Assembly (NCBI GenBank): GCA_030426845.1
Contig: JAUHXR010000002.1
Coordinates: 1-64,000, forward strand
Direction: 5' to 3'
From: Polyangia bacterium
Lineage (GTDB): Bacteria; Myxococcota_A; Polyangia; Polyangiales; Sandaracinaceae
DNA: 64,000 nt
Translations under genes and position numbers: made by a program
Notes under the pieces: model-generated
The model's input: only the letters and a program-made list of their open reading frames with translations
Database searches by the model: none
Told to the model about the DNA's origin: nothing
Shown here: positions 1 through 64,000 of the stretch, piece by piece
How the letters are laid out: every line of letters starts with the position of its first letter
Numbering within the stretch: position 1 is the stretch's first letter

Positions 1-1273
1 CAGCGGCCGACTGCGCGGTCGCGGCGTTCGCGAGCGCCGTGTTGGCGGTCGACTGCGCCGTGGCCGCGTTCCCGAGCGCCGTGGTCGCGTCGCTCTGCGC
101 AGCCGCCGCCGCTCCTGACGCCGCGGTCGCGGTCGCGGCCACGGCCGTCACGTCCGTGTCGAGCTGATCGAGCGCCTCCGCCACCGTGGCTCCCGCCACG
201 CCCGAGTCATTGTCGATCTGCGACGCAGAGTAGTCGCTCGCCGCCGCGGTCACCGCGCCGGTGCGACTGTGTACCGAGGTAACGGTGTTGACCTGGGCGC
301 CGGCCTCGACGCCATCGACCTTCGCCTTGTCGGCCGCGCTCATGAAGCCGGCCGCTCCGGTCGTCGCCGCCGCGTGGACACCTCCCCCCGCGCCCTCGTG
401 CGAGGTCGAGAGCGAGCCCGAGTGCGGGTTGGACGCGGCGACGTGCGCGTCGAGCGTCGCGCCATCCGCCGATACGTTGCGCCCGGCGACCGTCCCGCTG
501 AGCGTGATGTTGCCGCCGGCCGCGCTCACCCCCGAGCCCGCCTTGATGACCTTCCCGGTCAGGCCGTCGAAGACCGCGAGCTCGTCGGCCGTCGCCCCCG
601 CCGGGCCGATGACGTCGCCGGTGCCCGCGGTCGCGCGCTGGATCCACGTGGTGCCGTCGTAGATCCAGTGGCTTCCGTCGTCGGTCTGGACGGCTTCGTC
701 GCCCTCCTCGACCGTGAGCGCGAGCCGCGCTGTCGCGTCGGCGACCACCGACACGGTCGGGAGCGCTACCGCGGGGATCTGCGCCGCGGGGATCTTGCCG
801 CCGCCGTCGAGGCTCGCGTAGCCGCCGGCCACGCCTTTGCTCGACGTCGTCTCGAAGCCGGCGGGGGTCGCGGGGTAGCCGTCGAGCTTGGTCTTGTCGG
901 CCGCGGGCATGAGCCCCGCGGTCCCCGCCGTCGCGGCCGGGATCGGGTCCGAGCCGCTGACGTGGTCGCTCGCGTGCGTGGTCGGCGGCCGCGCGGCTCC
1001 GGCCTCGTCGAGCGTTGCGCCGGTGAGCGCGGCGTTGAGCTGAGCGAGGGTGCCGCCCCCGAGGTTCGCGATCGACGTCGCGTGCGGGTTCGTGGTGGCG
1101 CTCGTGTGCGCCGCGAGCGCGGCCGTGTCGGCCTTCGTCCCGAGCTTCCCGTCGGTGTCGTCGCGCACCTCGACGATCGCCGCCTGGACGTCCGTCGACG
1201 TGATGTCGCCGTCAGCCGTGAACGTTGTCGCGGCCGCCGAGCCTCCGCCCCCGCTGTCGATCGTGGAGGCCAT
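1..1273 (-). CDS. Phage tail fibre protein, C-terminally truncated by window edge
   Basis: The reading frame is open from an ATG at 1273 to base 1 with no stop, so at least 424 residues are present. It begins MASTIDSGGGG and is rich in Ala, Gly, Thr and Asp. It contains repeated tail-fibre signatures: AAGLM/AGFM-S/P-AADK-KxDG twice, the NPH spacer of fibre repeats, and VNTVTSVHSRTGAV followed by ASDYSASQID, typical of phage fibre collagen-like or repeat regions. Last gene visible in the tail operon; its ATG shares one base with the stop of the gene before it (TGATG). It probably carries host-binding domains beyond the window. Confidence 0.85.
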   Translation of the reverse strand, partial: MASTIDSGGGGSAAATTFTADGDITSTDVQAAIVEVRDDTDGKLGTKADTAALAAHTSATTNPHATSIANLGGGTLAQLNAALTGATLDEAGAARPPTTHASDHVSGSDPIPAATAGTAGLMPAADKTKLDGYPATPAGFETTSSKGVAGGYASLDGGGKIPAAQIPAVALPTVSVVADATARLALTVEEGDEAVQTDDGSHWIYDGTTWIQRATAGTGDVIGPAGATADELAVFDGLTGKVIKAGSGVSAAGGNITLSGTVAGRNVSADGATLDAHVAASNPHSGSLSTSHEGAGGGVHAAATTGAAGFMSAADKAKVDGVEAGAQVNTVTSVHSRTGAVTAAASDYSASQIDNDSGVAGATVAEALDQLDTDVTAVAATATAASGAAAAAQSDATTALGNAATAQSTANTALANAATAQSAA

Positions 1274-1974
1274 CAGAAGCTCCGCGGACCCGGGTCGCTG
1301 AAGGTGAGCTGAACGCCCCAGAGAACGTCGTTGTTGTGGGCTCCGCCGTCGTTGCCGCCGACGACCTCGAGGATGTAGGCCGTCGTCGAGCTGATCGTGA
1401 CGCTGAGCGCGCCCGAGTCGATCGCCGTGATCGTCGCAGCACCGCCATCGTCCGAGCCGAAGAGCGCGGCCCCGCTCGGCGCGGCCGGCGTCGCGAAGTC
1501 CGGGACGAAGCTCGCCAGGCCGACGAGCACGCGGAAGCCAGACCCGCGCGCCGCGCCGGGAGTCGCGAGCACACGCACCCGAGTCAGCACCGCGCCGTGC
1601 GGGAGGTAGGGCCGCAGGTCGAGGTACGCGCGCGCTGAGTCGGCGACGGAGGTGAGCTGGCCGCGCGGGTCCGCCGAGGTCACCCACCGCGGCCCGGCCG
1701 TCAGATCGCCGGTGTTGAAGGCCGCACCCGCGATCGCGATGGTCCGGCTCGGCGTCGCGTCGAGGTCCTCGGTCGCGGCGAACATCGCCCGCGTCCAGTC
1801 CATCCACTGGCCGAGCGCGTTGACGATGTAGTTCAGGTGCTGTGCGCCGGGCTCCTCGCCGCGCTCCCAGCCCTCCTCGCGAAGGATGGTCGGCGGCGCG
1901 ATCTTGTTGGCCGCGGCGTCCGCGTCGTAGGTCGCGTCGGTCGCGAAGTCGTAGTCCTGAGTCGGCTCGGCCAT
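1273..1974 (-). CDS. Tail-associated protein of unknown fold
   Basis: A 233-residue protein, ATG start, between the gpI-like baseplate gene and the tail fibre. That position usually holds a fibre-attachment or fibre-adaptor protein. The N-terminal part is polar; the C-terminal half (about residues 105-230) is beta-rich with alternating hydrophobic residues, suggesting a beta-sandwich. No catalytic motif is visible. The role as a tail or baseplate accessory protein is inferred from position only. Confidence 0.6.
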   Translation of the reverse strand: MAEPTQDYDFATDATYDADAAANKIAPPTILREEGWERGEEPGAQHLNYIVNALGQWMDWTRAMFAATEDLDATPSRTIAIAGAAFNTGDLTAGPRWVTSADPRGQLTSVADSARAYLDLRPYLPHGAVLTRVRVLATPGAARGSGFRVLVGLASFVPDFATPAAPSGAALFGSDDGGAATITAIDSGALSVTISSTTAYILEVVGGNDGGAHNNDVLWGVQLTFSDPGPRSF

Positions 1975-1977
1975 CGA

Positions 1978-2676
1978 TCAGTCCTCCACGCTCGAGGCGT
2001 GCACGCCGGCGAGCTCGCCCTCGCCGCCGGGGGTGGTGGCGTCACCGAGGCCGCGCCCGGTCCCGGTCACCGGGTAGTCGGCCGCGTCGGCGAGCCGGAA
2101 GGTGTCCTCGATGGCGCCCACGGGCGCGACGAGGGTCAGCCGCACGCCGGGCGGGTCCGCGGGGTCGAGGAGGCCGAAGACGTCGGCGCCGGTGACCTCG
2201 GCCGGGAGCGTGTCCGTGAGCCGAACGACGTAGCTCGCTGGCGGCGAGCCCTGGTAGCTCGCCTCGGCCAGCGTCACGCCGATCTCGCGGAGGATCGCCA
2301 CGAGGGCGGGCCAGCTGCCCGAGCTCCGGAGCTGCGCCGTCCGCGCGCGCAGGAAGGCGCGGTAGGCGACGTCGGTCCGTCCGGCGCGGGGGAAGTCGAG
2401 CACCTCGCCCGTCCCGTCGAGCTGCGCGCCGACCGCGGTGTCGATCCAGCGTTCGGAGAAGAGCTGCCAGACCGCGTCCTCGACGTCCTGCACGCCGTCC
2501 AGGAGTGCGCAGGTGACCGCGCGAATCCGCGGCTTGTCGGCGAACTGACCGAGCAGCAGCGCGAGCCCGGCCTCGCACACCTGCGCGCGCTCGAACGAGA
2601 GCTCGCCCCCGAGGTCCTCAGCGTCGAGGAGGGCGGGCCCGCCGAACGCGAACGGCATGCTGACCGGGAAGCCCAT
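1978..2676 (-). CDS. Baseplate protein, gpI/DUF2612-like
   Basis: A 232-residue protein; the ATG at 2676 overlaps the previous stop as TGATG, which decides the start over longer readings. The segment ALLDGVQDVEDAVWQLF, then WIDTAVGAQLDGTGEVL and the Arg-rich helix YRAFLRARTAQLRSSG, match the DUF2612/Mu gp48-P2 gpI type of baseplate wedge protein that follows the gpJ protein. It would link the baseplate wedge to the fibre module encoded downstream. Confidence 0.72.
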   Translation of the reverse strand: MGFPVSMPFAFGGPALLDAEDLGGELSFERAQVCEAGLALLLGQFADKPRIRAVTCALLDGVQDVEDAVWQLFSERWIDTAVGAQLDGTGEVLDFPRAGRTDVAYRAFLRARTAQLRSSGSWPALVAILREIGVTLAEASYQGSPPASYVVRLTDTLPAEVTGADVFGLLDPADPPGVRLTLVAPVGAIEDTFRLADAADYPVTGTGRGLGDATTPGGEGELAGVHASSVED

Positions 2677-3587
2677 CAGGCGCTCCGGTCCATGGGGTGC
2701 GCGTAGATCTTGAGGTCGAGGATGTCGAGCGTCTGGGTCTGCCCCGTGTTGGCCGCCCAGACGCCGATGACGACCTTGTCCATCGGCTCGCCGGTGGTGC
2801 TCGTGAGGGGCACGTAGCCGGTGAGCCCGGTGGCGCCCGCGCCGTGCTTGTGCCCGTCCTGGGCCCACACGTCGAGGTGTGCGCGGTAGCCGAGCACGGT
2901 CTCGCCCGGTGCGCCGTCCGGGTCCTGCATCGCGTCGCTCATCCAGAGCTCGAGCCGCACGCGGATCCCGCACGCCATCGCGTTCAGATCCATCGTGCCC
3001 GGGTTGTCGAGGCCCAGCGTGTCGACGTCCTGGATCGCGTCGGCGAACACGCTGTAGAGGCGCGCGGTGTTGCTCCCAAGCGTGAGATTGGCGAGCAGCC
3101 CCTCAGCGTCGCCCCCCTCGTCGTCGCTGAGGACGCCGACCACCGGGTGGAGCGTGGTCGCGGACGCGGCGCCGAAGACCGCCTCGATCACCACGCCGCG
3201 GGGGAACGCCGCGACGAGGTACTCGGCCTCGAGGACCGGCATCACCCACACGCCGCTCAGGCCCGTCGTCGAGAGGCGGATCACCGCCTGGTCCCAGTCG
3301 TCGGTCACGACCGACGCCGCCGCGCTCCCGGCCTCGTTGCCGATGTCGTCCTCGAAGTGGATCGGGCTGTCGGACGCGAACTGACTCAGGTCGGTCCCGT
3401 TCCACTGCCACACCGGACCACCGCCAGCCTCGTTGACGGCGGTCGCGTTGGCGATGATGGCGTCCTTGATCCGCTCGAAGGTTTCGGCAGGGATCTCGTA
3501 GCGCAGGTCGGCGGGGAGCGGCCGCGGGCGGTCCTGCAGCACGCGTCCGATGCTCGCGTCGGTCTTCTCCGGGATGGTGACGGGCAT
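2676..3587 (-). CDS. Tail/baseplate accessory protein, unknown
   Basis: A 303-residue protein inserted between the gpJ-like and gpI-like genes. The first 40 residues look like a short docking segment; residues about 60-300 read as a beta-rich jelly-roll or carbohydrate-binding-like domain (many WxxD and xVxLxL strands). No family is recognised with confidence. Because it sits inside the baseplate cluster and is coupled to its neighbour by a TGATG overlap, a virion or receptor-binding role is likely. Confidence 0.55.
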   Translation of the reverse strand: MPVTIPEKTDASIGRVLQDRPRPLPADLRYEIPAETFERIKDAIIANATAVNEAGGGPVWQWNGTDLSQFASDSPIHFEDDIGNEAGSAAASVVTDDWDQAVIRLSTTGLSGVWVMPVLEAEYLVAAFPRGVVIEAVFGAASATTLHPVVGVLSDDEGGDAEGLLANLTLGSNTARLYSVFADAIQDVDTLGLDNPGTMDLNAMACGIRVRLELWMSDAMQDPDGAPGETVLGYRAHLDVWAQDGHKHGAGATGLTGYVPLTSTTGEPMDKVVIGVWAANTGQTQTLDILDLKIYAHPMDRSA

Positions 3588-3590
3588 CGC

Positions 3591-4781
3591 TCAGGCCTCC
3601 GTGATGTCCATGTCCGAGGTGTCGAGGCTCACGATCTCGTCCTCGGCGACGGCCACGCTCGCGCCCACCGGGCTCGGCGCCGTGCCGACGGTGATGGTCG
3701 CGACCGCTTCGATCGCCGCGAGGCTCTGCAGGACGCACGAGAGCTGGGACGCGTAGAGCGTCTCGCCCACCGTGTACTGCTGCGCCCGCGCCGCGACGGC
3801 CGCCTTGGCCTCGTCGGCCCAGCCCGCGGCCGCGCCGGCCGCGAGGACGACCGTGGCCTCGAGGTAGACCTGGACCTGGCTCGCGCGGGTGAACGGGACC
3901 GAGAAGCTCTGCCCCGTGTCCGGGTCGACCGCGGTCCCGCTCGAGCCCGTGCCGACCGCCTCGATGCCGACCGGCTTGTTGTTCCAGATCGCTTGCGCGA
4001 CCGCGTCGTCGTCGGCCGAGGGCGGGCTCCCGTCCCAGATCACGACCTCGAACGACTTCGCCGGGCGCCCGGCCGCGTCGACCGCGTTGGTCACGTTCTC
4101 GTAGGCACGCACCGCGCCCGCGATCTCCGCGTCGGCGAGGAGCCGGGCGACGGCTGCGCGGACCGCGGCGAGCGTGGTCGATCCGAGCCCGCCGAGCTCG
4201 AGGATGCGCTGCTGCGCGAGTTCGACGTCGTCCGCGCGCTCGCGACCGAGCTCCGCATCCTGCGCGTTGGTGATCGAGTTCCACCCCGAGGACGGCGTGA
4301 CGATGACGGTGAGCGTGCCGCTCGGCGCCGCAACCGGGCCCGTCGCCACCGACTCGAGGGTGACCGCGATGTTCGCCGGGCTGCCGCCGGTGTTGGTGAC
4401 CGTCTCGCGCGTGCGGAACTGCGCGTCCGGGTTGCCGTCCACCGCGGCGACCGCGCCGGCCGTGAGGGTGGAACCGGCGTTGAGGTTCACCGTCGCAGCG
4501 ACGACGGACCGCGTGGCCGCGCGGCGCAGAGTCCCGGTGAGGCCGGCGACGCGGTCGAGGCTGAGCCCCTGCGCTCCGCCGTACTGCGAGGCCCAGGTCT
4601 CCTCGCTCGCCTCCCAGACCTTGGCGAGCTCCTCGCTCAGGACCCCAACGAGCTGGTGCAGAGGGCCGGCGCGGAAGTTGAGCCCCTCGAGCGCGGACTC
4701 CGACTCGAGCCGCTGAATCAGCGCCTCGAGGATCTCGGGCTGCCGACGCGCGACGAACCCCTGTGCGGTCAGGCCAGGCAC
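3591..4781 (-). CDS. Baseplate J-like protein (gp47 family)
   Basis: A 396-residue protein with the classic baseplate J layout. An N-terminal helical part includes LFRAGPLHQLVGVLSEELA-type and YGGAQGLSLDRVAGLTGTLR segments (the conserved LD-AxxxGxxR motif). A central beta domain contains RTRETVTNTG, and the C-terminal domain carries SFEVVIWDG and IAQAIWNNKPVGI (the 'qaI...kP.Gi' motif of gpJ). In P2 and Mu this protein forms the wedge that triggers sheath contraction. The flanking gp25-like and gpI-like genes complete the wedge. Confidence 0.92.
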   Translation of the reverse strand: MPGLTAQGFVARRQPEILEALIQRLESESALEGLNFRAGPLHQLVGVLSEELAKVWEASEETWASQYGGAQGLSLDRVAGLTGTLRRAATRSVVAATVNLNAGSTLTAGAVAAVDGNPDAQFRTRETVTNTGGSPANIAVTLESVATGPVAAPSGTLTVIVTPSSGWNSITNAQDAELGRERADDVELAQQRILELGGLGSTTLAAVRAAVARLLADAEIAGAVRAYENVTNAVDAAGRPAKSFEVVIWDGSPPSADDDAVAQAIWNNKPVGIEAVGTGSSGTAVDPDTGQSFSVPFTRASQVQVYLEATVVLAAGAAAGWADEAKAAVAARAQQYTVGETLYASQLSCVLQSLAAIEAVATITVGTAPSPVGASVAVAEDEIVSLDTSDMDITEA

Positions 4782-4782
4782 G

Positions 4783-5163
4783 TCAGACCTCCACCGTGCC
4801 GACCCCGTCGGCGGTTCGGAGCCGCACGCGGCCGGTGAGCCGACGCGAGGCCGGGTCGAGGGTCAGGTCGATCGCCTCGATCTGGCGCACGCCGGGCACG
4901 CGCCGGATCTCGCGCGCGAGCACGGTCCGCACGGTCGCGAGCGAGACGCCCTTGCGGAGGATCGATCCGAGGTACGGAACGCCCTGGGCGACGTCGAGGA
5001 ACCACTCGGCACGCCACCACCGCAGGCGCACGTTGACCTCCTGCACCACGGCGTCGAGCCCGGTGACGACCGCGAGGTCGACGCCGTCGACGTGGAGGTC
5101 GCCGGCGACCGGGTTGGTCACGTCGTCGACCTCGCTCGGGAGCGTGAGCCTCAGATCGGCCAC
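4783..5163 (-). CDS. Baseplate wedge protein, gp25/gpW-like
   Basis: A 126-residue protein directly before the gpJ gene (1-base gap). Size, order and pattern fit the gp25/gpW lysozyme-like baseplate family: an N-terminal VDLAVVTGLDAVVQEV segment, RWWRAEWFLDVAQGVPY in the middle, then LAREIRRVPGVRQI and a beta hairpin at the C-terminus. In Mu this is the gp46 position. These proteins nucleate the first ring of sheath subunits; the lysozyme-like catalytic residues are normally lost. Confidence 0.8.
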   Translation of the reverse strand: MADLRLTLPSEVDDVTNPVAGDLHVDGVDLAVVTGLDAVVQEVNVRLRWWRAEWFLDVAQGVPYLGSILRKGVSLATVRTVLAREIRRVPGVRQIEAIDLTLDPASRRLTGRVRLRTADGVGTVEV

Positions 5164-5164
5164 G

Positions 5165-5866
5165 TCAGTCCTCCGCCGTCACGGTGGAGCTCGCGCTCGT
5201 GATGGTGCCGCTGACGTTGACGGGGCTCGGGTTGAGAACGCCTCCCGTGGCTGAGGTCAGGAACGTCCCGGTCGGGATGGTGACCCGGACCGAGTCCCCC
5301 TCGCGCGCGACGCCCTTCGTCGCCGCGGCCGAGCCGAGCCGCACGGTGGCGTCGGTGATGTGGACCTCGCCCGCGCTCGTGACGCGCACCTGCGCCCCGC
5401 CCTCGCGGCCGACGCGCAGCTCATCGGCGGGCGGGCTGTCGAGCACACGCGCGGCCGACGGGAGCCCGGGGATCGCGATGGCGTTCGCGAGGTGGTGTAG
5501 CCGCGTGTCCGGGGTGACCGACTCGTCGCCGGTCTGCCGCCACCGCTGGTAGTCGCGCTCGAGGACGAGGAGCACGACCTCGTCCCCGGCCGCGATCGGG
5601 AGGTGGACGAACCACCCGCCCGCAGTCGCGCGGAGCTGGAGAACCGGAACGCGCCGGAGGATCGGGAGCTGCTCGAAGACGCGCCCGCCGTCGTTGGTGG
5701 TGAGCGCGCGCTTCTGCATCACGCGCACGTCCGCGGTCTGCCGGGCCGCGTCGTAGCTCTCGACCCGGCCGACGAGCGCGGTGTGCAGCTCATTCTGCAA
5801 CGCGCCGCGGAACGCCTCCATGTACTCGGCGAGGGTCCAGTCGGGACGGTCGATCTCCTCCGTCAT
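5165..5866 (-). CDS. Membrane-piercing baseplate spike, Gp138-N/gp45-like
   Basis: A 233-residue protein. The ATG at 5866 overlaps the hub stop (ATGA) and is preferred over a much longer in-frame reading upstream that duplicates the hub gene in another frame. The N-terminal 40 residues are helical, followed by an OB-fold-like domain (RVESYDAARQTADVRV, PVLQLRATAGGWFVHLPIAAGDEVVLLVLERD). The Thr/Ser/Gly-rich C-terminus resembles the beta-helical needle of trimeric spikes. It would cap the tail tube and puncture the outer membrane. Confidence 0.8.
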   Translation of the reverse strand: MTEEIDRPDWTLAEYMEAFRGALQNELHTALVGRVESYDAARQTADVRVMQKRALTTNDGGRVFEQLPILRRVPVLQLRATAGGWFVHLPIAAGDEVVLLVLERDYQRWRQTGDESVTPDTRLHHLANAIAIPGLPSAARVLDSPPADELRVGREGGAQVRVTSAGEVHITDATVRLGSAAATKGVAREGDSVRVTIPTGTFLTSATGGVLNPSPVNVSGTITSASSTVTAED

Positions 5867-6726
5867 GCCGCGGCCTCCTCGGGGGCGAGCTCGCAGGTCG
5901 CCTGCCAGGTGTCCGAGTGCGTGTCGCCCTCGGCGCGGATCGCGCGGACGACGTAGGTCCCCTCGACGCGGTCCGACTCGAGGCGCACGCGGCGTCCCGG
6001 CCAGAGGTCGGGGGCGAGGAGGGCGCGGGCCGTGACGTGCCCCCGCGGCCCGACCTCGGGGCTCCCGAGGAGACCCGTGTCGGCCGCGAGCCGGACGGCC
6101 TGCGACTGCAGCGCGCGCCCGCGACGGACGACCTGGATCGCGCCGTGCTGGACGCTCCAGCGCAGCCCGTACGCGCGGAGGATCTCGGTCAGCTCGCGCG
6201 CGGCCTGCCCCGAGAGGACAGTCCCCTCGGGGTAGGTGGTCTGCCCGCCCTCGAGCTTGGCGAACGTCTCGACCTGAGCGAGGTTGCCCTCGCCCACGCC
6301 GAGCGCGGCTGCGCAGTCGCGGAGCACGGTGGTGAGCCGGACCCCGGCCTGGTAGCTGCGCGAGACGCGCGCCTCGCGGAACGCGCGCCCGCCGTCGGTG
6401 GCCTCGACCACCGTCACCCCGTCGACCTTGTCCTGCTCGTGGCGCACGGGGGAGGGCCGCCCTCGGCGACCGGCGCGGGCGCGGAGAACCGACCCACGGA
6501 AGACCTCGGCCCGGCCGTCGACGTAGCCGGCCTCGACCACCACGAGCGCCTCGGCCGCGTCGCGGATGAGCGCCTGCGAGTCGCGGGTGATGTTGTAGAG
6601 CCGGATCGTTGCGTGGTTCGGGCTCGGCCGGACCGTGCGCTCGATCTCGAACGTCACGCGCAGCGGCTTGGCCACCACGAGCTCGCCCACCTGGACGCGC
6701 CAATCCCTGTCGAAGAGGCGCGTCAC
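5863..6726 (-). CDS. Baseplate hub protein (gp27/gpD-like)
   Basis: A 287-residue protein with the hub-type opening: WRVQVGELVVAKPLRVTF, then NHATIRLYNITRDSQALI, which matches the 'a.i.iyNls..t...i' motif of phage hub proteins. It also has the middle 'LTEILRAYGLRWSVQHGAIQVV' type segment (residues about 180-205) found in gpD/gp27-like proteins. Lies between the plug and spike genes, as expected for the ring on which the spike sits. Confidence 0.8.
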   Translation of the reverse strand: MTRLFDRDWRVQVGELVVAKPLRVTFEIERTVRPSPNHATIRLYNITRDSQALIRDAAEALVVVEAGYVDGRAEVFRGSVLRARAGRRGRPSPVRHEQDKVDGVTVVEATDGGRAFREARVSRSYQAGVRLTTVLRDCAAALGVGEGNLAQVETFAKLEGGQTTYPEGTVLSGQAARELTEILRAYGLRWSVQHGAIQVVRRGRALQSQAVRLAADTGLLGSPEVGPRGHVTARALLAPDLWPGRRVRLESDRVEGTYVVRAIRAEGDTHSDTWQATCELAPEEAAA

Positions 6727-7067
6727 GCCGCGGCCTCCGCGAGCTCGGCCTCGGTCACGTAGACGATCCGGGCGCGATCACCGCCGAGGGAGTCGAGGGT
6801 GAGCGCGGGCGTGGGCGAGCGACCGTCGAGGATCACCAGCTCGCCGGGCGGCATCTCCGGCCGGGCGCCGCGCACGTAGCGCAGGAGCGGCACGTTCGGG
6901 ATGACGCGCAGGCCGCCCGCGAGGAGCACGCCCTCGGCGTCGGAGACGTCGAGCGCCCACCGCGCGGCGCGCTGGAGCCAGCGCCAGCGCAAGACGAACT
7001 CCCGGCCGTCGAGCTGAACGCGCTGGGTGGAGTCGGGACCCGCGGGCTGTCGGAGGATGCGGCTCAT
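6723..7067 (-). CDS. Baseplate plug protein, Pam3 gp18-like
   Basis: A 114-residue protein; the ATG at 7067 gives an ATGA overlap with the upstream gene and is chosen over a start 18 bases earlier. The pattern REFVLRWRWLQRAARWALDVSD, 'LLAGGLRVIPN', 'LLRYVRG' and 'PPGELVILDG' matches the small beta-rich plug domain described from cyanophage Pam3. It comes right after the Dit-like gene and before the hub, as in that phage group. It is thought to close the tube-hub junction before contraction. Confidence 0.72.
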   Translation of the reverse strand: MSRILRQPAGPDSTQRVQLDGREFVLRWRWLQRAARWALDVSDAEGVLLAGGLRVIPNVPLLRYVRGARPEMPPGELVILDGRSPTPALTLDSLGGDRARIVYVTEAELAEAAA

Positions 7068-7720
7068 CCGAAGATCCCCCGCCACGCCTGCAGAGCGAGG
7101 CTCGTCTGCGGCTCGTCCTCGACGTCGTCGGTCCCCTGCGCCCCCTGATCGCGTCCGCGTTGGTCACGAGGGCGAACCGGCTCGGCGACGTCGACCAGCT
7201 CCGTCGCGACCTGCCGGATCGGCACGAACACCAGGTCGGCGACGAGCAGGCTCCCACGGTCGCTCGTGCGCTGCGCCTCGGCGCTGAGGAGCACCATCGA
7301 CTCGTACGTCTTGAGCTGGGTGCGGACCGTGGCGAGGTAGCCCTCGTCCCGCGCGAGCTCGAGCGCCGCCCAGTTGTCGGCGGTGCGGGTGATCTCCTCC
7401 GACGAGGGCCGGAAGACCTGTGCGGTGAACGCGGGGAGCCCCGGCGGTCGCAGCTCGACGCCCTCGGTCGCACCCGGGGCCTCGAACGCGAACCACTCGG
7501 GGTCGTCGGCCTCGATGGACTCGATCGGCGAATCGCTGATCGCGAGCTGGAGGTCGAGGGGCGCGCGCTCGGCGCGGTAGTGGTCGGTGATGTCGACGCC
7601 CTCCTCGACCTCGTTCTCGGTCGCGACCGCGGCGACGCGGTGCGTCTCGACGAGCACGGCGTCGGCGACGATTGCGAGGAGCCCGTCGGGGGTCTCGAAG
7701 AGGATGTCGGCGGCGGCCAT
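7064..7720 (-). CDS. Dit-like phage tail protein
   Basis: A 218-residue protein. Residues about 20-90 (VETHRVAAVATENEVEEGV, DITDHYRAERAPLDLQLAIS) match the Dit-like N-terminal domain: an antiparallel beta domain whose motif is 'E...veqG..isDHv...p..l.l.g.is'. The C-terminal half has a helix (NWAALELARDEGYLATVRT) then strands (YESMVLLSAEAQRTSD, LLVADLVFVPIRQ). It would join the tail tube to the hub. Confidence 0.78.
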   Translation of the reverse strand: MAAADILFETPDGLLAIVADAVLVETHRVAAVATENEVEEGVDITDHYRAERAPLDLQLAISDSPIESIEADDPEWFAFEAPGATEGVELRPPGLPAFTAQVFRPSSEEITRTADNWAALELARDEGYLATVRTQLKTYESMVLLSAEAQRTSDRGSLLVADLVFVPIRQVATELVDVAEPVRPRDQRGRDQGAQGTDDVEDEPQTSLALQAWRGIFG

Positions 7721-9177
7721 CAGGTCGCCCCCTGCGGCAGTTCGGCCACGGCCTGATTGACGAGCCGACGCTCGTGGTCGGAGAGCGCGCGCTCGACGAG
7801 CCGGCGCGTCCGCTCCGGATCCCCGCCACCGTTGATCGTGATGCTAGGCCGGCTGTCGACGCGAACGTCGGTACGACTCGGCGCACCTTGGGCGACCTGC
7901 CCGACCGGGATCACCGGTCCCTGGCCGATGAGGCCGCGAAGGGCCTCGGCGTTCAGCGCAAGCCGAGGCCGCGGCACGCGCCCTCCGCCCCGGGCTTCTG
8001 CCCCGTCGGGCGTCGTTTCGTTCTTGCCCTGAGCGGCCATGAACGCGCTCCGAAACTCGCGACGCTGTCGCGCCTCGGGCGAGAGGTTGCCCGGATCCTC
8101 CACCAGGCCAAGGAGCTGCCCGGCCTCGCGAAGCACGTCGACAAATCCCTCCCAGGCGGACGTGAGGGCCTCGACGATCGTCTGGGTGGCCCCCACCCCG
8201 AAGATTCCATCGATGAGGGCGCCGAGAGCTGACTCGCCTCCCTGAAACGCGACGATCAGATCGTCGATGAGGAGGACGAGCAGGCCGAAGCCGAGCAGCC
8301 CCAAGGTGAGCGGCAGGAAGGCCACCGCGAACGCGATGGCGAGCGCGCCGAGCACGGCGACGAGGGCCCAGAGCCCAACCTCGAGCGCGTTCGATCGACG
8401 GAGCGCGGCGCCGATCGAGACGGACCACTCCGTCACAACGTTGAGCACGCGCGTGAGGGTGGGGAGAAGGGCGGCGCCGAGCTGGCTCTTGAACGAGAGG
8501 GTCGCGGTGTTCCAGTCGGTGAGCGCGTCCTGGGCTGCCTCCGCGTTGACGACGAAGTCCGCGCTCAGCCCGCCGCCGAGCTCGCGGAAGCGCTGGAGCA
8601 GGTCCGCCACGCCCTCCTCGCCGCCGTTGAGCAGGGGGAGCAGCCGGGCGCCCGAGCGGCCCATGAGGGTCTGCGCCAGGGCGACCTTGCGCGTCTCGTC
8701 GTCGAGAGCGCCCATGCCCCGGGCCATCTGGGTCATGAGCTGGTCGGCCTCGAGGAGGTTCCCGTTCCCGTCGTCGACCGTGACCCCAAGCGCCCGGAAC
8801 GCCTCGACGTACTGCGCCGACCCGCGCGACGCTTCGAAGGCCGCGCGCTGGAGCCGCATGAAGCTCTGCGACATCGCGCGGCCGTCGACACCCGCGCGGT
8901 CGGCCGCGAACCGCCAGGCCTGCAGCTGATCGGTGCTCAGCCCGAGCTGCTGCGACGTCTTGCCCAGCTCGTCGCCGAGGTCGATGAGCTCCGTGGTGAA
9001 CTGCGCGACCTCGCGCACCGCGAGCGCGCTCGCCATCGCGGTCGCGAACGCGCCGAGCTGCGGCAGGGCGGTGCGCACCCCGGCGACGAACGTCCCGACG
9101 GACCGGTTGGCCGCGCGGAGCTGCTCGCCACCGCGCACCCGGATCCGCAGGTCGGCGAGGACGTCACGAAGCGACAC
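7720..9177 (-). CDS. Tail tape measure protein
   Basis: A 485-residue protein placed between the frameshifted chaperones and the Dit-like gene, the invariant tape-measure position. The N-terminal region is helical and Ala-rich (QLGAFATAMASALAVREVAQF), followed by the usual LGDELGKTSQQLGLSTDQLQ motif. A long hydrophobic stretch (residues about 270-325) and a helical tail follow. At 485 residues it implies a short tail of the simple-myovirus class, since tape length scales with tail length. Confidence 0.9.
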   Translation of the reverse strand: MSLRDVLADLRIRVRGGEQLRAANRSVGTFVAGVRTALPQLGAFATAMASALAVREVAQFTTELIDLGDELGKTSQQLGLSTDQLQAWRFAADRAGVDGRAMSQSFMRLQRAAFEASRGSAQYVEAFRALGVTVDDGNGNLLEADQLMTQMARGMGALDDETRKVALAQTLMGRSGARLLPLLNGGEEGVADLLQRFRELGGGLSADFVVNAEAAQDALTDWNTATLSFKSQLGAALLPTLTRVLNVVTEWSVSIGAALRRSNALEVGLWALVAVLGALAIAFAVAFLPLTLGLLGFGLLVLLIDDLIVAFQGGESALGALIDGIFGVGATQTIVEALTSAWEGFVDVLREAGQLLGLVEDPGNLSPEARQRREFRSAFMAAQGKNETTPDGAEARGGGRVPRPRLALNAEALRGLIGQGPVIPVGQVAQGAPSRTDVRVDSRPSITINGGGDPERTRRLVERALSDHERRLVNQAVAELPQGAT

Positions 9178-9180
9178 GCG

Positions 9181-9839
9181 TCACCTCTTCCCGCCGGCGC
9201 GCGCGCGGCGCGCAACCTCGAGCTCCGCGCGATCGAACGCGTCGAGGACCCGGTGCGCGTCCAGCACCTCGCGCATGGTCCACGCGTCGAGGTCCCGGAG
9301 TCGCTCCGAGTAGCGCTGCGAGCTCGCGATGCGGTGCGCCCACCAGTCCACTCCCTCGGGGATGCTCAGCCCGACCGAGTCGTCGGGCCCGGGCTGCGCG
9401 GCGCGAGCTCGCTCAGAGACGTAGAGAAAAAAGGGGACCACTGGACCCGCAGGTGAGCGGCCACGAGCTTCGGCACGAGCGCGGCCTGACCTGCGAGCCG
9501 GGGCGCGAGTTCCTCGAAGGGCATCCGCTCGGGCGAGTCCCCGAGCGCGACGACGTCCGTGTGCTTCTCGCACGCGTCGACGAAGGCGACGAAGAGGTCC
9601 TCGTCGGACATGACCGACTCGATCATCGCGAGGAGGTCGAGCTCCTCCGGGACGTCCCCGGTGCCGGCCGCGCCCTCGAGATCCTCGAGGTGCACGCCCG
9701 AGGCCCGGAGCGTCCGCGCGAGGAGCGCGGTGAGCTTCGGGATCCACCGCTTGCCCTCGGCGTGCGGCCACGGGCGCGCCGTGAGGCGGTAGCTCCGCCC
9801 CATGGCCTCGATCGTGAAGCTGTGATCCTCGGTCGACAT
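9181..9839 (-). CDS. Tail assembly chaperone GT (-1 frameshift product)
   Basis: Translation shares the G start and slips back one base on the T-TTT-TTC heptamer, then continues as FFLYVSERARAAQPGP to a stop at 9181, giving about 219 residues. The extension has no start codon of its own in a sensible position and carries a conserved-looking helical T domain (WTMREVLDAHRVLDAFDRAELEV). It is followed 3 bases later by the tape measure gene. The arrangement is the standard one for G/GT chaperones. Confidence 0.8.
9366..9839 (-). CDS. Tail assembly chaperone G (zero-frame product)
   Basis: A 157-residue protein beginning MSTEDHSFTIEAMGRSY; the ATG at 9839 shares a base with the tail-tube stop. 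The first 140 residues form a compact helical chaperone-like domain. The last 20 residues, after the slippery run, are a short non-conserved tail. This is the abundant product of the G/GT pair that loads the tape measure protein in lambda, P2 and Mu-type phages. Confidence 0.82.
   Translation of the reverse strand: MSTEDHSFTIEAMGRSYRLTARPWPHAEGKRWIPKLTALLARTLRASGVHLEDLEGAAGTGDVPEELDLLAMIESVMSDEDLFVAFVDACEKHTDVVALGDSPERMPFEELAPRLAGQAALVPKLVAAHLRVQWSPFFSTSLSELAPRSPGPTTRSG
9426..9432 (-). promoter_or_regulatory. -1 ribosomal frameshift slippery heptamer
   Basis: On the minus strand the sequence CCCCTTTTTTCTC contains T-TTT-TTC in the zero frame (codons CCT TTT TTC), a canonical X-XXY-YYZ slippery site. 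The zero frame stops at 9366; the -1 frame stays open to 9181. Downstream pairing was not computed. Confidence 0.8.
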
Positions 9840-10285
9840 CAGAGCGTCGTGTTGCCGCCGTTGAAGGTCTCGAGGTGGCCGAGCCGGATGGTCCACACGC
9901 GCTCGCCGGGGCCGCGCGCGTAGGTGACGGTCGGGGGCTTCTGGATCCACGCGCTGCGCGAGCGGTGGATGCTCCGCCCGAGGAGGTCGCGAACGTTGAA
10001 CGCGCCGATCGACACGCCGAGCGGCGTCGCCCGACCGGTCTTGCGGAGCTGCGAGAGCTTGTCGTTGCCGTCCGCGGTCTGGAGCAGGGTGATCGTCGCG
10101 GTCGCGCGGTCGTCGTGGATCACGCCCACCGCCACGTCGCCGAAGACTCCGGCCACGTCGACCGTGTCGTCCTCTTGCTTCTCGATGTTGACGAACTCGT
10201 CCTCGCCGAAGCCGCCGTCGATGCCGACGCCGGCGATGTCGAGCACGATCTGTCGGGGGCTGTAGCCCCAGGTCTGGCCGCTCAT
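9839..10285 (-). CDS. Tail tube protein (DUF3277-like)
   Basis: A 148-residue protein directly after the sheath gene. It starts WGYSPRQIVLDIAGVGIDGG, continues DEFVNIEKQEDDTVDVAG and VFGDVAVGVIHDDRATATITLLQTADGND, the signature of the DUF3277 tube subunits of simple myoviruses. Each hexameric ring of this protein forms one layer of the DNA conduit inside the sheath. Confidence 0.88.
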   Translation of the reverse strand: MSGQTWGYSPRQIVLDIAGVGIDGGFGEDEFVNIEKQEDDTVDVAGVFGDVAVGVIHDDRATATITLLQTADGNDKLSQLRKTGRATPLGVSIGAFNVRDLLGRSIHRSRSAWIQKPPTVTYARGPGERVWTIRLGHLETFNGGNTTL

Positions 10286-10296
10286 CGCTCAGCTCC

Positions 10297-12000
10297 TCAC
10301 GGGGCGACGTTGCCCCCGATGTCCACGAAGCGGATCGCGCCCTGCGCCCGAGCACCCCAGCGCACGCCGTTGAAGTAGCGCGCCTGGCGATCCGCCGTGG
10401 TGGTGTCGTCCAGGTCGGTCGCGGTGACCACGATCGACTCGGGGTCGTAGATGTTGAACGGCGCGGCCGAGAGCCGAGAGAGCACGCTCTCCACCTCGCC
10501 CTGGAACCGGGCGATCCCTCGCCGGGTGTAGGGCATGCGCGGCTCGGAGATCTGGAGGTTGAAGGCGACCTCCTGCAGGCGCGCGTTCGTGAGGTGGATT
10601 CCCTGGATCACGTCCATCCACTCGCCGCCCGCGCTCAGGCCGCCGGTGGTGATCGCGGTGCCCTGGTTCGTCCCGGGCGGGACCGCCTCGATGTAGACCA
10701 GCGCGCGCTTGCTGTTGACCGGCGACTCCGGCGTGCCCGTGAGGCGCGTCAGGACGGTCGAGGAGAGGTCGTCGGGGAGGATGCCCGCGAGCGCCTTGAA
10801 GTCCCAGCTCGCCTCGCCGGGCTCGTACGCGCCGAGGATCCGACCGAGCATCGCGGCCGCGGGGAACCGGCCGTGGTTGCGGCGCGAGTAGAAGAGCTTC
10901 GTCAGCAGGTAGTCGGCGTCGACGAGCACGGTCGCGACGTCGGTCTCGACGTCGTCCTCGACGTCGCTGTCGAAGCTGTGCGGGACGTAGACCGAGTCGG
11001 CCTCGCGGGCCTCGACCCACGCGGCCACCGCGGTGATCTGCGCCTCGCTCTGAGCGTCGACAACGTCGAGCGCGTACCAGTCGGCGTCGGCCGCCTCGAT
11101 CGCGGCGAGGTCGGTCGCGAGGTCGGTCCCCGGCTCTGCGGTGCGGTCGTCGATCGCGAAGTTGGCCGAGGCCACGTAGGACAGCCACGCCCCCGGGACG
11201 TCTGCCGCGATGTCGACGTAGGTCGCGCCGTCGGTCGCCGTGACGTCGACGGCCGCGTTCGCGAACACCGACCCGTAGCCGAGGGTGAACGTCCCGCCGA
11301 CCCCCGACTGCGCGGGGATCTGGACGCTGGTGATCGAAGAGAAGATGCGCGAGCCCGCGACCGTGACGCCGCCGGCGTCGGGGATCGCGATGGTCTCCGT
11401 GATGGTGCGCCCGTTCGCGTCGGTCCCGGTGATCACCGCGTTCGTCGCGTCCCAGTCGGCGCTCGCGCTCAGCACGAGCTCGACGTTGCGCGGGGGCGAG
11501 AGCGTCCCGCCGCCGATCACGCCGTCGAGGCCCGCGCCCGAGATGGTCTGCAGGGTGGCCGCGCTCGCCCCGGTCGCGATGATCGCGTCGACGTCGGGGT
11601 TGATCAGCGCGACGAGGTCGTCGAGGACGTCGGCCTCGGCGTCGCCCGCGCCCGCGGTGACCGCGAACGACACCCCGCCGATCTCCACGCTGAACACCTC
11701 GGTCTCGACCGGTGCGCTCGGCGTGAGCCGGATGGTCTGGGTCGGGGCTCCCGCGCGACGCCCGACCTTGAAGCGGTCGGGGGAGGGGTCCTGCGCCTTG
11801 AGCGCCTGCGCCGCCTTGTAGAGCGGGTGGGCGGTGGTGAAGCCGTCCACGAGCATCTCGTCCGCGGTCTCGTACTCGCGGACGCGGTCGAGGAACGCGG
11901 TGTGGTAGCCGACGAGCAGCGCGATGCCGAAGCCGCGGCGGCTGACCGTGCGCGTCGAGCGCGTGATCGTGGAACGGACGAACCGGTTGAGGGAGGCCAT
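10297..12000 (-). CDS. Contractile tail sheath protein (DUF3383-like)
   Basis: A 567-residue protein. The N-terminus RGFGIALLVGYHTAFLDRVREY followed by a 'F....PlYkAA.a.kaQ.P.pdrfkVGR' region is typical of DUF3383 sheath proteins. A large variable insertion (residues about 85-250) precedes the central ADWYALDVVDAQSEAQITAVAAWVEA Rossmann-like part. The C-terminal domain contains NLQISEPRMPYTRRGIARFQ and ends with the strand that interlocks neighbouring subunits. It contracts to drive the tube through the host envelope. Confidence 0.9.
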   Translation of the reverse strand: MASLNRFVRSTITRSTRTVSRRGFGIALLVGYHTAFLDRVREYETADEMLVDGFTTAHPLYKAAQALKAQDPSPDRFKVGRRAGAPTQTIRLTPSAPVETEVFSVEIGGVSFAVTAGAGDAEADVLDDLVALINPDVDAIIATGASAATLQTISGAGLDGVIGGGTLSPPRNVELVLSASADWDATNAVITGTDANGRTITETIAIPDAGGVTVAGSRIFSSITSVQIPAQSGVGGTFTLGYGSVFANAAVDVTATDGATYVDIAADVPGAWLSYVASANFAIDDRTAEPGTDLATDLAAIEAADADWYALDVVDAQSEAQITAVAAWVEAREADSVYVPHSFDSDVEDDVETDVATVLVDADYLLTKLFYSRRNHGRFPAAAMLGRILGAYEPGEASWDFKALAGILPDDLSSTVLTRLTGTPESPVNSKRALVYIEAVPPGTNQGTAITTGGLSAGGEWMDVIQGIHLTNARLQEVAFNLQISEPRMPYTRRGIARFQGEVESVLSRLSAAPFNIYDPESIVVTATDLDDTTTADRQARYFNGVRWGARAQGAIRFVDIGGNVAP

Positions 12001-12003
12001 CTG

Positions 12004-12573
12004 CTACTCCGGCGGGTTGATGTCGGACTGCAAGCCCGCGTGAAGGGGGGTCCCGTCGACGTCATCGGCCGTGTCCGCGGTGATGCGGCCGGTCTCGATG
12101 TAGGTGCCGACGTTCGTCTCGTCCTGCTCGGACCACACGTAGCCGAGCACGACATCCATGGCCCAGAACGACACCTGCCGGCCGTCCTCGACCCGGTCGA
12201 GCGCGACGGGGTTCTCGGTCGTCTGGTAGCTGAGCCGCAGCCTGCGCAGGGACTCCTGCGAGGAGTCGAAAGCGAGCCGCGTCCGGAGGCGCTCGAGGAA
12301 CGCGCGCGCGCTCTGCCCGAGCGGCTGGCTCGGGCTCCACACGCTCACCTGCAGCACCATCCGGCGGTGCCCGACGATCTCCTCGATCAGCACGCCCGCG
12401 TCGGTCGACTGACGTCGGTCCTCGGTCCCGTCGGCCGGCGTGGCGATCACCGCGAGCTGCGCGCGCGCGGAGGTGTGCATCTGGCGCGGCTGGTCTGCCC
12501 AGTCGCACGGGATGCCCAAGAGCGACGCGAAGAGCTTCGGGAGCTCGTCGTTCCACGTGGTCCAGTCGGTCAT
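12004..12573 (-). CDS. Neck/tail-terminator protein, gp12-like
   Basis: A 189-residue protein before the sheath. It matches in position and pattern the phage neck-terminator family (LIC_12616/gp12-like): VLIEEIVGHRRMVLQVSVWSP then a helix ARAFLERLRTRLAF and a beta C-terminus FWAMDVVLGYVWSE. It would cap the last tube and sheath ring and connect the tail to the neck. The start overlaps the previous stop as ATGA. Confidence 0.68.
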   Translation of the reverse strand: MTDWTTWNDELPKLFASLLGIPCDWADQPRQMHTSARAQLAVIATPADGTEDRRQSTDAGVLIEEIVGHRRMVLQVSVWSPSQPLGQSARAFLERLRTRLAFDSSQESLRRLRLSYQTTENPVALDRVEDGRQVSFWAMDVVLGYVWSEQDETNVGTYIETGRITADTADDVDGTPLHAGLQSDINPPE

Positions 12574-13037
12574 CCGACCGCCGTCCCGTTCACGTAGGCG
12601 CGCACCGCATCGTGGAGGGCGCCGGTGTCCTCGAGCGGGGTCGGGCTCCCCTTCGCCCGGACGGTCTCCTCGTCGAGGGAGACCGTGCGACTCATGCGGG
12701 CGCGCATCTTGTCGCGCAGCCCGACCGCGACCCGGCCGAAGGCGTCCTCGACGTTCTCGCCGCGAGCCACGCGCTCGGCAGCCGCCGCGAGCTCGCGCTC
12801 GGTCGCGGCCGTCTCATCGTCGACGGTCGCGCGGACGAAGCTCCGCGGGGGCTGGTGCTCCGAGCCGAACTCGCTCAGGAGCGCGACCTCGCGGATCGTG
12901 GCCGAGCTCGAGCCGGGGTGCTGTGCGGAGCCGTCCTCCTCGTGCACCCCGACCGTGACGCGCGGGGGCGCGCTCGCGAGGCGCTCGAGCGCGGCGGTGA
13001 GCCGCGCAGCGCCCCGGTCGATGTCGCGGACCGTCAC
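12570..13037 (-). CDS. Neck protein, HK97-gp10/virion-morphogenesis-like
   Basis: A 155-residue protein in the head-tail connector slot. The segments RVTVGVHEEDGSAQH, 'REVALLSEFGSEHQPPRSFVRATVDD' and 'FGRVAVGLRDKMRARMS' follow the 'iGv.e......iA.ynEfGt..iPpRPFlr...d' pattern of phage virion-morphogenesis and HK97 gp10 proteins. Overlaps both neighbours by four bases. Confidence 0.75.
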   Translation of the reverse strand: MTVRDIDRGAARLTAALERLASAPPRVTVGVHEEDGSAQHPGSSSATIREVALLSEFGSEHQPPRSFVRATVDDETAATERELAAAAERVARGENVEDAFGRVAVGLRDKMRARMSRTVSLDEETVRAKGSPTPLEDTGALHDAVRAYVNGTAVG

Positions 13038-13342
13038 GTGACCCTCGGGATGACGGCGGGCGCGAGCTCGGCCTCAAGCCGTTCCCGCATCTTGCCGTAC
13101 GAGCTTTGCCCGTCGTCCTGCTTGAGCCGCGCGTCGCGGCCGTGGACGTCCATCGCGAGCATGTGCGCCGCGAGGTACCCGTGGGCCTCGCGCGTCCGAT
13201 CGCCCCACACGTCGACCGGCGTGCGCACGGCCGCGTCGGCCAGGACGGTTTCTACGAGCGAGCGATCCTCCGGCGCGTGCTTGAACCGCAGCCGGAAGTT
13301 CGCCTCGTCGTAGTGCTCGTCGGTGGCCGTGGTGATCGGCAT
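13034..13342 (-). CDS. Head-tail adaptor, DUF4054-like
   Basis: A 102-residue protein. The segment VDVWGDRTREAHGYLAAHML is the DUF4054 motif ('...v.....wg...d.a..yLaAHll'), and the tail DDGQSSYGKMRERL fits the family ending. In simple myoviruses this adaptor sits under the portal. It lies between the small SAP-like gene and the gp10-like gene. Confidence 0.72.
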   Translation of the reverse strand: MPITTATDEHYDEANFRLRFKHAPEDRSLVETVLADAAVRTPVDVWGDRTREAHGYLAAHMLAMDVHGRDARLKQDDGQSSYGKMRERLEAELAPAVIPRVT

Positions 13343-13348
13343 CTGGGG

Positions 13349-13705
13349 TCAGTCGGTGAGGGCCGCCGCGATGGCGTCGCGGAGCGCGTCCGCGCCGAGG
13401 CGGAGGTCGACCTCGAGGCCGCGCTCCCGCGCGAACTCGCGGAGCTGGTCGCGGTCCATGCCCGCCAGGTCGTCGCCGGCGGGCGTGGAGGGAGCGGGAG
13501 TCGGCTCGGCGCCGTCCTCGACCTGGAGGTCGCCGCGCGAGAACCGCGCGGCCGGGCCCTTGATCTCGAGGAGCCCCTCGACGTACCAGCCGGGCACGTC
13601 CCGGGACTCCCCGGGCCGCAGCGAGAACGGGGAGACGGAGGTGTCGCCCTTGCTGCGTCCCGGGAGCCCGAGAATGCGCCGACCCGCGTTGAGCAGGCGC
13701 GCCAT
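13349..13705 (-). CDS. Small capsid-associated protein with SAP/HeH-like tail
   Basis: A 118-residue protein; ATG at 13705 (TGATG overlap with the capsid stop). The N-terminal half contains a RPGESRDVPGWYVEG segment similar to structural accessory proteins encoded after capsid genes. The last 40 residues (LAGMDRDQLREFARERGLEVD to the end) form a helix-extension-helix pattern like SAP/HeH or rho-N domains. Possible head accessory or head-completion protein; function not certain. Confidence 0.5.
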   Translation of the reverse strand: MARLLNAGRRILGLPGRSKGDTSVSPFSLRPGESRDVPGWYVEGLLEIKGPAARFSRGDLQVEDGAEPTPAPSTPAGDDLAGMDRDQLREFARERGLEVDLRLGADALRDAIAAALTD

Positions 13706-14763
13706 CAGTCGAGGTTCTCGACGTAGAGGGCGTGGGTCGGGCGCCGCCAGTCGACGCCGCCGCAGCGGGCGCGGGCGCGGGTGACCCACTCCCAGCCCTG
13801 GAGCTGGGGAGCCTGCTCCTCGTAGGCGATGGGCATCGGCCAGAAGAGGACCGACTCGGACATCGGGTAGCAGATGCCCTCGGGCGGGTCGGCGACGCCG
13901 ACGTCCGCGCCGGTCGCCGTGTCGAGCGCCGAGTAGCGCTCGATGCGGCGGATGATCCGCGCGTTCCGAAGGAACCACTCCTTGATGCTCATGTCCGAGC
14001 CGGAGGCGCGCGGCGTGGTCGCGAGCTTGCCCTCGTAGGCCGTCGGGAGGACGAGGACGTGGCCCCCGAACATCTCGGCGGTGTCGAGCGTGTTGGTGAT
14101 GAGCGTCTGCTCGATCTCGTTGAGGTCGGCGACGATCTGGTCCGGCGTGGTTCCGCCCGCGAGCCACTCACCGTTGGTGAGCGTCAGCACGGGGACGTCG
14201 GGGCCGTTGAAGAACCCGGTCAGGCCGAGGCGCGAGTCGCCGCGCCGACCGATCAGGTCGAGCCCGCGCGCGATGACGTCGGCGCAGACGTCGCCCTTCC
14301 ACTGGGGAAGCGGCGTTCCCGCGAGCGCGGCCTGCTCGAGGTCCTGCACCGTGTAGGCGTAGGACGCCCGCACGTTGACGTACTTCCGCAGGTCCTCCTC
14401 GACGCTGAGGTCGACGCGCGGATCGTCACCGGCGAGGTCGGTGCTGATCTTGGCTTCGCCCTCGCCCTCCATGAGCTGCGTGGAGTAGCTCGCGGCGCCT
14501 CGCGGATGGCCGGTCTCGACGGGGACGAATTCGGCGGCCCGGACCCGCTCGTGGATCTTTGCCTCGATGCGGCCGCGCTCGTGGACGAGCTGCCGCGCGA
14601 GGAACGCGGTGAGGTTCGCGTCGAGGCGGACGCCCCGGCCGCGCAGGTGCGCGCGGAACTCGTCGAAGCGGGAGAGGATCTGCGCGTTCCGCTCGACGAG
14701 GTCGCCGTGGGCCTGGACGAAGGCCTCGCCGTCGTACCGGGTCACCTGGTGCTGCGTGGTCAT
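13705..14763 (-). CDS. Major capsid protein (DUF2184-like)
   Basis: A 352-residue HK97-fold-type capsid protein recognised as DUF2184. Supporting segments are ETGHPRGAASYSTQLMEGEGEAKIS, the helix LAGTPLPQWKGDVCADVIARGLD, GFFNGPDV, VLPTAYEGKLATTPRASGSDMSIKEW and the C-terminal strand ESVLFWPMPIAYEEQAPQ followed by RARCGGVDWRRPTHAL. There is no N-terminal delta domain; scaffolding probably comes from the upstream DUF2213 gene. Confidence 0.88.
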   Translation of the reverse strand: MTTQHQVTRYDGEAFVQAHGDLVERNAQILSRFDEFRAHLRGRGVRLDANLTAFLARQLVHERGRIEAKIHERVRAAEFVPVETGHPRGAASYSTQLMEGEGEAKISTDLAGDDPRVDLSVEEDLRKYVNVRASYAYTVQDLEQAALAGTPLPQWKGDVCADVIARGLDLIGRRGDSRLGLTGFFNGPDVPVLTLTNGEWLAGGTTPDQIVADLNEIEQTLITNTLDTAEMFGGHVLVLPTAYEGKLATTPRASGSDMSIKEWFLRNARIIRRIERYSALDTATGADVGVADPPEGICYPMSESVLFWPMPIAYEEQAPQLQGWEWVTRARARCGGVDWRRPTHALYVENLD

Positions 14764-14806
14764 GGTTCGTTTCCCTGTCGGTGGGTTGTTTCCGCCTCGC
14801 AGCGGA

Positions 14807-15307
14807 TCAGAGGTCGACCTCGATGACGCCGAGCTCGCCGGCGGCGCCGCTCGTGAGGATGCGGGCGGCCGCGAACGCGACGGCCGTCGCGGTGTCGGCG
14901 TCGGTGCGGAACCGGCCGATCTCGGTGCCCCCCGCGCCCGTGGCGACGCGGACGAAGACCGAGTCGGTCGGGTCGAAGGCGTCCTCGAAGCGGACCCACA
15001 TCCGGCGATCGCGGACGAGGGGGATCGAGGTCTCGTTCTCGTAGACCTCGTTGTCGGAGCTCGAGGGGTTCACCAGGGCCTTGTGGGTGAACGCGCTCAC
15101 GCCGAGGACGTTCAGGCCGAGGCTCCCGGCGCCCGCGGGGAGCGAGCACTGGAAGTCGCTCGAGCCGCGGACCACGAGGCGCCCGGGCTTGATGCCGTTG
15201 GCCTCCTCGACGATCCCGGTGATCAGCGCGTCCGCGGCGCCCTGCGCGTCGTAGAGCAGGCCTTCCTTGGCCCGCTCGGGCGCGCTGGTGACGGTGGTGT
15301 GCGGCAT
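14807..15307 (-). CDS. Head cement/decoration protein, Gp24-like
   Basis: A 166-residue protein just before the capsid gene. It has a beta-rich pattern with DALITGIVEEANGIKPGRLVVRG and LNVLGVSAFTHKALV, matching structural-cement (Gp24-like) proteins that form trimers on capsids of this class ('..g..a.sg.aeg.i.pGraV..g...'). The 43-base gap to the capsid start (14764-14806) is one of the few non-overlapping junctions in the operon. Confidence 0.72.
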   Translation of the reverse strand: MPHTTVTSAPERAKEGLLYDAQGAADALITGIVEEANGIKPGRLVVRGSSDFQCSLPAGAGSLGLNVLGVSAFTHKALVNPSSSDNEVYENETSIPLVRDRRMWVRFEDAFDPTDSVFVRVATGAGGTEIGRFRTDADTATAVAFAAARILTSGAAGELGVIEVDL

Positions 15308-15341
15308 GGTCTGGATCTCCTTCGTGGCTGGCTGGCGCGGC

Positions 15342-16541
15342 TCAGCGCCGCAGCTTCTCGTCCCAGGTCGGCATGAACTTCTTCGGCGCCGCGGGCGTCG
15401 ACGCGTCGACGCGCGAGACGCTCACGGTGTGGCTGTCGCCGCGCGAGCCCTGCTCCTCGTCGTCGCCCTCGCCCATGGCGTCGGCGGCGGGCTTCTTGGC
15501 GCTCTTGGCGTCCTTGAGCGAGACGCTGAACGCGCCCTGCACCCACGAGTCGGTCGCGTCGTCGGCGACGCTGTGGCCGCTCTTCTTGAGCGCGTCGACC
15601 ATGATCTGGCGGTCGCTCTTGCCGGCCCACTTGTAGGCGTCGCCGAGCACCTTCCGGGCCTTGTCGACGAGCGCGAGGCGGCTGTTGATCCGCGCGTCGA
15701 GCTCCTCGGTCGACTCCGCGGCGTCCGCGCGCTGCTTGAGCTCGTCGTGCTCCTTGCGGAGCTTCTCGAGGTCGCCCTCCGCCGAATCGGCGCGCTTGGT
15801 TGCCTCGGCGGCCTTGACCTCGAGCTGGCCGATCAGCCGCTCGACGGCGTGGATGTGCGACTCGGACCCGGCCTCGTAGGGGATGCCGTCGACCTTGACC
15901 ATGCGGGACGTGCTCATCAAATCACTCCTCGGGGCACGCTCCGGCGCGCCGATCACTTCGTGGGCCGCATCGACGCGGAGACGCACCGACGGCCCAGCCC
16001 TGCCCCAGCCTGCGGGGCCCAGCGCGACGTGATTGCCGCGGATGCTCTGCTGCGTGGCGTCGTAGGACTCGCCCTCGTAGACGCCGCCCAGGGGCGCGAC
16101 GGCGGCCTCGTAGCCGGCGGAGGTCTCCACGAGCTCGCCCGCCTCGATCTCCTCGATCGCCTTCGCGTCCTCGATCACGAGGTCGGCGGCGACCCGGTTG
16201 CCGTCGGGGCGCACGTTGCGGACGTTGCCGATCACGTGCGTCCGCCACGTCGTGGGGTTCACGAGCTCGGGCGGGTGAAGCCGCGTTACCGGGGCGCCCT
16301 CGAAGCTGCGGTAGCTCGCCTCGTCGAACACTTCCGACGGCGGGCGGAACTCGCGCACCACGCGACCCTCGGCGTCCTGGTAGGTCTGGACTCCGACCCG
16401 CGAGATGTACGCGGGGATCTGCAACCCACCGCTCGGCGTGCGAGTGAACTTCCCGAGCCGACCGGAGAGGTCAAACCGGATCGCCGACGTCGCGGTAGGC
16501 GGCGTCGGGCGAGGAGCGATGTGCGGTGCGGCGTGCGCCAC
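15342..16541 (-). CDS. Capsid maturation protease/scaffold, DUF2213-like
   Basis: A 399-residue protein. The GTG at 16541 has a GGAGG about eight bases upstream and is preferred to a GTG 33 bases earlier. Residues about 15-190 match DUF2213: GKFTRTPSGGLQIPAYISRVGVQTYQ, 'PPSEVFDEASYRSFEGAPVT..HP', VIGNVRNVRPDGNRVAADLVIED and 'ELVETSAGYEA'. Residues about 235-400 are a charged helical, scaffold-like region (VKAAEATKRADSAEGDLEKL) with a tail that would interact with capsid. The family is treated as a prohead protease fused to a scaffold; the catalytic residues were not assigned. Confidence 0.8.
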   Translation of the reverse strand: MAHAAPHIAPRPTPPTATSAIRFDLSGRLGKFTRTPSGGLQIPAYISRVGVQTYQDAEGRVVREFRPPSEVFDEASYRSFEGAPVTRLHPPELVNPTTWRTHVIGNVRNVRPDGNRVAADLVIEDAKAIEEIEAGELVETSAGYEAAVAPLGGVYEGESYDATQQSIRGNHVALGPAGWGRAGPSVRLRVDAAHEVIGAPERAPRSDLMSTSRMVKVDGIPYEAGSESHIHAVERLIGQLEVKAAEATKRADSAEGDLEKLRKEHDELKQRADAAESTEELDARINSRLALVDKARKVLGDAYKWAGKSDRQIMVDALKKSGHSVADDATDSWVQGAFSVSLKDAKSAKKPAADAMGEGDDEEQGSRGDSHTVSVSRVDASTPAAPKKFMPTWDEKLRR

Positions 16542-16556
16542 GGGGAGAACCTCCCC
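16542..16556 (-). promoter_or_regulatory. Ribosome-binding site inside a perfect hairpin
   Basis: GGGGAG-GTT-CTCCCC (minus strand) forms a 6-bp stem with a 3-base loop. It contains the Shine-Dalgarno of the protease/scaffold gene and abuts its GTG. It could limit initiation unless opened by ribosomes. Confidence 0.5.
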
Positions 16557-16576
16557 GCGACATGCAGATCGCACCA

Positions 16577-16613
16577 GACGTATACATCGAACTACGACGT
16601 ATTCGACGTATAC
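16577..16613. promoter_or_regulatory. Direct repeats, possible operator of the RHH protein
   Basis: Three 9-bp direct copies lie at 16577-16585 (GACGTATAC), 16596-16604 (GACGTATTC) and 16605-16613 (GACGTATAC). They occupy the 114-base gap between the ribbon-helix-helix gene and the protease/scaffold gene. The gap is visibly richer in A/T than its surroundings. Tandem short repeats next to an RHH gene are a common autoregulatory layout; a late-gene promoter may lie here. Confidence 0.5.
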
Positions 16614-16655
16614 GTGTTGCGCGACGCGGCCCGCAGTGACACGCGCGCGCGCGGG

Positions 16656-16874
16656 CTACGTCGAGCCCCGCTCGAGACCCTCGAGGCCGCGCTCGAGGGC
16701 CTCACGCATCACCGACGCGCGCGACACCACGCGATCGGCGCGGGCGGCGTCGAGCGGGAGCTCGGCGAGCTGCCGCGCGACCTCGTCGTCGATCCGCTCG
16801 GAGATCTCCTCGGAGATCCGAAGCGTCGCGACGATGCTGCAGGCCGCGCGGCGGCGCTCGCGAACGGTGCTCAC
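16656..16874 (-). CDS. Ribbon-helix-helix DNA-binding protein
   Basis: A 72-residue protein from a GTG that overlaps the portal stop (GTGA). It reads SIVATLRISEEISERIDDEV, then VVSRASVMREALERGLEGLE. This is a strand, helix, turn and helix with the usual S-R-A-S/T-x-x-R-E-A-L signature of CopG/Arc-type repressors. It lies between portal and protease genes, directly upstream of repeated GACGTATAC sequences, so local regulation of the head genes is the likely role. Confidence 0.75.
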   Translation of the reverse strand: MSTVRERRRAACSIVATLRISEEISERIDDEVARQLAELPLDAARADRVVSRASVMREALERGLEGLERGST

Positions 16875-18418
16875 TCGGTTGCTCCCGTGCGCCGGTTCTG
16901 CGGAGCGTCCTCGCCCTGGGCTCCGCCCGGCGCGGGCGGGTCGGTGGGGTCGCCGCCCTGCTCGGTCTGGACGCCCTGGGGCGCCGCGAAGAGCCAGGCC
17001 TCGGCGAGGGCGGCGAGGTCCTCCTCGCTTCGACGACCGATCTCCTCGCCGAGCATCGACTGCAGCTTGCGGCGCCAGCTCAGGTCGATCTGGGTCACGT
17101 CGCTCCAGCCCTCCGACGTGTAGCGGTTGATCGCGACCTCCTCGGGCGTCAGCACGCGCGCGCTGATCATCGTGGAGTCCACCTGCGACTGCCGCGCGCG
17201 CAGCTCGGCTCGCTGCATCGGCGTCAGGGACCGCGGGTCCGCCATCGTGACCGCCCACGAGTCCGGCTCGACGCCGTTCGTCGGACCCTCCTTCGACCGG
17301 AAGATGAGCTGCACGAGGCGGTGAATCCGACTCTGCAGCACGCCGGTCTGGTAGGCCCGCACGCGTGCGTACCAGAGCTCGAGGTCACTCTCCCCGGTCG
17401 CGTTCATCCCGGCCGGGCTCTGACCCATGAGCACGGTCACGGGGATCTGCGCGGCGCCGGCCACGCGGACGGCGCTCTGCGCGATGAGGTCGGAGATGCC
17501 GCTGAACTGCCGGTGGACGTACTGAAAGTCCTCCTTGTCGGCGTCGAGGAGCAGGGACCGGAACATCCCGCGGGCCTGGTCGGCGAGCCTGAACCGGGCC
17601 TGGACCGCGTCGGCGAGGCCGGTGGTCGCGGCCTTCGCGAGCCCCTGGATTTTCCACACGCCCTGACTCCCGTCGGCGACCATGCCGCCGACGTCGTCCC
17701 AGATCCCGTCGTGCTTGAGGAGCGCGAGGATCACCACGTCAAGGATCGACTGATCCCAGCCCTCGTTCTCGACTCGGGTCTGGTCCTCCGTCGTCGGGCC
17801 GGGAAGCCGAATCACGCGGCTCTCATGCCACTCGGTCTGTGACGGGTTGAGCCCACGGAGCGCCGGCTCCTGCACCTTGTAGCGCGCCGCTTCCCCGAAC
17901 ATCGCCTTGCCGGGGTCGTCGTAGATCTCCGCGACATCGACGTGCTGCCGTCCGACCACGCGAAGCCAGCGCACCGCCTTGAGCCGGTCGAAATCGAGCG
18001 GCTGCTTGCTCTCGCGGCCGTCGTCGGCGCCGACGAGGACGAGCCCCCCGCCGAAGGCCTGGCCCCACACCGCGCCCCGGAGAAACGCCTCGTGCGCGCC
18101 GAGGTGCATCAGGTGCGTCCTGATGGCGCTCTCGGTCTTGCGCGCATCCACGGCGTCGCCCTCAAGCGTCAGGTCCCAGCCGTTGCGGAGACCCCACTCG
18201 GGTTGCGCCATGCACACCGCGCGGGCGAGCGCGTTCCGGGAGAAGAGGTCCCGCAGGAGCTCAGGCGTGAGGGTCCTGCCTGGCACCCAGACTGAGGATG
18301 CCGACTTGTCCCGCTCGGGATCGCCTCGCCCCGTGAGCGGGTTGACCCACCCCGCCAGGACCGAGAACGCGTCCTCGCGAATCTCCGTAAGCCAGTGCTG
18401 CTCGCTTCCCATGATCAT
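16871..18418 (-). CDS. Portal protein (DUF1073-like)
   Basis: A 515-residue protein from the ATG at 18418 (TGATG with the terminase stop). Residues about 15-470 fit DUF1073 portals: LLRDLFSRNALARAVCMAQPEW near the start, RGAVWGQAFGGGLVLVGADDG, 'WHESRVIRLPG', and FQYVHRQFSGISDLIAQSAVRVAGAAQIPVT with the family's 'LmGqSPaGmNATGesD...wY' motif. The C-terminal Pro/Gly-rich tail (TEQGGDPTDPPAPGGAQGED) is probably disordered. Confidence 0.9.
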   Translation of the reverse strand: MIMGSEQHWLTEIREDAFSVLAGWVNPLTGRGDPERDKSASSVWVPGRTLTPELLRDLFSRNALARAVCMAQPEWGLRNGWDLTLEGDAVDARKTESAIRTHLMHLGAHEAFLRGAVWGQAFGGGLVLVGADDGRESKQPLDFDRLKAVRWLRVVGRQHVDVAEIYDDPGKAMFGEAARYKVQEPALRGLNPSQTEWHESRVIRLPGPTTEDQTRVENEGWDQSILDVVILALLKHDGIWDDVGGMVADGSQGVWKIQGLAKAATTGLADAVQARFRLADQARGMFRSLLLDADKEDFQYVHRQFSGISDLIAQSAVRVAGAAQIPVTVLMGQSPAGMNATGESDLELWYARVRAYQTGVLQSRIHRLVQLIFRSKEGPTNGVEPDSWAVTMADPRSLTPMQRAELRARQSQVDSTMISARVLTPEEVAINRYTSEGWSDVTQIDLSWRRKLQSMLGEEIGRRSEEDLAALAEAWLFAAPQGVQTEQGGDPTDPPAPGGAQGEDAPQNRRTGATE

Positions 18419-19884
18419 CACCCCTTCGACGTGTCCGCCGCTTGCTGGATCGCCTGCCACCATCCGAGGCCAGACCCCACGAGGACCTGGAACGCGCCGC
18501 TCATCGCATCGACGATGTCGTCGTGCGCTGCGTCCGGGAACCCGTGGCACTCGCTCCGAAACTCCTCAGTCCACGAGGCGCGCTTGAGGTACACGCTCCC
18601 TCGCTCTGCCCAGGGCGCCCACGCGTTCGCGAACGCCTGCTTAGGTCGCGAGCTCCGGTGGTGCTCGTCGACGCCCGCGAGCGTCACGCCGAACGACTCG
18701 ACGACCTCGACCACGTACCCGGCGAGCGCGGTGATCGTCGTGTCGACCTCGGCCTTGCCGGCGCCGCCGGTGTCCTGCCACACGCCCTGGGTCACATGGA
18801 TCCCGTCGGACTCCGCAGCCCTGCGCATCTCGCGCAGGACGTCGGTCCCCCTCTTCTGCATCGAGATCAGGTCGTCGACCCAAAGCTCCCCGTCCTTGCA
18901 GAGCGAGACCCGCACGCCCCGCGTCCAGTCGGGATCGGGGTGGTCCTTCGTCGGCTCGCTCGCGGCGCGGTCCCAGAACCTCACGGTCGCGACCGGAGGC
19001 GAGGGCGGCTCGTCCACGATCTTGAAGTCGTCGCGCTTGAAGACCTTCCCCGCGGCCGCGCGCGTTCGCCAGTTCCCCTTCTCGAGCCGCTCGCGCTCGA
19101 CGCGGCCGAGCGCCTGCAGGTTGCCGATGTACTCAGGGTTCGCGGCGAGGAGCGCGGCGTTGTCGGTGACGAGGGACGGGATGAAAGTGAGCGACCGAGG
19201 CATGGAGTCGGGCGCGGCGAGGCGCGCCTCCTTCTCGCTCGCAAACCACCGCATCTCGTCGCCCGATCGGACGAACCACCGCAGCACGCCCGCGCGCTCG
19301 GGGATCGGGAAGCCGTCCTCGCCGATCCACCAGTCGATCAGCGTGGCGATGAAGCTGTCCGGGTCGGGGTTGCAGGTGAGCCGCATGTAGGGCCGCACGC
19401 CGCACGTCGATCGGAGCCGGCCGAACAGGTACCAGACCTGCGAGGCGGTGAAGTGCGTCGCCTCGTCGAAGCCGATGAACGCGTACTGCTGCCCTTGGTG
19501 CGCGAAGCGATCGGACTCCCGCTGGAGGTGGCGGAACTGGATCCGTGCGTCGGGCTCGAAGCGCCAGTCGAGGATGTGACCGCCGCGCGCGCGGCCGCCG
19601 AAGGTCCGGTAGAACGTCCCGCCGGGGAGCCCAGATCCGTGCGACTCGTCCCAGAGGCCGCCGCCCCCGGTGAGCTCAGGGGAGGTTCGCCGGAAGAGCA
19701 CAGCGCGGTAGCCCGGCACGTGGCTCCACTTCACCGCCTCGTAGAGCAACGCGAAGCTCTTGCCGCCGCCCGCGCCCCCGCCGAAAACGCAGATGTCCGC
19801 CTCACACCGGGCGAACTCGGTCTGGGGTCCGGCCTGGGGCCCGATCGGCGGCGGAGCGTCGATCGCCATCGCAGGCTCACCCAC
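18418..19884 (-). CDS. terL: Terminase large subunit (ATPase/nuclease)
   Basis: About 488 residues. A GTG at 19884 has GGAGG nine bases upstream; a TTG at 19890 is too close to that site, and the ATG at 19869 is the other alternative. Walker A is FGGGAGGGKSFAL near residue 35-45, the Walker B region is YAFIGFDEATHF, and the coupling motif is RLTCNPDPDS. The C-terminal nuclease has RFWDRAAS, GVWQDTGGAGKAEVD and HDDIVDAMS as candidate acidic metal ligands. It packages DNA with the small subunit encoded just upstream. Confidence 0.92.
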   Translation of the reverse strand: MGEPAMAIDAPPPIGPQAGPQTEFARCEADICVFGGGAGGGKSFALLYEAVKWSHVPGYRAVLFRRTSPELTGGGGLWDESHGSGLPGGTFYRTFGGRARGGHILDWRFEPDARIQFRHLQRESDRFAHQGQQYAFIGFDEATHFTASQVWYLFGRLRSTCGVRPYMRLTCNPDPDSFIATLIDWWIGEDGFPIPERAGVLRWFVRSGDEMRWFASEKEARLAAPDSMPRSLTFIPSLVTDNAALLAANPEYIGNLQALGRVERERLEKGNWRTRAAAGKVFKRDDFKIVDEPPSPPVATVRFWDRAASEPTKDHPDPDWTRGVRVSLCKDGELWVDDLISMQKRGTDVLREMRRAAESDGIHVTQGVWQDTGGAGKAEVDTTITALAGYVVEVVESFGVTLAGVDEHHRSSRPKQAFANAWAPWAERGSVYLKRASWTEEFRSECHGFPDAAHDDIVDAMSGAFQVLVGSGLGWWQAIQQAADTSKG

Positions 19885-20341
19885 CCCCAACGACCTCCGG
19901 AGCCGGGCCGCGACCGTTCCCGACCCAGTTCACGATCTGGACCTGCACCGCGCTGGCGTCCTTCGCGTCGCCAGGGTCGTCGCCCGCGCCCGCGCGCCCC
20001 CAATCCCCATCGAGCCGCGCGGCGAGCTCGATCGCCCGAACGCGGTCCGCGTCCTTGGCCTCACCGTCCTCGGCGATCTTGGCGAGGATCTCGAGCTTGC
20101 GGGCGAGCTTCATCACCGCCACGCCCTCGCGCTCCGCGATCTCCGCGCCCTCGGCGCGCAGCTGCGCGATGCGCGCCTTGACGCGCCGATCCCGCATGAG
20201 CTTCGAGGCTCGAACGGCGAGCGTCTTCTCGTCGCCCGCGTAGCCGGCCGCCTTCGCGGCGCGCCACCCCGCGCCTGTCGATCCGCCGAGGCGCACGCGC
20301 TCCGCGCAGAACCGCTGCATGAGGCGGGTCATCCCGCTCAC
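19877..20341 (-). CDS. terS: Terminase small subunit
   Basis: A 154-residue protein with the Terminase_2-type N-terminus: QRFCAERVRLGGSTGAGWRAAKAAGYAG, then 'A..RASKLMRDRRVKARIAQLRAE', which is the HTH plus 'vrari..l' region of the family. Immediately upstream of and overlapping the large subunit. Binds the packaging site. Confidence 0.88.
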   Translation of the reverse strand: MSGMTRLMQRFCAERVRLGGSTGAGWRAAKAAGYAGDEKTLAVRASKLMRDRRVKARIAQLRAEGAEIAEREGVAVMKLARKLEILAKIAEDGEAKDADRVRAIELAARLDGDWGRAGAGDDPGDAKDASAVQVQIVNWVGNGRGPAPEVVGGG

Positions 20342-20559
20342 GGCGCGTTACCCCCGCGGGGGATCTTACCCGCTGTGTGAGTCCGACGAGCCGGGGGGAC
20401 GGCGGAAGCCTGCCTGACCCGGGGGGGAGGGTCAGTGCGCGACCACGCCTCCTTGACGCGGCGACCGAGGAGCTCTCTGCAGACGTCCCGCGCCTCCTCG
20501 TCGGTGAGCCTCTCCACGCCGAGGATGACGCGGGCGATGGCTTCGTTCGCGAGCGTCAT
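20338..20559 (-). CDS. Small phage protein, unknown
   Basis: A 73-residue protein, MTLANEAIARVILGVERLTDE at the start, from the ATG at 20559 that overlaps the preceding stop as ATGA. The N-terminal 45 residues are helical with a basic patch (CRELLGRRVKEAW); the tail is Pro/Arg-rich. No family recognised. It immediately precedes the terminase small subunit. Confidence 0.6.
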   Translation of the reverse strand: MTLANEAIARVILGVERLTDEEARDVCRELLGRRVKEAWSRTDPPPRVRQASAVPPARRTHTAGKIPRGGNAP

Positions 20560-20876
20560 GGGTCCCCCGGATCGCAGAGGCACGCGACCTCGCGAAGCAC
20601 GCGCTCGTCCATCCAGCAACGGTCGACCGCCGCGTGGAACTCGGTGGCGGGGCAGTCGAGGTACCCACCCCGGTTGCCGCACCACGAGAGCTCGTTCTCG
20701 AGGCAGCGCCCGAAGTGCTCGTCCTCGCACGACTGCCGCTCCTCGCTCGCGCACGCCGCGCCGCCGCCCGCGGCTCGGCACTCGTTGATGGTCTCCGCCC
20801 CGTCGCATGCACGCTCGTGAGTCGCAGCGCACGCGGTGAGCGAGAGGAGCCAGAGGGCAAACGTTGCCCGCTTCAT
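20556..20876 (-). CDS. Cysteine-rich phage lipoprotein
   Basis: A 106-residue protein with a lipoprotein signal: MKRATFALWLLSLTAC, lipobox Cys at residue 16. The mature part has about eleven further Cys in short spacings (ECRAAGGGAACASEE, CLENELSWCGNRGGYLDC, ACLCDPGD), suggesting several disulphides in the periplasm. It overlaps both neighbours by four bases, so it is part of the phage operon, not a stray. The role is unknown; superinfection exclusion or a lysis-associated envelope role are possibilities. Confidence 0.72.
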   Translation of the reverse strand: MKRATFALWLLSLTACAATHERACDGAETINECRAAGGGAACASEERQSCEDEHFGRCLENELSWCGNRGGYLDCPATEFHAAVDRCWMDERVLREVACLCDPGDP

Positions 20877-21172
20877 CGACGACCTCCCACGCGCTTGACG
20901 ACCTGCCTCACCGCGGCGGCGTACAGCGGCACCGCGTAGTCGAGGCGCGGCTTACCTCCGGCGATGCTGACGCGCGCGAGCAAGAGCAGCTCGTCATCGG
21001 TCGCTCGCAGGTGCGCGCGGACCTCGGGGTGTGAGACCGCGACGTAGGGGCCGCCCAGCCCATCGAGAACCTCGGCGCGCGCTCGGCGCCCATCGATCAT
21101 GCGCGCGTCGAACTCCAGCCCGAGCAGCGCGCGGACGAGGGCGCGGCCGAGCCTCTCCTCAGCGCCCGTCAC
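20873..21172 (-). CDS. Small phage protein, unknown
   Basis: A 99-residue protein from a GTG (GTGA overlap with the gene before it). Helical N-terminus AEERLGRALVRALLGLEFDARM, then a mixed region with LLLARVSIAGGKPRLDYAVPLY. No motif recognised. Sits between replication and packaging genes. Confidence 0.55.
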   Translation of the reverse strand: MTGAEERLGRALVRALLGLEFDARMIDGRRARAEVLDGLGGPYVAVSHPEVRAHLRATDDELLLLARVSIAGGKPRLDYAVPLYAAAVRQVVKRVGGRR

Positions 21173-21429
21173 CGGCCGCCCCCGACGCACATGAAGACCG
21201 CCTCGAGCTTCCCCGTCTCCCGGTTGCGCGCCTCGCACACGACCTCGCGCGGCCTCCCGTCGGGCACGCGCGTCCACGGGGTCTGACGCCGCAGGTCGTC
21301 CGCCCGGAGGCGACGGTCGAGGGCCTGCTCCTCGGCAGCGGTCGGGCCCGTCCACGGCGCGCGCCGACGCCGCTGGTGCCGCTCGTCGTTCGCGAGGGCT
21401 CGGGCCAGGTCGATGGCGGTCGCGGTCAT
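21169..21429 (-). CDS. Small phage protein, unknown
   Basis: An 86-residue, basic protein: an Arg-rich segment NDERHQRRRRAPWTG, then a C-terminal part with CEARNRETGKLEAVFMCVGG that could be a small beta hairpin with a Cys pair. It starts with an ATG overlapping the stop of the helicase-loader gene (ATGA). Function unknown. Confidence 0.55.
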   Translation of the reverse strand: MTATAIDLARALANDERHQRRRRAPWTGPTAAEEQALDRRLRADDLRRQTPWTRVPDGRPREVVCEARNRETGKLEAVFMCVGGGR

Positions 21430-22097
21430 CGGACCGGCCTTGAGCGCAGGCTCTGCTCGACTGGCAGGGACCGCAGGATGGCGATGCCGTGCTCGTCGCT
21501 CCCGCGGCCGAGACGGTCGAGCGTGCGGTCGTCGTACCTCGCGACGAGCCGCGCGGGGTCGAGGTTCGAGAGCAGCATCGTGCGGCGCGGCAGGCGCTGC
21601 CTCGCATCGATGATGTCCTGCAGCATGTCGGCCGCGTCGCCCTGGCCTCGCTCGCTCCCGAGCTCGTCAATGACGAGGAGCTCGCACGAGCGCGCGGCCC
21701 GGTACGCGTCGCGCTCGCGCACCGTGGTGCCGAGCATCAGCTCCTCGAGGTCGCGGGCGCGGTAGTAGCGCCCTGGGAGCCGCGCGAGCGCCCACCCGGC
21801 CGCGACGGTCTTCCCGCCGCCGGGGCGGCTCAGGAGCACCAGCGCGGGCCGCGACGACAGCAACCAGCCGCGGGTGAGCTGGAGCGCCCGCGTGTCGAGC
21901 ATCTCGTTCGCGACGATGGCCTTCTCGCCGTCGGAGTCGAGGCGCTCCGATACCCCCGACGCATCGAGCAGCCGCTTGCGCTGTCGGGTGACCTCCTCGG
22001 TCTCCCAGGCCTGGAACTCCTCCTCGCTCACCGCGAAGGTCCTCGCGCGGTCGATGACCGCCGAGAGCGCGTCGTCCAGCTTCGCCAGGTCACCCAT
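21426..22097 (-). CDS. DnaC/IstB-like replication helicase loader
   Basis: A 223-residue AAA+ ATPase. Walker A RPGGGKT lies at residues 91-97, Walker B CELLVIDELG with D144 and E145, sensor-like LLSNLDPARLVARYDDRTLDRL after it. The N-terminal 60 residues are helical and would bind the host replicative helicase. It follows the initiator gene, giving the lambda O/P-like order of initiator and loader. Confidence 0.85.
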   Translation of the reverse strand: MGDLAKLDDALSAVIDRARTFAVSEEEFQAWETEEVTRQRKRLLDASGVSERLDSDGEKAIVANEMLDTRALQLTRGWLLSSRPALVLLSRPGGGKTVAAGWALARLPGRYYRARDLEELMLGTTVRERDAYRAARSCELLVIDELGSERGQGDAADMLQDIIDARQRLPRRTMLLSNLDPARLVARYDDRTLDRLGRGSDEHGIAILRSLPVEQSLRSRPVR

Positions 22098-23091
22098 GCC
22101 GCACCTCCTCCGTCGGGATGTCCGCGTCTCCGAAGCTCAGGGGCGCCGTCGTCGGGTCGCCCTTGAGGATCACGCTCTCGCTCTCGCCGCCTCGGCCGCG
22201 TTGGCGGCCGCGCTTCGTCCACGGCTTGCCGCCCGAGACCTTCGACGCGACGAACTTCCGCCACGAGTTCGCCGAGCGGATGTCGACCACGGCGAGCCAC
22301 TCCCGAGCCCAGCCGTCGAGCACGACGTTCACGTCGAGGCCTCGCTTGGAGGCCCACGCGTCGGCCTCGTGACCGACCTCGACGTGGAGCGGGCGGTCGG
22401 TCTCGCGACCGCGGTACTCGCCACCGTCGCTCTCGATCGCTCGCTTCATCGCCCCCGACGACGCCACGACGAGGTCGCTCGTCCGCTGCATGTCGATCAC
22501 GTCCTGAGGCGGACGGGGGGTAGGGGGGGGATCCTGATCCTGATCCTGATCCTGATCCTCCCCGCAGAGCCGGATCCCCTTCGGAGGGGCTTCGCGCCTA
22601 GTTTGATGCCCCTCCGAAGGGGCATCGTGTTTCGACGGATGCCCCTTCGAAGGGGCATCGGGTCCCGGCGTGCCCATGGCCGCTTCGTCAGGGAACCAGT
22701 CCGCGTACTTGGCCCAGAAGCGCCCCACGAACGGGTGGTCCTCGTAGGTTTCGACCAGCTTGCGGATCGACCCGCGACGCTTGTCGCCCGCCTTGAGCGA
22801 GCGCCCCACCTCGACCCGGAGCATGTTCGGGACCCACGCGAGCTCGTCCTCCTCGTCGACGAACGCGAACCCGGCCTCCTCGATGCGCGCCAGCGCCCGC
22901 CGGACCTCGTCCTCGGACTGACCAGTGTGCGCGGAGATGGTCGGGACGTTGACGTGGTAGAGGCCCGTCATCGTCGCGTTCGGCGCGGTCGCGAGGTAGA
23001 GCGCCACGACCTGCGCCACGGGGTCTCCGCGGAGGCGCTTGCCGCTTCCGCGGATCCACAGCATCGGGCTCACCTTCCGGTAGTCCTGCAC
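22090..23091 (-). CDS. Phage replication initiator with embedded iterons
   Basis: About 333 residues from a GTG at 23091 (TAGTG overlap; GAGGAGGAG just upstream). Residues about 1-100 look like a winged-helix initiator domain: QDYRKVSPMLWIRGSGKRLRG-type opening, VVALYLATAPNATMTGLYHVN, SEDEVRRALARIEEAGFAF. Residues about 140-200 are a low-complexity linker with 11-residue repeats (DAPSKGH, DAPSEGH, EAPPKGI) and a DQDQDQDQDP run, encoded by the palindromic iterons. The C-terminal region is helical/DnaD-like. It precedes the loader gene. Confidence 0.78.
   Translation of the reverse strand: MQDYRKVSPMLWIRGSGKRLRGDPVAQVVALYLATAPNATMTGLYHVNVPTISAHTGQSEDEVRRALARIEEAGFAFVDEEDELAWVPNMLRVEVGRSLKAGDKRRGSIRKLVETYEDHPFVGRFWAKYADWFPDEAAMGTPGPDAPSKGHPSKHDAPSEGHQTRREAPPKGIRLCGEDQDQDQDQDPPPTPRPPQDVIDMQRTSDLVVASSGAMKRAIESDGGEYRGRETDRPLHVEVGHEADAWASKRGLDVNVVLDGWAREWLAVVDIRSANSWRKFVASKVSGGKPWTKRGRQRGRGGESESVILKGDPTTAPLSFGDADIPTEEVRHG
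22530..22559. repeat. Five tandem GATCCT hexamers in the initiator gene
   Basis: Five copies of GATCCT run from 22530 to 22559, encoding the DQDQDQDQ run on the minus strand. They lie next to the palindromic iterons and a G-rich run (22515-22530), so they may be part of the same origin. Confidence 0.8.
22576..22659. repeat. Three palindromic iterons, 33-bp phase; candidate phage origin
   Basis: Palindromes are centred near 22582.5 (CCCCTTCGGAGGGG, imperfect), 22615.5 (9-bp arms GATGCCCCT/AGGGGCATC) and 22648.5 (perfect 22-bp palindrome at 22638-22659, core CCCCTTCGAAGGGG). The centres are exactly 33 bp apart, about three helical turns and eleven codons. Iterons inside the initiator gene are the lambda-O type of origin. 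Confidence 0.65.
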
Positions 23092-24353
23092 TACTCCTCC
23101 TCGTCTCCCAGCGGGGCCCACAATCGCGACCGATGTCGACCGGAAGTCCAGCCGACCCTCTTCCATCCGAGATGCGCGAGCGCCTGACCGACGTACCCGG
23201 CAACAGCGCTAGGCGTGGCGCCCCATAGCGCCTGCACTCGCACCAGGTCCTCGCTTCGAGCGATCGCCGACACTACAGCTGAGTCGGACGCGGCAACGGA
23301 CGCCCGAACGGCGTCGAAGACGTCTTCCTTCAGCGTCCGGCCCTCGGCCTTCATCCGAGATGTTCGCGCGCGCAGTTCACTCCATCGCCTTTGGCGGTCG
23401 GCGGCTTCGTCGGCTGCTCGCTGCGCTCGATCGGCCGCCTCCGCCTCTTCGCGAACTAGTCGGCCTACGATGTCGGCGGCCGTTCTCATCAGCCGCGGCT
23501 GGTCGCTGGCCCCTATCGCCACTTGGGTGGCGAGACTGATCGCAAGATCGGCAGATCCCAGGCGTTCGGCGCAGAGCGCCGCATTGAAGAGGCTCTCCCA
23601 CTTGGCTGCCGAGTCGGCGGTCCTCTGAAACAAATGAAGTGCTCGGTCGAACCACCCGACTTCGAAACAAGCAAGACCTTCCATGAAGGCTGCTTGCACA
23701 TCAAATGCAAGGTTTCGCGATGCCAGTAGGTGGGAGGCCGCCTCTTCGTATGCGCCTCTGTTGTAGGCATCGATACCCTTCTCGTGGAGTTGCTGGCGAC
23801 GCCTGTGTCTTTCCTCGATTGTCAGTGACTCTGCCTCGCGTTGCTCCCGCAGTCGTCGAAGCACGCCGAAGAAGTATCTAGCTTTCCCCGAGTAGGTCAG
23901 GTCCCTCTTCCGAGCAACGGCTTCCATCCCCTGGGCCAAGTGCTCCGGCGACTCTTCAATAACGAGTCGCGGTAGAGCTCCCTCTACGGTCCGCGGTGTG
24001 CGCCCGCCAACGATGTGCGACCACATCTCCATCGCCCTCCCGACCATGGCATCGACCATTCGGGCCCTATCCGCCTGTGCGTTTGCCAGGGCCGCCGCGT
24101 CCTCGGCCCTAGACACCGCCTCGTCCAACGGGACCATGCTGGGATGAGACTCGTGAAGATGTACGTTTGATTTGCCGAGGTTGCACCGGTCACACGACGT
24201 GACCAGGTTGGCCGGGTCGTCTGAGCCGCCCCTGGATGACGGAATGATGTGGTCGACGTGGAGCTGAGCGTCGTTAGCGGTGGCGCCGCAATAGACGCAC
24301 CGAAACCCGTCGCGCTTCAGCACCTCAAACCGAACTCGCTGGCTTACGGCCAT
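23091..24353 (-). CDS. HNH nuclease with TPR-like region and C-terminal helical domain
   Basis: A 420-residue protein; the ATG at 24353 has AGGAG-type GGAGG just upstream and is preferred to an ATG 48 bases earlier. The HNH domain is at the N-terminus: C19-x2-C22, DHIIPSSRGG from D34-H35, N49 and C54-x2-C57. Residues about 180-320 contain TPR-like helices (AYNRGAYEEAASHLLASRNLAF, CFEVGWFDRALHLFQRTAD). The last 60 residues (ALWGATPSAVAGYVGQALAH, LGWKRVGW) resemble a small winged-helix. The region 23.5-24.3 kb is poorer in G/C than its neighbours, suggesting separate origin. Function unknown; it interrupts the replication module. Confidence 0.7.
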   Translation of the reverse strand: MAVSQRVRFEVLKRDGFRCVYCGATANDAQLHVDHIIPSSRGGSDDPANLVTSCDRCNLGKSNVHLHESHPSMVPLDEAVSRAEDAAALANAQADRARMVDAMVGRAMEMWSHIVGGRTPRTVEGALPRLVIEESPEHLAQGMEAVARKRDLTYSGKARYFFGVLRRLREQREAESLTIEERHRRRQQLHEKGIDAYNRGAYEEAASHLLASRNLAFDVQAAFMEGLACFEVGWFDRALHLFQRTADSAAKWESLFNAALCAERLGSADLAISLATQVAIGASDQPRLMRTAADIVGRLVREEAEAADRAQRAADEAADRQRRWSELRARTSRMKAEGRTLKEDVFDAVRASVAASDSAVVSAIARSEDLVRVQALWGATPSAVAGYVGQALAHLGWKRVGWTSGRHRSRLWAPLGDEEE

Positions 24354-24381
24354 GACACCTCCATGGCGGCAAGAGTAGGTG

Positions 24382-25317
24382 TCACGGCGCCCACCCGTCA
24401 CCCCGACGCAGCGGTCCGAGGACCGCGCCGTACGCCTCGAAACGGGCGGCGAAGACGCTCGGCTCTTCGCCCGCGTAGAAGAACGCCTGGCCCTGCCTCG
24501 TGCCCCTCACGGGCTTGCCCGTGGCGTCGAGGAACGGGATCCGGCCATCGGTTAGGCAGACCGGGAACCGACGCAGCAGCTCCTGACACCAGTCGGTGTC
24601 CGTCGTGTTGTTCACGAGCACGATGCCCGCGACGAGCGCGCCGGACTCGTACGCCTCCACGAACCGCGTGGTGAAGCGCTCGACCAGCGGCGAGGAGTAG
24701 GGCGGGTTGAGCCACACCCGGCCGGCCCACGCCTTCGACAGGCCGTCGTCGGCCGCCGTGTAGAACGTCTTCGCGCGGACGAACCGCTGCGCCCCCACGT
24801 TGCTCGCCGGGTCGAGGTCGATCTCCCCGAGCACCTCGCGAGCCGCCTCGAGGTACTTCGGCGGCGTGCCCCAGGAGTCACCGTCGTAGTCGGGCGCGTC
24901 GCTCGTCGCGCGGATGGTGCCCGCGGTCGTGAGGCGCTCGCCCTTCTCCCGGATCACGGCGACGTGGTGATCGAAGTCGTCCTCGGGAACGCTCGCGAGC
25001 TTCTGCCACCGCGAGGACTGATCCTTCGAGATGCCCAGGTCCTCGAGCGAAACGCTCGCATCGTCCGACCGTTTCCGCCGGCCCGGCCTGAGAACCGCGC
25101 TGCACAGCTCCCCGAGGCGGCGCTCCGCCCGGAGCGCGATCTCGGCCGCGTCCTGCTGAGCGTCGAGCGCTGCCCCGCGGGACCGGTGGTAGACCTCGAT
25201 CGCGCGGGCGCGGTCACGGATCGACCGGACGTCGTCGAGGTTCTTGCAGCGCGCCAGCCACGCCGCCGCGCGCTCGACGTCGAGCCGGTCACCGTCCTCT
25301 CGGAGAGCGAGGGTCAC
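24382..25317 (-). CDS. Phage adenine-N6 DNA methyltransferase (Dam-type)
   Basis: A 311-residue protein; the GTG at 25317 overlaps the previous stop (GTGA). Residues about 20-150 are helical and resemble the recognition or partner domain of phage Dam proteins. From about residue 150: YDGDSWGTPPKYLEAAREVLGEI (substrate 'W.TP' motif), DPASN and VWLNPPYSSPLVERFTTRF, where NPPY is the catalytic motif IV of amino-methyltransferases. The SAM-binding portion follows (GIVLVNNTTDTDWC). It probably methylates phage DNA against host restriction. Confidence 0.82.
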   Translation of the reverse strand: MTLALREDGDRLDVERAAAWLARCKNLDDVRSIRDRARAIEVYHRSRGAALDAQQDAAEIALRAERRLGELCSAVLRPGRRKRSDDASVSLEDLGISKDQSSRWQKLASVPEDDFDHHVAVIREKGERLTTAGTIRATSDAPDYDGDSWGTPPKYLEAAREVLGEIDLDPASNVGAQRFVRAKTFYTAADDGLSKAWAGRVWLNPPYSSPLVERFTTRFVEAYESGALVAGIVLVNNTTDTDWCQELLRRFPVCLTDGRIPFLDATGKPVRGTRQGQAFFYAGEEPSVFAARFEAYGAVLGPLRRGDGWAP

Positions 25318-25637
25318 GCCGCAGACCTCCCGAGCCGGCGCGAGAGCCCGTCGAGGATCCGGTCGACGTCCGCGAGCTCGTGGACGTAGCCGGAGTGCCA
25401 GCCGCGCACGAGGCGGTGCGCCTTGCCCTCGCTCCACTTCACGCGGTCCTCCTCGCCCACCCGGATGAAGAGCCGCACGTGCGCGGGCGCGGCCGCGGCG
25501 GGCCGTGCGAGGACGAGCACATCGCGCTCGGGCTCGTCCTCGAGTCGGATCGCGGCGCGCTCCTCGACGTCGAGCACGTCGGGCGCGGGCATCGCCCATC
25601 GCGACCTCATGCCGGCGATCGCCTCCTCGGGGGTCAC
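25314..25637 (-). CDS. Small phage protein, unknown
   Basis: A 107-residue protein from a GTG (GTGA overlap) reading VTPEEAIAGMRSRWAMP. It has a beta-rich middle (RDVLVLARPAAAAPAHVRLFIR), an EEDRVKWSEGKAHRLV stretch and a helical tail. No family recognised. Positioned directly before the methylase gene. Confidence 0.58.
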   Translation of the reverse strand: MTPEEAIAGMRSRWAMPAPDVLDVEERAAIRLEDEPERDVLVLARPAAAAPAHVRLFIRVGEEDRVKWSEGKAHRLVRGWHSGYVHELADVDRILDGLSRRLGRSAA

Positions 25638-25834
25638 GACGCGAGCTCCATCGCGAAGCCGCGCGCGGTGAAGCACCGCGGGCAGGTCCAGCCCTGAACC
25701 ACGGCGGCCGCCTCGTCGTTGCGGAGGTCGCGCACCGGGATCGCGGCGAAGACGCGCTCCTCGCTCGGGTGGCGCGGGCAGCGGCCCGCGACCTCGCCGG
25801 CGGGCGGGTCGATGCGGTAGCGGTCGAGGCTCAT
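25634..25834 (-). CDS. Small zinc-ribbon-like protein
   Basis: A 66-residue protein; ATG at 25834 overlaps the next stop (ATGA). It contains CPRHPSEERVFAAIP and CPRCFTARGF, three Cys and a His arranged like a minimal zinc ribbon. Likely nucleic-acid or protein adaptor; function unknown. Confidence 0.58.
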   Translation of the reverse strand: MSLDRYRIDPPAGEVAGRCPRHPSEERVFAAIPVRDLRNDEAAAVVQGWTCPRCFTARGFAMELAS

Positions 25835-25929
25835 CGGCGGCCGCCTTCCCAGGTGAGCCACGCGAGGACGAGCACCGGCGACATGAGCAGCGCGCCGTGC
25901 ACGAACGCAGTGATCAGCTCGTCGATCAT
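25831..25929 (-). CDS. 32-residue single-span membrane peptide
   Basis: An ATG at 25929 (ATGA overlap with the HNH gene stop) opens MIDELITAFVHGALLMSPVLV followed by LAWLTWEGGRR. This is one transmembrane helix with a basic C-terminus. The two-sided overlaps support it as a real mini-gene. Confidence 0.5.
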   Translation of the reverse strand: MIDELITAFVHGALLMSPVLVLAWLTWEGGRR

Positions 25930-26540
25930 CGCGACTCCCGCGCCGGCACGAACGTGCCGCTCGCCAATCGGAGACGTGCGCGCGCGAGCTCCTCCTTTGA
26001 CCGGCTCGCGACAGCGCCCGGTACGTGCCTCCACGTGCGGCCGGTCACCGCTCGTTGGGCCGTCTGCTGGCTCACCCCGAAACGCCGACCAACTTCACGC
26101 TGGGTCAGCCCCTCGCCGTAGAGCCGCCGCATCTCGCGGACCGTTGACTCGGTCAGCTTCGCTTCCGGCTTGCGAGAGCCCCGGGGCATCGTCCCATGGA
26201 CGATGCTGTCCGCCATGTTCGCCATCCTCGTCGCCCAGCGAAGATTGGAGACCCGGTTGTTGGTCTTGTCGCCGTCGTTGTGGGCGACATCGTGGCCCTC
26301 AAGGGCCGGCCCGAGGAACGCGAGGGCGACGAGACGATGCACTCGTCTCCACGTACATCGCCCGTCGCGGTAGAGGCCGACACCTCGATACGGGCTGCCA
26401 GTTGGGGTCAGGATCCGGCCTCGGAGGCGACGCGCATGCCGACCGTGACCAGACGTGCGCTCGAGGCTTCGCACGCGCCCGGCGCTGGACACCTCGTAGA
26501 GCCCCTCGAACTCCGGAACGGGACGCCACTCCTCGATCAC
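25926..26540 (-). CDS. NUMOD4-HNH homing endonuclease
   Basis: A 204-residue protein. The NUMOD4 motif is EEWRPVPEFEGLYEVSSAGRVRS at the start; the HNH part is RRVHRLVALAFLGP, VAHNDGDKTNNRVSNLRWAT (the D-G-x-K-x-N-N-x-x-N-L-x-W signature). A C-terminal HTH (LTQREVGRRFGVSQQTAQRAVTG) gives DNA specificity. Free-standing homing endonuclease, inserted between lysis-like genes and small genes without breaking the overlaps. Confidence 0.88.
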   Translation of the reverse strand: MIEEWRPVPEFEGLYEVSSAGRVRSLERTSGHGRHARRLRGRILTPTGSPYRGVGLYRDGRCTWRRVHRLVALAFLGPALEGHDVAHNDGDKTNNRVSNLRWATRMANMADSIVHGTMPRGSRKPEAKLTESTVREMRRLYGEGLTQREVGRRFGVSQQTAQRAVTGRTWRHVPGAVASRSKEELARARLRLASGTFVPARESR

Positions 26541-27112
26541 GAGGCACCTCCAGCGTCCCAGAACGCGTTCCGAGTCTCACCGCAAGACACCTCTCGCCAT
26601 CCGGCTCGCTGGGCCCGCTCCCAGTCGATCCCGTGGCGCATGCCCCAGTGATCGGCGGCGGGACAGGGGTCCGGCACCTCGCCACGCAGCACCGCTCGGA
26701 CGTGCCTCAAGACCGCGATCCAGCGGGGGCGGTAGCGAGCCCACCGCAGATTCTCGGGCCAAGCCTGAGGCCGCTCGGCGCTGTAGATGAGACCGGCGAT
26801 CCAGGCGCGCGCGTCGTCGCGGTCGCGATCGAAGTGGCGGGTTGAGTAGAGCTCCGCCATCCGAACGACCGACACTCGGCGCCGGATCGCGCGACGTCGC
26901 AGCGTGAGAACGATGGCGGTGCAGTCGCCTGTTTCCGTGGAGTCGAATCCAGCCTCCCCGACACACACGCGGGCGAGCGCCTCGACGGACGCAGGCGGCG
27001 GCCATTCCTGCGCGTGTCCGATGCCGCGCAGCGTCCACCACGCGAGGGCGAGGAGGCCCCAGAGGAACCCCACGCGGAGCGCGTGGGCGAGGCGGTCACG
27101 CCAGCCGGGCAT
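26537..27112 (-). CDS. Membrane-anchored cell-wall hydrolase-like protein (endolysin candidate)
   Basis: A 191-residue protein; ATG at 27112, sharing bases with the previous stop (TGATG). Residues about 9-30 (ALRVGFLWGLLALAWWTLRG) form a membrane or signal-anchor helix. The rest reads VEALARVCVGEAGFDS and then IVLTLRRRA, resembling the 'AR.iygEar......aVa.vvlNR' opening of SleB/CwlJ-type hydrolases. The usual downstream motif is replaced by DPCPAADHWG. Next to two small membrane proteins, so a lysis role is plausible but not proven. Confidence 0.55.
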   Translation of the reverse strand: MPGWRDRLAHALRVGFLWGLLALAWWTLRGIGHAQEWPPPASVEALARVCVGEAGFDSTETGDCTAIVLTLRRRAIRRRVSVVRMAELYSTRHFDRDRDDARAWIAGLIYSAERPQAWPENLRWARYRPRWIAVLRHVRAVLRGEVPDPCPAADHWGMRHGIDWERAQRAGWREVSCGETRNAFWDAGGAS

Positions 27113-27267
27113 CACCACTCCCCCACGGCGAGACGCCAGATCACGATGGAGACGGCCAGGGCCGTCGACCCGAGGAACAGCGACAGGGTCAGCGCGCCGC
27201 ACCCGAGGAGCCACGCGAGCGTCTCCGCCTTCGACTCGGTCACCAGGGGGTCTTCCTTCTGGCTCAT
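27112..27267 (-). CDS. 51-residue membrane protein, holin candidate
   Basis: ATG at 27267 to TGA at 27112. It begins MSQKEDPLVTESKAETLAWL and has one strong hydrophobic helix (CGALTLSLFLGSTALAVSIV) and a short tail. Overlaps its neighbours on both sides (ATGA and TGATG). Small, single-span and adjacent to the hydrolase candidate, it fits a class III holin or spanin-like helper. Confidence 0.6.
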   Translation of the reverse strand: MSQKEDPLVTESKAETLAWLLGCGALTLSLFLGSTALAVSIVIWRLAVGEW

Positions 27268-27503
27268 GACGGTCCTCCCTCGGTGGCGACGTAGACGGTC
27301 AGCCCCGCGATGCGCGGGTGCGCTTGTGGTCTCAGCCGCCTCACCGGCTCGGTCGGCGGCCTGCAGAACGGGGACGGGCGCCGGCGACGCGGATCGATCC
27401 GTGCCGGCTCGGGACGGGTGCCGCCGACCAGCGGTCCCGCGACGAGGAGCCGCCCGGCGACCAGGACGAGGCCCACCAGGGCGCCCACGAGGACGCCGGT
27501 CAC
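27264..27503 (-). CDS. 79-residue membrane protein, lysis-region
   Basis: GTG at 27503 with GGAGGG four bases upstream. The first 27 residues (TGVLVGALVGLVLVAGRLLV) form one membrane helix; the rest is Arg/Pro-rich and probably cytoplasmic or periplasmic. It could be a spanin-type or antiholin protein. It is first in this membrane-gene trio; no minus-strand gene is convincing directly upstream. Confidence 0.55.
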   Translation of the reverse strand: MTGVLVGALVGLVLVAGRLLVAGPLVGGTRPEPARIDPRRRRPSPFCRPPTEPVRRLRPQAHPRIAGLTVYVATEGGPS

Positions 27504-27610
27504 GCCGCCCTCCGAGCGCCCGGGGTTCCCTTCGCCCGGATCGTGGCTACCGTGCTCGAGCGGTCGAAGCGCACCCCCGGAGCCCCCGGGTAGCCGACTG
27601 CGGTACCCTC

Positions 27611-27628
27611 CCTGAGACCCCTCTCAGG
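27611..27628 (+). promoter_or_regulatory. Stem-loop over the lipoprotein leader
   Basis: CCTGAGA-CCCC-TCTCAGG, a 7-bp stem with 4-base loop, just before the plus-strand lipoprotein start. Its right arm touches the AGGAG Shine-Dalgarno (27626-27630), so it may modulate translation; the 27504-27637 gap holds no other feature. Confidence 0.45.
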
Positions 27629-27637
27629 AGACGACGA

Positions 27638-28267
27638 ATGCAACGACGATTGACCCGGTCCGTAGCCCTGGGGGTGCTTCTGCTCGGCGCGTGCGGAGAA
27701 AGCACCCCTGCCTCCCCGTTGCCGCCCATGCCAGCCGAGTCGGCGGAGACGCCTGAGGCCGAAGCTCCTACCGGTCCGCAGCCAGTAACTCGCTCGATCA
27801 GCGTCGCGCGGTTCGACAGCAACGATCAGCTGTCCAACTGCGCCGACAACACGATCACCGTTCGGCCTCGCGAGAACGTCGGCGGCGCTTGGCCTCCGGA
27901 CGACGAGATGTGGTCGAGCCTCGCGGCCCGGATGGCCGGCGAGAACACGCTCCTGCGCCGCTCGTGCGGAGAGCAGTTTCCCCACCACCCTGCTCTCGCC
28001 ACCTGCGCCGCGGTCATGGACGATGAGACGGAACGCCCCACGTCTGACGAGGAGGAGAACATTCGGGAGGCCGCTCACAGCATCCGAGTCGAGACGACGG
28101 AGTTTTTCTACGGCCTGCGAGTCCTCGAGAACGATGCTCAGATGCGGCAGTGTCTCGAGATCGGCGGAGAGTGGACGCCCGTCGCCCCTGACAGCCCGGA
28201 GGCAGCTCGGGCGCACCTCAGCAGGGCGCGACGGACAGCGGAGGAACTCCGTCAGCTCGGTCGGTAG
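27638..28267 (+). CDS. Phage-borne lipoprotein, possible lysogenic-conversion gene
   Basis: A 209-residue protein with lipoprotein signal MQRRLTRSVALGVLLLGACG (Cys at 19), a Pro/Ala/Glu-rich linker, then a folded part with four Cys (SNCADN, RRSCGEQF, ATCAAV, RQCLEIGG). It runs against the lysis and replication arm, between it and the regulator pair, like lambda-type 'moron' genes expressed in the lysogen. No family recognised. Its ATG follows AGGAG at an 7-base spacing. Confidence 0.72.
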   Translation: MQRRLTRSVALGVLLLGACGESTPASPLPPMPAESAETPEAEAPTGPQPVTRSISVARFDSNDQLSNCADNTITVRPRENVGGAWPPDDEMWSSLAARMAGENTLLRRSCGEQFPHHPALATCAAVMDDETERPTSDEEENIREAAHSIRVETTEFFYGLRVLENDAQMRQCLEIGGEWTPVAPDSPEAARAHLSRARRTAEELRQLGR

Positions 28268-28273
28268 CACCGG

Positions 28274-28504
28274 TCAGCTCCCGGTCGCGTCGAGCTCGAC
28301 GTCGATAAGCCCCTGGAGCCCCAGCAGGTCGACCACGGTGACCTCGCCGCCCGTGGCGGCGGCCAGCTTCTTGGCCGTCTCGAGACGAGGGACTGAACGT
28401 CCCTCAGCGATGTCGTGGATGGTCTGCCAGCGAAGGCCGGTGGACTTGTGCAGGTCGGTCTTCACCGACTTCCCGTACTTCTCGACGTACTCCGCCAGCG
28501 TCAT
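28274..28504 (-). CDS. Small HTH regulator (Cro/CI-like)
   Basis: A 76-residue protein; ATG at 28504, chosen over an upstream start that would read through an operator site. It is a compact HTH: KTDLHKSTGLRWQTIHDIAEGR with a recognition helix TGLRWQTIHDIA, then ETAKKLAAATGGEV. Very similar in its recognition segment (GLRWQT vs GVRWQT) to the divergent regulator. One of the pair probably acts as Cro. Confidence 0.8.
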   Translation of the reverse strand: MTLAEYVEKYGKSVKTDLHKSTGLRWQTIHDIAEGRSVPRLETAKKLAAATGGEVTVVDLLGLQGLIDVELDATGS

Positions 28505-28516
28505 GCCGTAGACGCT

Positions 28517-28562
28517 ACGGCGTACCGTGGAGCGGCGCAAGCCAAAACTTACGGTGTACCGT
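28517..28562. promoter_or_regulatory. Two operator sites between divergent regulators
   Basis: ACGGCGTACCGT at 28517-28528 and ACGGTGTACCGT at 28551-28562. The second is a perfect inverted repeat (ACGGT-GT-ACCGT). They are 34 bp apart in the short gap shared by the two HTH genes. They are likely the regulator binding sites and overlap the divergent promoters. Confidence 0.62.
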
Positions 28563-29061
28563 GTGCCATCGGCTCGCGGACCTCCCTCAGCTCGACCAGC
28601 ATGATCTTGTGAAAGAGCGTCAGTCCACCGAAGACCTGAACGTCCGTTCCGATTCCGAGCAAGAGGAGCGGACGCAGTTCGTAGCCGAGCGCATCCGCGA
28701 CGCGATGCGCCGACGGGGGTGGGTAGACGATGAGGGCCGGCCAGACATCACCAGGCTTGCGGACGCCACCGGCGTCCGGTGGCAGACCGCGCAGTATTGG
28801 GTCGAGGGCCGCAACAAGCAGCCGCCGCGCCCCAAGAACCTCGGGAAGATCGCGCGGGCGCTCGACATGAGCCTCGAGGAACTGATCGGCGCGGCGATGG
28901 GGCGCGAGCCTGAGGGCAAGGCTTGGCGCGAGTTCCTCGACACGGAGCTCGGCCGCAGCATGACCCCCGCTGAGCGGCACGCTCTGGCGGTGATGCTGTG
29001 GCCGAACCGTCCGCCCGACGTCGGCAGGTACGCCATGGCCCTCGCGATGCTCCGCGCGTAG
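28561..29061 (+). CDS. HTH repressor (CI-like)
   Basis: Up to 166 residues; the GTG at 28561 lies inside an operator copy and has no clear Shine-Dalgarno, so the true start may be downstream (for example GTG near 28609). The HTH is DITRLADATGVRWQTAQYWV, then PKNLGKIARALDMSLEELIG. The C-terminal half (KAWREFLDTELGRSMTPAERHAL) is helical; no peptidase (LexA-type) domain is seen, so induction would not be by self-cleavage. Confidence 0.72.
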   Translation: MCHRLADLPQLDQHDLVKERQSTEDLNVRSDSEQEERTQFVAERIRDAMRRRGWVDDEGRPDITRLADATGVRWQTAQYWVEGRNKQPPRPKNLGKIARALDMSLEELIGAAMGREPEGKAWREFLDTELGRSMTPAERHALAVMLWPNRPPDVGRYAMALAMLRA

Positions 29062-29088
29062 CTGGCCGATCCGTCGATTCTACGGCCC

Positions 29089-29127
29089 GGCGTACTTTTT
29101 CGGTTGCTGAGTACGGTACGGCGTACT
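29089..29127. promoter_or_regulatory. Second operator pair before the early genes
   Basis: GGCGTAC at 29089-29095 and 29120-29126, the second inside AGTACG-N6-CGTACT (29110-29127). The same 7-mer (GGYGTAC) is the core of both sites at 28.5 kb, so the same regulators probably control the plus-strand early operon. Confidence 0.58.
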
Positions 29128-29151
29128 ACGGTGCACGGCATGGAGGTCCCG

Positions 29152-29361
29152 ATGCTGCTGAACCCCGCCGAAAGCGCCTTCCTCGCCGCCGAGCGAGAGG
29201 CCGCGCGCTTCGTAGATGAGCTACGCCGCCGCGAGCCCCTGACGCTCGTGGTCGAGGCCGACGAGGAGGGCGCGCCCCGCGTCGTCTCCCGTCCGCTCCC
29301 CATCCGACCGAGCGCCGTCCGGCGCGCCGCGAGCCACCGCGCGCTCGCGAAGGCGGGCTGA
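29152..29361 (+). CDS. Small early protein, unknown
   Basis: A 69-residue protein; ATG at 29152 has GGAGG at 29142-29146 (5-base spacer) and is preferred to an ATG at 29140. Helical NPAESAFLAAEREAARFVDEL followed by a beta pair PLTLVVEADEEGAPRVV. First gene of the plus-strand early arm. Confidence 0.62.
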   Translation: MLLNPAESAFLAAEREAARFVDELRRREPLTLVVEADEEGAPRVVSRPLPIRPSAVRRAASHRALAKAG

Positions 29362-29364
29362 CCC

Positions 29365-29655
29365 ATGGTCACGCTCGAAGCCCAGGGCCCCGGCCTCCGC
29401 GCCGCCGCCCAGCTCTGCGCCGGCCGCGTCCGCCTCGCCGCGGTCGACCTGGACGGTGAGCAGCTGCTCGCCTTCGACCTCGACGACGAGGGCGTCCTCC
29501 GCATCGTGATCGCGGACGTCATCGACGGCGTCGTCGTCGAGCGCTGCACCGCGACGCTCCTCACCCGGCAGCCCGCCTCGCCCCGCGCGCGCCGCCTGCG
29601 CCCGCTCTGCTCCGTCACCCGGGCCCGGCCCCTCGACCTGTTGGAGGCCGCGTGA
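29365..29655 (+). CDS. Small early protein, unknown
   Basis: A 96-residue protein with a beta-rich core (GRVRLAAVDLDGEQLLAFDL, VLRIVIADVIDGVVVERCTA). No family recognised; ends in an Arg/Pro-rich tail. Its stop overlaps the following gene. Confidence 0.6.
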   Translation: MVTLEAQGPGLRAAAQLCAGRVRLAAVDLDGEQLLAFDLDDEGVLRIVIADVIDGVVVERCTATLLTRQPASPRARRLRPLCSVTRARPLDLLEAA

Positions 29656-29870
29656 TGGCCGTCCCCTTCCGCCGACTTCACCGGTCCCATGGGGGCCGGC
29701 CCCACTCCTCGACCCCGCTCTCGAACCCCGACTCCTTGCTCGGCGCTCAGACCGAGGTCGTCTGGAAGAACGAGCCCATCGCGGTAGGCGATCGCGCCTA
29801 CCGGCGTGCCGAGGCGAAGCGCGCGCGGCGCGCTGCGCGGCGGCTCGCCGAGCAGGGGAGGGCGGTCTGA
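29655..29870 (+). CDS. Small basic early protein, unknown
   Basis: A 71-residue protein; ATG at 29655 (a GTG three bases earlier is closer to the Shine-Dalgarno than usual). Basic C-terminus YRRAEAKRARRAARRLAEQG, possibly DNA-binding. Function unknown. Confidence 0.55.
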   Translation: MAVPFRRLHRSHGGRPHSSTPLSNPDSLLGAQTEVVWKNEPIAVGDRAYRRAEAKRARRAARRLAEQGRAV

Positions 29871-30160
29871 TGCCCGCCACCTGGGAGTGCGAGGACGGCC
29901 TCGACGAGGAGCGCTGGGAGCGGGAGATGTCCCGGACGCCCCACACCGACCGCGCGGCCTTCGTGCCCCGGAAGGGGGCCGTCCGGCGCTTCACCTGCGG
30001 CGCCTGCGGGCAGGTCGCGATCGAGCGCTGGCACGGCGCGGGCGCGGCCGAGTTCACCGTCGGGCTCGAGGGCGGCGGCGAGTACGACCCGCGCTGCCCC
30101 GCGCACCCCGCGGGCCTGGCGCGCGGGTTCCACACCCCGTCGGTCGAGGTGCTCGCGTGA
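29870..30160 (+). CDS. Small early protein with zinc-knuckle-like Cys pairs
   Basis: A 96-residue protein. RRFTCGACGQVAIERWHG and EYDPRCPAHPAG give three Cys and nearby His that could hold a zinc ion. Starts in a TGATG overlap with the preceding stop. No known family assigned. Confidence 0.6.
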   Translation: MPATWECEDGLDEERWEREMSRTPHTDRAAFVPRKGAVRRFTCGACGQVAIERWHGAGAAEFTVGLEGGGEYDPRCPAHPAGLARGFHTPSVEVLA

Positions 30161-30456
30161 GCCTCCTCGAAGCCGTCACGGCCGCCTACGCCGACAACCG
30201 CGCGACCGGGGCCTCGATCCCCGACGCCCTCGCGCGCCTCGCCGAGGACGAGCGCGACCCCCGCCGGCGCGTCCTCGTCGCGAACCGCGCGCTCGAGCTC
30301 GCCGAGCTTGCCGACGACGACCTCGCGACGCGTGCGGCGGATCAGGGGTTCCGCGGGCTCGTCTCGCGCGACCTGATCATCCGTCAGCTCGCTCTCCACG
30401 AGGTCCGCAACGAGGAGTGCGCGCGGATGCTCCTCGAGGGGGAGGGCCTGCCGTGA
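30157..30456 (+). CDS. Small helical early protein, unknown
   Basis: A 99-residue all-helical protein from a GTG (GTGA overlap): LLEAVTAAYADNRATGASIP, DALARLAEDERDPRRRVLVA, RALELAELADDDLATRAADQ. No motif recognised. Confidence 0.58.
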   Translation: MSLLEAVTAAYADNRATGASIPDALARLAEDERDPRRRVLVANRALELAELADDDLATRAADQGFRGLVSRDLIIRQLALHEVRNEECARMLLEGEGLP

Positions 30457-30602
30457 TCCGCTTCAGCATCGCCCTCGCCGCCGGCTGGCTCCACGCCTGG
30501 GCCCACCGCGAGCTCGGCTGGTATCCCTGCGAGTACCCGCCCGACACCTACGACTACCAGGGCGCGCCCCGGCGCTGCGAGATCTGCGGGAGGCCCGACT
30601 GA
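30453..30602 (+). CDS. Small early protein, 49 residues
   Basis: GTG at 30453 (GTGA overlap). A short hydrophobic N-terminus (IRFSIALAAGWLHAWAHREL) followed by a Tyr-rich stretch and the Cys pair CEICG at the end. Function unknown. Confidence 0.55.
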   Translation: MIRFSIALAAGWLHAWAHRELGWYPCEYPPDTYDYQGAPRRCEICGRPD

Positions 30603-30862
30603 CCGAGCGACCCGCCGACCCGCGCGCGGTCGCCATCCTCAGCGCCCTGGCCCAGCAGCCGGGCGGGCCCGAGGCCCAGCTCGCCGCCCTCGGCTACGTC
30701 GCCGGGCTCATCGCCACGCGCGCCGAGCTCGACGGGATGCTCTGCCAGGACGACGCCGAGATGGACCTCGAGGCCGGCTTCGATCGCGGGCGCGTCGAGA
30801 TCCTCGCGGCCGACCGTGACGAGCGGGCGCCGCGGTTCCGCCTGCTGCGAGGTGGAGCGTGA
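30599..30862 (+). CDS. Small early protein, apparent CTG start
   Basis: A continuous frame of 87 codons opens at CTG 30599, where CTGA overlaps the previous stop exactly as ATGA and GTGA do at other junctions. There is no ATG or GTG in frame before residue 40. It has typical G/C-third codon use and reads TERPADPRAVAILSALAQQPG, then AQLAALGYVAGLIATRAEL. Its stop overlaps the GTG of the HNH gene. If CTG is not used, the gene would be non-coding or start at an internal ATG. Confidence 0.55.
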   Translation: MTERPADPRAVAILSALAQQPGGPEAQLAALGYVAGLIATRAELDGMLCQDDAEMDLEAGFDRGRVEILAADRDERAPRFRLLRGGA

Positions 30863-31383
30863 CCGCGCTCGAGCCTGGTACCCGCGTGCGCGTCTCGCGC
30901 TCCATGCGGCCCGCCATCGTGGGCGAGGTCGAGCGCGTCGAGGGCGCCAAGGTCTTCGTCGTCCCCGAGGGGAAGTCGAAGGCGCTCCCCTTCGCTGCAG
31001 GCCTCGTGCGGCCGCTCGAGCGGCGCCCGCCGGCGCCCGAGCCGATCACCGTCGTGCCCGACTTCACGCCGACCGAGCCCCGAGCCGTCCCGCGAGAGCG
31101 CCTCCCGGCGCGCGACGAGGGCTACCTCGACTTCGTCCGCTCGCACCCCTGCATGGCCTGCACGTCGCGCCGGCTCGTCGAGGCGCACCACTGGGCCCGC
31201 GTGCGGACGCTCGCGAAGAAGGTCGACGACTACCGGACCGTCCCCCTCTGCCACGACTGTCACCAGGAGTTCCACGACACGGGCTCGATCGGGCCGTGGA
31301 GCGCGAAGCAGACGCGGGTCTGGTTCCTGATCGCCCAGAACGAGCTGCTCGTGGAGTGGGCCGTGCGCGGGAGGGCAGCGTGA
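30859..31383 (+). CDS. HNH-type nuclease (DUF968/RecA-associated-like)
   Basis: A 174-residue protein from GTG (GTGA overlap). The N-terminal 50 residues form an SH3-like beta segment (VRVSRSMRPAIVGEVERVEG). The C-terminal half has EGYLDFVRSHPCMACTSRRLVEAHH and VPLCHDCHQEFHDTGSIG. The paired Cys/His pattern (CMAC...HH...CHDCHQEFH) marks the HNH fold of phage recombination nucleases related to DUF968 or Ref. A role in phage recombination or DNA processing is inferred. Confidence 0.75.
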   Translation: MTALEPGTRVRVSRSMRPAIVGEVERVEGAKVFVVPEGKSKALPFAAGLVRPLERRPPAPEPITVVPDFTPTEPRAVPRERLPARDEGYLDFVRSHPCMACTSRRLVEAHHWARVRTLAKKVDDYRTVPLCHDCHQEFHDTGSIGPWSAKQTRVWFLIAQNELLVEWAVRGRAA

Positions 31384-31610
31384 AGCGCGCGGGCGTGCTC
31401 CGGCTCGTCGGGGTCGACCTCGACCCGCGGTGGCTGACCCTCGACAGCAGCTTCGGGATCGCGCGGCGCCCGTCGCCCTCGTGCACCTGCGCCGACGTCG
31501 TCGGAGAGCAGGCCTACTTCGATCATGGCTGCGAGATCCACGACTCCCGCGCGGGCGCGGCTCGCTTCGTCGACGCGCGGCTCGCGCGGGCGGGGAGGGC
31601 GGACTCGTGA
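31380..31610 (+). CDS. Small early protein, unknown
   Basis: A 76-residue protein from a GTG that overlaps the previous stop. It has a beta-rich start (VLRLVGVDLDPRWLTLDSSF) and two Cys-containing turns (CTCADVV, HGCEIHD). No family recognised. Confidence 0.55.
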   Translation: MKRAGVLRLVGVDLDPRWLTLDSSFGIARRPSPSCTCADVVGEQAYFDHGCEIHDSRAGAARFVDARLARAGRADS

Positions 31611-32668
31611 CGTCCATCGAGTGGACCGAGGCGACCTGGAACCCGGTCGTCGGGTGCTCGCGCGTGTCGAAGGGCTGCGAGCGCTGCTACGCCGAGCGCG
31701 TCGCACACCGCGGCATGCAGGCTGCGCACCGCGGGCTGACCGTCATGGGCCGGAAGGGGCCTCGCTGGAACGGCAAGGTGCGCACGCTCCCAGAGCGCCT
31801 CGAGCAGCCGCTCCGGTGGCGGAAGCCTCGCCGCGTCTTCGTCAACTCGATGTCCGACCTGTTCCACGAGTCGGTGCCCTTCGAGTTCATCGCGGCCGTC
31901 TTCGGCGTGATGGCCGCGAGCCCGCAGCACACGTTCCAGATCCTGACGAAGCGCGACCCGCGGCGGTTCTTCGAGTGGCTCAAGGCGGAGGGCGAGGGAT
32001 GCGCGTCGTTGTCCGACGACGGCTCCCCCATGACGGTCGCGTGCATCATCGAGGCTCAGCGGCAAGATCGCCGCTTCTTCAGCGAGGTGCCGCCGAACGG
32101 CCTCGGCCGTGTCCGGTCTGAGGGCGACCGTGACCCCTGGCCCCTTCCGAACGTCTGGCTCGGCGTCTCCGTCGAGAACCAGGAGACCGCTGACCAGCGC
32201 ATCCCCTGGCTGCTCGAGTGCCCGGCCGCGGTGCGGTGGGTGAGCTATGAGCCTGCGCTCGGGCCGGTGGACTTCTCGCGGTGGCTCGACGCGAAGAGGT
32301 TCGCGTGCCCTCGCTGCGGCAAGCACCCGAATGAATGTGAAGACCCGGACGTCTGCGCAGCGTCCCCCGGCGGCTGGGCGCTCGACTGGGTCGTGATCGG
32401 CGGCGAGTCCGGCCCGGGCGCGCGTTCCTTCGACCTCGCGTGGGCGCGGTCGACGATCGAGCAGGGCTGCGCAGCCGGCGTGCCGGTGTTCGTGAAGCAG
32501 CTCGGCGCCGAGCCGCGCGCGACGGTCGTCCGGGATGGGGAGCGCACCGACACCTGCGACGATGACTGGCGCTACATCCTGCTCACGAAGCGCGACCGCA
32601 AGGGCGGCGACACGTCCGAGTGGCCCGAGGATCTCCGCGTCCGCGAGTACCCGAGGAGCACATCGTGA
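31607..32668 (+). CDS. DUF5131 (phage Gp37/Gp68) family protein
   Basis: A 353-residue protein from a GTG (GTGA overlap). It opens SIEWTEATWNPVVGCSRVS and KGCERCYAERVA; the Cys-x6-Cys-x2-Cys-Tyr motif is the family signature and resembles the cluster-binding loop of radical-SAM-like enzymes. Further conserved blocks are RVFVNSMSDLFHE, FQILTKRDPRR, VWLGVSVENQETADQRIPWL, WVSYEPALGPVD and DWVVIGGESGPGARSFD. A second Cys set (CPRCGKHPNECEDPDVC) near residue 235 may be a zinc site. Biochemistry of the family is not settled. Confidence 0.85.
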   Translation: MTSIEWTEATWNPVVGCSRVSKGCERCYAERVAHRGMQAAHRGLTVMGRKGPRWNGKVRTLPERLEQPLRWRKPRRVFVNSMSDLFHESVPFEFIAAVFGVMAASPQHTFQILTKRDPRRFFEWLKAEGEGCASLSDDGSPMTVACIIEAQRQDRRFFSEVPPNGLGRVRSEGDRDPWPLPNVWLGVSVENQETADQRIPWLLECPAAVRWVSYEPALGPVDFSRWLDAKRFACPRCGKHPNECEDPDVCAASPGGWALDWVVIGGESGPGARSFDLAWARSTIEQGCAAGVPVFVKQLGAEPRATVVRDGERTDTCDDDWRYILLTKRDRKGGDTSEWPEDLRVREYPRSTS

Positions 32669-32886
32669 CCGCCGAGCCTGAGCGCGTGACGCACCTGCTC
32701 CTCGTCCCCTCGAGCGTGAGCGACCTCCGCATGTACTGCGGCCTCCGGGCCATCGGCGCGGAGCCGCACCACCACATCGCGGGGCGCGCGGAGCTGATCA
32801 CCTGCAAGGACTGCCTCGCGAACGCGCGCGTCGCGTTCGAGCACCTGAGCAAGGTCCTCCTCGGACCGCGGAGGAACGATGGCTGA
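32665..32886 (+). CDS. Small early protein, unknown
   Basis: A 73-residue protein from GTG (GTGA overlap), THLLLVPSSVSDLRMYCGLR and ITCKDCLANARVAFEH; the CKDC pair plus an upstream Cys and His could form a zinc site. Function unknown. Confidence 0.58.
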   Translation: MTAEPERVTHLLLVPSSVSDLRMYCGLRAIGAEPHHHIAGRAELITCKDCLANARVAFEHLSKVLLGPRRNDG

Positions 32887-33082
32887 GCAGGCGACCGCCG
32901 AAGAGCTCGCAGCCCTGCGGCGCGAACTCGAGGAGACCCGGCGCGACCTCGGCGAGGTCAAGGCGCTCCTCCGACAGCAGCTCGAGCGGCGCGCGCCGCG
33001 GCGGCCGCCGCCCGGACCGCGGGCTACCCCGGAGGTCAGGGAGAAGGTGCGGGCGAAGCTCGCGGGAGGTGGACGTGGCTGA
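32879..33082 (+). CDS. Small coiled-coil protein
   Basis: A 67-residue protein; residues about 8-42 (ELAALRRELEETRRDLGEVK) form a single coiled coil, followed by a basic Pro/Arg tail (RRAPRRPPPGPRATPEV). Possibly DNA-associated. Function unknown. Confidence 0.58.
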   Translation: MAEQATAEELAALRRELEETRRDLGEVKALLRQQLERRAPRRPPPGPRATPEVREKVRAKLAGGGRG

Positions 33083-33275
33083 CCCCCGACCCTGCCCGTT
33101 CTGCGGGAGCACCCGTGTCCAGGTGCAGACCGGCGAGTGCCGTGGCGCCGTCTCCGACGAGCCCCGCTTGGAGTACTGGATCACGTGCTTCGGGTGCGCG
33201 GCAGAGGGGCCGTGGTCCAGGACCGAGGCCGGCGCGGTCCGCATGTGGAACATGAGGGAGGCCGACCGTGGCTGA
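33075..33275 (+). CDS. Lar-like restriction-alleviation protein
   Basis: A 66-residue protein from a GTG at 33075 (GGAGG five bases upstream). It has the Lar pattern: PRPCPFCGSTRVQVQ, then ITCFGCAAEGPWS and EAGAVRMWNMRE, which is the CPFCG / C-x2-C / 'eAi..WN.R' layout. Lar proteins of Rac-like phages weaken type I restriction and boost host modification. It complements the phage Dam methylase. Confidence 0.78.
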   Translation: MADPRPCPFCGSTRVQVQTGECRGAVSDEPRLEYWITCFGCAAEGPWSRTEAGAVRMWNMREADRG

Positions 33276-33729
33276 GCGCGACTGGAAAGGTGCCGCGTTC
33301 TTCGGTGACGCCGACGACGAGGGGCTCCTGCACGAGTGCCCCGTGGAGTACGTCGCCGCGGTGCTCGAGGACCGGCACGGATACGCCACCACGCCGGAGG
33401 AGGCCGACGAGATCGAGCGCTTGATCCGCGATGGTGAGGAGTCGATCGAGGTCGTGGGCTACCAGCGCGTCAGCCTCGGCAATCGGTACATCAAGGCGTG
33501 CGCTCGGAACGCCGCGGAGTCGCTCGCCGACGGGCTCCGCGACGAGGGCTACATCGACCCGGACGGCTACGACGGGTTCGACGCGTTCGTCCGCGCGTGC
33601 GCCCCCGCGATCCACGCGACCGCGGTTCGGGTGCTCCGAGAGATGGGCGGCCCGTGGACGTGCGAGGGGGTCTCGCGCCACGTCTACGGGACCGAGGAGC
33701 TCGTCGCGATCGCGCGAGGTGAGCTGTGA
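33268..33729 (+). CDS. Phage protein, unknown
   Basis: A 153-residue acidic protein from a GTG overlapping the Lar-like gene. It has a helical middle (PEEADEIERLIRDGEESIEV) and several HA-type helices (AFVRACAPAIHATAVRVLRE). No family recognised. Confidence 0.55.
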   Translation: MAERDWKGAAFFGDADDEGLLHECPVEYVAAVLEDRHGYATTPEEADEIERLIRDGEESIEVVGYQRVSLGNRYIKACARNAAESLADGLRDEGYIDPDGYDGFDAFVRACAPAIHATAVRVLREMGGPWTCEGVSRHVYGTEELVAIARGEL

Positions 33730-34163
33730 GCGTGAGCCTCAAGGCGGCAGCGCTCGAGGTCGCAGCGATGCTGCGCGACCGCGCCGAGGAGCCCTGCTAC
33801 GGGCACCCGGTGACCCAGAACCCGCACGACTTCACGCCGGACGAGGAGTCGTGCAGCGAAGCGGAGATCGAGCGCCACCGTCGCGCTCTCGAGGCGTGGG
33901 ACCGAGGCGAGCCCATCGTCACGCCCGGACCGTGGACCGCGTGGCCGACTGAGGAGGCTGCGCAGGAGCACGCACACCGCTGCATCGCGAGCGGGGCCGA
34001 CGCCGCCTCCGTGCATCGCGACCGCGAGCGCGACTGCTGGACCGTGCACGCCCACGTCGGCGGCTGGGGCATCGGCACGACCGTCTTTCGCGACGAGGAG
34101 ATGCTCCGCGCCGCCGAGGTCGTCGAGCAGCTCGCGGCCAGCCTGCCGGGGGACGCGGAGTGA
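33726..34163 (+). CDS. Phage protein, unknown
   Basis: A 145-residue protein from GTG (GTGA overlap). Contains a ALEVAAMLRDRAEEPCYGHP segment and WTVHAHVGGWGIGTTVFRDE near the C-terminus. Conserved-looking but unassigned; directly upstream of the integrase. Confidence 0.55.
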   Translation: MSVSLKAAALEVAAMLRDRAEEPCYGHPVTQNPHDFTPDEESCSEAEIERHRRALEAWDRGEPIVTPGPWTAWPTEEAAQEHAHRCIASGADAASVHRDRERDCWTVHAHVGGWGIGTTVFRDEEMLRAAEVVEQLAASLPGDAE

Positions 34164-35350
34164 CCCGCCGACGCTGGGGCTCGATCTCACCGCACCGCGG
34201 CGGGTACATGGCCCGGCTGGGCGACCCGAAGCGCACCTACCTCGGCACGTTCAGGACCGAGGAGGACGCGAACGCGGCCTTGCTCGAGGCCTTCGAGTTC
34301 CAGCGGCACCAGACGGCGGACGGGACCGGCGCGACGACCCTCGTGAGCTACGGGCGCGCCTGGCTCGCCGCCGAGCGCGCGCGCGGCCGGCGCCGCGGCC
34401 TCGACCGCGAGGAGGCGCGCTTCGCGCGGCACATCGCCCGCGCCCCGTTCGCGACCTGGCCGCTCACCGCGATCACGCAGCGCGACGTCCAGCGCTGGAT
34501 CCGCGACCTCGCCGACGGGCGCGCCGAGGGGCCCCGCGCGAAGGGCCAGCGCCGCTCGCGGCAGACGGTCAGCAACGTCCTCAACCTGCTCCGCGCGATC
34601 TTGAGGAGCGCGGTCGAGGAGGAGGCGATCGACGCGTCGCCCGCGACCGGCGTCGTCGTCCCGCGCGCGCCGACGAAGGAGGAGCCGTTCACCTACCTCG
34701 ACGCGGCCGAGCTCGAGGCGCTCCGCACCGCGACCGTCATCCCGCTCGCGCAGCACTCGGCGTTCCTCCTCGCCGCCTACGCGGGCCTGCGCCCCGGTGA
34801 GCTGTGGGGCCTGCTCTGGGGCGACGTCATCCTCGAGGGTCGCGCCGAGGTGATCGTGCGGCACTCGCGGCGCGCGGCGACGAAGGGCGGCCGCGTGCGA
34901 CGCGTCCCGCTCCTCGAGCCCGCGCGCGATGCGCTCGAGCGGTGGCGGGACGAGCGCGCGGGCGAGGTCGACGAGCTCGGGCGCGAGGTCGTACGCGACG
35001 ACGCGCTCGTCTGGCCGAGCGCGGACGGCGGCTGCTACCGCGCGGGCTACGACGCGGGCTGGGTCGACCGGCCGCAGCGCTCGCGAGCGGGGGAGCTCTA
35101 CACCCAGCCGGGGTGGGCGACGCGCGCGGGGATCGAGCGCCACGTGCCGCTCAAGGCCCTGCGCCACACCTGCGCGTGTCACCTGCTCCGAGGGACCCAC
35201 GTCGCCCGCGGGTGGGTCGCGCGGCCGCTCCGCATGGAGGAGGTGCAGAGCTGGCTCGGGCACGCGTCGATCACCACGACCGAGAGGTACTACGCGCGGC
35301 TCGCGCCGGGCGGGCTGCTCGATGTCGTGCCGCCGGGGGACGATCGGTGA
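34160..35350 (+). CDS. int: Tyrosine integrase of the prophage
   Basis: A 396-residue protein from GTG (GTGA overlap). N-terminal arm-binding segment GSISPHRGGYMARLGDPKRT, core-binding helices (LVSYGRAWLAAERARGRRRG onward) and a catalytic domain with R211 (YAGLRPGELWGLLWGD), K242 (TKGGRVRRVPL), R335 (ALRHTCACHLL), H368 (WLGHASITTTERYY) and Y377. The usual His before R335 is a Lys (K332). It ends about 400 bases from the tRNA-Thr, on its 3' side, consistent with tRNA integration. Confidence 0.93.
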   Translation: MTRRRWGSISPHRGGYMARLGDPKRTYLGTFRTEEDANAALLEAFEFQRHQTADGTGATTLVSYGRAWLAAERARGRRRGLDREEARFARHIARAPFATWPLTAITQRDVQRWIRDLADGRAEGPRAKGQRRSRQTVSNVLNLLRAILRSAVEEEAIDASPATGVVVPRAPTKEEPFTYLDAAELEALRTATVIPLAQHSAFLLAAYAGLRPGELWGLLWGDVILEGRAEVIVRHSRRAATKGGRVRRVPLLEPARDALERWRDERAGEVDELGREVVRDDALVWPSADGGCYRAGYDAGWVDRPQRSRAGELYTQPGWATRAGIERHVPLKALRHTCACHLLRGTHVARGWVARPLRMEEVQSWLGHASITTTERYYARLAPGGLLDVVPPGDDR

Positions 35351-35375
35351 GGCACTCAGCTATGGTGGTGGCGTC

Positions 35376-35648
35376 ATGACCGAGATTGACTGGGCGGCGT
35401 GGGCTCGCGAGACGCTCCGTGACCTCACCGAGCGTGGGGTGGAGTACGGGTCCGACTACGTGATGGCGGATTGTCCGGCGTGCGGGAGACACCGGCTTCA
35501 GACCCCCGACTGCGTTTGCGAGAAATGCGGCTGGGCCCTGGCCAACGCCTTCCCCGAGAGCACAGCGAGCCACTCGGGTGTCAACGTCTCTACCGCGGCT
35601 TGCGGGAGTGATGCCCAGAAAGCCCCGGCCGGGGGCCCTGACAACTAA
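35376..35648 (+). CDS. Small zinc-ribbon protein at phage end
   Basis: A 90-residue protein; ATG at 35376. The centre is DCPACGRHRLQTPDCVCEKCGW, two C-x2-C pairs of a zinc ribbon; the C-terminus is low-complexity. It lies between the integrase and the attachment region and may be an excision or regulatory factor. Confidence 0.65.
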   Translation: MTEIDWAAWARETLRDLTERGVEYGSDYVMADCPACGRHRLQTPDCVCEKCGWALANAFPESTASHSGVNVSTAACGSDAQKAPAGGPDN

Positions 35649-35655
35649 CGTTCCG

Positions 35656-35745
35656 ACCCTGCGATTTTGACGGAAACAAGCAAGGAAACATCCACACTCG
35701 AACCACGACCCCTGAACGCGCGTGCGGCCCCGGAAAACGCAGGGT
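35656..35745. promoter_or_regulatory. Inverted repeats near attachment site
   Basis: ACCCTGCG at 35656-35663 and its exact inverse CGCAGGGT at 35738-35745. They lie between the last phage gene and the tRNA, in a stretch locally richer in A/T, and could be integrase arm-type or excisionase sites. The rest of the 35649-35756 region holds no gene. Confidence 0.4.
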
Positions 35746-35756
35746 CATTCCGAGAT

Positions 35757-35829
<73 letters not shown>

Positions 35830-35889
35830 GTCCCCCTTGAGGGAGCGATGAGTTAGCCAACCGCCCGAGGGGTGTCAAGCGACTCTCGC

Positions 35890-36297
35890 TCAGGCGGTCG
35901 CGGGGGGCTCCGGGTCGCTGGCGAGGACCGCGCGCTCGTCGTCCTCCGGGACGAAGCTCCGGTAGTCGCCGCTGCCCGGCGCGGTCTCCACCAGGAGGCG
36001 GCCGCAGGCCTCGCAGGCGTAGACCTGGCGGGTGTAGCGGGCCGCGTGCTCGCTCAGCGCGTCGGCCAGGGCCGCCGCGTCGTCGACGTCCGCGTCGGGG
36101 GCGCCGGGGAGCATGCGGTCGAGCACGCCCTGGCGCTCGGTCTGGCGGCGCGCGTTGCGCAGCAGGCCGAGGGTCTCCCGCACGATCCCGTCCCAGTAGA
36201 GCTCGTCGTGCTCGTCGACGTGGAGGTAGGCCTTGTACGGCAGCCGGTCGCTGACGTCGGGGAGCACGTGGCCGCAGCGGCACTGGACGGTGGGCAT
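35890..36297 (-). CDS. Small protein with zinc-ribbon-like Cys pairs
   Basis: A 135-residue chromosomal protein. TVQCRCGHVLPDVSDRLP at the start and VYACEACGRLLVET near residue 95 give C-x-C and C-x2-C pairs that could bind one zinc. Between them is a helical region (GIVRETLGLLRNARRQTERQG). Divergent from the threonine aldolase gene. No named family. Confidence 0.68.
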   Translation of the reverse strand: MPTVQCRCGHVLPDVSDRLPYKAYLHVDEHDELYWDGIVRETLGLLRNARRQTERQGVLDRMLPGAPDADVDDAAALADALSEHAARYTRQVYACEACGRLLVETAPGSGDYRSFVPEDDERAVLASDPEPPATA

Positions 36298-36346
36298 CTC
36301 GAGTGCCGTCTACCACACGCGCCAGCGTTTCGTATGCTGCCGCTCG

Positions 36347-37390
36347 ATGACTCGCTCCTCCACCCCCTCGACGCCGATCGATCTGCGCTCCGACACCGTG
36401 ACCCGGCCCGGCCCGGCGATGCGCGAGGCGATGGCCTCCGCCGAGGTCGGCGACGACATCTACGGCGAGGACCCGACCGCCAAGGCGCTCGAGGCGCGGG
36501 CCGCCGAGGTGCTCGGCAAGGAGGCGGCGCTCTTCGTCTCGAGCGGGACGATGGGCAACCAGCTCGCGCTGCTGATCCACTGCCGCCCCGGCGACGACGT
36601 GGTGATCGGCGAGGACGCCCACTGCAAGCTCTACGAGTCGGGCGCGGGCGGCGCGATCGCGGGCGTCCAGTTCACCCAGGCGGGGCGCGGCGGGTTCTTC
36701 GACGTCGCCGAGCTCGAGGCCGCGATCTACCCGACCGCCGCCTACTACATGCCCCGCACCCGCCTCGTCGCCCTCGAGAACACCCACAACCGCGGCGGCG
36801 GGACGGTCTGGCCGGTCGCCCAGGCCGAGGCGGTCGCCGATCGTGCCCGCGCCCTCGGCCTCGCGACCCACCTCGACGGAGCGCGGATCTGGAACGCCGC
36901 GGTCGCCACCGGGCGCAGCGCGGCCGAGCTCGCGGCGCCGTTCGACACCGTCACCGCGTGCCTGTCGAAGGGCCTCGGCGCTCCGGTCGGCTCGGTCCTC
37001 GCCGGCTCACGCGCCGCGATGGAGGAGGCGCGCCGTTTCCGCAAGATGCTCGGCGGCGCGATGCGGCAGGTAGGCGTGCTCTGCGCGGCCGGCCTCTACG
37101 CCCTCGAGCATCACCGGGCACGCCTCGCCGACGACCACGCCAACGCGCGCCGGCTCGCGGAGGGCGTCGCGACGCTCGACGGCTGCGCGGTCGACCTCGC
37201 GACCGTGCAGACCAACCTCGTGATGATCGACGTGGCCGACGCCCCCGCCTTCGCCGACGCGATGCGGGCCCGGGGCGTGCTGGTCAGCCCGTTCGGGCCG
37301 CAGCGAATCCGCGCGGTCACCCACCTCGACGTCAGCCGAGACGACATCGACGCGGCGATCGAGGCCGCGCGCGAGGTGACCCGCGGCTGA
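36347..37390 (+). CDS. ltaE: Low-specificity L-threonine aldolase
   Basis: A 347-residue PLP enzyme splitting L-threonine or L-allo-threonine to glycine and acetaldehyde. It begins with the family's IDLRSDTVTRPGPAMREAMA and has EVGDDIYGEDPTA, the HNRGGGTVWP loop, H175-L-D177-GAR (cofactor contact) and the Schiff-base Lys K208 in CLSKGLGAPVGSVL. Length is usual for the family. The ATG at 36347 fits the conserved start; longer readings run into the upstream divergent gene. Adjacency to the tRNA-Thr is probably chance. Confidence 0.93.
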   Translation: MTRSSTPSTPIDLRSDTVTRPGPAMREAMASAEVGDDIYGEDPTAKALEARAAEVLGKEAALFVSSGTMGNQLALLIHCRPGDDVVIGEDAHCKLYESGAGGAIAGVQFTQAGRGGFFDVAELEAAIYPTAAYYMPRTRLVALENTHNRGGGTVWPVAQAEAVADRARALGLATHLDGARIWNAAVATGRSAAELAAPFDTVTACLSKGLGAPVGSVLAGSRAAMEEARRFRKMLGGAMRQVGVLCAAGLYALEHHRARLADDHANARRLAEGVATLDGCAVDLATVQTNLVMIDVADAPAFADAMRARGVLVSPFGPQRIRAVTHLDVSRDDIDAAIEAAREVTRG

Positions 37391-37395
37391 ACGAT

Positions 37396-37420
37396 CGCCG
37401 CGGGGACGCGCTCCGCGGCG
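37396..37420 (+). terminator. Possible stem-loop terminator after the aldolase
   Basis: CGCCGCGG and CCGCGGCG form an 8-bp stem with 9-base loop, six bases after the aldolase stop. There is no T run, so intrinsic termination is uncertain. Confidence 0.35.
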
Positions 37421-37441
37421 GCTCAAGCCGGGGGGCGACGA

Positions 37442-37479
37442 AGACAGCGCTTCCCGACGGAGACAGCGCCTCCCGACGG
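37442..37479. repeat. Tandem 19-bp duplication
   Basis: Two abutting 19-bp copies (AGACAGCGCTTCCCGACGG and a copy with one change) in the gap between the convergent genes. The rest of 37421-37557 shows no gene. Confidence 0.6.
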
Positions 37480-37557
37480 GACGAGCCTGACAGGGCCGAG
37501 CGAACAGGGCCGAACGGCGACGCACGCGCGAGGAACGAGACGAGCCGGGACGAACGA

Positions 37558-37968
37558 TCAGAGCTCGTCGTCGTCGAGCTCGATCTCGCCGTCGTCGTCG
37601 TCGTCGTCGTCGTCGCTCTCGTCGTCCTCTTCCTCGTCGTCGTCGTACTCCGGGTTGGAGTACTTGATCTCGACGCCGAGGTCCGAGAGGGCCTGCTCGA
37701 GGACTTCGAAGAGCTCGTCGACCTCGTCGCCCGCCCACTCGTCGAGGACGTCCGAGAGGAACTCGTAGAACTCCCCACTCTCGGTGCGGCGCTCGATCTC
37801 TTCGATCTCCTCGTCCGAGAAGGCCTCCATGAGATCTTCGCGGAGAGTGTCTTGATCCCCCTCTTCGACCGCGTCCTGAGCGGAGAGGCGAATCTGGCGA
37901 ACGGCACTCTTCCGGAGGTAGATATCCATCCCTACGACCTCGTCGACGTCAACGGTGCGGCCACCCAT
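37558..37968 (-). CDS. Small protein with long acidic tail
   Basis: A 136-residue protein. The first 100 residues are helical (VRQIRLSAQDAVEEGDQDTL, EEIEEIERRTESGEFYEFLS); the last 30 are an almost pure Asp/Glu tract, like histone-mimic or chaperone-type acidic tails. ATG at 37968; an internal ATG (MDIYLRKS) is an alternative. Function unknown. Confidence 0.72.
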   Translation of the reverse strand: MGGRTVDVDEVVGMDIYLRKSAVRQIRLSAQDAVEEGDQDTLREDLMEAFSDEEIEEIERRTESGEFYEFLSDVLDEWAGDEVDELFEVLEQALSDLGVEIKYSNPEYDDDEEEDDESDDDDDDDDGEIELDDDEL

Positions 37969-38016
37969 ACCGAAGGGTCTGCACCCTGTCAACGAGACGC
38001 TGATACCCTTTCGCAG

Positions 38017-38679
38017 ATGCTCGCTCGGTCCCTCGGAACGACGCTCCTCACGGCAGGGCTCCTCGCGCTCGCGAGCCCGGCCGCCGCGCAGCCCGAGGAC
38101 CCGCGCGTTCACCACGTCACGCCGCCCCCGGCGCCCGACACGCTCGATCCCGAGCTGCTGGTCGCGGTGGGCCTCGGGGCTATCGTCCCGCTCGAGCACA
38201 CCGACATCTGTCCGGGGGACTCGCTCTGCGTCCTCGGGGCGGGCGGCGCGTTCAACGTCGAGATCGAGCGGCGCTGGCCCTTCGGCCTCGGCCTGACGGT
38301 CGGCTACGACGCGTGGTTCGTCGACTCGGGCGGCGTGTTCGAGATCGGCGTCGTGCAGATCGTTCACGCGGGCCTTCGCTTCACCTTCGCGACCGACGAG
38401 ATCGTCCACCCCTCGGTCTCGATCGGCGCGGGGGCGCTGGTCTTCGGAGACACGTTCCTCCCGTCCACCCTCGGCGGGGCCGCGCAGGCGAGCGCGGGGG
38501 CCGAGGTCGAGCTCACCGGATCGGTCGCGCTCCTCGCCGGCGCGCAGCTCTGGCTCTTCACCACGAGCCCCTTCACGACGGGCCGCGATCGCACGATGCG
38601 CTCCGAGGGCCTGGGCCTCAACGTCACCCTCCAGCTCAACCTCGGGCTGTCGATCCTCGCGGACTCGGGCGCGCACTGA
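38017..38679 (+). CDS. Exported, probable outer-membrane beta-barrel protein
   Basis: A 220-residue protein: signal peptide MLARSLGTTLLTAGLLALAS then cleavage after AAA-QPE. The mature part alternates hydrophobic and polar residues in short strands (VAVGLGAIVPLEH, GLGLTVGYDAWFVDSGG, VHPSVSIGAGALVFGD, GLGLNVTLQLNLGLSI), typical of a small barrel. One Cys pair (TDICPGDSLCVL). Precise role unknown. Confidence 0.7.
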   Translation: MLARSLGTTLLTAGLLALASPAAAQPEDPRVHHVTPPPAPDTLDPELLVAVGLGAIVPLEHTDICPGDSLCVLGAGGAFNVEIERRWPFGLGLTVGYDAWFVDSGGVFEIGVVQIVHAGLRFTFATDEIVHPSVSIGAGALVFGDTFLPSTLGGAAQASAGAEVELTGSVALLAGAQLWLFTTSPFTTGRDRTMRSEGLGLNVTLQLNLGLSILADSGAH

Positions 38680-38781
38680 GCGGCGACCCCGGCGTCGCGT
38701 CACGTGAGGCCGTTTCAGGCCGTTTTCGCGGGCCGTTCCACGCTTGACGAAGGCGGGCGCCACGGGTTCCACTGCGGCCGG

Positions 38782-40011
38782 ATGAAGAGCTGCAAGAACT
38801 GCGGGGCGCAGAACCCGGAGTCGAGCCTGTACTGCCAGGACTGCGGTGCGCGGCTCGGGGACTGGAGCCCCGCGGAGGCACCCAGCCGCTCCGCGACGCC
38901 GCCCACCGGGTTGTCGCGGCAGGAGGCGGCGGCGCCCCGGCCGCCCTCGCAGCAGCAGTGCCCTCGGTGCGGCTTCGAGAACGCGCCCCACGTCCGCTTC
39001 TGCAACAACTGCGGCTTCTCCCTGAAGCCGGCGGACGCGCCCGCGGCCGAGCCGTCGGGCGCGGCGACCGACGCGGTGGCGGTGCCCTCGGCCGCCGACG
39101 CGGTGCCGGTCACCAACCCGCCCGGCCGACCCTCGGAGGGATCGGTCTGCTGGCGCTGCTACGGAGTCGGCGATCCCGGCGCCGACTTCTGCAAGTTCTG
39201 CGGCGCGCGCTACGCCGACGCGCCCGCGTCGCGGCCCGAGCCCACCCCCGCGCCGGCCGCCTCACGCGCGGCGGACGCGTTGGATCGATCGGGCGAGACG
39301 CCGCTCACCCCGCCGCCCGCGACCGACCCGCCGCCCGCGCGCGCCTCGGAGAAGAGCGCCAGCCGCGGCTCGCTCGTATCGATCCTCAAGGACGGCAGCG
39401 ACGGGCGTCGCTACCCGCTCTACGACGAGAAGACCGACCTCGGCCGCGAGGAGGGTCAGATCGTGCTGCAGGACGATCCCTACCTCTCGCCGCGCCACGC
39501 TCGCGTGGTGCTCCGAGGCGGCACCGCGACGGTGCGGGACCTCGACAGCGTCAACGGGGTGTACGTGCGCCTACGCGAGCCGATGGACCTCGGGGACGGC
39601 GACTCGATCCTCCTCGGGCAGCAGGTGCTCCGCTTCGAGGTGCTGGCCGAGAGCGAGCTACCGCTCGGGCCGGCGACCCAGCACGGCGCGATGGTCTTCG
39701 GGACGCCGGAGGTCCAGCGGGTCGCGCGCCTCGTCCAGTACACGACCGAAGGGGTGGGACGCGACGTCCATTACCTGTATCGTGACGAGACCGTGATCGG
39801 CCGGGAGCAGGGGGACATCGTCTTCACCGACGATCCGTTCATGTCGCGCCGTCACGCGACCATCTCCATCGATCGGGCGAGCCGTCGCTTCGTGCTCCGC
39901 GATCTCGGCTCCTCCAACGGCACCGCGCTGCGGATCCGGGGCGAGCGCAAGCTCTCCGCCGGCGACCAGTTCCGCGTGGGGCGTCACCTCTTCCGCTTCG
40001 AGGCGAGCTGA
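38782..40011 (+). CDS. Triple zinc-ribbon, double FHA-domain protein
   Basis: A 409-residue protein; ATG at 38782 (MKSCKNCGAQNPESS). Three double-Cys zinc ribbons at residues about 4-25, 58-80 and 122-143, separated by Pro/Ala-rich linkers, then two FHA domains (about 195-285 and 310-405). Both FHA domains keep the GR/SxxH/N core: DLGREEGQIVLQDDPYLSPRHA with DLDSVNGVYV, and VIGREQGDIVFTDDPFMSRRHA with DLGSSNGTAL. They should bind phosphothreonine. The next gene, a PP2C phosphatase, starts two bases later, so they are co-transcribed. Confidence 0.88.
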   Translation: MKSCKNCGAQNPESSLYCQDCGARLGDWSPAEAPSRSATPPTGLSRQEAAAPRPPSQQQCPRCGFENAPHVRFCNNCGFSLKPADAPAAEPSGAATDAVAVPSAADAVPVTNPPGRPSEGSVCWRCYGVGDPGADFCKFCGARYADAPASRPEPTPAPAASRAADALDRSGETPLTPPPATDPPPARASEKSASRGSLVSILKDGSDGRRYPLYDEKTDLGREEGQIVLQDDPYLSPRHARVVLRGGTATVRDLDSVNGVYVRLREPMDLGDGDSILLGQQVLRFEVLAESELPLGPATQHGAMVFGTPEVQRVARLVQYTTEGVGRDVHYLYRDETVIGREQGDIVFTDDPFMSRRHATISIDRASRRFVLRDLGSSNGTALRIRGERKLSAGDQFRVGRHLFRFEAS

Positions 40012-40013
40012 CG

Positions 40014-42245
40014 ATGACCACCGGCAAGGGCAAAGGGAAGAAGGGGCGCGTGGGCTCGTCGCTCACCGACGCCGTCGTCGCGGCCCTGGCTCAAGTGGAC
40101 GACAAGCCGGGGGCGGCCAAGGGGAGCGGCGAGCCGGCGCCGGTCAACGGGGCGCGCCACGGGTTCCGCTCGGGGCCCGGCTCGTTCGCCGATCTGAGCC
40201 GCCGCTGGGCGGGCGGCGCGCCGATGACCTCCGAGCCGCCGCGCGCGTCGGGGCCGGCCCCCGAGCCGGCGCCGGTCGAGGTCGAGGCGCGGGCCGAGTC
40301 GCTGCCCGCGCCCGAGCCGCCGATGGTGACCTCGACCGAGGCCACGATCCCCGGCATGCCGGCAGCGCTGTCGCCGGAGGGCGAGCCGCCGGCTTCCGAG
40401 GCCTCGCAGGCCGAGGCGAGCGCGGACGAGACCGCCGAGCGAGCGGCCGATGGGCCCCCGAGCGCCTCGGACGAGACGCCGGCCGCCGCCGAGCCCGCCG
40501 CCGCCGAGCCCGGCTCCGACAAGGCCGGCTCCGACCAGCCCGGCTCCGACCGGCCCGCCGCCGAGGAGTCGGCCGAGCCCCGGGCCGCGGAGGCCGGCGG
40601 CCCAGTGCTGGTCAGCTACTACGGGCGGACCGACGTCGGGCTCGTGCGCGAGCACAACGAGGACAACTTCCTCGTCGCCGATCTCGCCGAGGGCGTGCGT
40701 GACCCGGACAAGCCGTCCGACGCCACGGTGGGCCCCGCCGGGTGCGTCTTCGCGGTCTGCGACGGCATGGGCGGCGCGGCCGCCGGCGAGGTCGCCTCGC
40801 AGATGGCGGTCGACACCGTCCACGAGGTGATGGGCGGCTCGCCGCCGGCCGAGGACCGCGACGACTTCGCGCGCCGCCTCGTCACCGCGATCGAGGAGGC
40901 CGGCCAGCGCATCTTCAGCGCGGCCAAGATGGACCGCTCGCGCCGCGGTATGGGAACGACCGCCACGGTCGCCGGGATGGTCGACAACGTCCTGTTCGTC
41001 GGGCAGGTCGGCGACTCGCGGGCCTACGTGCTCCGCGGCGACCAGTTCGCGCAGGTCACGAAGGACCAGTCCCTCGTCAACCAGCTCATCGAGGCGGGGC
41101 AGCTCACCGAGGAGGAGGCGGAGGCGTTCGAGCACTCCAACATCATCCTCCAGGCGCTCGGCACCACCGAGGAGGTCACCGTCGACCTCACGTTCCTCGA
41201 GCTGCGGGAGGGCGACCGCCTGATGCTCTGCTCGGACGGCCTCTCCGGCCTCGTGCACGGCGACATGATGCGCGAGGTCCTCCAGGAGACGGAGGACAAG
41301 GAGGCGGCCGCCGCCAAGCTCATCCAGATGGCCAACGCGGGCGGCGGCCACGACAACATCTCGGTCATCGTGGCCGACTTCCACGGCGGCGGGCTGAGCG
41401 ACGACCAGAGCGCGCCCGTCCGCTACCAACAGTATCCGCTCCCGCCCTCCGACAAGCGGCGCCAGTCGCTGCCGCCGCGCGCGATCAGCATGAAGCCGGG
41501 GGCGACCAAGCCCGGCGCGGACGTGAAGCGGGACGCGACCGGTCCGTCGCACGACGTGGAGCTGCCGCCGGCGGGTGGCGGCAGCAACGCGCTGCTCTAC
41601 GCGGTGATGGTGCTGCTGCTCCTCGTCGGCGCCGCCGGGGCGTGGTTCCTCTGGGGCGGCTCGGGGGCCGGCGACGAGGGCAGCGATCTGCCGCCCCCGC
41701 CCGACGCGCCGGTCGCCGATCCGACGCCGGTCGAGGAGCCGCTCCCGGAGCCGCCGCCGGCCGAGCCCGGGACGATCACGATCACCAGCGACGTGGAGGG
41801 CGGCACGCTCTTCATCAACGGCGAGGACCGCGGCCCGCTCGAAGACGGCCAGCAGGTGACCCTCGCGCCCGGGGGCTACACCCTCGAGGTCCGGGTCGGC
41901 GAGACCGCCATCTCGCAGCAGACCGTGACCGTGACCGAGGGCGCGGCGATCGACGTGAGCCTCAGCGTCCCGGTGGGCGCGGCCGACGACCTGCCGGACA
42001 CCGGAGGCGCCGGCACCGAGGGCGACGCGCCCGACCAGGGGACCGAAGCGGCGGGGCAGCAGGGTGGCTCAGGGCAGGGCAGCTCGGAGCAGGGTAGCTC
42101 AGGGCAAGGTAGCTCAGGACAGGGTAGCTCAGGGCAGGGCGATACGGGGCGCTCGACCCGCCGCGGCTCCGGGCGCACTGGGGGCCGCAGCACGCCCGGG
42201 GGCAATACCCCCAACAACGGACCGCTCCCGACCAACCCGTTCTGA
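40014..42245 (+). CDS. PP2C phosphatase with membrane helix and PEGA domain
   Basis: A 743-residue membrane-bound Ser/Thr phosphatase. Residues 1-195 are a low-complexity linker. The PP2C domain is about 199-460, with REHNEDNF, VCDGMGGAAAGEVAS, GMGTTATVAG, VGDSRAYVLR, TKDQSLVNQL and GGGHDNISVI; the metal-binding Asp are kept. A transmembrane helix is at about 525-545 (LLYAVMVLLLLVGAAGAWFL). A PEGA-type domain follows (about 585-650, GGTLFINGEDRGPL). The end is a SGQG repeat region. The phosphatase probably faces the cytoplasm; PEGA is outside. It follows the FHA gene by two bases. Confidence 0.9.
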   Translation: MTTGKGKGKKGRVGSSLTDAVVAALAQVDDKPGAAKGSGEPAPVNGARHGFRSGPGSFADLSRRWAGGAPMTSEPPRASGPAPEPAPVEVEARAESLPAPEPPMVTSTEATIPGMPAALSPEGEPPASEASQAEASADETAERAADGPPSASDETPAAAEPAAAEPGSDKAGSDQPGSDRPAAEESAEPRAAEAGGPVLVSYYGRTDVGLVREHNEDNFLVADLAEGVRDPDKPSDATVGPAGCVFAVCDGMGGAAAGEVASQMAVDTVHEVMGGSPPAEDRDDFARRLVTAIEEAGQRIFSAAKMDRSRRGMGTTATVAGMVDNVLFVGQVGDSRAYVLRGDQFAQVTKDQSLVNQLIEAGQLTEEEAEAFEHSNIILQALGTTEEVTVDLTFLELREGDRLMLCSDGLSGLVHGDMMREVLQETEDKEAAAAKLIQMANAGGGHDNISVIVADFHGGGLSDDQSAPVRYQQYPLPPSDKRRQSLPPRAISMKPGATKPGADVKRDATGPSHDVELPPAGGGSNALLYAVMVLLLLVGAAGAWFLWGGSGAGDEGSDLPPPPDAPVADPTPVEEPLPEPPPAEPGTITITSDVEGGTLFINGEDRGPLEDGQQVTLAPGGYTLEVRVGETAISQQTVTVTEGAAIDVSLSVPVGAADDLPDTGGAGTEGDAPDQGTEAAGQQGGSGQGSSEQGSSGQGSSGQGSSGQGDTGRSTRRGSGRTGGRSTPGGNTPNNGPLPTNPF
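42061..42150. repeat. Six 15-bp in-frame repeats (SGQGS) in the phosphatase tail
   Basis: Six tandem 15-bp units with drifting sequence (for example AGGGTAGCTCAGGGC) encode SGQGS/SEQGS-type pentapeptides. Length changes here would keep the frame. Confidence 0.75.
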
Positions 42246-42312
42246 CCCCCCGGCGGCCGAGGGCGCGGATTTCGAGCAATCCTGCCGAGATCCCCTATGA
42301 TCGCCGGCGGCG

Positions 42313-43977
42313 ATGATTCGCCTCCACCAGACCTTCGGGGCCCACGCTGGGAGAGTCCTCGAGCTCGACCGCGACGTCGTCCGTCTCGGCCGGCTGCCCG
42401 ACAACGAGGTGTGCTTCGATGCGCACGCCGATCTCGACGCGTCGGGGCGGCACGCGGAGATCCGCCGCGAGGGCGGGCAGTGGGTGCTCGTCGACGTCGG
42501 CAGCCGCAACGGGACGCTCGTGGGTGGCCGCCGGGTCACGCGGCACGCGCTCGTCTCGGGTGACGAGATCGAGTTCGGGGTCGGGGGGCCGCGGATCCGC
42601 GTCGAGCTGCTCGGCGCGGTCGGCAGCAAGCACACCGCCCAGGCCACGCCGCTGTCGGCGCCTGGCCACGCGACGGGGGCGGCCACGCCGATGCCCCTCA
42701 GCCATCCGCCGGTCGGGCCGCCCAGCGAGCTGCCGCCGTCGGCCGGCCTCGGGCCGCCGGGCGCGGGCGTCTCCCTCCCGATCGGCACGCCCTCGCCGTT
42801 TCCCGGGCAGCCCCTCGCCGGCACCCCGCCGCCGTCCTCCCACGGGCCCTCGCAGATCCCCGCGTCGGCCCCCGGCCTCTCGGCCGCGCCGGGGGGCGAG
42901 CCGCGGCGCTACGGGCAGCGGACGGTCGGGATGATGATCCAGGCCGCGCTCGCGCAGGCCGAGCAGCAGCAGCAGCGAGGCGGCAACCGCTCGACCGCGT
43001 TCCTGCGCGCGGTGGCCACCGAGGCCGCCCAGTCGAGCTCGCGCGGCGTGAAGGTCGCGCTCTTTCTGCTCACCTTCCTCCTGCTGCTGACGCTCGGCGC
43101 GGTCATCGCGCTCTTCTTCTACGCGCGCTGGCAGGAGCAGGAGCTGCGCGACGAGAACGTCGAGCTGCAGCGCCAGCTCGCCGACCTCGGCGCGGGCGAG
43201 TCGGCCGAGCGCGATCGCCTGGCGCAGCGGATCCAGGAGCTGAACGAGCAGCTCAGCGACCAGAACGAGCAGCGCGGCTCGCGCATCGCCGAGGAGAACG
43301 ACGGCACGGTCTGGGCGCTGCTGCGCACGCACAACGGGCAGCGCTCGGTGCTCTGCACGGGGTTCGCGGTGCGGCGCGATCTGCTGGCGACCAACGCGCA
43401 CTGCGTCGAGGCGCTCGAGCGCGCGCGCAGCCGCGGTGACGCGGTCGAGGCCGTGCACAACCACGGCGGCCAGGGAGTGCCCATCGGGCAGATGTGGCGC
43501 CACCCGCGCTACGACGCGGACGTGCCCGCGAGCCCGGACGTCGGGCTGGTGCGCATCAGCGGTCAGACGACCCAGCAGGTCCGCCTCGCGAGCCTCCCGG
43601 AGCTGCGCCAGCTCGGCGCGGGCGACGACGTCTTCGTCCTCGGCTTCCCGAGCGCGATCGCGGAGAACGGCGCTCCGGTGGCCGGGATCGCGACCGGCGT
43701 GATCGGCCGCCTCACCGCGTTCGACGGCACGGCGGCCGAGCCCGAGGCGCGTTTCCTCGTGTCGCACAGCGCGTTCAGCGACGACGGGACCGCAGGGAGC
43801 CCGGTCCTCGATCGCGAGGGCCGCGTGATCGCGGTGAACGCCGGCAACTTCCGGACCCGCCGGCGCGTCACCGACACCGGCACGCGGGTGACGCGGACCG
43901 TCGAGTCCGAGACCCCCTACGCGTGGGCGGTGCGCGCCGACCTCCTGATGCAGATCCTCGCCGGCCTGCCCGAGTAG
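42313..43977 (+). CDS. FHA-domain membrane trypsin-like serine protease
   Basis: A 554-residue protein. An FHA domain is at residues 1-100 (LDRDVVRLGRLPDNEVCFD, DASGRHAEIRR, DVGSRNGTLVGG), then a Pro-rich linker, a transmembrane helix at about 246-270 (LFLLTFLLLLTLGAVIALFF), a short coiled coil and a trypsin-like protease domain from about 330. Catalytic triad candidates are His near 361 (LATNAHC), Asp near 409 (SPDVGLVRI) and Ser near 495 (GTAGSPVLD). The cytoplasmic FHA and exported protease link phosphorylation state to envelope proteolysis. It lies 67 bases after the PP2C gene. Confidence 0.88.
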   Translation: MIRLHQTFGAHAGRVLELDRDVVRLGRLPDNEVCFDAHADLDASGRHAEIRREGGQWVLVDVGSRNGTLVGGRRVTRHALVSGDEIEFGVGGPRIRVELLGAVGSKHTAQATPLSAPGHATGAATPMPLSHPPVGPPSELPPSAGLGPPGAGVSLPIGTPSPFPGQPLAGTPPPSSHGPSQIPASAPGLSAAPGGEPRRYGQRTVGMMIQAALAQAEQQQQRGGNRSTAFLRAVATEAAQSSSRGVKVALFLLTFLLLLTLGAVIALFFYARWQEQELRDENVELQRQLADLGAGESAERDRLAQRIQELNEQLSDQNEQRGSRIAEENDGTVWALLRTHNGQRSVLCTGFAVRRDLLATNAHCVEALERARSRGDAVEAVHNHGGQGVPIGQMWRHPRYDADVPASPDVGLVRISGQTTQQVRLASLPELRQLGAGDDVFVLGFPSAIAENGAPVAGIATGVIGRLTAFDGTAAEPEARFLVSHSAFSDDGTAGSPVLDREGRVIAVNAGNFRTRRRVTDTGTRVTRTVESETPYAWAVRADLLMQILAGLPE

Positions 43978-44016
43978 CCTCATCCCCCGCGGGGCGAGGC
44001 GCCCGGGAGCACGGGC

Positions 44017-44817
44017 TCAGAAGACCCCGCGGACGGCGCCGACGCAGCCGGTCGGTCCGCATGCGGCGGACGCCTCGACCTCGCCGCCGTCGTCGAGCAC
44101 CCACCAGAGCACGCCCGCGGCGGCGGCCACGAGGGCGACGCCGAACAGGACGTCGGTGCTGACGGTCAGCGCGGTCAGCGTGTCGATGTCGCCCGCCTGC
44201 TCCGCGCTGCACGCGCCGCCCGGGCACTGCGCCTCGAGCGAGCCGTACTGCTCGTTGGCGAGGATCGCGGTCACGACGCCCGCGACCAGCGCCGCGCCCC
44301 CGACCCCGAGGAGGATCGCCGGCCCGGCCCGCGATGGCTCCTCGCGGGCCGGCGGCGTCGGGTCGGCCGGCGGGTCGGCCTCGCGCGCCGCCTCCTCGGC
44401 CGCGCGCGCGTCGAGCTGGGCCTGGATGACCTGGATGCGCCGCTCGACGTAGTTGCGGTTCGCCGCCCGAGGCATCGCGGAGAGGAACGCGCGGTAGCCC
44501 GCGGCCGCGTCCTCGAGGCGCCCGAGTCGGTCGAGCGAGGTGGCGATGTTGTAGAGCAGCTCGGGGTGCTCGGTGAGCGCGTAGGCCTCGCGCCAGCTCG
44601 CCAGCGCCTCTTCGAAGCGGCCGTCGCTGAACGCGTCCTGCCCGGCCTGGAACAGGCTCCGCGCCTCGCGGTCCTCGCTGTCGGCCTGCTCGCGCGCTTC
44701 GCGCTGCTCGTCGGGCGGGCCCTCGCCCGAGGGCGACTGCGCGGCGGCCGTGGCCGAGAGCCCGGCCCAGGCGAGCGCGATCGTCAGGAGCCAGAGGGGG
44801 GTGCGCGGCTTGGTCAT
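44017..44817 (-). CDS. TPR protein with signal peptide and two C-terminal helices
   Basis: About 266 residues from ATG 44817 (AAGGAG nine bases upstream); ATG 44823 is an alternative. Signal peptide TPLWLLTIALAWAGLSATAAA, then a short TPR region (ARSLFQAGQDAFSDGRFEEAL, YNIATSLDRLGRLEDAAAGY). Two membrane helices (GPAILLGVGGAALVAGVV; VSTDVLFGVALVAAAAGVLW) close the protein. Common architecture in myxobacterial envelope proteins. Downstream of the RCC1 gene in the same direction. Confidence 0.8.
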   Translation of the reverse strand: MTKPRTPLWLLTIALAWAGLSATAAAQSPSGEGPPDEQREAREQADSEDREARSLFQAGQDAFSDGRFEEALASWREAYALTEHPELLYNIATSLDRLGRLEDAAAGYRAFLSAMPRAANRNYVERRIQVIQAQLDARAAEEAAREADPPADPTPPAREEPSRAGPAILLGVGGAALVAGVVTAILANEQYGSLEAQCPGGACSAEQAGDIDTLTALTVSTDVLFGVALVAAAAGVLWWVLDDGGEVEASAACGPTGCVGAVRGVF

Positions 44818-44831
44818 GGTCATCGGCTCCT

Positions 44832-47800
44832 TCACGGCAGGTCCATCAGGGTCGGGGCGAAGTAGAGGGGGTGGCCGCCCCCGGTCGCGCCCAGGTCGTC
44901 GGCGCCCCAGCAGGCGACCGAGCCGTTGGTCTGGAGCGCGCACGTCGTGTGGGCGCTGGTCGAGCCCGTGGTCACGGAGGTCGCGTCCGTCACCCCGCCC
45001 ACGACCTGGGGCGTCACGATGCTCCCGTAGTCGGTGCCTCCGACCGCCGAGAAGGTGTTGGCCCCCCAGCAACGTGTGTTGCCATCATCGTAGCTCGCGC
45101 AGGAGTGCGTCTCACCCGCCGCGACCGACGTGGCGCGGGCGCTGAAGCCGGTCGTCGACACGACCACCGGGGTCGTGGCGTTGACCCCCGTGCTGCCGTC
45201 ACCGAGCTGCCCCCCCCCGCCCGAGCCCCAGCAGGCGACGGCGCCGCCGGCCCGGAGCGCGCAGGCGTGCCGGAAGCCCACCGCGAGCGCAGTCACTCCG
45301 GTGAGCCCGGTGACCGGCGCGGGGCTGGTGTGCGGGGTGGTCGTCCCGTCGCCGAGCTGGCCGGTCGTGTTGGCCCCCCAGCAGACCACCGTGCCGCCCG
45401 CGCGGAGCGCGCAGGTGAAGTCGCGGCCCACGCCGAGCTGGGTGGCGTCGGTGATCCCCGAGACGAGCCCCGGGGCGCCGTCGGCGCCGCCGGTGTCCCG
45501 GCCGAGCTGACCGCTGTCGTTGGCGCCCCAGCAGTAGACCGAGCCCTGGCCGCTTCCCGCCGCCGACTCCTGGATGGCGCAGGTGTGGTTGTCGTCGATG
45601 GCGACCGCGATCTCCTCGCCGCCCGGGATGTCGACGAGCGTCGGCTCCGTCGTGTTCGCGGTCGGTCCGCCGGTCTGCCCGCGGTTGTTCTGGCCCCAAC
45701 AGAGCACCTGGCGGCCGTCCGGGGGCCCCGCGTCGACGATCACGCAGGTGCCGTCGCGCCCCGCGCTGACGTGCTGCACGCCGAGGAGGCCGCTGACCGC
45801 CGAGGCGTAGCTCTCGGCGCTGGGCTGGCCGGCCTTGTTCCACTCGGAGCTCCCCCAGCAGTAGAGCGCGCCGAGCCGGATCCCGCAGCCGTGGTTGAAC
45901 CCGAAGCTCACCTCGGTGAAGTCCGTCGGGGCGACCCCGGCCTGGTCGACCACCGTCACCGCGCTCTCCGCGTAGAGCGTGGGCCGGAGGATCTGGCCCT
46001 CGCCGCTCCGACCCCAGCAGTAGACGCGGCCGTCCTGGATGCCGCACGCGTGCCCGAGGCCCGAGTGGACCGTGCGCATCGCGTCGAGCCCAGGCACGCG
46101 GATCGGCGGGTCGCCGTTCTGCGTGAGCGGCGCGCGCAGGCCATCGCCGAACTGCCCGTTTCGGTTGTTGCCCGCGCACCGGACGCCGTCGCTCATGCGC
46201 CAGCAGAGGGCGTAGTTCACCATCCACGCCTCGAGCACCCCGCTCGGCTCGCGGGTGACCGGGACCGTCTCGTAGTCGACGGGGACCCGCGTCCCGAGCG
46301 CGCCGGCCGTGTTGTAGCCCCAGCAGCGGAGGCTGCCGCCCGTGCCGATGGTGCAGAAGGTCCGGTACTCGCGGAGGATCTCTCTCGCGTCGCTGACGCC
46401 CATCACGGTGACGGGGACGTGGCTCGACGTGGTGGTCCCGTCGCCCAGCGTGCCGTACTGGTTGTCGCCCCAGCACCGGACCGTCCCGTCGGTCAGGACC
46501 GCGCAGCTCGCCGCGTTGGAGGTCGCCACGTCGGTCGCGCTCATCGGCAGCGGCACGCGCGTAGCCTGGTTGGTGGTCGCCTCGCTCGTCGGGCGCCCCG
46601 TCTGACCGCGCGTGTTCTGGCCCCAGCACCAGACCCCGCCCAGGTCGTCCAGCGCGCAGGTGTGGGCGTCGCTGGTCGCGACGGCCACGAAGCTCCGGGC
46701 CGCGAAGGCCGCGTCGGCGCTCGTCACGAGCTGCGGCTCCGCTTCGCGAAGGGCGGGCGGCGGGTCGATGCCGAGCTGTCCCTGCGGCCCGAAGCCCCAG
46801 CAGCGGAGGCGGCCGTCGAGGCCGATGACGCAGGTCTGGTTGGCGCCCGCGCTGACCGCGCGGACGAGCAGCGGCGGCGCGCCGGGCGAGAGCGACTCGC
46901 GGACCATGACCGCCTCCTCCGGGCTGCGGGGCAGCAGGTCGGGCGCGGACTGGGCGTGCCGGTTCCGTCCCCAGCACCACAGCTGCCCGCTCTGGCGGAT
47001 GACGCAGGTGTGCCCGATCGAGCCGGCGACGTCGATCGCCGGGTCGCACACCCCCGCGACGCAGGCGGTGCCCGGGCTGCACACGACGCCGCACCCGCCG
47101 CAGTGGAAGGGATCGTCGAGGAGGCTCGCCTCGCAGCCGTTGCGCCCGTCGCCGTCGCAGTCGCCGAAGCCCGCGGCGCACTCCTGGACCTCGCACGCGG
47201 AGCTCTCGCAGGTCGTCGAGACGACCTGGGCCGTGCCGCAGGCCATGTCGCACCCGCCGCAGTGGCTCACGCTGCTCGTGGTGTCGACGCAGCTCCCGCC
47301 GCACACCGTGCCCGCGCAGGTCGCCGAGCACACCGGCGACGCGCCCGTGCTGTCGCAGAGCTCGCCGCTCGCGCAGGCGACGTCGCAGGCGCCGCAGCTC
47401 GTGGCCGAGGCGAGATCCGCCTCGCAGCCGTTGGTCGCGTCGGAGTCGCAGTCCTCGAAGCCGGCCATGCACCCGCTGAGCGTGCAGGCGCCCGCCTCGC
47501 ACGCGCCGACCGCGTTGGCGAGGTTGCAGGCCATCCCGCATCCCCCGCAGTGCGTGAGGCTGGTGTCGGTCTCCGCCTCGCAGCCGTCGGCCGCGGCGCC
47601 GTTGCAGTCCGCGTATCCGTCCTCGCAGCCCGCCGGCGCGCAGCGGCCCGCGACGCACTCGGCCAGCGCGTGCGGACCCACCGTGCAGTCGGCGGCGGTC
47701 ACGCACGGCTCGCCTCCGGGCGGGCCCGCGTCGATGACCGTGAAGTCGCCGGAGCTGCGCACCAGGCTGCACCCCGAGAGGAGCAGCCCGGCGCCGAGGG

Positions 47801-47852
47801 AGAGCGCGAGGAGCGCGCGCCGCGGGTTCGGAGGGGCGAGAGTGACGTCCAT
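44832..47852 (-). CDS. Giant Cys-rich RCC1-repeat lipoprotein
   Basis: A 1006-residue protein. Signal MDVTLAPPNPRRALLALSLG with lipobox LLLSGC (Cys 28). Residues about 50-275 are Cys-rich EGF/scavenger-like modules with repeated CGGCGMAC, GFEDCDSDATNGCE and CDGDGRNGCE motifs. Residues about 280-1000 carry many RCC1/ATS1 blades with the V/W-CWG-N-x-G-Q-L/T-G core (QLWCWGRNRHAQ, VWCWGQNTRGQTG, VRCWGDNQYGTLGDG), suggesting beta-propellers on the cell surface. Probable surface recognition protein; ligand unknown. Confidence 0.9.
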   Translation of the reverse strand: MDVTLAPPNPRRALLALSLGAGLLLSGCSLVRSSGDFTVIDAGPPGGEPCVTAADCTVGPHALAECVAGRCAPAGCEDGYADCNGAAADGCEAETDTSLTHCGGCGMACNLANAVGACEAGACTLSGCMAGFEDCDSDATNGCEADLASATSCGACDVACASGELCDSTGASPVCSATCAGTVCGGSCVDTTSSVSHCGGCDMACGTAQVVSTTCESSACEVQECAAGFGDCDGDGRNGCEASLLDDPFHCGGCGVVCSPGTACVAGVCDPAIDVAGSIGHTCVIRQSGQLWCWGRNRHAQSAPDLLPRSPEEAVMVRESLSPGAPPLLVRAVSAGANQTCVIGLDGRLRCWGFGPQGQLGIDPPPALREAEPQLVTSADAAFAARSFVAVATSDAHTCALDDLGGVWCWGQNTRGQTGRPTSEATTNQATRVPLPMSATDVATSNAASCAVLTDGTVRCWGDNQYGTLGDGTTTSSHVPVTVMGVSDAREILREYRTFCTIGTGGSLRCWGYNTAGALGTRVPVDYETVPVTREPSGVLEAWMVNYALCWRMSDGVRCAGNNRNGQFGDGLRAPLTQNGDPPIRVPGLDAMRTVHSGLGHACGIQDGRVYCWGRSGEGQILRPTLYAESAVTVVDQAGVAPTDFTEVSFGFNHGCGIRLGALYCWGSSEWNKAGQPSAESYASAVSGLLGVQHVSAGRDGTCVIVDAGPPDGRQVLCWGQNNRGQTGGPTANTTEPTLVDIPGGEEIAVAIDDNHTCAIQESAAGSGQGSVYCWGANDSGQLGRDTGGADGAPGLVSGITDATQLGVGRDFTCALRAGGTVVCWGANTTGQLGDGTTTPHTSPAPVTGLTGVTALAVGFRHACALRAGGAVACWGSGGGGQLGDGSTGVNATTPVVVSTTGFSARATSVAAGETHSCASYDDGNTRCWGANTFSAVGGTDYGSIVTPQVVGGVTDATSVTTGSTSAHTTCALQTNGSVACWGADDLGATGGGHPLYFAPTLMDLP

Positions 47853-47903
47853 ACCGGGGTCTTCGCCGCGACCCCGGCGGATCTGACGGCCCCGGTCCGC
47901 GGC

Positions 47904-50012
47904 CTACCAGATCTCGATCTCCTCGATCGTCGACCACTTGTCGCCGCCGTCCGTGACGATGAAGCTGAGCGCGGCCGCCTCCGCGCCGCTGTCGATCGGG
48001 AGGTCCTCGATCACGTACTTGGTGCCGTAGGCGAGGGGGCTCGGGAGGACGCTCGACAGGTCCACCACGTCTCCCGAGCTCGTGTAGAGGACGGGCGGGT
48101 AGAACGTGCCGTGGGCCGACTCCTCGTTGGTGAAGATGACCGCGGTCAGCGAGCTCGGATCGAGCGCGCAGACCCGGCAGCCGCCGGTCGGCGGCTGAGG
48201 CCCGAGGGGGCCGGCCTCGCGCGAGGGGTACTGCTCGAAGGGGCACAGATCGGGGTGAGGGCCGATCGCGGACATGTCGCTCATGATCGTCCCTGCGCCG
48301 CAGGTCGGTGAGCTGACGGCGTCGACGAGGGAGGCCGCCGAGAAGTTGGGGCCGCCGGGCGGCAGCGACGCGATCGCCCCGGGAGAGAGCACGACCGGCG
48401 AGCCGGCGCCGGGGCCGATGCGGGTCGCGGTGCAGGTCACGCCGCAGATCGTCGCGCCGGGGTCGCGCGTGCACACCTCGGCCGCGGCCTCGAGGAGCGC
48501 ACCGCACATCGAGATCCGCGCGACCGTGCCGCAGCTCCCGCCGGGGGCGCAGAAGTCCGCCGCGCCGAGGTGGCTCAGGGGGACGGCCGAGGCGTAGAGG
48601 TGATCGGCGACGTCCGACGCGGTCCAGTGCGGCGTGTAGGACCAGAGGATCGCGGCGGCGGCGGCGGCGGCGACCGGGCCGAATGAGGTGCCCGTCATCA
48701 GCGGGGTCGGGTTGCCGGGGCCGGCGCCGTCGAGGTCGAACGCGACGCTGCGCCCCGGCGCCACGAGCTCGGGCATCCCGCCGACGCGGCCGAGCTGGAG
48801 CGGCTGGTCGGACGGGTCGACCGCGCCCACCGCGTAGAGCAGCGGCTCGCCGCACGACGCGACGTCGCTCGCCCAGGCCCCGGGCAGCATCGGCCCTGCG
48901 CTCGCGCCGGGGCCGCCGGTCGCGTTGCCGGCCGACGCGAACACGAGCGCCTGGTAGCCGCAGACCGCGGCGTCGAGCGCCCGCCGCAGCGCGTCGGCCG
49001 AGGGTCGCGGGCTGCCGTCGGAGAGCACCTCGTAGCCAGGCTCGGCGCCGATCGACAGCGCCAGGATCCGCGGGGCTCCGCCGCGGGCGGACGAACCCAC
49101 GGTCACCGCCTCCTCGATCGCGGCCGCGACCTGCGAGAACGTGCCGATCACCCCCCCCTCGGCGCGCTCGTCCGAGCCGTCCGGCAGGCGCTCGAGCGCG
49201 ACGTGGTTGGTGAACTCGGTGTTGCAGACGGCGCCGCTGCCGCCCGGGCAGGCGAGGGCCTCGATGAGGTGACCCATCACCGCGCCGTGGGACGACGCGC
49301 TTCCCCGCCCGGAGGGCGCGGGCGACGTGAACCCGGTGTTAGGCGGCGCGGTGTCCAGCACCGCCACGTGCGTGGTCCGCGGGAGCGGCCCGTCCACCGC
49401 CGAGACGACGGAAGGCAAGGACGACTCGGCCTCGAGCTGGGCGAGCCAGCCCTCGTAGTATTCCTCCCAGACCGCGGCCGACGCGAGCTCCGAGTCGGAT
49501 CCGCCGAGGCCGACCATCACCGGGCAGTCCGGCTGGAGCCAGTCCATCGGGGCGCGCCCGTCGTCCGACGGCGGCAGGCCCCCGGGGCCGGGGTTGTGCG
49601 TGGTGTGCTCGTAGACGCAGTACCGACCGGCCATTGTCTCGAAGCCGTGGGTGAACAGATCGCGCACGTCCCAGCCGCCTCCCGGCACGGGGCAATGGTT
49701 GCTGGCGAGGGCGAGCCGTCCGACGAGGACGTTGTCGAGGCACTGCTCGGTGATGCCCGGTCGCGGCTCGCTCCCGACGCAGTAGACGGTGCCCACCGGC
49801 TCGTCGACCGTGCCGTCGCAGTTGTCGTCGACGTGGTTGCAGATCTCGGGCGCGCCCGCGTGGATCGCGGGGTCCGAAGGCGCGCAGTCGCTCCCGTCCG
49901 GATCACCGTCGCCATCGGAGTCGCCGGCGACCGCGAGCCCGGTCGATCCCACGTCGGCGACGCACCCCCCGCTCAGCAGGAACGCCAACAGCCCATAGCG
50001 AATTTGCCTCAT
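47904..50012 (-). CDS. Subtilisin-like (S8) serine protease lipoprotein
   Basis: A 702-residue protein; ATG at 50012 overlaps the CHAT gene stop (ATGA). Lipobox FLLSGGC (Cys 17), then DSDGDGDPDGSDC and ICNHVDDNCDGTVDE, the MopE-type metal-binding motif. The S8 fold follows: Asp 220 (VAVLDTAP), His 242 (SHGAVMGHLIEAL), Asn 363 (VFASAGNATGG) and Ser 443 (LMTGTSFGPVAAAAA). The usual DTG and HGTH motifs read DTA and SHGA. The last 200 residues are Cys-rich. Likely anchored at an envelope face; partner of the CHAT protease upstream. Confidence 0.88.
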   Translation of the reverse strand: MRQIRYGLLAFLLSGGCVADVGSTGLAVAGDSDGDGDPDGSDCAPSDPAIHAGAPEICNHVDDNCDGTVDEPVGTVYCVGSEPRPGITEQCLDNVLVGRLALASNHCPVPGGGWDVRDLFTHGFETMAGRYCVYEHTTHNPGPGGLPPSDDGRAPMDWLQPDCPVMVGLGGSDSELASAAVWEEYYEGWLAQLEAESSLPSVVSAVDGPLPRTTHVAVLDTAPPNTGFTSPAPSGRGSASSHGAVMGHLIEALACPGGSGAVCNTEFTNHVALERLPDGSDERAEGGVIGTFSQVAAAIEEAVTVGSSARGGAPRILALSIGAEPGYEVLSDGSPRPSADALRRALDAAVCGYQALVFASAGNATGGPGASAGPMLPGAWASDVASCGEPLLYAVGAVDPSDQPLQLGRVGGMPELVAPGRSVAFDLDGAGPGNPTPLMTGTSFGPVAAAAAAAILWSYTPHWTASDVADHLYASAVPLSHLGAADFCAPGGSCGTVARISMCGALLEAAAEVCTRDPGATICGVTCTATRIGPGAGSPVVLSPGAIASLPPGGPNFSAASLVDAVSSPTCGAGTIMSDMSAIGPHPDLCPFEQYPSREAGPLGPQPPTGGCRVCALDPSSLTAVIFTNEESAHGTFYPPVLYTSSGDVVDLSSVLPSPLAYGTKYVIEDLPIDSGAEAAALSFIVTDGGDKWSTIEEIEIW

Positions 50013-52774
50013 TCGAGTCCTCCGAGATCCGACGTGATGATCCGGTACGCGCTCCACTCTGAGGGGAACCGTACACGTGATTCAAGCACCGCCTGGCGCA
50101 GCGCCTGGCGGTCGAGAGCTGCCTGAGCAGCGTGGTGCGCAAGGCGGCTGGCGAGGTACGCGGCCGCCTCGTCGGACACCGGCCGCGAGGTCGCGACCAC
50201 CGTGGCCGAGCCGGCGAGCAGGAACGCGGGCGCGAGGCCGAGGCCCTGGACCTCCGTCGCGTCGGCGCTCGTGGCGGCGGTGGCGCAGCCCGAGAGCACG
50301 ACGAGCTGCGGCGCGCCCTCGCTCGCGAGCACGTCGGCGGGGGTCAGGCGGGTGCCGCCGGCGAGCGCGATGCCGCGCTCCCAGCCGCGCAGATCGTCGC
50401 TCACGCCGTGTCCGGCGAAGTGGAGCGCGCGGACCGCGCCGAGCTGCGAGAGCACCGCGCCGCGTCGGGCCTCCTCGCCGACGAGGCTCCGCGCCCGATC
50501 GCCCAGCGCCGCCGCGAGCGCGGCGTGCTCCTCGCGCGCGCCGGGGAGGTTCCCGGCCGGATCGGTCACGAGCAGGACCGGCCCGTCGGTGTGGGGCGCG
50601 TCGTCGGTGCGCTCGGGATCGAGGTCGACGTCGAGGTCGAGCGAGTAGAGGACCTCGCGCTGCGCCAGCAGGGGCGCACCGCGCCACGGCCGTCCGTGCA
50701 GCTCGAGCGCGGCGAGCGCGGCCGGGGCGACGATCACCACGCGGTCCGCCGCCTCGACCCAGTCGTCGAATGGGCCGAACGCCCACTCGCCCTGCGCGGC
50801 CGGCTCGGCGGGGGGGGCGTCCCGGCGCGCGGCGCGGTGCTGGCCGTCGAAGTGCGCGAGCAGCAGCCAGCCCTCGCCCTCGAGCGGCTGGGCGACGAAC
50901 AGCAGGGCGCCGGGCGGCGGCGCCCGGAGCGTCGCCCGCGGCTCGGGTCCGAGCGCCGCGTAGGCCGCGTCGAGCTCACGAGCGAGGCTCTGGCTCGCGG
51001 CGCGGAGCTCCTCGTCGAACGCGCCGAGGCCCTCCTCGGGGACCTCCCAGCGGGTGGCGAGCCGCTCGTCCAGCGCGGCCCGGCCCCGCCGGTAGCGGGC
51101 GAGCGCGGCCTGCCAGGCGGCGCGGCTCGGGCCGCTGAGGGCCTCGATGCGGCGCTCGCGGGCGAGCGTACGGAGCGAGCGAGCCTGCGCGCGGCGGCTG
51201 GCGGCCATCGCCTCGTCGAGCGCGCCCGCCTCGTGCAGCGCGAGGACGAGCGCGGCCGCCGTCCGACCCCGGCGCGACGCGAGCGTGTCGCGACCCGCCC
51301 CCACCGTGACCGCGCGGACCTCGGCGTCGAGCGTCTGCTCCGCGCTCCGGAGCGCCTCGATCCGCGCCTCGGCGGAGTCCGCCGCCTCGGCCATCCACCA
51401 GCTCGCCCGCCACGCGGCCTCGAGGTGGCCGGCGTCCTGCGCGCGGGTCCGCAGATCCGCGTAGATGCCGTGCGCGCGCGCGCGCTCGCCGCGCGCCAGG
51501 GCGACCCGACCCTCGACGTCGATCAGCCAGCTCTCGAGGTCGAAGGCCGGCTCCCGCTGCAGCGCGCGCGCCCGCCGGAGCAGCCGCTCCGCCGCGTCGG
51601 GCTCGCCGCGGGCCGCCTCGACCAGCGCCCAGGTGCCGAGCCCGTCCGCCGCGATCTGATCGTTCCGGCAGGGGCCGGTGAAGCCCTCCACCGCTCGCTC
51701 CGCCGCCTCGGCCGCGCGCGTGAGCCGCCGCGGATCCACCCCGCGCGCGACCGGACCGTCCGCGAGCAGGAAGTCGAACCACGCCCGGGTGGCGAGCATG
51801 TGCGCGCGGACGCACGCGTCGGCGGCGCTCCCCGCGAGCCCCGCCCCGGCCCCGAGGCCCGCCTCGAGCTCGGCCTCGAGCTCGGTGAGCAGGCGGTCCG
51901 CCTCGGAGACGCGGCCGAGCTGGACCAGCACGGGCGTGCGCATCTGGTTGGCCATCCAGCGGGCGTCGTCCATCCCGAGCCGTCGCGCCCAGCGCTCCGC
52001 CTCCTCGAAGCGCTCGAGCGCCCGCGCCGGCTCCGCCCGATCGAGCGCGAGCAGGCCCTCCTCGTAGGCCACGTCCGAGCGATGCTCCGCCACGACGTCG
52101 ACCAGCGGGCCGATGCGCGCGAGGGCCGCCTCGGCCCCGTCGAGGTCATCCGAGAGCTTGTGCTCGGTGAACGCCAGGGCGATCCCGTCGCGGACGGCGC
52201 GCGAGAGCGATCCGCGGCCCTCGTGGAGCGTGATCGCCTCCTCGAACGCGGGGATCGCCGCCGCGTCGTCGCCGGTGGAGAGCGCGATGCGGGCCGCCTG
52301 GGACAGCGCCTGGGCGCGCGTGGTCGGGTCGGCCAGGAGCGGGGCCAGCCGCGCGCGGGCGCCGTCCAGATCGCCGGCCGCGCGGAGCTCGGCCACCTCG
52401 TCGAACCGGGGCGCGTCCGGCTCGCGGGTGAGCGCCAGGCTCCACCCGCGTCGCTCCTGGCCCGCCGACGTCACGCGGACGGCGAGGCGCCGCGCGTCGC
52501 TCGAAGGTCGCACGGTGAGCTGACGGCCGCCGGCCACCGGGTTCGACTCCACGCCCACCGGCTCGCCGTCCACCCGGACCTCGACCGCGCCGTCCCCCGG
52601 CGCCGCCCACCACACCACGAGCCGCGGCTCCTCGCCCAGCGCGCAGACCGGCCCCTCGTGCACCGCGGCGCACCCGGCGAACACGACGCCCTCGAGTGTT
52701 GTGTCGTAGGCGAGCTCGGTCGGGCGGAGGAACAGGGCGGTGGCCGCGACCGCGAGGGCGACGCGGTCCTTCAC
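50009..52774 (-). CDS. Exported TPR-CHAT protease-like protein
   Basis: A 921-residue protein. The N-terminus MKDRVALAVAATALFLRPTELA looks like a signal peptide. Residues about 130-560 are helical TPR-like repeats (ARIALSTGDDAAAIPAFEEA, ALERFEEAERWARRLG). Residues about 640-921 are a CHAT (caspase-HetF-associated-with-TPR) domain with catalytic His 789 (LHFAGHGVSD) and Cys 830 (VVLSGCATA). Overlaps both neighbours by four bases. Export of a CHAT protease is unusual; the family is more often cytoplasmic. The S8 protease downstream may be its substrate or its activator. Confidence 0.88.
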   Translation of the reverse strand: MKDRVALAVAATALFLRPTELAYDTTLEGVVFAGCAAVHEGPVCALGEEPRLVVWWAAPGDGAVEVRVDGEPVGVESNPVAGGRQLTVRPSSDARRLAVRVTSAGQERRGWSLALTREPDAPRFDEVAELRAAGDLDGARARLAPLLADPTTRAQALSQAARIALSTGDDAAAIPAFEEAITLHEGRGSLSRAVRDGIALAFTEHKLSDDLDGAEAALARIGPLVDVVAEHRSDVAYEEGLLALDRAEPARALERFEEAERWARRLGMDDARWMANQMRTPVLVQLGRVSEADRLLTELEAELEAGLGAGAGLAGSAADACVRAHMLATRAWFDFLLADGPVARGVDPRRLTRAAEAAERAVEGFTGPCRNDQIAADGLGTWALVEAARGEPDAAERLLRRARALQREPAFDLESWLIDVEGRVALARGERARAHGIYADLRTRAQDAGHLEAAWRASWWMAEAADSAEARIEALRSAEQTLDAEVRAVTVGAGRDTLASRRGRTAAALVLALHEAGALDEAMAASRRAQARSLRTLARERRIEALSGPSRAAWQAALARYRRGRAALDERLATRWEVPEEGLGAFDEELRAASQSLARELDAAYAALGPEPRATLRAPPPGALLFVAQPLEGEGWLLLAHFDGQHRAARRDAPPAEPAAQGEWAFGPFDDWVEAADRVVIVAPAALAALELHGRPWRGAPLLAQREVLYSLDLDVDLDPERTDDAPHTDGPVLLVTDPAGNLPGAREEHAALAAALGDRARSLVGEEARRGAVLSQLGAVRALHFAGHGVSDDLRGWERGIALAGGTRLTPADVLASEGAPQLVVLSGCATAATSADATEVQGLGLAPAFLLAGSATVVATSRPVSDEAAAYLASRLAHHAAQAALDRQALRQAVLESRVRFPSEWSAYRIITSDLGGLE

Positions 52775-53535
52775 GGATCGCGCTCCAGGCGGAGCTCCGC
52801 GCGGAAGGTGCGGGCGTCGTCGTCGTCGCCGAGCTCGATCTCGACCGCGACCGGGCCGACGCGTTCGCCAAAGAGCGCGCGCGCGGTCCCCGCGATGCGG
52901 ATCGCGCCGCGCGCTGAGCGCTCGACGGGCGGGTCCCAGGGCGCCCGGGCGCCGTCCGCGACGAGGAAGCAGCGGACCTCCGGCGGCGCGCGCTCCGTCT
53001 CGGGCCGCAGCACGATCTCGACGCGCGAGCCGGGGGACAGGGTCGCCTCGGGCGCGGCCGCGCCCTCCGAGCGGAGCTCGCGATCGCCCGCGGTCAGCTG
53101 CAGCGTGTAGCCGTCGAGCGCCCCCGCGTCGGTCTGCGGGCGCAGCACCAGGAAGAGCACCGCGGCCGCCGCGGCGAGCACGACCCCCCCGGCGATCCAG
53201 GCGCGCCGGCCTCGGCCGATCGGCACGACCTCCGCGGGCGGGCGCGCGGGCGGCGCCTCGTCCGTCGCGTCCGTCGCGCTCATCGTCTCCGCGACCTTGT
53301 CGGAGGTCGTCCCCGACAGCGCGCCCGCGGCCGCCGCGGTCAGCGCCTCGAGCGTCGCGTCGTCCATCGGTGCGAACGCCTCCCGGCGCTCGGGATCGGT
53401 GAGCGCCTCATCGTCCTCGCCCGCCGCGAGGCGCTCCCACGCCTCCCACTCCGCGCGCTGGGCCGCTTCGGCCTCCGGATCGCGCGCGCGGAGCGCCGCC
53501 GCGACCTCCTCGAGCAGCTCGTCGCCATCGCTCAT
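52771..53535 (-). CDS. Single-pass membrane protein, anti-sigma candidate
   Basis: A 254-residue protein; ATG at 53535 (ATGA overlap with the sigma gene). A 105-residue charged N-terminal region with helix MSDGDELLEEVAAALRARDP, a transmembrane helix at 112-131 (AWIAGGVVLAAAAAVLFLVL) and an outside domain rich in beta strands with one Cys (VRCFLVADGA). Size, topology and position directly after the ECF gene fit a membrane anti-sigma factor, but no zinc HxxxCxxC motif is visible. Confidence 0.7.
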   Translation of the reverse strand: MSDGDELLEEVAAALRARDPEAEAAQRAEWEAWERLAAGEDDEALTDPERREAFAPMDDATLEALTAAAAGALSGTTSDKVAETMSATDATDEAPPARPPAEVVPIGRGRRAWIAGGVVLAAAAAVLFLVLRPQTDAGALDGYTLQLTAGDRELRSEGAAAPEATLSPGSRVEIVLRPETERAPPEVRCFLVADGARAPWDPPVERSARGAIRIAGTARALFGERVGPVAVEIELGDDDDARTFRAELRLERDP

Positions 53536-54155
53536 CGAGCCGGCTCCACGCTGAGCGGCGGCCGCAGCTCCGCCGCGATCCGGTCGGCGACCTTCCGGAT
53601 GCGTCGCTTGCCCTGGTAGACCGCGTCGCGGGTCATCGACAGCTCGTCGCAGATCGCCTCGACGCTCCGCTCCTCGACCCACAGCAGGGTGAAGAGCCGG
53701 AAGGCCTCCGGGGTGAGCTCCTCGCGCAGCCGCTCGATCGCGGTGGAGAGCTCCTCGCGGGCCGCCACCTCACGGTCCGGTCCGCGGGCGCTCGGCGCGC
53801 GGCGGACGAGCTCCTCGGTCTCGTAGGGCGTCTCCGTGTAGGGGCTCTGGCGGCGGCTCCGCAGCTTGGACAGGGCGCGCCGCTCCGCGACCATCGCCGC
53901 GTAGCCTTCGAGCGAGAGCCCGCCGTCCGCGCGCCAGGCCCGGAGCACCTTCGCGTCGTCGGAGAACAGCACCACGAGGACATCTTGAACCATATCCTGG
54001 AGCTCATCCCGGACCGAGCGCCCGGCGCTGCGGCGAAGGAGGACGCGCGCGACCCGCGCCTGGATCGACGGCGTGAGCCCGCGCACCAGCGCGCCCAGCG
54101 CCTCGCGATCCCCCTCCAGTGCGCGTTCGAGCTGCGAGGCGAGCGGGTTGGTCAT
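53532..54155 (-). CDS. ECF-type RNA polymerase sigma factor
   Basis: A 207-residue protein with sigma2 (VRDELQDMVQDVLVVLFSDD, EGYAAMVAERRALSKLRSRR) and sigma4 (EAFRLFTLLWVEERSVEAIC, DELSMTRDAVYQGKRRIRKV) regions; it lacks sigma1.1 and sigma3, as ECF factors do. It is first in a four-gene operon with overlapping starts, followed by a membrane protein, a CHAT protease and an S8 lipoprotein. It probably drives its own operon. Confidence 0.88.
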   Translation of the reverse strand: MTNPLASQLERALEGDREALGALVRGLTPSIQARVARVLLRRSAGRSVRDELQDMVQDVLVVLFSDDAKVLRAWRADGGLSLEGYAAMVAERRALSKLRSRRQSPYTETPYETEELVRRAPSARGPDREVAAREELSTAIERLREELTPEAFRLFTLLWVEERSVEAICDELSMTRDAVYQGKRRIRKVADRIAAELRPPLSVEPAR

Positions 54156-54179
54156 CGGGGCGGGCGGACGATCTCACAT

Positions 54180-54202
54180 CCGGGTGCTTCGCCGTCACCC
54201 GG
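54180..54202 (-). promoter_or_regulatory. Stem-loop in the sigma-operon leader
   Basis: CCGGGTG and CACCCGG flank a 9-base loop, 25 bases before the sigma factor ATG. It lies in the 140-base gap shared with the divergent gene. Possible operator or leader hairpin. Confidence 0.4.
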
Positions 54203-54296
54203 CAGGATCTGACGGGATGATACGCGCTCCGGCGGTCGGGGCGAGGCGCCGCCGGTTTTTTGACCCCGCCGCCCAAAGGCGAGATGACCGCCGGGT

Positions 54297-54896
54297 ATGG
54301 ACGGATCCCGGGTAACCGACGCCACGCAGTTCCACATGCGGCGAGGCGAGCTCAAGGGCGCGGTGCGCATCGTGCGCCAGCGGCCTCCGGAGCGCTTCCG
54401 GTGGCGCGACGCGGTCTCCAACGTGAGCAAGGCCGCGGCCACGCTCCGCGGGCTCGACCGCATGCGCGTGGAGGAGCCGGTGCGCGAGCTCGTGCTGGAC
54501 CTCGCCGACCACGATCTCAAGCGTGAGGTCGTGCTCGACGCGCGCAAGTTCGGGGTCGACCTCGACCGCGGCGAGCTGCTGCCTCACCTGACGCTCGCCG
54601 ATCTCCGGCGCGTCGCCTACCTCACGGGCGTCGACGCGCTCCGCATCGGCAAGTACACCAAGCTCCCCGGCGGCTTCGGCGACCCGATCGACACCGCGGC
54701 CTGCGTGGTCATCGGGCGCGCGCTCGGCGAGCACCACCGCATGCGCGCCCACAAGCTCTGGCTCTCGGTGCCCGATCCCGACGGCCCGACGCGCCTCATG
54801 AAGCACCACCGGATCATGCTCGACCGGGCCGACCACGAGCGCCGCGAGGCGGACCGCTGGCTGGCCCTCGCGAAGTCGCTCCTCGCGGGCGGCTGA
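54297..54896 (+). CDS. Hypothetical protein
   Basis: A 199-residue protein with mixed helical content (NVSKAAATLRGLDRMRVEEP, LADLRRVAYLTGVDALRIGK). No known motif. ATG at 54297; an internal ATG at 54336 is an alternative. Divergent from the ECF operon and convergent with the SulP gene. Confidence 0.65.
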   Translation: MDGSRVTDATQFHMRRGELKGAVRIVRQRPPERFRWRDAVSNVSKAAATLRGLDRMRVEEPVRELVLDLADHDLKREVVLDARKFGVDLDRGELLPHLTLADLRRVAYLTGVDALRIGKYTKLPGGFGDPIDTAACVVIGRALGEHHRMRAHKLWLSVPDPDGPTRLMKHHRIMLDRADHERREADRWLALAKSLLAGG

Positions 54897-54907
54897 TCGC
54901 CCGCTGA

Positions 54908-54959
54908 GTCGATCGGAGCTGTCGATCGGAGCTGTCGATCGGAGCTGTCGACCGGAGCT
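54908..54959. repeat. Four tandem 13-bp repeats between convergent genes
   Basis: GTCGATCGGAGCT occurs three times and GTCGACCGGAGCT once, abutting, between the convergent genes. Each unit contains CGATCG or CGACCG. No coding role; possible protein-binding or slippage site. Confidence 0.8.
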
Positions 54960-57271
54960 CAGGACTCGGCCGCGGGTCGCTCCAACGCCGCGGCGCTCTC
55001 GGTCGTCGCGCTCTCGGCCGACGCGCCCGGCGCGTCGAGCGACGCTCCATCGAGCAGGCGCGTGAGCCGCTCGCCGAACGCGAGGAGCTGCTCGATCTCC
55101 TGCGGGGTCGCGCGGCGCACGAACGTCTTGAACAGCACCAGCTCGTGCCCGGTGCTCTCGAGGTGATAGACCTCTTCGCGCTCAAAGAATCGCAAGAGAT
55201 CTTCACGCATGAACTCGCGGATCGCGGCCTCGTCGGGCCCCTTGAGCACGAAGCGGCGCGAGAACCCGGTGAAGTGCTTGAAGTCGATGTCCTGGAAGCC
55301 CGCGAGCTCGAAGGCGCGATCGATCAGCTCCTCCTGCTCGAGGATCAGCTCGGGCACCTCGAACGGCAGCCGCAGGTGCAGCGTGGTCGTGTGATAGACC
55401 TCCGGCACGAGCACGCCCTCGTCGAAGGTGACGTCGCTCAGCGTCAGGTCGACCGTCGATCCGTCCAGCTCATAGGTCCCGTGGACGACTGTGTCGCGGT
55501 ACTCGATCGGGTGGACGCGGAAGAAGTGGAAGTCGTCGAGGTGGTCGGGGTCCCAGTCGCGCTTGGGGTCGAACACCCACCCGCGCGCCTCGGCCGCCTC
55601 CGCGATCTCCTTCTGTCGGGGGGTGAGCCGGTGCGCGTGCTGGCGCCGCTCCTGGGCGTGAAGCGCGTCGGGGTGGTCCGAGATCGCGCGGTGCGCCTCG
55701 AGGCCGATCAGCTCGAAGCTCGCCTCGGGCGTCCCTTGCTCGAAGCGCCGGCGGAACTCGTGGCAGTAGTCGAGCGTGCAGTTGTCGACGAGCATCGCCT
55801 CGCTGAAGTCGACGATCACCCGGTCGCGCGGCGCGAGCTCCTCGAAGACCTGCCGGAGCTTCGGGATGGTCAGGAAGCTCGCGACGCCGCGGAGGCGGAG
55901 CACGCGCGGCTCGCCCTCCTTCCGGATGCTCTCGACGTCCGTCTCGCGCAGGATGCGCAGCGCCTCGCGGGGAGGCAGGCCCAGGATGAGCAGGTGGCTC
56001 AGCAGCTCGGCGGCGAGGCCGACGGTGATCCCCCAGAGCAGGCCCTGGACGAGCGTCACCGCCAGGGTGATGCCGAAGACGAGGAAGTGGTCGGGCCCCT
56101 TGCGCAGGACGTCCTCCACGACGTGGGGCGCCGCGAGCTTGTAGCCGGTGTAGACCAGGACGCCCGCGAGCGCGGCGAGCGCGATCTCCTGGATGATCGG
56201 CGACAGGAACACCACGAACACCAGGATGATCAAGCCGGCAAAGAAATTTGACCAACCCGTCTTGGCGCCGTGGTTCACGTTCACCGAGCTGCGCGCGACG
56301 ACCGTCAGCACCGGGAGCCCGCCGAGGAAGCCCGAGGCGATCGTCGCCAGGCCCATCCCGACCAGGTCGCGGTTGAGGTCCGACCGGCGTCGGAAGGAGT
56401 CGAGCTTGTCGACCGCCTTGACGCTCACGATGTTCTCGATCGACGTGACGAGGGTCAGCGTCAGCACGACCTGCCAGAACCCGACCTCGCCGACGCGGGA
56501 GAAGTCCGGGTGCACCAGGCTCCCGAGCAGATCGTCGGGGATCGCCACCAGCTGATGCGGGTCGAGCGCGAGGGAGCTCGCCGCCGGCCCCAGCCGCGGC
56601 GCGATGTCCTCGAAGGCGAACGCGATCGGGATCGCGAAGATCACCACCCAGAGCGGCGCCGGCACGAAGTGCACGAGCTTGGTCTTGATCTTGGGGTGGA
56701 CCGCGAGGATCACCACGCTCAGCACGCCGATCACGGTCGCCGCGGGGTCGAGGCCGGCGACGGTGGCGGGCAGGGCCCGGACCGCGTCGAGGGTGCCCCC
56801 GTCGGGCGGCGCGTGGCCGAAGACGACGTGGGCCTGTTTGCTGACGATGATCAGGCCGATCGCCGCGAGCATCCCCTGGATCACCGCGGGCGGGATGATG
56901 TCGCCGACGCGCCCGAGGCGCAGCAGCCCGAAGAGGGCCTGGATGCCTCCGGCGATCACCACCGCGCCGAGCACGTGGGGGAACGACTCGGGGCCGCCCA
57001 GGATCGCGAAGGCGCCCGCGACGATGACGACCAGGCTGTTGCCGGGGCCGTTGATCCCGACCTTGCTGCCGCGAACGAACGTCGCGACCAGGCCCGCGAC
57101 CACGCAGGAGACGAGGCCGGAGATGGGCGGCGCGCCAGCCGCGGTGGCGATGCCGAGCGCGAGGGGGAGCGCCACGAGCGCGACGCTGAAGCCAGCGATC
57201 AGGTCGTTGCGCCAGTGCGCGCGCAGGCCCGAGACGTTCGTCTCGGGAGGGGGTTGGTTCGCGTAGGGCAA
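54959..57271 (-). CDS. SulP-family anion transporter with STAS and extra C-terminal domain
   Basis: A 770-residue inner-membrane transporter. The first ~420 residues are the SulP core with about twelve membrane helices (NDLIAGFSVALVALPLALGI, SKVGINGPGNSLVVIVAGAF, AVIQGMLAAIGLIIVSKQAH). A STAS domain follows (about 430-530, RDRVIVDFSEAMLVDNCTLD). A further ~230 residues (WVFDPKRDWDPDHLDDFHFF; YHTTTLHLRLPFEVPELILE) form an extra domain of unknown role. Substrate may be bicarbonate or sulphate; not decided by sequence. Confidence 0.9.
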   Translation of the reverse strand: MPYANQPPPETNVSGLRAHWRNDLIAGFSVALVALPLALGIATAAGAPPISGLVSCVVAGLVATFVRGSKVGINGPGNSLVVIVAGAFAILGGPESFPHVLGAVVIAGGIQALFGLLRLGRVGDIIPPAVIQGMLAAIGLIIVSKQAHVVFGHAPPDGGTLDAVRALPATVAGLDPAATVIGVLSVVILAVHPKIKTKLVHFVPAPLWVVIFAIPIAFAFEDIAPRLGPAASSLALDPHQLVAIPDDLLGSLVHPDFSRVGEVGFWQVVLTLTLVTSIENIVSVKAVDKLDSFRRRSDLNRDLVGMGLATIASGFLGGLPVLTVVARSSVNVNHGAKTGWSNFFAGLIILVFVVFLSPIIQEIALAALAGVLVYTGYKLAAPHVVEDVLRKGPDHFLVFGITLAVTLVQGLLWGITVGLAAELLSHLLILGLPPREALRILRETDVESIRKEGEPRVLRLRGVASFLTIPKLRQVFEELAPRDRVIVDFSEAMLVDNCTLDYCHEFRRRFEQGTPEASFELIGLEAHRAISDHPDALHAQERRQHAHRLTPRQKEIAEAAEARGWVFDPKRDWDPDHLDDFHFFRVHPIEYRDTVVHGTYELDGSTVDLTLSDVTFDEGVLVPEVYHTTTLHLRLPFEVPELILEQEELIDRAFELAGFQDIDFKHFTGFSRRFVLKGPDEAAIREFMREDLLRFFEREEVYHLESTGHELVLFKTFVRRATPQEIEQLLAFGERLTRLLDGASLDAPGASAESATTESAAALERPAAES

Positions 57272-57386
57272 CGGTCGCAGTCCGGCGGGCAGGGAACCGC
57301 GCGCCGCGCGCCGCGCGGTCGCCGCCCCGATCCCGGGTGGTATCGCCGATCTCGGCCGAGAAGGCGAGCCTGGCCGGCCCGCGCGG

Positions 57387-58178
57387 TCAGCGTTCGCCGG
57401 CGAGGAGTCGCTCGAACGCCGGACCGTCGGCCCGCAGCGGGGCGAGGTCGGGGTCGCGCCGAGCCATGTCCCGGTAGTGATCGGGCGCGCGGCGCTGCTC
57501 GCCGAGGAACCCCGGCTCCTCCTCCGCCGCGAGCACCTGCGCGATCGAGGCGGCGCAGGCGTCGGTCTCGCCGGCCTGGCACTGCGTGCACGCGAGGTTG
57601 TAGCGAGTCGCGCGGATCGACGGCCAGCGCGCGAGGGAGCGCTCGAAGAACGGGCGCGCGGCCGCGTAGTCTCCCTGCATCAGGCGCGCGATGCCCGCGC
57701 CCTCGAGCGCGGCCCAGAGGTCTCGATCCGCGAGGCCGCAGCCCTCCTCGTCCAGCGCGAGGCCGCGCTCGAACCAATTCGCGGCCTGGGACGCGCGCGG
57801 CGGCTGGGTCCGCAGGAGCAGCTCTCCGAGGCGCACGCGCGCGGTGGCGGAGCCGGGGTGCGCCCCGACCGCGGCTTCGAGCCCCGCGACCGCGGCCTCG
57901 AGCTGACCGTCCTGCACCTGCCGCTCGTAGGCAGCGAAGTCGGGGTCCACCGACGCGCCGTCGCAGCGGACCGCCTCGGCGCCCCGGGGACCGCGCGGGG
58001 TCGACTCGGCCGTCGGTGTGCCCGTGGACTCTGCGCTCGTAGACTCAGCGCGCGCGGACTCAGCGCTCGTGGACTCTGCGCTCGTGGACTCTGCGCTCGT
58101 GTCGTCGCCGGTCCCGCAGCCGATCGCGAGCGCGAGCGCCGCTCCGACGATCGCCGCGCGCAGCGGTCGGAGCCGCAT
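57387..58178 (-). CDS. TPR-repeat lipoprotein
   Basis: A 263-residue protein: signal MRLRPLRAAIVGAALALAIG, Cys 21, a Ser/Thr-rich SAEST repeat linker, then TPR helices (AAYERQVQDGQLEAAVAGLE; GAGIARLMQGDYAAARPFFE). The ATG at 58178 shares bases with the stop of the gene before it (TGATG). Likely outer-membrane scaffold. Confidence 0.8.
   Translation of the reverse strand: MRLRPLRAAIVGAALALAIGCGTGDDTSAESTSAESTSAESARAESTSAESTGTPTAESTPRGPRGAEAVRCDGASVDPDFAAYERQVQDGQLEAAVAGLEAAVGAHPGSATARVRLGELLLRTQPPRASQAANWFERGLALDEEGCGLADRDLWAALEGAGIARLMQGDYAAARPFFERSLARWPSIRATRYNLACTQCQAGETDACAASIAQVLAAEEEPGFLGEQRRAPDHYRDMARRDPDLAPLRADGPAFERLLAGER
58024..58098. repeat. Five 15-bp repeats (SAEST) in the TPR lipoprotein
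   Basis: Five tandem 15-bp units (GTGGACTCTGCGCTC and variants) encode the SAEST linker just after the lipid anchor; length variants would stay in frame. Confidence 0.75.
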
Positions 58179-59152
58179 CAGAGCTCGAACAGCGTGAGCT
58201 GGCCGACGCCGAGCGTGCCCTGCTCGGGCCCGCCGCCCTGGGTCCCGAGGAGCACGCCCGCGGTCACCCCGCCGCCGACCACGAGCACCGCGAGGAGCGT
58301 CCAGAACCACCACTCCTCGGCCACGCTGCCGCCGCCGCCGCCGTCCTCGTCGCCCGGCGTCTCCTCGTGCGTCCCGAGCCCCTGCAGCGCGGGCGGGCGT
58401 TCGTCCTCGGGGTCGACCTGCGCCACGCCTCCGCTCGCCCCCGCGGGAACCGTGAGGCGCATCGGCTCCGCCTCGCTGCCGAGCTGGCCGAGCGGCGTCT
58501 GCGAGGGCGCGAGCGCGACGAGGTAGTAGGTCACCTCCGACGACGCGCTCGCCGCGCCGACCACCGGGACGCGGCCCTCGTAGGTCCCGTCGCCGCGCCG
58601 GCTCATCACCACGCGCCCCTCGTCGCCGCCGCTCCGGTAGATGAGGCGCACCTCGGCGACCGCGTCCGCGCCCTCGGTGACGCGCGCGACGATCTGCGGG
58701 GACTCGCGTCGGGTCAGGGTCGGCGGGGTGTGGGCGACCGTCACCGGAACCGGGTCGGGCGCATCCTCACGCGCCCGCGCGAAGGCCGCGATCACCGGCG
58801 GGCTCGCGTCGGGGTCGGCGAGCGTGTGCCCGGGGTCGCGCGCGTAGAGCCGGGCGAGGGTCTCGCGCGCGGGGCCGCGCTGGCGCTGCGCGATCTGCGC
58901 GGTGGCGAGGACCTCGAGGGCCGCGTTGCGCTGGCCCGCGTCGAGGTCGGCGCGCCCGAGCAACCCCTCGGCCGCCGCCTGTGCGTCGTCGAATCGCGCC
59001 TGGAACATCAGCTCGCGGATCTGAGCGATCGCGTCGGCCGGCGCGTCCTGGGCCGAGGCCTGGCGGGGCGGCGCGGTCACGAGCAGGGCGGTGACGACCG
59101 CGACCATCACCGCGGCGCAGAGCGCAGAGAGCCTCGAGGTCGTCGAACGCAT
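58178..59152 (-). CDS. Exported protein with TPR-like N-half and C-terminal membrane helix
   Basis: A 324-residue protein. Signal or anchor MRSTTSRLSALCAAVMVAVV, cleavage near ASA-QDA; a short helical repeat region (IAQIRELMFQARFDDAQAAA); an Ig-like beta domain (PTLTRRESPQIVARVTEGAD, VTYYLVALAPSQTPLG); a Gly/Asp-rich linker and a membrane helix (WWFWTLLAVLVVGGGVTAGV). Precedes and is coupled to the TPR lipoprotein. Envelope role inferred. Confidence 0.75.
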   Translation of the reverse strand: MRSTTSRLSALCAAVMVAVVTALLVTAPPRQASAQDAPADAIAQIRELMFQARFDDAQAAAEGLLGRADLDAGQRNAALEVLATAQIAQRQRGPARETLARLYARDPGHTLADPDASPPVIAAFARAREDAPDPVPVTVAHTPPTLTRRESPQIVARVTEGADAVAEVRLIYRSGGDEGRVVMSRRGDGTYEGRVPVVGAASASSEVTYYLVALAPSQTPLGQLGSEAEPMRLTVPAGASGGVAQVDPEDERPPALQGLGTHEETPGDEDGGGGGSVAEEWWFWTLLAVLVVGGGVTAGVLLGTQGGGPEQGTLGVGQLTLFEL

Positions 59153-59163
59153 CGCTCGGGATG

Positions 59164-60909
59164 CTACGCGCTGCCCGTGGCCTCTGCCAGCCCGGCCGCG
59201 AGGGCGTCGAGCAGCGCCTCGCCGCGGCCACGCGCGTCCTCGACCGACTCCGCGGGCGCCATGTCCACGCGCACGTCGAAGTAGAACTTGATCTTGGGCT
59301 CCGTCCCGCTCGGCCGGAGCATCACCCGGTGGCCGCCCTCGAGCTCCATCGCGAGCACGTCGCCGCGCGGGAGCCCGAGCGGGGTGACCGAGCCGTCCGC
59401 GGCCCGCCGCTCGCCCGTCGACAGGTCGAGGAACGCGGCGACCGCGTGCCCGCCGACCGCGGCCGGCGGGGTGTCGCGGACCGCGCTCATCACCCGCGCG
59501 ATCTCGGCCTTGCCCTCGCGGCCCGGGTGCACCTTGGAGACCTGCCGCGAGAGGAACATCCCGTACCGTCGCCACACCGCCTCGAGCTCGTCGAGCAGCG
59601 TCTTGCCCTGGCTCTTGCACCACGCGGCCATGTCCGCGACGCAGACCGCCGTGCTGATGCCGTCCTTGTCGCGTACGAGCTGCCCGATCGTGTAGCCGAG
59701 CGCCTCCTCGTAGCCGAAGACGAAGCGCGCCCCCTCGCGCTCGAGCCGCAACGCGGTGTTCGCGATCCACTTGAAGCCGGTCAGCGTCTGCTCGTACCGC
59801 GCGCCGTGGGCGCGGGCGATCGCTCCGAGCATCGGCGAGCTGACGATGGTGTTGACGACGAGGCGCGCGTCGCCCGCGGGGCCCTGATCGAGGAGGTAGT
59901 GGCCGAGGAGGCAGCCGACCTCGTTGCCCGTGAGCTGCACGAAGTCGCCGCCGGCGCCACGCGCCGCGACCGCGAGCCGATCCGCGTCGGGATCGTTGGC
60001 GAGGACGAGGTCGGCGCCCTTGGCGCGGCCGAGCGCGAGGACGAGGTCCATCGCGCCGTCCTCCTCCGGGTTCGGAAACTCGACCGTGGGGAACGCGCCG
60101 TCCGGCTCCGCCTGCTCGGGTACGCTCCACACCTCCGTGAACCCCGCGTCCGCGAGCGCGGCCCGCGCCACGCGGTCGCCGACCCCATGCAAGGCGGTGT
60201 ACGCGATCGAGACGTCCCGCGGCAGGCCCGGATGCACCGACGCGCCGCGCACGCCCGCGAGGTACGCGTCGACGAGGCCCTGCCCGAGCGGCTCGAGCCG
60301 GCCCGCCTCGCGCGCGTCGGACCGCGACCTCCGCGCGATCGAGTCGAGGGCCCCGACCTCCGCGATCGCGGCCGCGATGCCCGCGTCGGTCGGCTCGATG
60401 ATCTGCGCGCCGTTCTCCCAGTAGACCTTGTAGCCGTTGTAGTCCGGCGGGTTGTGGCTCGCGGTCACCATGATGCCGGCCGCGGCCCGGGTCTCGAGGC
60501 ACGCGAAGGCGAGCACCGGCGTCGGCACGACCTCGTCGAAGGCGTAGACCTTGAGGCCCATCCCCGCCGCGACCTCCGCCGCGTCGGCCGCCATCTCGCG
60601 GCTCAGCCGCCGGCCGTCGAAGCCGATGCAGATCCCGCGGTCGGCCGCGCCCTCGACGTGCGCGAGGACGTAGGCGCACAGCCCGGCGGTTGCGCGCAGG
60701 ACGACCTTGCGGTTCATCCGGTTGGGCCCCCCGCCGATCAGCCCGCGCAGCCCGGCCGTCCCGAAGGCGAGCGGGCCGACGAAGCGATCGCGCAGCTCGT
60801 CCACCGCGCCGGCCTCGAGCAGCCGCCCGAGCTCGGCGCGGGTCTCGGGGTCGGGATCGTCGGCGCGCCAGGACTCGACCGCGGCGCGCAGCGCATCGGG
60901 GATGGTCAT
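59164..60909 (-). CDS. Phosphohexomutase (phosphoglucomutase/phosphomannomutase)
   Basis: A 581-residue alpha-D-phosphohexomutase converting hexose 1- and 6-phosphates. The active-site serine loop is GIMVTASHNPPDYNGYK, the metal loop is ANDPDADRLAVA, the sugar-binding loop region is GFKWIANTALRLE, and the phosphate loop near the end is RPSGTEPKIKFYFDV. Length and the opening GTAGLRGLIGGGPNRMN fit the long PgcA/Pgm2-type subgroup, which can use glucose or sugar bisphosphates. Monocistronic with small neighbours. Confidence 0.92.
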   Translation of the reverse strand: MTIPDALRAAVESWRADDPDPETRAELGRLLEAGAVDELRDRFVGPLAFGTAGLRGLIGGGPNRMNRKVVLRATAGLCAYVLAHVEGAADRGICIGFDGRRLSREMAADAAEVAAGMGLKVYAFDEVVPTPVLAFACLETRAAAGIMVTASHNPPDYNGYKVYWENGAQIIEPTDAGIAAAIAEVGALDSIARRSRSDAREAGRLEPLGQGLVDAYLAGVRGASVHPGLPRDVSIAYTALHGVGDRVARAALADAGFTEVWSVPEQAEPDGAFPTVEFPNPEEDGAMDLVLALGRAKGADLVLANDPDADRLAVAARGAGGDFVQLTGNEVGCLLGHYLLDQGPAGDARLVVNTIVSSPMLGAIARAHGARYEQTLTGFKWIANTALRLEREGARFVFGYEEALGYTIGQLVRDKDGISTAVCVADMAAWCKSQGKTLLDELEAVWRRYGMFLSRQVSKVHPGREGKAEIARVMSAVRDTPPAAVGGHAVAAFLDLSTGERRAADGSVTPLGLPRGDVLAMELEGGHRVMLRPSGTEPKIKFYFDVRVDMAPAESVEDARGRGEALLDALAAGLAEATGSA

Positions 60910-60966
60910 CCGGGCGAGTCTACGATCCGCGCGCGCGATCGGCGAGGGTGGCCGGCGCGCGCGAGG

Positions 60967-61221
60967 TCAATCCTCGTCGCCGTCGATCGCGCGGCGCAGC
61001 TCATCACGGATCCACCGGCGCCAGATCCGCGTCGGGAGCTCCCGCGCGGCCGGCAGCGGCCGCGTGATCCCCTTGGCCGTCTCGACCTCGGGGCCGCGCG
61101 CTCGCTCCGGGGCCGGGTCGTCCTCGGTCGGGCGCGCCGCCCGCGGGAGGCTCCGTCGCGTGCCCGAAGCCTCCTGGGGCCAGGCGGTCTCCGCGTCCTC
61201 GTCTCGTTCGTCTGCCGTCAA
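60967..61221 (-). CDS. Possible small protein, unknown
   Basis: An 84-codon frame from TTG 61221 with G/C-third codon bias: TADERDEDAETAWPQEASGT, then PTRIWRRWIRDELRRAIDGD. No family or Shine-Dalgarno stands out. It lies just upstream of the phosphohexomutase gene and divergent from the vWA lipoprotein. Confidence 0.4.
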   Translation of the reverse strand: MTADERDEDAETAWPQEASGTRRSLPRAARPTEDDPAPERARGPEVETAKGITRPLPAARELPTRIWRRWIRDELRRAIDGDED

Positions 61222-61293
61222 CCGCGCCTCGCCCTCAGTCTCCCCCCGCCATCGGCTCGCGACAACCCCTGCCGCCTGTGCCAGCGTGGAGCC

Positions 61294-62583
61294 GTGCGCT
61301 CGGTTCTCTTCTTCGCGGCCGCGCTCGGCTCGGCCACCGCCCTGACCCTCGGGTGCACCACCGCGACCGATCCGGACGCGGGCGGCGCCGACGCCGGGCC
61401 CCACGACGCCGGCCCCCGAGCCGACGCGGGCCCCTACGACGCGGGCGACCCGTTCGCCACCGACGCGTCGTGCGGGCGCGCGGTCATCGAGGCGGACCGG
61501 CTCCCGGGCAGCGTGCTCTTCGCCTTCGATCGCTCCGGGAGCATGGACGTGCCGCCGGGCGGCCCGGGCCCCGGCCCGAGCCGCTGGGACGTCGCGGGCG
61601 GCGCGGTCCTCTCCGTGCTGGACGCGCTGCCCGACGAGGCCAACGTGGGGATGCTGCTCTTCCCGGTCCCCGCGCTCGGGATGTGCAACGTCGTGCCCGG
61701 GCCCGGCGTGCCTCAGGTCCCGGTCGGCCCGCTCGCGAGCCAGCGCGCCCCGATCCGCGCAGAGCTCGCCACCGTGCCCGACGGCCCCGCGACGCCGATC
61801 TTCGCCGCGCTGCGCGCCGGGTGGGCCCACCTCGACGCGCTCGGCGCGCGGGGGGAGCGGGCGCTCGTGCTCGTCACCGACGGCCGCGAGAGCTGCGACG
61901 ACGGCGCGCGCGCCGGGGTGTTCGCGGAGGCGACCGCGGCGCGCGAGGACCGCGGCCACCTCACCTTCGTGGTCGGTCTGACCCAGAGCCACTCCGATCT
62001 GTCGACCCTCGCGTTCAACGGCGGCACCGCGCGCACCGCGACCTGCCTGCCGGAGTGCACGACGCCCGCGTGCGTCCTCGACTCCGACGATCCGTGCCCG
62101 CACAACGGCGCCGCCTGCGCGACCTTCCCGGACGGGGAGGGCGGCGCGCTCGTCGGCTTCTGCGGGTGCACCGCGCCCTCCGACTGCCCCGCGCCCACCA
62201 CCTGCGCGCCGGACGGGAGCGGCGCGATGACCTGTCAGGGCGCGCCGGACTGCTGCCACTACGACGCGGCAGGCCCGACGTTCGAGGCGGACTTCCGAGC
62301 CGCGCTCGACGCGGTCGTGGCCCGCGTCCTCGACCCTTGCGTATTCGATCTTCCGCGGGGAGACGACCCGGCCCGATTCGATCCCGGCCAGGTCAACGTG
62401 CGGGTCACGCTCCCGAGCCGAGACGCGAGCGTGCTGGGTCGCTCGAGCGACCCCTCGGTGGACTCCTGGGACTACGTGGACGCGGCGCAGGACGCGATCG
62501 AGATCACCGGCCCGATCTGCGAGGCGCTGCGCGAGGGCGGCACGGTCGAGATCGTCCTCGGCTGCCCCACCGTCCTGATCTGA
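61294..62583 (+). CDS. vWA-domain lipoprotein
   Basis: A 429-residue protein from GTG 61294. Lipobox Cys 21 (ATALTLGC), an Asp/Ala/Gly linker, then a von Willebrand A domain opening with SVLFAFDRSGSMDVPP (the MIDAS Asp-x-Ser-x-Ser) and later a TPIFAALRAGWAHLDAL and ALVLVTDGRESCDDG segment, which complete the metal site. A Cys-rich insert (CLPECTTPACVLDSDDPC) interrupts or follows the domain. A protein-protein or ligand adhesion function is likely. Confidence 0.85.
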   Translation: MRSVLFFAAALGSATALTLGCTTATDPDAGGADAGPHDAGPRADAGPYDAGDPFATDASCGRAVIEADRLPGSVLFAFDRSGSMDVPPGGPGPGPSRWDVAGGAVLSVLDALPDEANVGMLLFPVPALGMCNVVPGPGVPQVPVGPLASQRAPIRAELATVPDGPATPIFAALRAGWAHLDALGARGERALVLVTDGRESCDDGARAGVFAEATAAREDRGHLTFVVGLTQSHSDLSTLAFNGGTARTATCLPECTTPACVLDSDDPCPHNGAACATFPDGEGGALVGFCGCTAPSDCPAPTTCAPDGSGAMTCQGAPDCCHYDAAGPTFEADFRAALDAVVARVLDPCVFDLPRGDDPARFDPGQVNVRVTLPSRDASVLGRSSDPSVDSWDYVDAAQDAIEITGPICEALREGGTVEIVLGCPTVLI

Positions 62584-62639
62584 GCGCGTGGACCGGGGGC
62601 GCCGATCGGGATCCCCGAGCCACGAGGGCTCGGGCGGCC

Positions 62640-63464
62640 TCAGCCGCCCGCCTCGCAGCGCCCGGAGCGGGGGCGAGACGCTGAGATATCCTGGTCCCGG
62701 CACAGCTGGCCGGCCGAGCAGACGTCGCCGCGGAAGCAGCCGCCTGGGCTGTTCGGGAGGCAGACCCCGGCCTGACCCGAGCCGCAGCCGGCGCTGCCTA
62801 CACAAAGGGCGTTGCCGAGCATCCCTTCGCAGTGCCGGTCGTTGTAGCAAGGCGCCCAGCCGTTCCACCAGCACGCGCCCGCGCCTGGCGCGACGCAGTC
62901 CACCGTAGCTGCGGCGCAGGGTCCGGCGTGGAGCACGCTGATGCCGCGGTCGAACGCCATGCACTCGCTCGGGTAGCTCTCGCCGTCGCACCCGCAGACC
63001 TGTAGCGTCGAGTCGCACGGCGCGACCGTTTCGCAGGTGCCCTCGGCGAGGCATGCCCCTCGCGGGTGTCGGCAGCGCGTCCCGGGGATGGTCTCGCAGT
63101 CCCGGTTGGACCAGCACGCCCCGGGCGGCGGGGCGGAGGGGCACATGCCCGCGTCGGACGCGCCGGCGTCGTCGGCGTGGCCCGCGTCGGGACGGTCGGC
63201 GTCGAGCGAGGCCGCGTCGAGCCCGGCCGCGTCGAGCCCGGCCGCGTCGAGCCCGGCCGCATCCGGGACGGCCACGTCTCCGTCTCCTGCGTCGAACGTC
63301 TCGCCCGCGTCTCGGCCCGCCGCGTCCATCCGCGGCCCCGCATCGAACTCGGGATCCGGGTCGGAGACGTCGAGCGCCAGCCCGCAGCCTGCGATCGCCA
63401 GCGCGCTCACGATGACGAGCCCCCGCACCCGCGCAGCATACACCGCGACCTCGCGGATCCCCAT
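62640..63464 (-). CDS. Kazal-like Cys-rich lipoprotein
   Basis: A 274-residue protein; ATG at 63464. Lipobox SALAIAGC (Cys 27), an Asp/Ala/Gly linker with AAGLD repeats, then Cys-rich modules. The central APCDSTLQVCGCDGESYPSE followed by CMAF matches the Kazal serine-protease-inhibitor pattern (C-x6-C-x-C-D-G-x-x-Y-x-x-E-C). A further Cys-rich module (WAPCYNDRHCEGMLGNALCV) follows. May inhibit secreted proteases, possibly the neighbours' own. Confidence 0.78.
   Translation of the reverse strand: MGIREVAVYAARVRGLVIVSALAIAGCGLALDVSDPDPEFDAGPRMDAAGRDAGETFDAGDGDVAVPDAAGLDAAGLDAAGLDAASLDADRPDAGHADDAGASDAGMCPSAPPPGACWSNRDCETIPGTRCRHPRGACLAEGTCETVAPCDSTLQVCGCDGESYPSECMAFDRGISVLHAGPCAAATVDCVAPGAGACWWNGWAPCYNDRHCEGMLGNALCVGSAGCGSGQAGVCLPNSPGGCFRGDVCSAGQLCRDQDISASRPRSGRCEAGG
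63211..63255. repeat. Three 15-bp repeats (AAGLD) in the Kazal lipoprotein
   Basis: Three identical tandem copies of GCCGCGTCGAGCCCG encode the AAGLD linker; in-frame and prone to slippage. Confidence 0.75.
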
Positions 63465-63497
63465 CTTGGGGCGTCGCGCGAGGCGCCCCCCAAGATG
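63462..63497 (-). promoter_or_regulatory. Hairpin spanning the Kazal lipoprotein start
   Basis: CATCTTGGGG (63462-63471) and CCCCAAGATG (63488-63497) form a 10-bp stem with a 16-base loop. The start codon ATG lies in the stem, so initiation may be gated. The remaining gap to 63577 shows no gene. Confidence 0.5.
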
Positions 63498-63577
63498 TGG
63501 TGGAGCCCCCCGTAGCAAGCGGGATCCCCACCATTTTCGGGATCGACGCGCCGTTCTGCCTGTGATCTAAGGGCCTC

Positions 63578-64000
63578 GTGTGGACAGCCCAGGCAGCGCA
63601 CTCTGAGCCCCTCTCCCGCGAGCCCCTCGCCCGCAAGGGCACCCCTCGCCCGCGCGCGGTCCTTCGCGTCGAGCAGGTCACCTACGAGCGGGCCGACTAC
63701 GACACCGTGCTCGAGACGGTCGACACGCCGGTGGTCGAGCTCTCGTTCGGCTACGACGGCCAGCACATCCTCGCGTGTGACCCGCGCGACCGCTTCTTCG
63801 AGGCGGCCGCCGGCGGCACCCAGGTGGTGCTCCGCGACGAGGCGGCCGAGAACCAGGCGCGCGCGGTCCTCGAGAGCTTCGGCGCGGTCGAGCTCGCGTG
63901 CCTCGACGAGGTCGCCGTCCCGCCCGGGAGCCGCGCGCACTACCTCCTCCGCTGCGACGGGGACGTCCACGACTATTGCGGGTTCACGAGCTATGCGGTG
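63578..64000 (+). CDS. Partial chromosomal gene at right edge
   Basis: A GTG at 63578 opens a frame that runs off the right end (141 codons visible, no stop). It reads VEQVTYERADYDTVLETV, then VELSFGYDGQHILACDPRDR and HYLLRCDGDVHDYCGFTSYA, with a normal G/C-third bias. No family recognised in the part seen. Confidence 0.6.
   Translation, partial: MWTAQAAHSEPLSREPLARKGTPRPRAVLRVEQVTYERADYDTVLETVDTPVVELSFGYDGQHILACDPRDRFFEAAAGGTQVVLRDEAAENQARAVLESFGAVELACLDEVAVPPGSRAHYLLRCDGDVHDYCGFTSYAV

Follow-up and report, generated by a model that had tools for sequence, protein, structure and literature searches.

We analysed a stretch of 64,000 nucleotides (hereafter the window) that belongs to a 9.4-Mb myxobacterium-like genome and carries an integrated prophage (Table 1). 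Its replication block encodes a replication initiator whose low-complexity linker is specified by three related palindromes and an array of hexamers, and this linker sits just upstream of the gene for a DnaC-like helicase loader. Judged from the sequence around it, the initiator most likely starts at the GTG at 23091, within an open reading frame that itself extends to 23166; this start is favoured because it overlaps the upstream stop codon (TAGTG), is preceded by GGAGGAG and agrees with homologues, which begin MRDY.

Table 1. Coordinates of the prophage features in the window.
Feature	Position	Strand	Centre	Remarks
Contractile-tail (sheath, baseplate, tape measure), portal, terminase and head genes	~1-20 kb	minus		
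Prophage replication block	21-25 kb			
DnaC-like helicase loader gene	21426-22097	minus		PHROG 50, E 3.3e-22; overlaps the end of the initiator gene
Replication initiator gene	22090-23091	minus		333 aa; winged-helix N-terminal domain, low-complexity linker with candidate origin, C-terminal domain
G-rich run	22507-22530			GGCGGACGGGGGGTAGGGGGGGGATCC; encodes a proline stretch
Candidate origin	22530-22659			within the initiator gene
Five GATCCT hexamers	22530-22559			coding strand AGGATC, read QDQDQD; candidate unwinding element
Palindrome 1	22576-22589		22582.5	CCCCTTCGGAGGGG; 14 bp, one mismatched pair; encodes part of EAPPKGI
Palindrome 2	22605-22626		22615.5	22 bp, one mismatched pair; encodes DAPSEGH
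Palindrome 3	22638-22659		22648.5	GATGCCCCTTCGAAGGGGCATC; perfect 22 bp, two inverted iteron half-sites; encodes DAPSKGH
Winged-helix-coding part of initiator	22680-23091	minus		lacks the recognition-helix iterons that most relatives carry
HNH endonuclease domain fused to long C-terminal region	23091-24401			weak TPR match in the C-terminal region
Dam-like adenine methyltransferase domain	24382-25599			within the replication block
Repressor	near 28.6 kb			
Integrase	34.2-35.4 kb			

Several features surround the palindromes and hexamers. The HNH endonuclease gene lies directly upstream of the initiator gene and overlaps it. By analogy with origin sequestration, the GATC within each of the five GATCCT hexamers could be a target of the Dam-like methyltransferase. 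The G-rich run, which directly adjoins the hexamers, could form an unusual DNA structure. GC skew across the window had no usable minimum at the palindromes and hexamers, and skew within the prophage was uninformative.

The initiator protein matches the PHROG 1701 profile, named 'DnaD-like helicase loader' (E 2.1e-23, residues 27-216), and two unnamed PHROGs match it with lower E values; by profile, the PHROG 1701 phage proteins include the window protein as well as its relatives. That annotation says loader, but the genomic evidence favours an initiator that binds the origin and works with a separate DnaC-like loader. The N-terminal domain is predicted to form a helix-turn-helix with a wing (pLDDT 90.1), and fold comparison returned weak matches to winged-helix DNA-binding proteins and better ones to phage proteins, some of them named replisome organizers. 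The best match in the PDB was weak (E 0.016), as was that to 4pql (E 0.046), which we take to be a RepA_N-type structure. A profile search of solved structures gave no match, and a Pfam scan returned a sub-threshold HTH_36 alone, with neither Phage_rep_O nor RepA_N (PF06970).

Palindromes on an 11-bp grid beside an easily melted hexamer array

The first-pass annotation had described three related palindromes with centres 33 bp apart, the last a perfect 22-bp palindrome, next to five GATCCT copies, and re-measurement bore this description out. An exact CCCCTYCGRAGGGG occurs at just the three palindrome sites in the whole genome, and their 14-bp core is found nowhere else without mismatch. That the exact phasing goes beyond what coding would impose, as had also been proposed, holds for one part of the pattern and not for the other: the 33-bp spacing is trivial, because it follows from an 11-residue peptide repeat (11 codons), but the palindromes themselves need particular codons. 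When the peptide was kept fixed and codons were redrawn from this phage's usage, 20,000 recodings produced three such 14-bp palindromes 12 times and a perfect 22-bp palindrome 6 times.

The informative DNA period in the window is instead 11 bp. Its half-sites fall on an 11-bp grid in three successive rounds of half-site, inverted half-site and spacer, and the spacers have diverged completely while the half-sites were kept. An easily melted tract adjoins these repeats; of the 40-mers in the window, 99.8% are more stable than a 40-bp stretch at the hexamers. In position and unit these hexamers are homologous to the (CAGGAA)n arrays of relatives.

An 11-bp iteron is conserved in the linker of homologous initiators

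Phage records, viral contigs and genomes were all searched for homologues of the N-terminal domain; most of those collected are ~33-43% identical. The window protein as a lone query against viral contigs returned no relatives, and an alignment query was needed to find them. After removal of near-copies, the comparison set comprised 55 non-redundant homologues with a hexamer array, from Acinetobacter, enterobacterial, burkholderial and myxococcal phages; a near relative (L012, 49% identical) was left out since its contig ends just before the linker.

We found that nearly all 55 homologues carry in the linker an 11-bp iteron with the consensus GCCCCTTCGAA, in forward or reverse orientation or both, and that forward iterons stand at fixed distances of 13, 24 and 35 bp before a hexamer array (CAGGAA/CAAGAT). 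Linker iteron matches numbered 122 in the 55 homologues (vs. a mean of 27.4 and a maximum of 39 in 300 synonymous recodings), at a density of 10.8 per kb in the linker vs. 0.25 per kb elsewhere in the loci. Iterons were spaced by 11 bp in 52 cases, by 22 bp in 15 and by 33 bp in 4, with all three codon phases occupied, and the autocorrelation of linker DNA was raised at a lag of 11 (0.55 vs. 0.34 expected under the synonymous null, z 22) and at a lag of 22 (z 16). These counts treat related sequences as equal, and the recoding control covers codons, not ancestry; changes of frame and orientation on the family tree are therefore the safer argument. Iteron orientation changes about 12 times on that tree. 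The adjoining hexamers, CAGGAA-type arrays of 3-10 units, are frame-shifted in three homologues (L029, L043 and L081, which read GTGTGT, not QEQEQE), which amounts to three changes on the tree. The window (L011) and another member of its phylum (L099) sit on very long branches; L028 and L108 did likewise in the first tree and are absent from the second. Such branches make parts of the tree uncertain, and the placements of all four were not relied on.

Across the family, conservation rests with the 11-bp iteron, whose core is TTCGAA, and with the hexamers next to it. These are repeated sites within the gene of the initiator, kept at the DNA level beyond coding, as in an intragenic iteron origin. 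The first-pass annotation had predicted that the palindromes would be frozen at the DNA level in homologues. The prediction held for the unit GCCCCTTCGAA, which is kept in both orientations and in three frames, but not for the layout, as the three palindromes of inverted pairs at 33 bp are the window's own variant and its nearest usable relative shares the unit and not the arrangement.

Relatives within the window's own phylum vary further. A member of the same order (L013) carries consensus iterons on an 11-bp phase followed by AGAAGC hexamers, whereas another (L015, 1935-2132) has different iterons (GATAGGGTATCG and GGTATCGATAC), 11-12 bp apart, followed by ACAGGAAC-type hexamers, and L099 has AACCSTTTCGG-type iterons 11 bp apart; in both L015 and L099, ACAGGAACAGG-type hexamers come after the iterons. 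Among these relatives the sequence of the iterons varies but their period and the hexamers are retained, as would be expected if sites evolve with the binding domain; iterons and binding domain may thus have co-evolved.

Arrays of CAGGAA also occur on Salmonella plasmids (NZ_CP018658.1, CP039577.1 and many others), in up to 26 places per plasmid; these arrays are unrelated and, among the matches listed, stand without iterons.

Protein-blind scans recover the same initiator family and a few cassettes outside it

We searched 2.9 million viral contigs for exact matches to a 23-mer, with no protein input; 49 contigs matched, and in 45 of these the 23-mer lay inside an initiator gene of the window's family, across all three frames. 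Among 50,697 phage records, the 15 that contained at least 80% of a 52-bp cassette were the same 15 found by protein similarity. An exact search of the viral contigs for the window's own 22-bp palindrome gave no match.

Cassettes were also found outside the initiator gene. Two contigs that are identical over the 6 kb compared (L114, near 3131-3153, and L126, near 5126-5148) carry four iterons and six CAGATC-type hexamers among phage structural genes, at a place with no evident gene, and the DNA examined is without a family initiator; this cassette is possibly an origin that borrows the initiator of another element. In L143 (match at 3063-3085) an iteron-hexamer cassette stands at the end of a 58-codon frame, and the gene upstream of it looks like a different, unrelated initiator. 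In L123 (match at 3242-3264) two cassette copies lie outside evident genes, beyond another putative initiator. That L123 gene, which is of another family, itself contains four intragenic GGTGCAGAAAGTGC repeats near its 3' end, ~300-550 bases before the match, a sequence pattern which suggests that intragenic origins may be more general.

Alternative readings of the repeats

We considered whether the repeats might serve as operators alone, with the initiator repressing its own transcription or translation and replication starting elsewhere. Most relatives do carry a second iteron cluster ~180 bases downstream of the start codon, in the EGAxKGL codons at the start of the predicted recognition helix (97 sites vs. 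23 expected, maximum 34), where codon choice is strongly skewed (GGG 94% vs. 25% elsewhere; CTT 91% vs. 18%), and a clade of Acinetobacter-type phages carries a third over the ribosome-binding site (17 sites vs. 0.43 expected). Both clusters would fit autoregulation equally well, and the third suggests autoregulation in addition to an origin, so that dual use is likely. As the sole function, however, repression is improbable: the invariant cluster lies in mid-gene beside the hexamers, the upstream cluster is absent from most members and the window lacks the second and third clusters alike, and it is not evident why a repressor site would need an array of 3-10 hexamers next to it.

Two further readings are each very improbable. 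The DNA repeats could be a side effect of selection for a repeated peptide, a flexible charged linker (APSKGH...QDQD), together with recent tandem duplication, and in the window the spacing of exactly 11 codons and the identical codons used for shared residues are what this would produce. Against it, 11 is not a multiple of 3, and successive iterons are therefore read in different frames, as in AGC CCC TTC GAA GCC CCT TCG AAG CCC CTT CGA AGC (SPFEAPSKPLRS), which no peptide constraint can explain. According to frame and orientation, the GCCCCTTCGAA unit yields SPFE, APSK, PLRS or GASKG; as the pattern is kept where it is translated differently, it is the DNA itself that has been preserved. The first-pass annotation had named homologues that keep the peptide repeat and lose the DNA palindromes as the finding that would count against an origin, and the opposite was seen, with the DNA unit kept and the peptides differing. 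The sites are moreover lost in synonymous recodings, the sequences between the palindromes of the window have diverged completely, and the cassette also occurs outside genes, so that a peptide-driven origin of the repeats is largely refuted.

The palindromes might instead act in the messenger, as RNA hairpins of an attenuator or terminator, and the window RNA does fold far better than its shuffles (z -6.4). Across 55 relatives, however, the median z is -0.5, and members with direct repeats form no hairpin though they keep the DNA unit; since the hairpin is strong in the window but not conserved, the reading at the level of DNA is preferred. Chance palindromes were rejected, as no dinucleotide shuffle of the window gave a 22-bp palindrome with three or fewer mismatches, or an array of five GATCCT, and the palindromes are rare in recodings. 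The hexamers recall DnaA-trios, but with respect to the binding sites they run with the opposite strand polarity, and for that reason the assignment was dropped.

Discussion

We conclude that the linker segment is very probably the theta-type replication origin of a myophage-like prophage, placed within the gene for its own initiator and combining initiator binding, opening of the hexamers and loading of the helicase. The repeats, their conservation as DNA, their co-occurrence with the initiator family, the predicted fold and the order of the genes support this reading. From these sequence features we infer that the initiator would bind, unwind and begin replication at the linker, in the following way. 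The winged-helix N-terminal domain would bind the iteron half-sites (GCCCCTTC/GAAGGGGC), and the 11-bp grid would bring several bound initiators to the same face of the helix. The nucleoprotein complex so formed would strain and open the adjoining, less stable hexamer array, where the DnaC-like loader, the product of the neighbouring gene downstream, would place the replicative helicase of the host. The protein linker that the origin encodes would then be a tolerated by-product.

The survey of phage replication modules by Weigel and Seitz of 2006 is reportedly the standard one. We found no description of the origins of these temperate phages in the open literature searched, and the iteron strings, searched as text in PubMed Central, matched no phage paper, although an earlier mention elsewhere is possible.

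Among known systems, oriλ has its iterons and an AT-rich tract in the middle of the O gene (PMC7466680). The first-pass annotation had likened the placement of the window's repeats to that of lambdoid O origins, with sequences that differ, and the comparison was upheld, as the logic is the same and the family separate. Lambda and Stx phages likewise have initiator-bound iterons in mid-gene, a strand-opening tract beside them and a loader gene after, and their iterons contain a G-tract (PMC7466680). However, lambda origins use 4 iterons and Stx origins 6, together with an AT-rich tract (PMC7466680), whereas the window's family uses an 11-bp unit phased at one helical turn, and hexamers instead; it gives no Pfam match to the O family, and its loader is DnaC-like (PHROG 50), not of the P type.

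In pSK41 Rep, a winged-helix domain binds boxes inside rep, and the origin-encoded linker is dispensable (PMC5703833). The pSK41-type Rep proteins (RepA_N) of staphylococcal plasmids thus resemble the window's initiator in their central Rep boxes and in the order of binding domain, linker and C-terminal domain (PMC5703833), but the window's family gives no RepA_N Pfam match, has different boxes and is a phage gene paired with a DnaC-like loader. The initiator-helicase loader (ILH/HIL) modules of phages, for example that of Burkholderia phage JC1, share the order of initiator and then, directly after it, DnaC-like loader (PMC9144972); the part of that account available to us describes the gene order and contains no iterons. 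By analogy, the window's system is one with the logic of oriλ/O and of pSK41 Rep, in a separate family.

More tentatively, and with rather more doubt than confidence, we propose that temperate phages from several bacterial phyla have one origin grammar in common, in which 11-bp phased iterons in either orientation precede (CAGGAA)n-type hexamers. This grammar would occupy three frames of the initiator gene, would in most members also be copied into the codons of the recognition helix that presumably reads it, and would move as a cassette. The cassettes outside the initiator gene suggest theft of origins, or their exchange between phages; if the proposal is true, cassettes that lie outside genes or beside other initiators would let elements borrow the initiator of a relative.

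The linker repeats are a candidate origin of replication in a large set of temperate phages, including prophages of Acinetobacter, Escherichia, Klebsiella, Burkholderiales and Myxococcota. Because the same unit is kept in three frames and two orientations, they also clearly illustrate a natural case in which DNA sites take precedence over protein coding. Finally, the hexamers are kept while the iterons diverge, which offers a handle on the role of such hexamers in strand opening or helicase loading.

Follow-up and report, generated by a model that had tools for sequence, protein, structure and literature searches.

A probable split DdvA-like, Craspase-like sigma switch: a gene set of ECF sigma factor, membrane protein, TPR-CHAT protein and lipoprotein that recurs across a bacterial phylum

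Caspase relatives of the CHAT type are widespread in bacteria, and to our knowledge few of their bacterial substrates are known. In the passages of the literature on which we draw, the anti-sigma factor that acts on DdvS in M. xanthus is DdvA (PMC4374960), and the TPR-CHAT protein Csx29 cuts Csx30, the inhibitor of an ECF-like sigma factor (PMC10028731). The cited passages also name DegS as a first-cut protease (PMC10028731), and describe separase as cutting after Arg, with a model that places the P1-Arg contact in a helix (PMC4626109).

In the window, that is the whole stretch of 64,000 nucleotides that was analysed, we found on the minus strand a cassette of four genes encoding an ECF sigma factor, a membrane protein (TMP), a TPR-CHAT protein and an S8 lipoprotein (Table 1), with the stop of each gene overlapping the start of the next by 4 bases, as the first-pass annotation had described. 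The catalytic residues that it had listed, His789 and Cys830 in the CHAT protein and Asp220, His242, Asn363 and Ser443 in the S8 protein, are likewise present at those positions. The Pfam matches to CHAT (89 bits), to Peptidase_S8 (36 bits) and to the MopE-type motif all lie above cut-off. The ECF protein scores 46.5 bits against NCBIfam TIGR02937 (sigma70-ECF; cut-off 42.9) and matches both Pfam sigma models (region 2 and region 4) below their cut-offs, and a profile built from 24 relatives matches the ECF sigma factor of PDB 9isn (E 3.7e-13). The membrane protein has no match in either Pfam or NCBIfam. Two further copies of the cassette are found in the same genome, one of them with a different gene order, and the window proteins are only 25-45% identical to those of the other two copies. 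Since all three CHAT genes found in the genome adjoin an ECF, a TMP and an S8 lipoprotein gene, the association of these genes goes beyond chance.

Table 1. Position, strand and supporting evidence for the features of the cassette in the window.
Feature	Position	Strand	Basis
ECF sigma factor, 207 aa	53532..54155	-	TIGR02937 above cut-off; relatives' profile matches PDB 9isn
TMP, single-pass membrane protein, 254 aa, putative anti-sigma factor	52771..53535	-	AlphaFold2 model and CHAT-locus context
TMP transmembrane segment, residues 113-131	53143..53199	-	Hydropathy and model helix 114-130
TMP Arg155, candidate P1 of CHAT cleavage	53071..53073	-	Alignment and low-confidence model loop
TPR-CHAT protein, 921 aa, GTG start, signal-like N-terminus, caspase/separase-type cysteine peptidase fold	50009..52774	-	PF12770, model, Foldseek, VIA
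CHAT His789	50408..50410	-	Conserved column across 79 loci
CHAT Cys830	50285..50287	-	Conserved column across 79 loci
CHAT Asp868, candidate S1 acid	50171..50173	-	Conservation and start of model helix
S8 subtilase-domain partner lipoprotein, 702 aa	47904..50012	-	PF00082 and MopE motif; conserved catalytic residues
MopE-type (PF11617) metal-binding motif, S8 lipoprotein residues 42-71	49800..49889	-	Pfam
Cys612-x-x-Cys615, opening the conserved C-terminal tail of the S8 lipoprotein	48168..48179	-	Family alignment

We observe that the gene set recurs across a bacterial phylum. Among 79 distinct near full-length CHAT loci, which come from related genomes and are not independent, ECF and TMP lie within 8 kb of the CHAT gene in 63 and all four genes are present in 40, in 11 gene arrangements. 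The exact gene order of the window is found in 28 of the 79, well outside close relatives, a conservation that had been set in advance as a check on the proposed cassette. Culturable relatives that carry the module include Sorangium cellulosum So ce26, Polyangium fumosum and Nannocystis. When the loci are clustered at 60% identity, ECF and TMP accompany CHAT in 53 of 68 clusters. The counts were obtained with an uniterated CHAT profile, the iterated one having drifted into cyanobacterial proteins, and with iterated ECF, TMP and S8 profiles; gene positions were taken from the profile searches, as the gene caller missed overlapping genes. The phylum search sample comprised 40 matches, mostly the longest ones, from a longer list, and duplicate contigs (L077, L086, L089, L138, L159) and loci with CHAT coverage < 0.8 or E > 1e-60 were excluded from the 79. 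Among the regions left out, 13 weaker CHAT regions of the same phylum (L066-L075, L193-L195) show no TMP or S8 and a single ECF match (L067), an S8 adjoins an incomplete CHAT in L079 and L183, and L092 has CHAT alone. In five of the 79 loci (L041, L064, L065, L084, L177), ECF, TMP and S8 are all missing from the surroundings of CHAT; four of these lie near contig ends, and for three (genomes G031, G068, G032) an ECF-TMP pair is found on another contig. No ECF, TMP or S8 family match was found in 63 TPR-CHAT loci labelled as cyanobacterial in their records. Upstream of the ECF genes, the best candidate pair for a shared promoter word occurs in 10 of 63 sequences, compared to 6-7 in shuffles. 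The top word pairs there are nearly all GC-rich, and we put forward no promoter motif.

The TMP is encoded side by side with the ECF sigma factor in the window and is likely the anti-sigma factor of the cassette. In its AlphaFold2 model (mean pLDDT 81.8, pTM 0.51), an N-terminal helical domain (helices 3-16, 20-37, 43-46, 48-54 and 59-86) is followed by the transmembrane helix and by a C-terminal Ig-like beta domain (strands 143-250). The window TMP matches no Pfam family at E 1, with single-member matches only among 21 relatives, and its profile retrieves two designed proteins and no anti-sigma family from the PDB sequences; a fold search, which reached the Ig-like beta domain only and barely covered the helical half, matched no anti-sigma structure. 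Five loci, all under one genus label (g51), encode TMP and CHAT as a single fused protein, an arrangement in which CHAT and the TMP C-terminus share one side of the membrane.

Judging from its sequence, the cassette CHAT is very likely exported. The signal peptide that had been anticipated appears in the window CHAT as a hydrophobic, signal-like N-terminus with no clear lipobox, and among 69 unfused CHATs, including that of the window, 34 match the lipobox pattern, 27 have another signal-like start and in eight none was found. The earlier proposal of an ECF/membrane-protein module with an exported CHAT and a lipoprotein S8 is supported. The CHAT model (pLDDT 87.4) resembles in its fold DdvA, the Craspase TPR-CHAT and separase: the top Foldseek match is DdvA (8rot, E 1.2e-11; VIA Z 23.9, rmsd 6.0, 617 residues), with a profile match to DdvA over the CHAT part at E 4.3e-10, and VIA also aligns the model with the Craspase TPR-CHAT 7y83 (Z 28.5, rmsd 8.2, 515 residues) and separase 5fby (Z 21.7, rmsd 3.5, 290 residues). 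The catalytic His and Cys are each kept in 77 of the 79 loci, the remaining two being gapped there, and Asp868 is Asp in 74 of the 77 readable sequences. This residue opens a helix of the model (841-857 in model numbering, with an offset of 27) that comes after the Cys-bearing part and is comparable to the separase-model helix holding the P1-Arg contact. It aligns with the separase WDVTD stretch; Csx29 has no matching acid. The separase Asp that stands opposite Asp868 in the profile alignment precedes, by roughly one helical turn, the residue that we would expect to make the P1 contact.

Upon examining the TMP alignment and model, we propose Arg155 with the following Gly/Ser/Ala as a candidate CHAT cleavage site. 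The Arg is conserved in 54 of 55 aligned TMPs and the next residue, Ser156 in the window TMP, is Gly/Ser/Ala in 52 of these 54, the positions P2 and P3 before the Arg are variable, and it lies in a predicted periplasmic loop about 25 residues past the transmembrane segment (mean pLDDT 63 for block 151-160). The alignment takes in 55 of 68 listed references; it omits four of the five TMP-CHAT fusions, some closely similar copies, sequences in uncertain reading frames and three TMPs from loci without CHAT (L196, L199, L201). The conservation may be structural in origin, as this domain keeps Pro178 and Gly210 just as well (54/55 each). Furthermore, the L174 TMP lies beside a CHAT and is without the Arg, and that of L189 has it only after realignment. 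Among five TMP relatives from genomes without a CHAT match (L196-L200), in whose loci the ECF family also gave no match, Arg-Gly still occupies that place in two (L196, L198); the CHAT-less L199 and L201 have no Arg there. We regard a CHAT cut at Arg155 as plausible, at slightly below even chances.

The S8 family is closely tied to these loci, with 16 of its 17 matches in the order (144 genomes) adjoining a CHAT. Asn363 is found in 54 of 55 aligned members, and in the tail Cys612 is kept in 55/55 and Cys615 in 54/55. No S8 lies nearby in 28 of the 79 CHAT loci, and a short lipoprotein bearing this CxxC tail is often encoded in loci that lack S8 (13/21), so that the S8 domain itself appears to be optional in the cassette. 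A first direct comparison of the S8 tail and short lipoprotein profiles was weak (hhalign probability 31-42%); a later, firmer profile search with the S8 tail also matched short lipoproteins from S8-less loci. The 28 loci without a nearby S8, and the replacement of S8 by protease-less short lipoproteins in several loci, weaken the suggestion that one circuit requires both proteases. The adjacent RCC1 lipoprotein (44832-47852), previously put forward as a partner, was rejected, with relatives (phmmer, E 1e-10) only in L048, L068 and L073, of which L048 is the one case among the other 78 counted loci.

Overall, a periplasmic CHAT-controlled ECF/anti-sigma module is highly probable, and an ECF circuit under periplasmic control by a caspase-like protein has a little better than an even chance of being the full explanation. 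In such a circuit, the TMP would tether the sigma factor to the inner membrane by its N-terminal helices. CHAT would use its TPR part both to dock the partner lipoprotein, by way of the CxxC-tailed scaffold of the latter, and to read an envelope signal; once activated, CHAT would cut the TMP after Arg155 in the periplasmic loop, as the first of several cuts that free the sigma factor. The S8 domain, where present, could add an optional second activity to the lipoprotein, acting either upstream, where it would trim the lipoprotein or CHAT, or on targets outside; any particular S8 role is improbable taken singly.

Several other explanations bear on the same observations. CHAT could be a binding or sensing domain in a DdvA-like shape-change relay, its dyad serving another step such as self-processing, which we find rather unlikely: the nearest protein known, DdvA, is called an anti-sigma factor, the title of its structure entry makes no mention of a protease, and the five loci above have TMP-CHAT fusions, whereas His and Cys persist in all 77 readable sequences although the aligned subset is just 25-34% identical to the window CHAT. 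The near exclusivity of the S8 family to CHAT loci and its intact triad (Asp220, His242 and Ser443 in 55/55) would fit an S8 lipoprotein that is itself the site-1 protease cutting the TMP under CHAT control, a reading that the two-protease scheme of the first-pass annotation allows; this is very unlikely, given that S8 is missing from the neighbourhood in 23 of the 63 loci that combine ECF, TMP and CHAT, and that the Arg persists where S8 is lacking, for instance in L036-L040, L047 and L048.

The position and orientation of S8 vary among loci, a secreted protein with what we take to be a MYXO-CTERM-like end lies between CHAT and S8 in L046 and L050, and a similar-sized gene lies there in L051-L053. 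These features suit a doubtful, if appreciable, reading of the S8 lipoprotein and its short relatives as regulon outputs, that is secreted effectors merely beside their sigma factor, but one would hardly expect a protein that is only an effector to have scaffold parts that recur in adjacent protease-less short lipoproteins. CHAT proteins are found in defence, and a defence or programmed-death role had been suggested for the cassette. Across the four proteins, the sole PADLOC match is the BovA model over CHAT residues 811-885 only (E 7e-7), with no match to a full known defence system; the set, moreover, consists of an ECF and envelope proteins and is present in three copies in the genome, and such a role is hardly credible.

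Returning to the CHAT-controlled circuit, we tentatively propose that it could be a counterpart of the Craspase relay that works outside the cytoplasm and without CRISPR. A periplasmic, separase-like, Arg-specific TPR-CHAT, gated by a dedicated CxxC-tailed lipoprotein with or without a built-in subtilase, would act as the site-1 protease, cutting the anti-sigma factor after Arg155 and so releasing the ECF, and DdvA would represent this machine in fused form. A likely CHAT substrate encoded next door, with a near-invariant Arg to test, makes bacterial CHAT targets directly testable outside CRISPR. Additionally, the cassette could explain the purpose of the DdvA CHAT part, and ECF circuits could gain a new kind of first-cut protease.

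The first-pass annotation knew of no described system of this composition, and we found no published account of the four-gene set in the open-licence literature; DdvA, however, a transmembrane anti-sigma factor with a TPR-CHAT part, was already known and is, on the evidence of the model, the closest known relative. With DdvA at the head of the Foldseek matches for the CHAT model and TMP-CHAT fusions in five loci, the cassette is best read as a sigma switch that is DdvA-like but split, and Craspase-like. The DdvS-DdvA system of Myxococcus xanthus (PDB 8rot, 8rw5) likewise comprises an ECF sigma factor and a transmembrane regulator with a TPR-CHAT part, but DdvA is one chain, whereas the cassette has separate TMP and CHAT genes and adds the CxxC-tailed lipoprotein. 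The DdvA-like loci L210 and L211 have an HxxxCxxC-type N-terminus, which is absent from the window TMP sequence, with no S8 match and no match to the cassette CHAT profile at E 0.01. Separase (clan CD) has the caspase-like fold and the His-Cys dyad in common with the cassette CHAT, but is a eukaryotic cohesin protease without a sigma link. RseA/RsiW-type regulated proteolysis also begins with a cut outside the membrane that is followed by further cuts, as proposed for the cassette, but its first-cut proteases DegS and PrsW are not CHAT proteins. Craspase (Csx29, Csx30 and CASP-sigma; type III-E CRISPR) also combines a TPR-CHAT, a sigma inhibitor and an ECF-like sigma factor, as described in the cited passages (PMC10028731). 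A search with the TMP profile retrieved no Csx30 chain at E <=10. Craspase is RNA-guided, whereas the window CHAT has a signal-like N-terminus and its inhibitor candidate is a membrane protein.

We found that a sigma factor of the ECF type (ECF), a membrane protein with a single transmembrane segment (TMP, an inferred anti-sigma factor), a TPR-CHAT protein (CHAT) and a lipoprotein with a subtilase domain (S8) are encoded by four genes with successive 4-base overlaps, and on reading the sequence every catalytic residue listed in the first-pass annotation was present (His789 and Cys830 in CHAT; Asp220, His242, Asn363 and Ser443 in S8). The host genome (9.4 Mb, 538 contigs) contains three CHAT genes above the Pfam cut-off, the window copy included, and each of the other two is accompanied by ECF, TMP and an S8 lipoprotein. 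In copy C357 the gene order is that of the window, in copy C532 it is CHAT, TMP, S8, ECF, and the identity to the window proteins is 30-35% for CHAT, 32-45% for ECF, 33% for TMP and 25-38% for S8. The sequences drift and the order shifts, yet the gene set is retained, which marks the ECF-TMP-CHAT-S8 set as a functional unit.

CHAT profile matches occur in 32 of the 144 genomes of the order (set A1, E 1e-10) and in 89 of the 377 genomes of the phylum (set A5, E 1e-20), with many of the weaker matches spanning the catalytic part only. The fetched regions and named relatives gave 79 distinct loci in which CHAT is close to full length; this total counts the window along with its two copies, and a partner was taken as a neighbour if it lay ≤8 kb from CHAT. 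The complete set of ECF, TMP and S8 was the most frequent (40/79), followed by ECF and TMP with S8 absent (23/79), S8 as the sole partner (7/79), no partner (5/79, four of these close to contig ends) and TMP with S8 (4/79). Clustering at 60% identity yielded 68 groups (33 complete, 20 ECF and TMP, 6 S8 only, 4 TMP and S8, 5 none). The gene order is identical to that of the window in 28 loci, and 11 arrangements occur among the 40 complete sets, whose named carriers include Polyangium fumosum, Sorangium cellulosum So ce26 and two Nannocystis species; two metagenome-assembled genomes labelled Acidobacteriota by their depositors also carry the complete set. A relative of the RCC1 lipoprotein adjacent to the window's set is found near one other counted locus (L048).

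As controls, none of 63 cyanobacterial TPR-CHAT loci obtained in the same search had an ECF, TMP or S8 family match, and 13 regions of the same phylum with a weaker CHAT match gave no TMP or S8 match and a single ECF match. When the S8 family was searched independently in the 144 genomes, 17 matches were found in 12 genomes, all 12 with a CHAT profile match; 16 of the 17 S8 matches lie within ~5 kb of a CHAT match, and the last one sits at the end of a contig in a genome with CHAT. TMP family matches occur in 35/144 genomes, where the strong ones mostly adjoin CHAT and some weaker ones come from genomes that gave no CHAT match. In three genomes (G031, G032, G068) CHAT and the ECF-TMP pair are on separate contigs.

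Next, we considered the location of CHAT. In five loci with one genus label (L046, L050-L053), TMP and CHAT form a single open frame, which places CHAT after the TMP transmembrane segment; CHAT would therefore be outside if the TMP N-terminus is inside with the sigma factor. The N-terminus types agree with this: a lipobox (simple pattern) is present in 34 of the 69 unfused CHATs that were inspected, another hydrophobic signal-like start in 27, the window CHAT included, and neither was found in 8. In L046 and L050, a large secreted protein, whose C-terminus is MYXO-CTERM-like, is encoded between the fused gene and the S8 gene, and L051-L053 have a like-sized gene in the same place.

The fourth member of the set resembles a lipoprotein scaffold in which the S8 domain is optional. 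A CxxC motif, mostly as QPxxxxCxxC, is found ~90-105 residues before the end in 15/15 S8 proteins of the first set, and in the larger set its first Cys is kept in 55/55 and its second in 54/55. Where S8 is absent, a CxxC 55-140 residues before the end occurs in 14 of the 16 lipoprotein-like frames that lie on the CHAT strand ≤300 bases from CHAT, compared with 14 of 124 frames farther off across all CHAT loci (Fisher p 6e-10, for a pattern picked after some such frames had been seen). Profiles of the S8 N-terminus and tail were run against all frames of ≥60 residues in the loci fetched by that stage. Outside S8 proteins, the matches of the N-terminal profile were confined to short lipoproteins in L135 (4e-9), L055 (3e-8) and, weakly, L061 (1e-3), and the tail profile matched those of L040, L039, L036 and L037 (2e-5 to 6e-3) as well as one L185 frame upstream of CHAT (6e-6). 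From these matches, homology to the S8 lipoprotein is supported for 7 of the 14 short lipoproteins and only suggested for the other 7. Of the S8-less loci, 21 extend for >2.5 kb on each side; a CxxC-type lipoprotein neighbour is present in 13 of these and, by the frame test, absent from eight (L041, L045, L047, L054, L160, L174, L184, L191), though in L054 one missed by that test is present by eye.

Coordinates of features in the window and in other fetched loci (L numbers)
Sequence	Positions	Strand	Feature
Window	54155-47904	minus	ECF, TMP, TPR-CHAT and S8 lipoprotein genes
Window	44832-47852		RCC1-repeat lipoprotein gene; Cys-rich part matches NCBIfam MXAN_6577-like below cut-off
Window	44017-44835		Neighbouring gene, overlapping the RCC1 lipoprotein gene by four bases
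L183	3365-7768		Two tandem S8 family genes adjoining one partial CHAT
L185	8013-8729		CxxC-tail frame upstream of CHAT at contig end; locus also carries an S8 gene
L037	6688-8596		Two successive CxxC-tail frames downstream of CHAT

Most likely, CHAT and the lipoprotein together would read an envelope signal, CHAT would then cut TMP in the periplasm, and further proteolysis would release the sigma factor; any role of S8 in this circuit is one that we infer. The main rival is that CHAT acts as a binding domain. His789 and Cys830 are kept in 77/79 CHATs, the remaining two being gapped at both sites, and across the full alignment of the S8 family the catalytic Asp, His and Ser are each invariant (55/55), with Asn conserved in 54/55. 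For cutting by CHAT, the alignment and the structural model point to TMP Arg155 as a candidate site. This residue is kept in 54/55 aligned TMPs and followed by Gly, Ser or Ala in 52/54, the two preceding residues vary freely, and several later positions are gap-rich. In the TMP model, it opens a low-confidence stretch (151-160, mean 63) ~25 residues past the transmembrane segment, between the first hairpin and the remainder of an Ig-like domain (block means 86-97). Pro178 and Gly210 of TMP are as conserved as Arg155, and thus a structural role for Arg155, instead of one in cleavage, is possible. The TMP of L174, outside the alignment of 55, is without the Arg; in this locus CHAT and ECF are flanked by two TMP-family matches, and the one readable past its transmembrane segment is the Arg-less one. 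Five CHAT-less loci, with no ECF-family match nearby and from genomes that had no CHAT match in the search of the order, encode TMP-like membrane proteins, in which the Arg is absent in three (L197, L199, L200) and present in two (L196, L198).

According to PMC4626109, separases cleave after Arg, and in a C. elegans separase model an Asp close to the beginning of helix alpha4 binds the P1 Arg. CHAT Asp868, kept in 74/77 readable CHATs, is the first residue of a comparable helix in the CHAT model; in a profile alignment it pairs with the separase WDVTD stretch and with a DdvA Asp, and no Csx29 acid is aligned with it. The separase Asp paired with it lies about one turn before the expected P1-contact position, so a preference of CHAT for Arg at the cleavage site is offered as a prediction only.

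An ECF sigma factor with a CHAT-bearing anti-sigma factor is already known, as is a sigma inhibitor controlled by a TPR-CHAT protein; in the open-licence literature searched, we did not find a layout split in this way, a dedicated lipoprotein whose subtilase is optional, their spread or the candidate cleavage site. The M. xanthus ECF sigma factor DdvS is active once the anti-sigma factor DdvA is inactivated (PMC4374960), and in Craspase the inhibitor of an ECF-like sigma factor, Csx30, is cut by Csx29 (PMC10028731). For the window CHAT model (AlphaFold2, residues 28-921, mean pLDDT 87.4), Foldseek ranked DdvA, a transmembrane anti-sigma factor, first (8rot, E 1.2e-11) and entries for separase and Csx29 after it, and VIA-align gave Z 23.9 with DdvA (rmsd 6.0, 617 residues) and Z 28.5 with the Craspase TPR-CHAT 7y83 (rmsd 8.2, 515 residues). 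Seven regions were fetched around DdvA-like CHAT matches, none of which matched the S8 profile, and the window-family CHAT profile had no match to L209-L211. In L210 and L211, a single chain combines an HxxxCxxC-bearing N-terminus, a transmembrane segment and the CHAT part beside a sigma-like gene, recognised in L210 by a profile match (E 1e-3) and in L211 by eye. One genome, G214, has four DdvA-like CHAT matches (L208-L211), at least two being such chains adjoining a sigma-like gene. The structural match and the locus comparison thus indicate that the window system is related to DdvA, with which it shares plan and fold, but from which it differs in being split into separate genes and in having an added lipoprotein.
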